Of a stretch of DNA of 12,670 nt, positions 1 through 12,670 are shown one piece after another (position 1 is the first letter of the stretch; each line of letters begins with the position of its first letter). The notes under the pieces were generated by a model. That model did not search any database. It saw nothing but the letters and a program-made list of their open reading frames with translations, and was not told the DNA's origin. This stretch comes from Sutterella parvirubra YIT 11816 (lineage in GTDB: Bacteria; Pseudomonadota; Gammaproteobacteria; Burkholderiales; Burkholderiaceae_F), in NCBI RefSeq assembly GCF_000250875.1, contig NZ_JH604860.1, positions 1 to 12,670 on the forward strand, written 5' to 3'. A program made the translations under genes and the position numbers.

Positions 1-92
1 TCCGCCGTCGAGGCTTGTCCGCGGTCTCGAAAGAACGCCGGAATCTCTTCCCGTACCGTGTGCACGCGGCTGTTCCACATCGGCGCGGCCAT
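1..92 (-). CDS. Possible start of a gene cut by the window edge (unknown)
   Basis: Beyond the stop of the AlbA_2-type gene, the same minus-strand frame stays open to position 1. The first ATG is at 92-90 and gives 30 visible residues, with stretches such as WNSRVHTVREEIPAFF. The composition looks like real protein: mixed charges, aromatic residues and GC-rich third positions. A weak GGGA sits just before the ATG. I recognise no family. It could be a new downstream gene, or the C-terminal remainder of the upstream gene cut off by its TAA at 131-129. Only about 90 bases are visible, so this is a tentative call. Confidence 0.25.
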   Translation of the reverse strand, partial: MAAPMWNSRVHTVREEIPAFFRDRGQASTA

Positions 93-128
93 CACATCCC
101 GAACGTACGGTTCGAAGTCGCCGCCGGT

Positions 129-1652
129 TTAAACCGCCCAAATCGTCGCGCCCGGCCCGGACGGGGTTTCGGGAAGCCGCCCTTGGAGCCCCCGGATGCC
201 GTAGTTGGGATCGGCGGGATCGCCGCTCACCGTGACGACGTCGTCCGCTTCGAGCTGGCCGAGCTCCATCCGGATGCGCTCCCGAGCGATCGACGAAGGC
301 AGCGTCCCGACGATTTGGTCGAGCGTCGGCGCAACGCGCTCCGCGCGGATGGCGGCGAGGATCATCATGCCGACGACAGAGATCCCTCTGCCCAACACCT
401 TCTCATAGCGGTTGATGATCCGGAAGAACTCAAAATCCTCCTTGTTCTTCAGGAACTCCACGATGACCTGTTCGTCGGTCGTTTGCGCGTAGTCGGCCCA
501 GAGCCGTCCGAAGCGCATGCTTTCAGACAAGATGACGTCCATGCCGCGCCCTGAGCTTTCGGCCAAGCCCGCCCGCTTCATGGCGAGCGCCAGCGCGGGA
601 TTGCGCCCCTGCGGGACGGCGTCGATCAGGTTCGACGCGGTGATTCCCTTCAGGAACCCGCCCGGGCTCGTCACCGTGAGCCGGTTCTCCCACATCCGGA
701 CCAAGACGCGCCCGGGGAGCGCGTAGCCCCTGTGGGCGAATGCGTTCACCAATGTCTCGCGGAACGCCTTCTCCGAAAAAGTCTCGATGACGAAACGCTG
801 GCCGTTGAAGACCTGCTCCAACTCCTTGTTGTGCGCCCGGAAGTGGAGCATCAGCAACTCGAACGAGGCCGCGATGGGGAGCGACATGTCGACCGACCGG
901 ATGAGCCTGGTCCCCTCAAAAACCTGGAAGGTTGCCGCGGCGGTCGGGAGCACCCGTTGAAGCGCCTCGGATTTGCCGATCATGAGGAGGCCGCAGAACG
1001 TCGGCATGAGGACCTTGTCGACGGGATCCGGCCGCACGAAACCCATCGCCTTGTCGAAATCCTCATCCGACAGATCCAGGAGCGTCTTGTCGCCGCCGGC
1101 CCTGATGGGTTCGCGCAGGCGTTCGCGCTCCACGTCGGAGAGGTCGGCGCAGGTGCGGCTCGTGACGATCCTCGTTGAAAAGTCGACGGGTTCACGGAAG
1201 GTGAGTTCCGTCGCGTACTCACCCGGGAAGACGGGACGGTTCTCAGGCATACCGTCCCGCCGGAGCCGGCGCTTCAGCACGCGCCCGTCGATGCAGGCGA
1301 CGGGGTGAAGCGACTTCGCGACCTTGATGACAACGACGGCGCACCCGCCCGGCAGAGTCTGCTTTTCCCAGCCGACCGAAACGCTCGGATGGGTCTTTTC
1401 GAAGATCACCGCCCGCGCGGCCTCGGCCTTCAACCATCGGCTTGTCGGATCGCTCAGGCCTTCAGGCGTTCCGTCGTCCGAGACGCCCAGAAAGATGAGA
1501 CCGCCGTCGGCATTCGCCATGCCCACGACCGCGTCGACGACCTTGGAGTCGAACCGGTCGTCGGAAGGGCCGTCGGAAAGGTCGGCGGAAAGGCCGTCGC
1601 GACGGTCTGAGATGAATGAGACGGTCAGGGATTCGCCAGAGGGAATGTTCAT
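129..1652 (-). CDS. AlbA_2 (Schlafen-type) and GHKL ATP-binding domain protein, predicted regulator
   Basis: The product is 507 residues, the usual size for the family often annotated as ATP-binding protein or predicted transcriptional regulator. Residues about 8-150 match the AlbA_2 (divergent AAA-4/Schlafen) domain, with the typical segment VVGMANADGGLIFLGVSDDG at 42-61. Residues about 290-375 resemble a HATPase_c_4 (GHKL) fold: ETLVNAFAHRGY with N303, then GGF at 331-333 and GLAESSGRGMD at 362-371. The tail (about 425-490) looks like a winged helix. The ATG is preceded by GGAG six bases upstream. Known relatives are thought to bind nucleic acid and ATP, and some lie in defence or stress loci; its job here is unknown. 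It lies 154 bases after the small membrane protein of the metal cluster and may be a separate unit. An acidic 4-residue repeat (residues 19-34) interrupts the start of the AlbA_2 domain. Confidence 0.85.
   Translation of the reverse strand: MNIPSGESLTVSFISDRRDGLSADLSDGPSDDRFDSKVVDAVVGMANADGGLIFLGVSDDGTPEGLSDPTSRWLKAEAARAVIFEKTHPSVSVGWEKQTLPGGCAVVVIKVAKSLHPVACIDGRVLKRRLRRDGMPENRPVFPGEYATELTFREPVDFSTRIVTSRTCADLSDVERERLREPIRAGGDKTLLDLSDEDFDKAMGFVRPDPVDKVLMPTFCGLLMIGKSEALQRVLPTAAATFQVFEGTRLIRSVDMSLPIAASFELLMLHFRAHNKELEQVFNGQRFVIETFSEKAFRETLVNAFAHRGYALPGRVLVRMWENRLTVTSPGGFLKGITASNLIDAVPQGRNPALALAMKRAGLAESSGRGMDVILSESMRFGRLWADYAQTTDEQVIVEFLKNKEDFEFFRIINRYEKVLGRGISVVGMMILAAIRAERVAPTLDQIVGTLPSSIARERIRMELGQLEADDVVTVSGDPADPNYGIRGLQGRLPETPSGPGATIWAV
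1563..1598 (-). repeat. 12-bp tandem repeat inside the AlbA_2-type gene
   Basis: Three 12-bp units follow one another in frame (GACGGCCTTTCC, GCCGACCTTTCC, GACGGCCCTTCC), then a decayed fourth. They encode DGLS, ADLS, DGPS and DDRF. The repeat lies in the loop between the first strand and the first helix of the AlbA_2 domain, where relatives are usually shorter. Copy number could vary between strains without shifting the frame. Confidence 0.7.
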
Positions 1653-1743
1653 GAGGGGCTCCAGGGGTGCGATGCCCCATCATGCCCCATTCATCTTCAT
1701 CGATCAATCCGACGAATGACGAACCACGACGCATGCCGAAGCG

Positions 1744-1779
1744 AACACCCCACCCATCGACGTGAATGGCTGAGGGGTG
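1744..1779 (-). terminator. Stem-loop after the small membrane protein gene
   Basis: CACCCC (1746-1751) pairs with GGGGTG (1774-1779), and inside it CCAT (1754-1757) pairs with ATGG (1766-1769). It lies between the stop at 1807 and the start at 1652. No T-run follows on the minus strand, so it is not a classical intrinsic terminator. It may be a 3' end stabiliser or a Rho-associated end. Confidence 0.35.
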
Positions 1780-1806
1780 CTCCTGAGCGCCTGCCGGAGC
1801 GGGCAG

Positions 1807-2172
1807 TCAGGCCTTCGGCCCCCTCGCCGGAGCTTCGGCGCTCTCTTCGGCCTCCACGACCTGCGCCTTCCCCGCAGCCTCCCCGGGCTGAGGTTCCGCA
1901 GCCGCCTTCCCGTCCCAACGCGAGAGCACCTCGCGCATGAGGCCACCGGCGTCCTCCACCATCTTCACAATGGCGGCGACCCAGCCGTCGACCATCCCCC
2001 GGGCGGTCTTCAGGAAGGCCTTGGTGTCCTCGGGCGACGCCGCCCAGGCCGCAAAGAGCGCGATGACGCCCAAAAGCGCCATCCCGAGGGCGAGCGAGAG
2101 CGCGAAGAGAAAGAGCGCGGCGGCCAAAAGCCCCGCGGCGACGAGCGCAAAGGTTCGGATCGTTTGATTCAT
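1807..2172 (-). CDS. Small membrane protein with acidic Ala/Glu/Pro tail (last gene of the metal cluster)
   Basis: The product is 121 residues. Residues about 6-46 are a long hydrophobic stretch, probably a helical hairpin or two closely spaced membrane segments. An amphipathic part follows (about 47-86), then an Ala/Glu/Pro-rich low-complexity tail (about 89-121). No catalytic motif is visible. GGGAGG lies about 11 bases before the ATG, a usable but long spacing. It follows the HMA_2-like gene after a 146-base gap with a perfect stem-loop. I do not recognise a named family. By position and build it may be an accessory membrane protein of the ATPase system; fez operons are reported to carry several small membrane proteins of this general kind. 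That role is inference. Confidence 0.65.
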   Translation of the reverse strand: MNQTIRTFALVAAGLLAAALFLFALSLALGMALLGVIALFAAWAASPEDTKAFLKTARGMVDGWVAAIVKMVEDAGGLMREVLSRWDGKAAAEPQPGEAAGKAQVVEAEESAEAPARGPKA

Positions 2173-2262
2173 GAGGAAAAGCGCCTCCCGGCGGGCGTTC
2201 GGTTCATCGTCTTGACCCGAAGCCTACCGCAGAAGGCGCTTCTCATGTGCCGGGCGGCGTGC

Positions 2263-2284
2263 GGCCGGAGGCTCACCTCCGGCC
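2263..2284 (-). terminator. Perfect 9-bp stem-loop between the HMA_2-like gene and the next gene
   Basis: GGCCGGAGG (2263-2271) and CCTCCGGCC (2276-2284) pair perfectly around a four-base loop. It lies 35 bases after the stop of the HMA_2-like gene. The minus strand lacks a T-run after the stem, so it may stabilise or process the mRNA, or partly terminate it, rather than end transcription fully. Confidence 0.5.
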
Positions 2285-2318
2285 CCGCTTCAGTTCACCC
2301 GTCGGAGTGTTCCCGCGC

Positions 2319-3008
2319 TCAGAGCACGCGGCGGTGCTGCAGGAGGTGCACGGCCAAAAGACCGAGGAACCCGGCGCCGAACCCGGTGTGGGCGCCCTTG
2401 GCACGGCCGGTGGCGAGCACCGCGATCGAGACGGCCAAGAGGCCCAGCATCAGGCGGTTCTGCGCGACGCGCTTCGCGCGGGCGCCCTTCGTGACGTCGG
2501 GCGCGATCACGCGGGCCAAGGCCTGAAGCGGCGCGTCCGCGACGCGTTCAAACCCCGCCTGGGCTCGGTCGAGCGCGACCTTGGCGGTGTCGACGAACTC
2601 CTGACAGCCGCAGGTGCAGGCCTTCTTCTCCGCCCCGCAACCGCAGGCGCATTCCGAACCGGCACCTTCGGCGCATGCGCCCTCGCAGGCGCAGCACTTC
2701 TCTTCGCAGGACTCGTCCTTCTCGTCGAAGTACCCCATCATGCGGGCCATCTCGAGCATCCCGGCGGCTTCTTCAGCCAAAGCCTGGGGTTCGAGCGTGA
2801 GCACCGCCGGATCCCACGTGAGGAGCAGGCTCCCGACGCGGGGGTTGACGTCGACGCCCGTGACGCCTTCCTTCGCGGTCAGCGCGTCGCGGATCATCCC
2901 GACGAATTCGTCCGACGCGCCGCGAAGGAGCGGCAGACGAAGCCGCAAGCGCCCGGGGCAAAAGCTCCTGACGCCCTGAAGAAGCGTGTCTGCGGTGATG
3001 GGTTCCAT
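2319..3008 (-). CDS. HMA_2-like membrane protein with an 11-cysteine metal-binding patch (FezC-like)
   Basis: The product is 229 residues. Residues about 10-75 look like an HMA_2-type ferredoxin-fold domain: CPGRLRLRLP at 17-26 takes the place of the CxxC metal site of classical HMA domains, and GVTGVDVNPRVGSLLLTW at 48-65 is the conserved strand-turn-strand. A hydrophilic stretch then holds 11 cysteines within 35 residues (C101, 105, 106, 108, 112, 120, 122, 124, 131, 133, 135), much like a small metallothionein. The C-terminus (about 186-223) forms one or two membrane segments. AAGGAA lies about eight bases before the ATG. It follows the P-type ATPase gene after 124 bases. Similar HMA proteins accompany P1B-6 ATPases in ferrosome loci, so I infer a metal-handling partner of the ATPase on a membrane. 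Which metal the cysteines bind cannot be read from the sequence. Confidence 0.75.
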   Translation of the reverse strand: MEPITADTLLQGVRSFCPGRLRLRLPLLRGASDEFVGMIRDALTAKEGVTGVDVNPRVGSLLLTWDPAVLTLEPQALAEEAAGMLEMARMMGYFDEKDESCEEKCCACEGACAEGAGSECACGCGAEKKACTCGCQEFVDTAKVALDRAQAGFERVADAPLQALARVIAPDVTKGARAKRVAQNRLMLGLLAVSIAVLATGRAKGAHTGFGAGFLGLLAVHLLQHRRVL

Positions 3009-3082
3009 GATTGTTCTTCCTTTTGACTGAGGTCTTCGGGACGGGCTCAGATGGGGAAAAGGGAACCCGCCTCAACGATGGG

Positions 3083-3114
3083 AAAAATGGTGAGGAAGGG
3101 GCCGCAGCCCCTTC
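3083..3114 (-). terminator. Terminator-like hairpin between the ATPase and HMA_2-like genes
   Basis: GAAGGGGC (3095-3102) and GCCCCTTC (3107-3114) form a perfect 8-bp stem with a four-base loop. On the minus strand a run of five T (3087-3083) follows after about seven bases. The distance from stem to T-run is longer than ideal, so partial termination that lowers expression of downstream genes is more likely than a full stop. Confidence 0.5.
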
Positions 3115-3132
3115 GATTATCGCGCTTCGGCG

Positions 3133-5685
3133 TCAGGCGTTCGCAAGGAGCGGGATGCCGCCGTGAGCGCCGTGACCGCCATGTCCGCCTTGTCCGGCCA
3201 GAGCGCGTCCGCGGCCGGCGTCCGCGCCCTGCGCGGCGTGGCCCCGGCCGTCTTCGGCCAAGCCCACGACGTCGCGGACCTTCTCCAACGCGTGCACCGC
3301 GTTTTCGACCGCGCGGTCGATGTCGATCCCCTTGGCGTGGGGGTCGCGCATGGCGTTCAAGCACACGCCGATCGTGGTGCCGTTGTGAAGGAGCGCGCCC
3401 AGGGCCGGCATGAGGAGACCGGTCAAGCCGCCCGCCAAGAAGACGCCGTTCAGGCCCACCGAGATCCCGAAATTCTGACGGATCCGGCGCATGGCGGCGC
3501 GGCCCAGGCGGATCGCGTCGCAGAGCTTCCTGAGGTCGTTCCCGGCCAGCACGACGTCCGCGACTTCGCGGGCGATGTCGGCGCCGTCCTTCAACGTCAC
3601 GCCCACGTCCGCGGACGAGAGCGCCGGGCTGTCGTTCACGCCGTCGCCCACCATCAGCACCTTGTGGCCGTTCGCCTTCAGGGCCGCGACCGTTTCGGCC
3701 TTCTCGTGCGGGAGGATCCCCGCGCGGAATTCCTCGATCCCGAGGCGCGCCGCCACGGCGGCCGCGGTCTTCTGGTCGTCGCCCGTCAACATCACGATGC
3801 GGCGGATGCCGAGCATGCGGAGTTCCGCAATGGTTTCGGCGGCTTCGTCGCGGATCGGGTCCTCGATCCCGAGGAGACCGATCAGGCGACCGCCCACGGC
3901 GAGGTAGAGGATCGAGAGACCGTCCTGCGCGAGCTCCTCGCGGATCCCCGTCGCAGGTGCGACGTCGACGCCTTCGTCCTCCAGAACGAAGTGGCGGGAC
4001 CCGAGGACGACGCGCATCCCGTCCACGGAACTCGCGATCCCGTGCGCGACCACGTATTCGATTTCCGTGTCGTGGGTTTCGTCGTGGTGCGCGATCCCCT
4101 GCTCGTCCGCGGCGCGCACAACGGCGCGGCCGACCGGATGGGGAAAGTGTTCTTCCAAGCACGCGGCCAAGCGGAGCACTTCGTCTTCGGGGAAGGATTC
4201 GTCGAGCGACACGACGCGCTTCAATTTGGGCGCACTCTCCGTCAACGTCCCCGTCTTGTCGAAGACGACGGTATCGACTTCGGACAAGGCTTCCAAGTAG
4301 CGGCCACCCTTCACGATCACGCCCTCGTGCGTGCCCGATTTCATGGCGGTCAGAATCGCGAGCGGCGTCGCGAGGCGCAACGCACACGAGAAGTCGACCA
4401 TGAGGACCGACGCCGCACGGTTGACGTCGCGCGTGAAGGCGTAGACCAGGCCCGCCAGGATGAAGTGCGCGGGCACGATGCGGTCGGCCCAGCGTTCGGC
4501 CTTCCCCTGGATTCCGGCCTTCGCCTTTTCGCTCTTTTCGATGAAATCGACGATCTGCGAGAGGCGCGTGCCGTCGCCCACGCCGGTGGGACGCACGTCG
4601 ATTTCACCCGCTTCCAAAACGGTCCCCGCGAAGACGGAGCCGCCCTGGCTCCTGCGCACGGGGAGCGCCTCGCCGGTCATCGAGGCCTGGTTCACTTCGC
4701 CTTCGCCCGCGAGGACGACGCCGTCCACGGGAATCGCAGAACCCGCACGCACGACGACGCGGTCGGCTTCGGTGACGTCCTTGAGCGACTTCGTCAGCAT
4801 CCGGCCGTCTTCGGCGCGCACCCAGACGGTGTCGACGCGAAGCGCCAGCTCGTCGGCGAGGCTCGCCATGCTGCGCTTCCTCGTGAAGTTCTCGAGCATT
4901 TCACCCAAGCCGAGGAGCACGACGAGAAGACCCGCCGTCTTGAAGTCGCGGCGAAAGAGCGACACGGTGAGCGCGGCGGCGTCAAGGACCGAGACGTTCA
5001 ACTTGCCTTTCAAAAGCGCCTTCACGCCTTCGGCGATGAGCGGTATGCTCCCCAGAATCGCGTTGATCTGGTTCACGCCCATCGGCAGGAAGGGACGCAG
5101 GAAGACGAAGCGCGCCAAGGGGCCGAAGTCGATCCCGTCCTGGTCGGTGGAGGACACCGGGATCGTGAGCATCCGGCCGATGAAGCTCTTGCGGCCGGCA
5201 CCGACACCCACACCAGCGGCGGCACCCGCCACCGCGGGAACGCCGGCGCCGACACCGGCACCGCGGCCGGTCGCCTTCGAGAAGACCGCATCCTTCACGC
5301 GGCGCCAAACTTCCAGAATCGGCATGTCGGCGACGAAACCCTCCACGCCCGACGCGATTTCCTTCGCGGCGGCGCAGGGACGCGCCTTCCGCGCACGGAT
5401 CTCGCCCGCGGCGCGCACCGCGGCGGCCTGCGCCGCAGCCGCGCGGTGGCGGCGTACGGGAGGTTCCGTCCGGTAGCGCTTCAGCGCGGCTTCGAGCCGC
5501 ACCCGCGCGCGCATGTCCGCGACGGTCGCGACGACGCTCCCGGTGCGCGGATTGACGGTGAGCCCCGTGACGCCCTCGATGCGCTCGAGGTCGTCCGCGA
5601 TGATCGCGGCGCTCGCGAGCGTCATGGGCACCTTGGTGCGCCAGCGCGTGCGGTTGCCGACTTCGTGAATCAGGTCAAACTGCAT
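3133..5685 (-). CDS. fezB: P1B-type heavy-metal P-type ATPase with HMA_2-like N-terminus and SCA membrane motif (FezB-like, P1B-6)
   Basis: The product is 850 residues with all P-type ATPase landmarks: actuator TGE at 337-339, phosphorylation motif DKTGT at 476-480 (D476 is phosphorylated), HP motif at 516-517, TGDD at 634-637 and GDGVND at 680-685. In the ion-path helix the usual CPC/CPx is replaced by FSCALRLATP (432-441). LLHNGT and LN (766-778) lie in the last membrane helices. The N-terminus (about 1-70) resembles an HMA_2 domain, with GNRTRWRTKVP at 10-20 and no CxxC. An Ala/Arg-rich linker and a Gly/Ala/Val tract (139-165) follow. The C-terminus is His/Gly-rich (HGGHGAHGG near 835-843). 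GAGGA lies about 12 bases before the ATG. This ATPase class with HMA_2-like neighbours is known from ferrosome (Fez) loci, where FezB loads iron into membrane vesicles. Family membership is firm; the ferrosome role is inference. A Mn or other metal exporter is the alternative. Confidence 0.9.
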   Translation of the reverse strand: MQFDLIHEVGNRTRWRTKVPMTLASAAIIADDLERIEGVTGLTVNPRTGSVVATVADMRARVRLEAALKRYRTEPPVRRHRAAAAQAAAVRAAGEIRARKARPCAAAKEIASGVEGFVADMPILEVWRRVKDAVFSKATGRGAGVGAGVPAVAGAAAGVGVGAGRKSFIGRMLTIPVSSTDQDGIDFGPLARFVFLRPFLPMGVNQINAILGSIPLIAEGVKALLKGKLNVSVLDAAALTVSLFRRDFKTAGLLVVLLGLGEMLENFTRKRSMASLADELALRVDTVWVRAEDGRMLTKSLKDVTEADRVVVRAGSAIPVDGVVLAGEGEVNQASMTGEALPVRRSQGGSVFAGTVLEAGEIDVRPTGVGDGTRLSQIVDFIEKSEKAKAGIQGKAERWADRIVPAHFILAGLVYAFTRDVNRAASVLMVDFSCALRLATPLAILTAMKSGTHEGVIVKGGRYLEALSEVDTVVFDKTGTLTESAPKLKRVVSLDESFPEDEVLRLAACLEEHFPHPVGRAVVRAADEQGIAHHDETHDTEIEYVVAHGIASSVDGMRVVLGSRHFVLEDEGVDVAPATGIREELAQDGLSILYLAVGGRLIGLLGIEDPIRDEAAETIAELRMLGIRRIVMLTGDDQKTAAAVAARLGIEEFRAGILPHEKAETVAALKANGHKVLMVGDGVNDSPALSSADVGVTLKDGADIAREVADVVLAGNDLRKLCDAIRLGRAAMRRIRQNFGISVGLNGVFLAGGLTGLLMPALGALLHNGTTIGVCLNAMRDPHAKGIDIDRAVENAVHALEKVRDVVGLAEDGRGHAAQGADAGRGRALAGQGGHGGHGAHGGIPLLANA

Positions 5686-5705
5686 GGGTGAATGAGGTCC
5701 TCGAA

Positions 5706-5745
5706 AAGCCGCGTGCCTCCCCTCTACGGGCAGGCGCCGCGGCTT
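5706..5745 (-). terminator. Attenuator-like hairpin just before the ATPase gene
   Basis: AAGCCGCG (5706-5713) pairs with CGCGGCTT (5738-5745), and inside it TGCC (5714-5717) pairs with GGCA (5729-5732). On the minus strand the stem ends directly in TTTT. It sits about 20 bases before the ATPase start, close to its ribosome binding site, so it could act as a partial terminator or limit translation. Confidence 0.5.
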
Positions 5746-5771
5746 CGGTTTCTCGGGTTCAGCGCAACATC

Positions 5772-5800
5772 GGGCCGCTCAAGCACAGCTTCAGCGGCCC
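5772..5800 (-). terminator. Strong stem-loop directly after the DUF6110-like gene
   Basis: GGGCCGCT (5772-5779) and AGCGGCCC (5793-5800) pair perfectly. Inside, AAGC (5781-5784) and GCTT (5788-5791) add four pairs around a three-base loop. It begins 25 bases after the stop codon. No T-run follows, which suggests mRNA 3' protection of the first gene or an RNase processing point. Confidence 0.5.
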
Positions 5801-5824
5801 CACGAAACGGTACGGTGCGAAGAA

Positions 5825-6127
5825 TCAGACGGCGGGCTTCGGTTCGGCTTCGGCGACGACTTCCGCTTCCGCCGCGGCCGCTTCGGCTTCCTTGGCGGCG
5901 CGGCGTTCCTGCGCCTTGACTTCCGCTTCGGCCATCACGTCGGCGAGGTCTTCACGGACGCCGTCGACGCCGGCCATGAGCTTGTCCTTCAGATCAATGC
6001 CCGACGACAGAAGGTCCGTCGCGAGGGGCTTGACGTCGAGCTTGCCGCGCGTGAGCGCCACGGCGCCCAGAGCACCCACGAGAACACCGCCCACGAAGAA
6101 GAGGCCGTACTTGGTCGTTTCGTTCAT
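5825..6127 (-). CDS. DUF6110-like small membrane protein (first gene of the metal cluster)
   Basis: The product is 100 residues from the ATG at 6127. I prefer this start because AAGGGA lies about nine bases upstream and the frame extension before it (to 6220) runs into the operator region and reads like non-coding sequence. Residues about 8-26 form one membrane helix with small-residue packing (FVGGVLVGALGAVAL). A soluble helix follows (about 30-75), then an Ala/Glu-rich, probably coiled-coil tail (about 65-96). The pattern of TKYGLFFVGGVLVGALG at the N-terminus, a DLKDK-like middle and an ERRAAKEAE tail matches what I remember of DUF6110, a family found beside P1B ATPases with HMA_2 domains. 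It is first in the cluster behind a Fur-like site. A structural or assembly role on the same membrane as the ATPase is inference. Confidence 0.75.
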   Translation of the reverse strand: MNETTKYGLFFVGGVLVGALGAVALTRGKLDVKPLATDLLSSGIDLKDKLMAGVDGVREDLADVMAEAEVKAQERRAAKEAEAAAAEAEVVAEAEPKPAV

Positions 6128-6204
6128 TTTTTTCAATCCCTTTAGAGTTCTCCCGGCGCCGTGGACCCCTGGCCCGTTCCGCCGGAAGTGAGGTCGTATT
6201 TTAT

Positions 6205-6223
6205 CGCGAATGGTTCTCATTCG
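6205..6223 (-). promoter_or_regulatory. Fur-box-like operator
   Basis: CGAATG (6207-6212) and CATTCG (6218-6223) form a perfect inverted repeat with a five-base spacer. On the minus strand, TGAGAACCATTCGCG (6219-6205) matches 11 of the 14 fixed positions of the TGAGAAT-N-ATTCTCA form of the Fur site. A TAAAAT that could serve as a -10 follows directly (minus strand, 6203-6198). The site ends about 78 bases before the DUF6110-like start codon. Iron-dependent repression of the cluster is inferred. Confidence 0.5.
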
Positions 6224-6320
6224 GTTGATTTCAGCGCGGTTTTTGGGATTAGTTCCCTTGGCGTAGAGCCGAATCGGGGAAAGGATTCGGGGCTTGCCCT
6301 AGGCCGCGCGCGCAACCATC

Positions 6321-6350
6321 ATCATACCATTTGGGGATCCTTTTCCGCAA
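6321..6350 (-). promoter_or_regulatory. Candidate sigma70 promoter upstream of the metal cluster
   Basis: On the minus strand, TTGCGG (6350-6345) and TATGAT (6326-6321) are 18 bases apart. Transcription from here would give a leader of roughly 185 bases that includes the Fur-like site. Four of six bases match the -35 consensus and five of six match the -10. It is a prediction only; a promoter overlapping the Fur-like site is an equal option. Confidence 0.35.
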
Positions 6351-6619
6351 GAAACCGACCGGAAACGGCGTGTGACGGAAGAAGTTGGCGTGAAGAAGGA
6401 GTCCGCCCACGCTTCATTCGCCGTTATTCACAAACGGAATAACGCAAAGACAACCGCAATTCGGCGGACCGTGAGGAAACCCTTCGGGAAAGGTTGGGAC
6501 TTGCGGGGTGATGCCGGACCGGGCACCGGCAGGCGACCGGCCGTCAAAAACGGTCACGATCCGGTCACTTCCCCACGTTGCCGCGAGAAGACGGGCAGGA
6601 CATCCTGCTTGAAAGAGGT

Positions 6620-7453
6620 TCAGGATCCCCGCTCGAGCATTGTCCGGACGACGGCGCAGAGCTCCGTCCGCCTCTTGAAGAGCGGATGCCGCACGTCGGC
6701 CCGGGCCATGCTCGACGGGTCGCCATGCTTCGCCGTGCGGTCGGCACCCAGCCAAACGCACGCTTCCGTGCGTGCGGCTCCGAAGGCTTCGACCAGGCGT
6801 GCGGGCGTGCTTGCCGTCCAGGCGCACCAAAGGAACGGATAGGTCGCCTTCTCGGCCGGATCTCGGAAGTCTCCCGACGCGATCTCGGGCTGTTCCGCCA
6901 ACATCCGGAGCGCCTCGCCAGAGTTTTTCGTGCGCACGTAAAAGAGATTCAGCATCCGGACAAAGGCGTTCACCGGGATCGGTTCGCCCTTCTCGGTGAA
7001 CGCGTCGACGAAGGCGGTCAAAACCCGGCCAATCGTTGCGTCCACCGTTCCTTCGACACCCCGGCCGGTTGCCTCGGACGAACCAGGGTTGAGGCCCACG
7101 ACGGCCCCGACGCACACGGGCTCAATGCCTTCGACCGGGCGGCGGAACCAGAGCTTCGTATCGAAGCGGAGCGGCACGCCGTCCTTTTCGAAATAGTCGG
7201 CGGTGGCGGCGTAGGCGAGCGGCGCTTCCGCAGTGACCGTCTTCTCTGCGGCATCGGAACCGTGGCCGGATGCCTCAAACGGGATCCGATTCAACCGGAC
7301 CGAAGCTTCGGCAAACCGCATGCAGGCCTCCTGGATCGAGAGACCAGCGGCTTCACAAACGTCCTCGAAACGACGCTTGAGGTCTTCGTCGATCTGGAAG
7401 TTGACCGTGTTTCGGTTCATGGCGTGCTCCACGGGCATGTTGTTCTCCAACAT
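6620..7453 (-). CDS. Fusion of a RelB/DinJ-like ribbon-helix-helix with a DUF1643-like domain
   Basis: The product is up to 277 residues. Residues 12-60 (NTVNFQIDEDLKRRFEDV, then GLSIQEACMRFAEASVRLNRIPFE) match the DinJ/RelB antitoxin N-terminus, which dimerises as a ribbon-helix-helix and binds DNA. Residues about 100-270 match the DUF1643 pattern: GLNPGSSEATG at 120-130, LNLFYVRT at 168-175, CAWTA at 210-214 and RHPLFK at 255-260. No RelE/YafQ toxin gene is next to it. Three ATGs are possible (7453, 7438, 7420); the second and third each have GGAG six bases upstream, and the third begins exactly at the antitoxin-like domain, so the true start may be 7420. It follows the phosphoesterase gene by 46 bases and is probably the last gene of that operon. 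The function of DUF1643 is not established to my knowledge; a DNA-targeted or regulatory role is inference. Confidence 0.8.
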   Translation of the reverse strand: MLENNMPVEHAMNRNTVNFQIDEDLKRRFEDVCEAAGLSIQEACMRFAEASVRLNRIPFEASGHGSDAAEKTVTAEAPLAYAATADYFEKDGVPLRFDTKLWFRRPVEGIEPVCVGAVVGLNPGSSEATGRGVEGTVDATIGRVLTAFVDAFTEKGEPIPVNAFVRMLNLFYVRTKNSGEALRMLAEQPEIASGDFRDPAEKATYPFLWCAWTASTPARLVEAFGAARTEACVWLGADRTAKHGDPSSMARADVRHPLFKRRTELCAVVRTMLERGS

Positions 7454-7499
7454 TCTCCTCCAACCGTGCCGCCGTCTGTTGCCGTCGACAGCCTCCGCC

Positions 7500-8330
7500 T
7501 CAGTCTTCCGGATTCACCGCCCCGGCGAACGGGAACGGCCCCGCGTAGCTCGCCTCCATGGCGAAGTGCCCGAGGAAGGTGTTCCAGGCACCCTCCCGCC
7601 ACTGATGGAGCGCCCAACCGGCGGGCTCCAGCCGGAAGCAGTCGCCCGCGCTCGCCGTGAACCCCACCGGAATCGCGAGCGCGGCGGAAGGCGCCGTCAC
7701 GACGACGTTCGCACCCGTCGTCTGCAGGATCGCACGGTGCATGTGGCCGGTCGCCAAACGCACGTCGGGGCGCGCGGCGAGGACCTTGAGGAACGCCTCG
7801 CGGTTCCCGAAATCCTCGTCCATCACGCCCATCCCGCAGGTCAGGGGCGTGTGGTGCGTGAAGACCATCGCGGGCGCAGGGTCCGAGAGTTCGTCCGCAA
7901 GCCGCTCCAGAACGGTCTCGGGGATCGCGCCCCAATGTCTGCCGGGCTGGAGCGTATCCAAAAGGAAGAGCCTGACGCCGCCCACCCGGACCGTCTGGTC
8001 CAGCCGGTCGCCGCTCCAGAAGTCGCCGAAGTACCCGGCGAGGATCCGCCGCATGGGTTCGCGCCGGTCGTGGTTCCCGGGAAGGAAGCGCACGGGGATC
8101 CCTGCGGCGTCGAAGATCGAGAAGGCATCCGCCACCTGACGGTAGGCGGTTTCGTTGCCGTCGCAGGCAATGTCCCCTGTCACGACCACGACGTCGGCGC
8201 CCACGTCCTTGGCGAGCTCCAACGCGTGTCCCGCCACGACGGGGAGCTTCCCTGCGGTGTCTTCCTGCCCGTAGGCCAAAACGCCCGCGGGTTCGACGTG
8301 AAGGTCGGAGAGCTGCAAAACGGTGCACAT
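7500..8330 (-). CDS. Cytosolic CpdA/GpdQ-type metallophosphoesterase
   Basis: The product is 276 residues, typical for class III cyclic-nucleotide/phosphodiester phosphohydrolases. The two-metal site is complete: SDLHV (D9, H11), TGD (D53), GNHD (N86, H87), FTHHTP (H159/H160) and GHMH (H196, H198). There is no signal peptide, so it acts in the cytosol. I chose the ATG at 8330 because GAGGA lies seven bases upstream; the frame continues upstream only to a TTG in poor sequence. It lies 73 bases behind the ABC ATPase gene, in the same direction. The pairing with an importer suggests that it cleaves the imported organophosphate, for example a glycerophosphodiester or phosphonate ester. cAMP or another cyclic nucleotide is the family's other common substrate and cannot be excluded. 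Confidence 0.88.
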   Translation of the reverse strand: MCTVLQLSDLHVEPAGVLAYGQEDTAGKLPVVAGHALELAKDVGADVVVVTGDIACDGNETAYRQVADAFSIFDAAGIPVRFLPGNHDRREPMRRILAGYFGDFWSGDRLDQTVRVGGVRLFLLDTLQPGRHWGAIPETVLERLADELSDPAPAMVFTHHTPLTCGMGVMDEDFGNREAFLKVLAARPDVRLATGHMHRAILQTTGANVVVTAPSAALAIPVGFTASAGDCFRLEPAGWALHQWREGAWNTFLGHFAMEASYAGPFPFAGAVNPED

Positions 8331-8381
8331 GGGGCGGTCCTCGTCGTGTGGGTTTCTGTCTCTATGGAATCGGCTCAAGTG

Positions 8382-8416
8382 TTCAGGGTTCAGGGGTCAG
8401 GCTTCAGGCTTCGGGG
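8382..8416. repeat. Heptanucleotide tandem repeat, five units
   Basis: On the plus strand the units read TTCAGGG, TTCAGGG, GTCAGGC, TTCAGGC and TTCGGGG. They fill part of the gap between the ATPase and phosphoesterase genes and run over the ATPase stop codon at 8404, so the last residues of that protein (RPEA) lie in the repeat. No function is known from the sequence. Confidence 0.75.
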
Positions 8417-9513
8417 CGCGCGAAGACCAGCATGTCCCCGGGCTCGACGATGAGCTTCATCTTCGCGCCGGAGACGACCGACGCGTCCGCCTCGGGGAGG
8501 TTCACCTTGACGAGCCCGCCCGTCGCGGTGACGGCGGTCACGCGCACGAAGTTCCCCATGAAGTGGACGTCCTTCACCGTCACCTCCGGTCCCGCCGCAT
8601 CCGCGGCGGACGACAAACGCGCGTCGTCCGGGCGGAAGTAGAGTTCGGCGTTGTGCTCTTCGCCCTGCCCGCTCCGCCGGGTTTGAGCGGCCTCCGCGCG
8701 TTCGCGGTTGATGCTGGTGAGCGAAGAAACCGGCGTCGTCGTCCCGAGCCAATTGAGGGCACCCTCCGCCACCCGCGCGCGGATCTTGTTGGAGCCGCCG
8801 ACGAACCCCGCCACGAAGCCCGTCGCGGGCGACTGCCAGACTTCCGTCGGGGACGCGGCCTGATGGATGCGGCCGCCCTCCATCACGACGATCTGGTCGC
8901 CCAGCACCATCGCCTCGTCCTGGTCGTGCGTCACGATCACGGCGGTGATGCCGAGCTCTTTGAGGATCACGGCCAGCTCCTCGCGGACCTTGTGGCGGAT
9001 CTGGGCGTCCAAGGCCGAAAGCGGTTCGTCGAGAAGGAGGATCTTCGGCTTGATGGCGAGCGCGCGGGCCAACGCCACGCGCTGACGCTGCCCGCCTGAG
9101 AGCGCGAGGACGTTCCGGTCCTTGTACTTCTCGAGGTTCACGAGCGCCAGCATCTTGTCGACGACGCGGTTGATCTCTTCTTTGGGCGTCCCGCGCACGC
9201 GAAGCCCGTAGCCGACGTTTTCCGCCACGGTCATGTGCGGGAACAGCGCGTAGGCCTGAAACATGAAGCCGATCCGGCGCTTCTCCGCCGGGACGTCCGT
9301 CATGTCTTCGCCGCCGATGATGAGTCGCCCGCCGTCGTCGGGCGTCTCCAACCCCGCGATGATGCGAAGGAGCGTCGTCTTCCCGCAGCCCGAGGGCCCG
9401 AGGAGCACCGTGCGGCAGCCGCCTTCCAAGGTGAGCGTGAAGGGTTGGAGCACCAACGTGTCGCCGTAGTGCTTGGAGATGTTCCGGAGTTCGATCGCAA
9501 CGGATTCGGTCAT
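8404..9513 (-). CDS. ABC transporter ATPase, PotA/PhnT-like
   Basis: The product is 369 residues, normal for the polyamine/iron/phosphonate importer ATPases (CUT1-like MOI family). The nucleotide-binding domain covers about 6-240: Walker A GPSGCGKT (39-46), Q-loop Q86, signature LSGGQ (138-142), Walker B ILLLDE (158-163) and switch H196. A TOBE-type C-terminal domain follows (about 243-366), interrupted by a charged segment (about 265-288) that looks like a flexible insertion. It powers the transporter from the inner face of the cytoplasmic membrane together with the two permeases encoded upstream. The gap to the preceding permease is 73 bases and contains a heptad repeat. Only a weak AGAG-type ribosome site precedes the ATG. 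Confidence 0.9.
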   Translation of the reverse strand: MTESVAIELRNISKHYGDTLVLQPFTLTLEGGCRTVLLGPSGCGKTTLLRIIAGLETPDDGGRLIIGGEDMTDVPAEKRRIGFMFQAYALFPHMTVAENVGYGLRVRGTPKEEINRVVDKMLALVNLEKYKDRNVLALSGGQRQRVALARALAIKPKILLLDEPLSALDAQIRHKVREELAVILKELGITAVIVTHDQDEAMVLGDQIVVMEGGRIHQAASPTEVWQSPATGFVAGFVGGSNKIRARVAEGALNWLGTTTPVSSLTSINRERAEAAQTRRSGQGEEHNAELYFRPDDARLSSAADAAGPEVTVKDVHFMGNFVRVTAVTATGGLVKVNLPEADASVVSGAKMKLIVEPGDMLVFARPEA

Positions 9514-9537
9514 GTCGTTCTCTGTGAATTCGGTTCA

Positions 9538-9558
9538 GTCGTCTGTCGTATGTCGTCG
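9538..9558. repeat. Heptanucleotide tandem repeat, three units
   Basis: The plus strand reads GTCGTCT, GTCGTAT and GTCGTCG in a row in the gap between the second permease and the ATPase gene. The unit length is the same as in the 8382-8416 repeat but the sequence differs. Confidence 0.6.
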
Positions 9559-9586
9559 TGCGCTGGTCATGCGGGCCGCGGAAGCC

Positions 9587-10414
9587 TTACTTGCTCCGCT
9601 TTTCCGCCATCCGGCGGCGGATCCGCTCAGGGAGGCTCTGCATGAGGGTGAGGAGCGGCACCAGAATGACGAGGAAGAGGAACGTGTACGCGCTCCCCAC
9701 TTCGAGGCGCATCGACGCGTAGGCGTCCGCCATCCCGACGGGAAGCGTGCGCGTGTCCGGGGTCTGGAGCATCCAGCTGATGTTGAATTCGCCCAGGGAG
9801 ACGGTCGTCACCATCAGCCCGCCCGCGATGATCCCCGGCATCGCCACCGGCACCACCACGCGCATGAAGGTCGTGAAGGGGGACGCCCCGAGCGTGGCCG
9901 AGGCTTCTTCGTACGCCGCGATCGGCTCGACGCGGAGCACCGCGACGACGCTTCGCACCATGAAGGGGAGACAGAACATCACGTGCCCGCACAGGATGAA
10001 GAGGTTGCTCTGGCGGAATTCGCCCCAGCCGCCCCAGATCAGAAGGATGCCGAGACCGATCGCGAGGCCCGGAATCGAGAGGGGCAGAATGAGCGCTTCT
10101 TCGAGAAGGCCCGCCCAACGGCGGCGCTCTTCGCGCACGAGCACCCAGGCGCAGGGGACGCCGATCAGGATCGTGATCACGAGCGTCCCGAACGCGATCC
10201 CGAGGCTTCGGATGATCGTGTCGCCGTAGAGCTCCAGCACCTTCGAGATCCAGTCCGTCGTCCACCCGGCCTTGGGGCCGCGGAAGGCGTTCTTCATGAA
10301 GGCCGTCAGCACCATCTGCACGACGGGCGCCAAAAGAAAGAGGAGCGTCAGGCCGGTGACGACCGCCTGCGCGATCGTGACCGGGGTCCAATGGAGTTTC
10401 TTCTTCGTCTTCAT
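9587..10414 (-). CDS. ABC transporter permease, PotC/PhnV-like
   Basis: The product is 275 residues with about six membrane helices (near 13-40, 68-93, 104-127, 137-160, 190-208 and 240-260). The cytoplasmic coupling loop has the EAA-type motif EEASATLGASPFTTFMRVVVP at 169-189, which docks onto the ATPase. The N-terminus (KTKKK) and C-terminus (RIRRRMAEKRSK) are positively charged, fitting cytoplasmic ends. The gene starts only 10 bases after the other permease gene ends, so translation is probably coupled. It forms half of the membrane channel of the importer. The permease family is clear; the transported substrate is not encoded in recognisable residues. Confidence 0.9.
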   Translation of the reverse strand: MKTKKKLHWTPVTIAQAVVTGLTLLFLLAPVVQMVLTAFMKNAFRGPKAGWTTDWISKVLELYGDTIIRSLGIAFGTLVITILIGVPCAWVLVREERRRWAGLLEEALILPLSIPGLAIGLGILLIWGGWGEFRQSNLFILCGHVMFCLPFMVRSVVAVLRVEPIAAYEEASATLGASPFTTFMRVVVPVAMPGIIAGGLMVTTVSLGEFNISWMLQTPDTRTLPVGMADAYASMRLEVGSAYTFLFLVILVPLLTLMQSLPERIRRRMAEKRSK

Positions 10415-10424
10415 GGCCTTCTCC

Positions 10425-11222
10425 TCAGACGTCGCGCGCGCTCCAGCGGCGCGCGATCAGGAGCATCACCCACGTGATCGCGCCCAGCACGACGGAGAGC
10501 ATCGAGGCGGCGGCGATGTTGGCGGAGAGCGTGAATTCGGTGTAGATCGTGATCGGGAGGACGTTGATGTCGGTGGCGAGCGTGAAGGCCGTGCCGAAGG
10601 CGCCCATCGAGGTCGCGAAGCAGATCGCGCCGGTCGAGACCAACGCGGGCGTGAGGGCGGGCAGCGTCACGTCCAAAAGGATCCGCCAGGAGCCGGCTCC
10701 CAGCGTGCGGGCGGCTTCTTCGTACATGGGGTTGATCTTTTTTGCGGCCGCCATCACGGTCGTGACGACGCGGGGGATCGAAAAGTACACGTAGCCGGCG
10801 AAGAGCCCCGCCATCCCGTAGGCGAAGACCAATTTCCCGAGTCCGGCCGACTGCGTCGCCATCCCGAGCAGGCCGTTTCGGCCGCCCAACATGATGATCA
10901 TGAAGCCCACCACGACGCCCGGAAAGGAGAGCGGGAGCGTCATCAGACTCACGACGGCGTTCCTGCCGGGGAAGTCGTTCTTTTCAAGAAAGAGCCCCGT
11001 GAAGGTTCCGAGGAGCACGCTCGCCGCGGTGACGACGACGGAGAGCACGATGGTGGAGATCATGCTCGACGCGTACCGCGGATTCGTGATGATCTCGGCG
11101 TAGAGCATGAGGCCTTCGTTGGCGGAGACCGATGCGGGCAGAAGCCGGATGATCGGAAGCACGAAGAAGGCGAGAAGCACGACCAAAGTCGGCAGGATGA
11201 ACGCTAAGGAGCCGCGTTTCAT
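10425..11222 (-). CDS. ABC transporter permease, PotB/PhnU-like
   Basis: The product is 265 residues with about six membrane helices (near 6-28, 55-80, 88-112, 130-160, 190-212 and 235-256). The EAA loop MYEEAARTLGAGSWRILLDV is at 166-185. It pairs with the next permease to form the channel, and the binding protein delivers substrate from the periplasm. Only a poor ribosome site (GAGAAC) precedes the ATG, and 217 bases separate it from the binding-protein gene. That gap contains two strong hairpins, which fits the common pattern of binding proteins being made in excess over the membrane parts. Confidence 0.9.
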   Translation of the reverse strand: MKRGSLAFILPTLVVLLAFFVLPIIRLLPASVSANEGLMLYAEIITNPRYASSMISTIVLSVVVTAASVLLGTFTGLFLEKNDFPGRNAVVSLMTLPLSFPGVVVGFMIIMLGGRNGLLGMATQSAGLGKLVFAYGMAGLFAGYVYFSIPRVVTTVMAAAKKINPMYEEAARTLGAGSWRILLDVTLPALTPALVSTGAICFATSMGAFGTAFTLATDINVLPITIYTEFTLSANIAAASMLSVVLGAITWVMLLIARRWSARDV

Positions 11223-11342
11223 GAGTTCTCAGGTTCTCGGTTGGAGGTGAACCGCAGGTCTGCTTCAAGGGCACGTGAAGATCGCCGGGGTTTCCGGAGG
11301 AATGCGTCCTCGGGACACCCCTTCGGAGCGGCGGCCTTCACG

Positions 11343-11363
11343 CCTGCGGGAGTCGTCCGCAGG
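11343..11363 (-). terminator. Hairpin in the gap after the binding-protein gene (second)
   Basis: CCTGCGG (11343-11349) and CCGCAGG (11357-11363) pair perfectly around a seven-base loop. No T-run follows on the minus strand, so it probably protects the upstream mRNA or partly limits read-through into the permease genes. Confidence 0.45.
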
Positions 11364-11369
11364 GGTGCT

Positions 11370-11401
11370 CATGCCTCCCTGCGGCGGGGCCGCCCGGCAT
11401 G
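11370..11401 (-). terminator. Hairpin in the gap after the binding-protein gene (first)
   Basis: CATGCC (11370-11375) pairs with GGCATG (11396-11401), and inside it GCGGC (11381-11385) pairs with GCCGC (11389-11393) around a three-base loop. It lies 39 bases after the binding-protein stop. Together with the neighbouring hairpin it is a likely cause of unequal expression between the binding protein and the permeases. Confidence 0.45.
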
Positions 11402-11439
11402 AAACCTCAGGCGGCCTCTTCTGCTGAATCCCGAAGGAC

Positions 11440-12480
11440 TCAGCTCTTCATCGCGAGCAGGTACGCTTCGCCGAAGGCCTGCTGGACTTCCGCCATGCGG
11501 CCGTAGTCGATGCTCCCCGCGCGGGCGTATTCCGATGCCGGCAGGAACTTCGCCGCGGCCTCCGGCGCGATCTTTTCGAGTTCGCCCACGACGGGACGCA
11601 GGAAGTTGTCGGCCCAGTGCTTCTGGCCCTTTTCCGAGAGCACGAAGTCGATCACGGCCTTGCCGTTTTCCATGTGCGGGGCGTTCTTCACCAAGCACAT
11701 CACGTAGGGCACCTGGATCGTGCCTTCCGCCGGGATCACGAACTCGATCGGCGCGCCGTCGACGTGCTTCGCGCGGTAGGCGGCGAAGTCGTAGTCGAAG
11801 AGGATGGGAATCTCGCCCGAGAGGCAGCGCGCGTAGGCGGTCTGCTTCGGGACGATCGGGCTGTTGTCGCGAAGTTTCTTGAAGTAGTCGAGCGCGGGCT
11901 GGAAGTTGTCGAGGCTCCCGCCCATCGCCTGGTTGACCGCCATCGCGCAGGCGTAGCCGACGAAGGCGGACGAAGGATCAAGGAAGCCCACGAGCCCCTC
12001 GTACTTCGGGTCAAGGAGGTCATTCCAACTCTTCGGGACGGGAAGGCCGTCGAGCGCCTCGACGTTGACCATCAGGCCGATGGTCCCCGCGTGGATCGAC
12101 ACCCAGGCGCCGTCCGGGTCCTTCAAACCGTCGGGAACGCGGTTCCAGCCTTCGCCCTTGTAGTTTTCGACGAGGCCCTGGTTCTTCGCGTTGATCGCGA
12201 AGGAGACGCCGAGGTAGCAGGCGTCCGCCACCGGGTTCTTCTGTTCGGCGAGGATCTGCGAGACGGACTGGCCGGAATTCTTGTTGTCCACCGGCACGGA
12301 GATGCCCGTTTCCTTCTTGATCAACTGCAGCATCGCGCCCCAACCGGCCCACTCCGCGGGCGCGTTGTAGACGATGGCGCGGCCGTCCGCGGCGAGCGCC
12401 GGCAGCGACACGCCGACACCGCAGGACCAAAGGGCCGCGGCGAGCGCGGACTTCGCAAATTCACGTCGAGAAATGGACAT
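11440..12480 (-). CDS. Periplasmic substrate-binding protein of the ABC importer, PhnS/AfuA-like, Tat-exported
   Basis: The product is 346 residues. The N-terminus SRREFAK (4-10) is a textbook twin-arginine (Tat) motif, followed by a hydrophobic stretch and a likely cleavage site after ALA at 28-30, so the protein is folded before export. The mature part is a two-lobed type II binding protein of the family that includes 2-aminoethylphosphonate, iron(III) and polyamine binders. No adjacent tyrosine pair, as used by FbpA-type ferric binders, is present, which argues against iron. GGAG lies ten bases before the ATG. It is the first gene of the operon and sits behind the Pho-box-like array. With a phosphoesterase in the same operon, a phosphonate or phosphodiester ligand is the best inference; the exact ligand is unknown. 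Confidence 0.88.
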   Translation of the reverse strand: MSISRREFAKSALAAALWSCGVGVSLPALAADGRAIVYNAPAEWAGWGAMLQLIKKETGISVPVDNKNSGQSVSQILAEQKNPVADACYLGVSFAINAKNQGLVENYKGEGWNRVPDGLKDPDGAWVSIHAGTIGLMVNVEALDGLPVPKSWNDLLDPKYEGLVGFLDPSSAFVGYACAMAVNQAMGGSLDNFQPALDYFKKLRDNSPIVPKQTAYARCLSGEIPILFDYDFAAYRAKHVDGAPIEFVIPAEGTIQVPYVMCLVKNAPHMENGKAVIDFVLSEKGQKHWADNFLRPVVGELEKIAPEAAAKFLPASEYARAGSIDYGRMAEVQQAFGEAYLLAMKS

Positions 12481-12585
12481 GGAATCGTTTCTCCAGATGG
12501 GGGATGGTGGTCTGCACGAAAGACGACGGGGGGAAGTCTCTCCCTCGTCGGCAGTCCTACGGAGAATGGATTTTGACGTTCCTCT

Positions 12586-12625
12586 TTGACGGGAGCGTTT
12601 CGGTTTTGTGACGATTCTATGACGC
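12586..12625 (-). promoter_or_regulatory. Pho-box-like direct-repeat array upstream of the ABC operon
   Basis: On the minus strand, GCGTCAT (12625-12619) and TCGTCAC (12614-12608) are separated by AGAA, giving the 11-base period of PHO boxes; each keeps GTCA(T/C) of the CTGTCAT consensus. In the same 11-base phase follow a weak unit (CGAAA, 12602-12598) and another CGTCA (12591-12587). A possible -10, CAAAAT (12575-12570), lies 11 bases beyond, the spacing expected when PhoB replaces the -35. The array is about 105-145 bases before the first start codon. Control by PhoB is inferred. Confidence 0.45.
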
Positions 12626-12670
12626 CGACAGCCTTCTTTAATCGTGAATTTCTCTCAAACGGGTACACGT

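Follow-up and report, generated by a model that had tools for sequence, protein, structure and literature searches.

A probable ferrosome (fez) operon with a FezC-like histidine hairpin and a conserved fourth gene in a Sutterellaceae-like bacterium

In the window (the whole 12.67 kb stretch of DNA analysed here), we find a cluster of four genes from a Sutterellaceae-like bacterium that is likely a fez operon, the kind of gene set behind ferrosomes, which are minute iron stores enclosed by a membrane within the cell. The genes are co-directional on the minus strand, as an earlier note on this DNA had claimed, running from 6127 to 1807 in the order fezA-like, fezB-like, fezC-like and gene 4, and their frames are open (Table 1). 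The fez-like reading put forward in that note is supported as well: the ATPase groups with SCA-type pumps, and the small proteins have kin in fez loci, DUF6110 being found directly upstream of fezB in a Clostridioides genome and gene 3 carrying FezC/DUF4405 features. Two points are new relative to that first reading, namely the FezC-type histidine hairpin in gene 3 and the standing of gene 4 as a conserved partner. The locus may encode a membrane-bounded compartment.

Table 1. Positions of the features of the putative fez locus in the window.
Feature	Position	Strand	Basis
Fur-like operator, two overlapping matches	6198..6226	.	Matrix from relatives and inverted repeat
fezA-like gene, DUF6110, 100 aa	5825..6127	-	Pfam DUF6110; match to Clostridioides FezA
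fezB-like gene, P1B-6-type ATPase, HMA_2-like N-terminus, 850 aa	3133..5685	-	TIGR01525, motifs, tree
SCA codons, FezB residues 433-435, membrane helix 4	4381..4389	-	Motif in alignment
fezC-like gene, 229 aa: HMA_2-like domain, Cys-rich linker, hairpin with H207 and H221	2319..3008	-	Alignment, profiles, AlphaFold model
Cys-rich linker of FezC, residues 101-135, 11 Cys	2604..2708	-	Alignment
FezC membrane hairpin, residues 175-224, half-DUF4405-like, two conserved His	2337..2486	-	AlphaFold model, alignment, DUF4405 profile match
Gene 4 (MEM, our own label), two long helices, 121 aa	1807..2172	-	Conservation among relatives

The length given in Table 1 for the product of gene 1 assumes the conserved MNETTKYG as translation start; taken mechanically, the open reading frame begins at 6220. 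The protein consists of one hydrophobic stretch rich in glycine, plus a charged tail, and its description as a DUF6110-like small membrane protein is confirmed by Pfam with a score just over the cut-off (PF19605, 28.5 bits against 26). It shares 33% identity over 70 residues with the protein encoded upstream of fezB in Clostridioides (pairwise E of 5e-8). A FezB relative lies no more than 1.5 kb from DUF6110 in all 38 of the loci fetched, 30 of which came from searches not selected for FezB.

The second gene encodes an ATPase that scores 515.7 bits against TIGR01525 (cut-off 346.25) and whose motifs are intact, with TGE at 337, DKTGT at 476, HP at 516 and GDGVND at 680 in addition to SCA. P1B-6 ATPases are marked by SCA in the fourth transmembrane helix (TM4), and it is this motif, not the CPC of P1B-1 and P1B-2 pumps, that TM4 of FezB carries; the CPC rows of our tree fall outside the FezB clade. 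The SCA motif reported at first reading is therefore present, and the HMA_2-like N-terminus reported with it holds by profile–profile comparison, in which the region aligns with the gene-3 family (probability 94%, pairwise E of 1.4e-7), but not by a search with Pfam HMA_2, which gave no hit to the FezB N-terminus. In an ATPase tree built from 101 sequences, FezB groups with the SCA-type pumps, apart from the CPC clades. Its nearest rows are from the Duodenibacillus family/Sutterellaceae (support 99), followed by Desulfovibrionaceae, ten of whose FezB proteins are sister to the group that holds the window's. A clade of 56 rows holding the window's FezB and six Clostridioides-type rows has an SH-aLRT support of 100, and the FezB proteins of Rhodomicrobium, Rhodobacter and Hahella form a separate branch. 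The SCA branch is not purely SCA, because L029 (SCG) and three sequences with other TM4 motifs (L039, L059 and L075) fall at its base. The tree is drawn without the FezB of L001 (DKTGS) and that of L144 (in pieces), both removed by the motif filter, and L194 is also absent. Clostridioides supplies the only experimentally studied FezB compared, through locus L167, one of the six Clostridioides-type loci, which we assign to that genus because its FezA is 98% identical to one DUF6110-bearing protein named [Clostridioides difficile].

For gene 3, the name HMA_2-like given at first reading is right but incomplete, as the protein also has a FezC-type histidine hairpin. We keep the suffix because the score against HMA_2 (PF19991), 26.1 bits, is just under the curated cut-off of 30; an HMA_2 match at E ≤ 0.1 is found in 30 of the 31 aligned members of the gene-3 family. 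The domain is followed by a membrane hairpin with the spacing H-x13-H, in which H207 and H221 are invariant across the 31 hairpin proteins aligned. The invariance holds among hairpin proteins, because these 31 were drawn from the 38 hairpin-bearing sequences among 50 HMA-type hits shorter than 300 residues, the other 12 having no hairpin. The linker with its 11 cysteines is common to close relatives only.

FezC-type cytochromes belong to some of the known fez clusters. The hairpin resembles that of DUF4405, a family described as kin of haem-binding FezC; FezC of Desulfurispirillum indicum is reported to bind haem b, and that of Desulfovibrio magneticus to be related to DUF4405 (PMC11334425). 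Searched against DUF4405 (PF14358), the window's protein gave no hit and so stays below the curated cut-off, and six of the 31 single FezC proteins match weakly at E ≤ 0.1 (best 0.001); a DUF4405 match at E ≤ 1 occurs in 11 of 14 control genomes. When profiles were compared, the FezC hairpin matched a profile of eight chosen DUF4405 proteins at 83.8%. Since these eight had been selected for H-x13-H out of 16 loci inspected, a choice that favours a match, we repeated the comparison with all 12 over-cut-off stretches having a locus, and the match held (70.1%, pairwise E of 4e-5); the controls gave 0.1–2.1%. A structure search with FezC returned no match at E ≤ 0.001, the 50 entries listed being HMA-type or unrelated α–β folds. 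Gene 3 is thus FezC-like, with a kinship to DUF4405 that is one of profile comparison only, and its product may bind haem.

Gene 4, for which we find no Pfam family at E ≤ 0.1, was described at first as a small membrane protein; that description stands, and beyond it the gene is a conserved partner rather than an orphan. This two-helix protein is present in 30 of 67 Duodenibacillus-family genomes, just downstream of FezB in 29, and a FezB match is present in 36 of the 67. The order A-B-C is found in all 21 loci of the family, extended to A-B-C-M in 18. Ferritin-family genes occur in 62 of the 67 genomes, and we rejected the idea that the fez cluster replaces ferritin: FezB occurs in three of the five genomes with no ferritin match and is missing from the other two. 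Of 149 Desulfovibrionaceae genomes, 126 have a match to the ATPase profile at 1e-100; towards the weak end these matches take in CPC-type pumps, so the figure is no count of FezB. The class of G020, reached in the search for Shewanella, holds two matches among 369 genomes, one of them G020 itself.

Upstream of fezA lies the inverted repeat CGAATGgttcTCATTCG at 6207–6223, ending about 76 nt before the fezA start. The E. coli Fur consensus alone finds a best site upstream of gene 1 of 12/19 (p = 0.087 from 300 shuffles), which is weak. As this consensus is too weak for the lineage, we used a matrix built from 18 relatives, with the window left out and the near-copies L152 and L158 dropped first. 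By this matrix the operator scores 12.1 bits, the best place in the 12.67 kb, with the next non-overlapping place at 3.6. Of 5000 Markov-1 random sequences 22 score as high, as does one of 159 control regions, which were taken from in front of mechanical open reading frames of at least 250 aa in the relatives' loci. The Fur-like repeat pointed out in the earlier note is present; it is the window's best site by the relatives' matrix and a weak one by the E. coli consensus. Most Duodenibacillus-family relatives have a Fur-like site by the same matrix, though their own scores are inflated because it was fitted on their regions, so that fair comparison lies with the window, other groups and controls. 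By this matrix L001 has no Fur-like site (−3.4), and a strong one is missing in seven of 13 Desulfovibrionaceae loci and in the Clostridioides-type loci (3.8–12.7), where Fur control is reported. Taken from the Fur-like site, the gene set may be under iron control. Searches of 1600–6700 found neither sigma-70-like promoters nor, on the minus strand, terminator-like sites, and the NCBIfam hits listed for the four proteins of the ABC transporter upstream are all below their cut-offs. The three gaps of the gene set fold more strongly than shuffles (z of −3.7, −2.1 and −4.1).

P1B ATPases are usually exporters, and sequence does not fix which membrane holds the proteins, both of which favour a pump for Fe(II) efflux or detoxification that works with helpers at the cytoplasmic membrane and makes no compartment. 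P1B-6 is also given as Fe(II) in a review table (PMC7558416). The DUF6110 and FezC partners, however, are those of ferrosome loci, and the operator points to induction under iron scarcity, which, if Fur represses here, is the wrong sign for an efflux pump; we consider this explanation unlikely, while giving it more weight than the other rivals. Less probable again is a role for the cluster with haem or another metal (Zn, Cu, Mn), with the likeness of FezA and FezC due to a shared membrane scaffold. The HMA fold resembles copper chaperones in the structure search, the 11-Cys linker could bind soft metals, and the P1B-6 substrate is called unexamined or undefined in papers of 2016 and 2019 (PMC4932525, PMC6884021), but in the alignments no CxxC occurs in the HMA_2-like domain of either FezB or FezC of the window, TM4 of FezB is neither CPC nor SPC, and the upstream site is Fur-like throughout most of the family. 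That the locus is decaying, with no working organelle in this strain, is very improbable: in the relative G081, fezB is gone and fezA and fezC have each lost a part, and the window's operator scores below 15 of the 18 matrix relatives (whose scores are inflated by fitting), but the catalytic motifs of FezB are intact, none of the four frames is interrupted, and the clusters to which the window's FezB and its nearest FezC belong in the database represent 118 and 52 member sequences.

If the locus is a fez operon, as we prefer, a shortage of iron would lead Fur to release the operator and the four membrane proteins to be made. FezA, with its one helix and tail, would shape and pack the vesicle membrane together with the gene-4 protein, and FezB would use ATP to pump cytosolic Fe(II) into the vesicle. 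A FezC homodimer could join four histidines for two b-type haems and move electrons across the vesicle membrane, so that iron would be oxidised on entering the store and reduced on leaving it; metal may be held or handed over by the HMA_2-like domain of FezC and, in the window's lineage, by the Cys-rich linker. Once iron is back, the vesicles would fill and serve as a store. More speculatively, the Sutterellaceae and part of the Desulfovibrionaceae might possess a distinct class of ferrosome in which the gene-4 protein is a fourth core protein sculpting the vesicle with FezA, and FezC of the window's lineage might have gained a metallothionein-like Cys-rich loop between the metal domain and the dihaem hairpin, so that a single protein would combine the capture of iron with its redox change and its passage through the vesicle membrane. 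The spread of FezB matches through the family makes the question testable in an isolated strain, Duodenibacillus massiliensis. Should ferrosomes form there, iron-storage organelles would belong to ordinary gut Proteobacteria, with a bearing on iron competition in the gut. The FezC finding offers a concrete redox model, a dihaem hairpin dimer. For the making of the vesicle membrane, a step still lacking an explanation, gene 4 offers a new candidate.

The core of three genes, A-B-C, is shared with Desulfovibrio magneticus, which reportedly has three Fez proteins encoded by fezABC in a putative operon; Desulfovibrionaceae genomes hold both A-B-C and A-B-C-M orders. In Clostridioides difficile, fezA and fezB are neighbours (PMC11651100) and are described as repressed by Fur (PMC12574912). 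The locus resembles that system in that the gene for its SCA ATPase, which has an HMA_2-like N-terminus, is directly preceded by a fezA of the DUF6110 type; the two ATPases are 42% identical over 585 residues. It differs in that in none of the six Clostridioides-type loci does FezC or gene 4 give a hit closer to fezB than about 3 kb, whereas the window has both. The fez operon of Rhodopseudomonas palustris is given as six genes, RPA2333-2338 (PMC12016538), and we draw the likeness to it through a rhizobial genome (G407, locus L194) with six co-directional open reading frames, the last an SCA ATPase. Two of these match the FezA profile and an HMA_2-type frame lies just upstream, but the locus gave no hit at E ≤ 0.01 to the FezC hairpin or gene 4, and its small proteins differ from those of the window. 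With the DUF4405 cytochromes, finally, FezC shares the membrane hairpin with H-x13-H; the DUF4405 proteins inspected have two such hairpins per chain and FezC has one, which in the window's protein is accompanied by an HMA_2-like domain and a Cys-rich linker.

All four genes of the cluster are present and co-directional, as the earlier note had claimed; they lie on the minus strand and encode a DUF6110 protein (FezA), a P1B ATPase (FezB), an HMA_2-like protein (FezC), and a small membrane protein (gene 4). No terminator-like site was found on the minus strand of the three gaps between them. RNA hairpin folding of these gaps beats that of shuffled sequences, with z values of -3.7, -2.1, and -4.1 from the fezA side onward.

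Coordinates of features in the window
Feature	Position	Strand	Remarks
Four-gene fez set	6127-1807	-	
fezA (gene 1)	6127-5825	-	DUF6110 protein
Gap	5686-5824	-	139 bases
fezB (gene 2)	5685-3133	-	P1B ATPase
Gap	3009-3132	-	124 bases
fezC (gene 3)	3008-2319	-	HMA_2-like protein
Gap	2173-2318	-	146 bases
Gene 4	2172-1807	-	small membrane protein
Best Fur-like site	6198-6226		12.1 bits
Schlafen AlbA_2 + RecG-like HATPase_c_4 protein	129-1652	-	next gene downstream of gene 4
Protein with RelB antitoxin-like N terminus	6620-7453	-	277 aa; PF04221, 30.6 bits (cut-off 22.4)
SpdA-like phosphodiesterase	7500-8339		adjoins ABC importer genes
ABC importer genes	8404-12480	-	binding protein, two permeases, ATPase

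Among the neighboring genes, the protein with the RelB-like N terminus gave no Pfam match at E ≤ 0.01 over its remaining ~200 residues, and its sequence marks it as a predicted fused antitoxin-like protein. The ABC importer is nearest to phosphonate/polyamine/sulfate-type models, with all matches listed falling below the NCBIfam cut-offs.

The ATPase carries the SCA motif, the mark of subgroup P1B-6, in its fourth membrane helix within VDFSCALRLATP, and its DKTGT, TGE, HP, and GDGVND motifs are all intact. An HMA_2-like domain is common to its N terminus and that of FezC. P1B-6 pumps are tabulated as Fe(II) transporters in a review (PMC7558416), while in two other papers the subgroup is described as unexamined or as lacking a defined substrate (PMC4932525, PMC6884021). 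Among the 120 database matches listed for the ATPase, the named rows are two, both Sutterella at 60%. A P1B ATPase tree, a check that the earlier note had suggested, was built on 101 cores, with SH-aLRT support and no bootstrap. Besides the window, it held 19 members of the family of Duodenibacillus massiliensis (Sutterellaceae, 67 genomes; hereafter the family), 19 Desulfovibrionaceae (three CPC), 6 Clostridioides-type, 14 other Clostridia, 3 methanogens, 7 other SCA-type, and 32 others. The window FezB falls among the family rows, its closest, with support 99, and the family forms one group with ten Desulfovibrionaceae rows (support 99). This group, the Clostridia, the Clostridioides-type rows, the methanogens, and a few more make up a 56-row clade (support 100), and CPC-type pumps fall outside it. 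L029, with SCG, and three rows with other motifs likewise sit at the base of the SCA branch. FezB was matched in 36 of the 67 family genomes, the SCA motif being verified in the fetched loci only.

Several related loci show variations of their own. In D. massiliensis (L001), the four genes keep the order seen in the window, with a transposase-like ORF separating genes 3 and 4 (10175-10867, TnpB/transposase-like as judged by eye), and FezB has DKTGS in place of DKTGT. In three Desulfovibrionaceae loci (L181, L182, L183), the SCA ATPase adjoins a CPC-type ATPase (CPCATV) as tandem P1B pumps, and L181 has a third pump with the motif ACA. FezB of L174 (6067-9105) and L175 (6419-9379) reaches ~1000 aa with a long additional C terminus, which in L174, the one scanned, gave no Pfam match at E ≤ 0.01; fezC follows in both, and gene 4 is absent.

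In direct comparison, the window FezA matches FezA of the Clostridioides locus L167 at a pairwise E of 5e-8, with 33% identity over 70 residues; the L167 protein is itself 98% identical to a DUF6110-bearing database protein labelled Clostridioides difficile. In that species, fezA adjoins fezB according to one paper (PMC11651100), and both are under Fur according to another (PMC12574912). Searched for in whole genomes, DUF6110 was matched in 18 of the 26 genomes that had supplied fetched loci (a set chosen for the ATPase), 24 of 67 family genomes (11 over the cut-off), 6 of 71 genomes of a Peptostreptococcaceae family (that of L045), and 0 of 14 control genomes. Because FezB was matched in more family genomes than this, the DUF6110 profile under-calls. 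The searches listed 49 matches, from which 38 loci were obtained. A FezB relative lies within 1.5 kb in every one of the 38, and one of these loci is in the genome that L167 comes from.

Fur-like sites precede fezA in the family, as in AATGATAATCATTTTCAT (L160), AATGAGAATCATTATCAT (L150), and AATGAGACTCATTCTCGT (L145). We built a matrix from 18 relatives, leaving the window out. The best window site exceeds the next non-overlapping place (3.6 bits). Of 5000 random sequences, 22 reached its score, as did one of the 159 control upstreams. Fifteen of the 18 relatives score 14.6-28.2 and the other three (L146, L149, L155) 7.7-10.6, values that are fitted, being the matrix's own input; L001, outside the matrix, scores -3.4. 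With this matrix, the 13 Desulfovibrionaceae loci split into six at 15.1-18.4 and seven at 3.5 or less, and six Clostridioides-type loci score 3.8-12.7.

Iterated profile searches of fez loci with the window protein as query gave 26 members for gene 4, window included, with 18 in family loci and 7 in Desulfovibrionaceae loci; clostridial loci and six rhizobial loci gave no match. Across the 67 family genomes, gene 4 has 31 matches in 30 genomes, of which 29 (29 genomes) share the strand of FezB and follow it within 1.7 kb, as read from coordinates. The other two matches are an additional copy in G038 and the one in G081, and gene 4 was not found in three A-B-C loci of the family (L160, L162, L163). 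The G081 locus (L202, contig C95, 1472-2393) is a decayed fez locus that has lost fezB and retains remnants of fezA and fezC, with gene 4 open. The model of the gene 4 protein has one long helix at 2-45 and another at 47-91 (mean pLDDT 84.3, pTM 0.43), the former hydrophobic over ~38 residues.

FezC ends in a membrane hairpin bearing H-x13-H, the spacing of two haem ligands on one cytochrome b helix. This pattern is present close to the C terminus in 38 of 50 HMA-type proteins of fez loci (missing in 12), in one such protein in each of 21 family loci examined, and in 36 of 37 database relatives. His207 and His221 are invariant in an alignment of 31 of those 38, drawn from the family, Desulfovibrionaceae, a Hahella, and a deltaproteobacterium. 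DUF4405 matches are weak, in 6 of the 31 members and, genome-wide, on fezC in a few cases (e.g. G039, G020). In profile comparison, the hairpin matched eight DUF4405 proteins from fez-bearing genomes, selected for carrying H-x13-H, at 83.8% (E 8e-6) with the histidines aligned (four controls, 0.1-2.1%), and all 12 over-cut-off DUF4405 stretches with a locus at 70.1% (E 4e-5; two controls, 0.3 and 0.5%), these E-values being pairwise, not database-wide. The AlphaFold monomer (mean pLDDT 83.8, pTM 0.52) has an HMA-like fold to ~residue 90, followed by a linker of low confidence. Three helices come next, a long one at 134-168 and two more at 175-200 and 204-224, and both histidines are on the third. 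One report describes a FezC of another bacterium that binds haem b and is a homodimer in its model (PMC11334425). The HMA_2-like domain lacks CxxC in the alignment. Of the 12 cysteines in window FezC, 11 lie within residues 101-135, a Cys-rich linker that may be a metal binder; seven database relatives (89-100% identity) have 9-12 cysteines, the remaining 30 have 0-9, and the next-highest count among the 31 rows is 7 (L161).

In its sequence, the locus appears as a fez cluster in each feature tested, except for a clear-cut Fur test, and from these parts we infer the mechanism proposed for them, organelle included. None of the papers searched names both 'Sutterella' and 'ferrosome'; because the search did not cover the founding ferrosome papers and their supplements, we do not claim a first description. 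The locus has the A-B-C make-up plus a fourth gene, which the family shares with some of the Desulfovibrionaceae. It differs from the rhizobial cluster L194, whose small genes are different ones and whose HMA_2-type ORF lacks the hairpin, and from Clostridioides-type loci, in which only A and B were seen.
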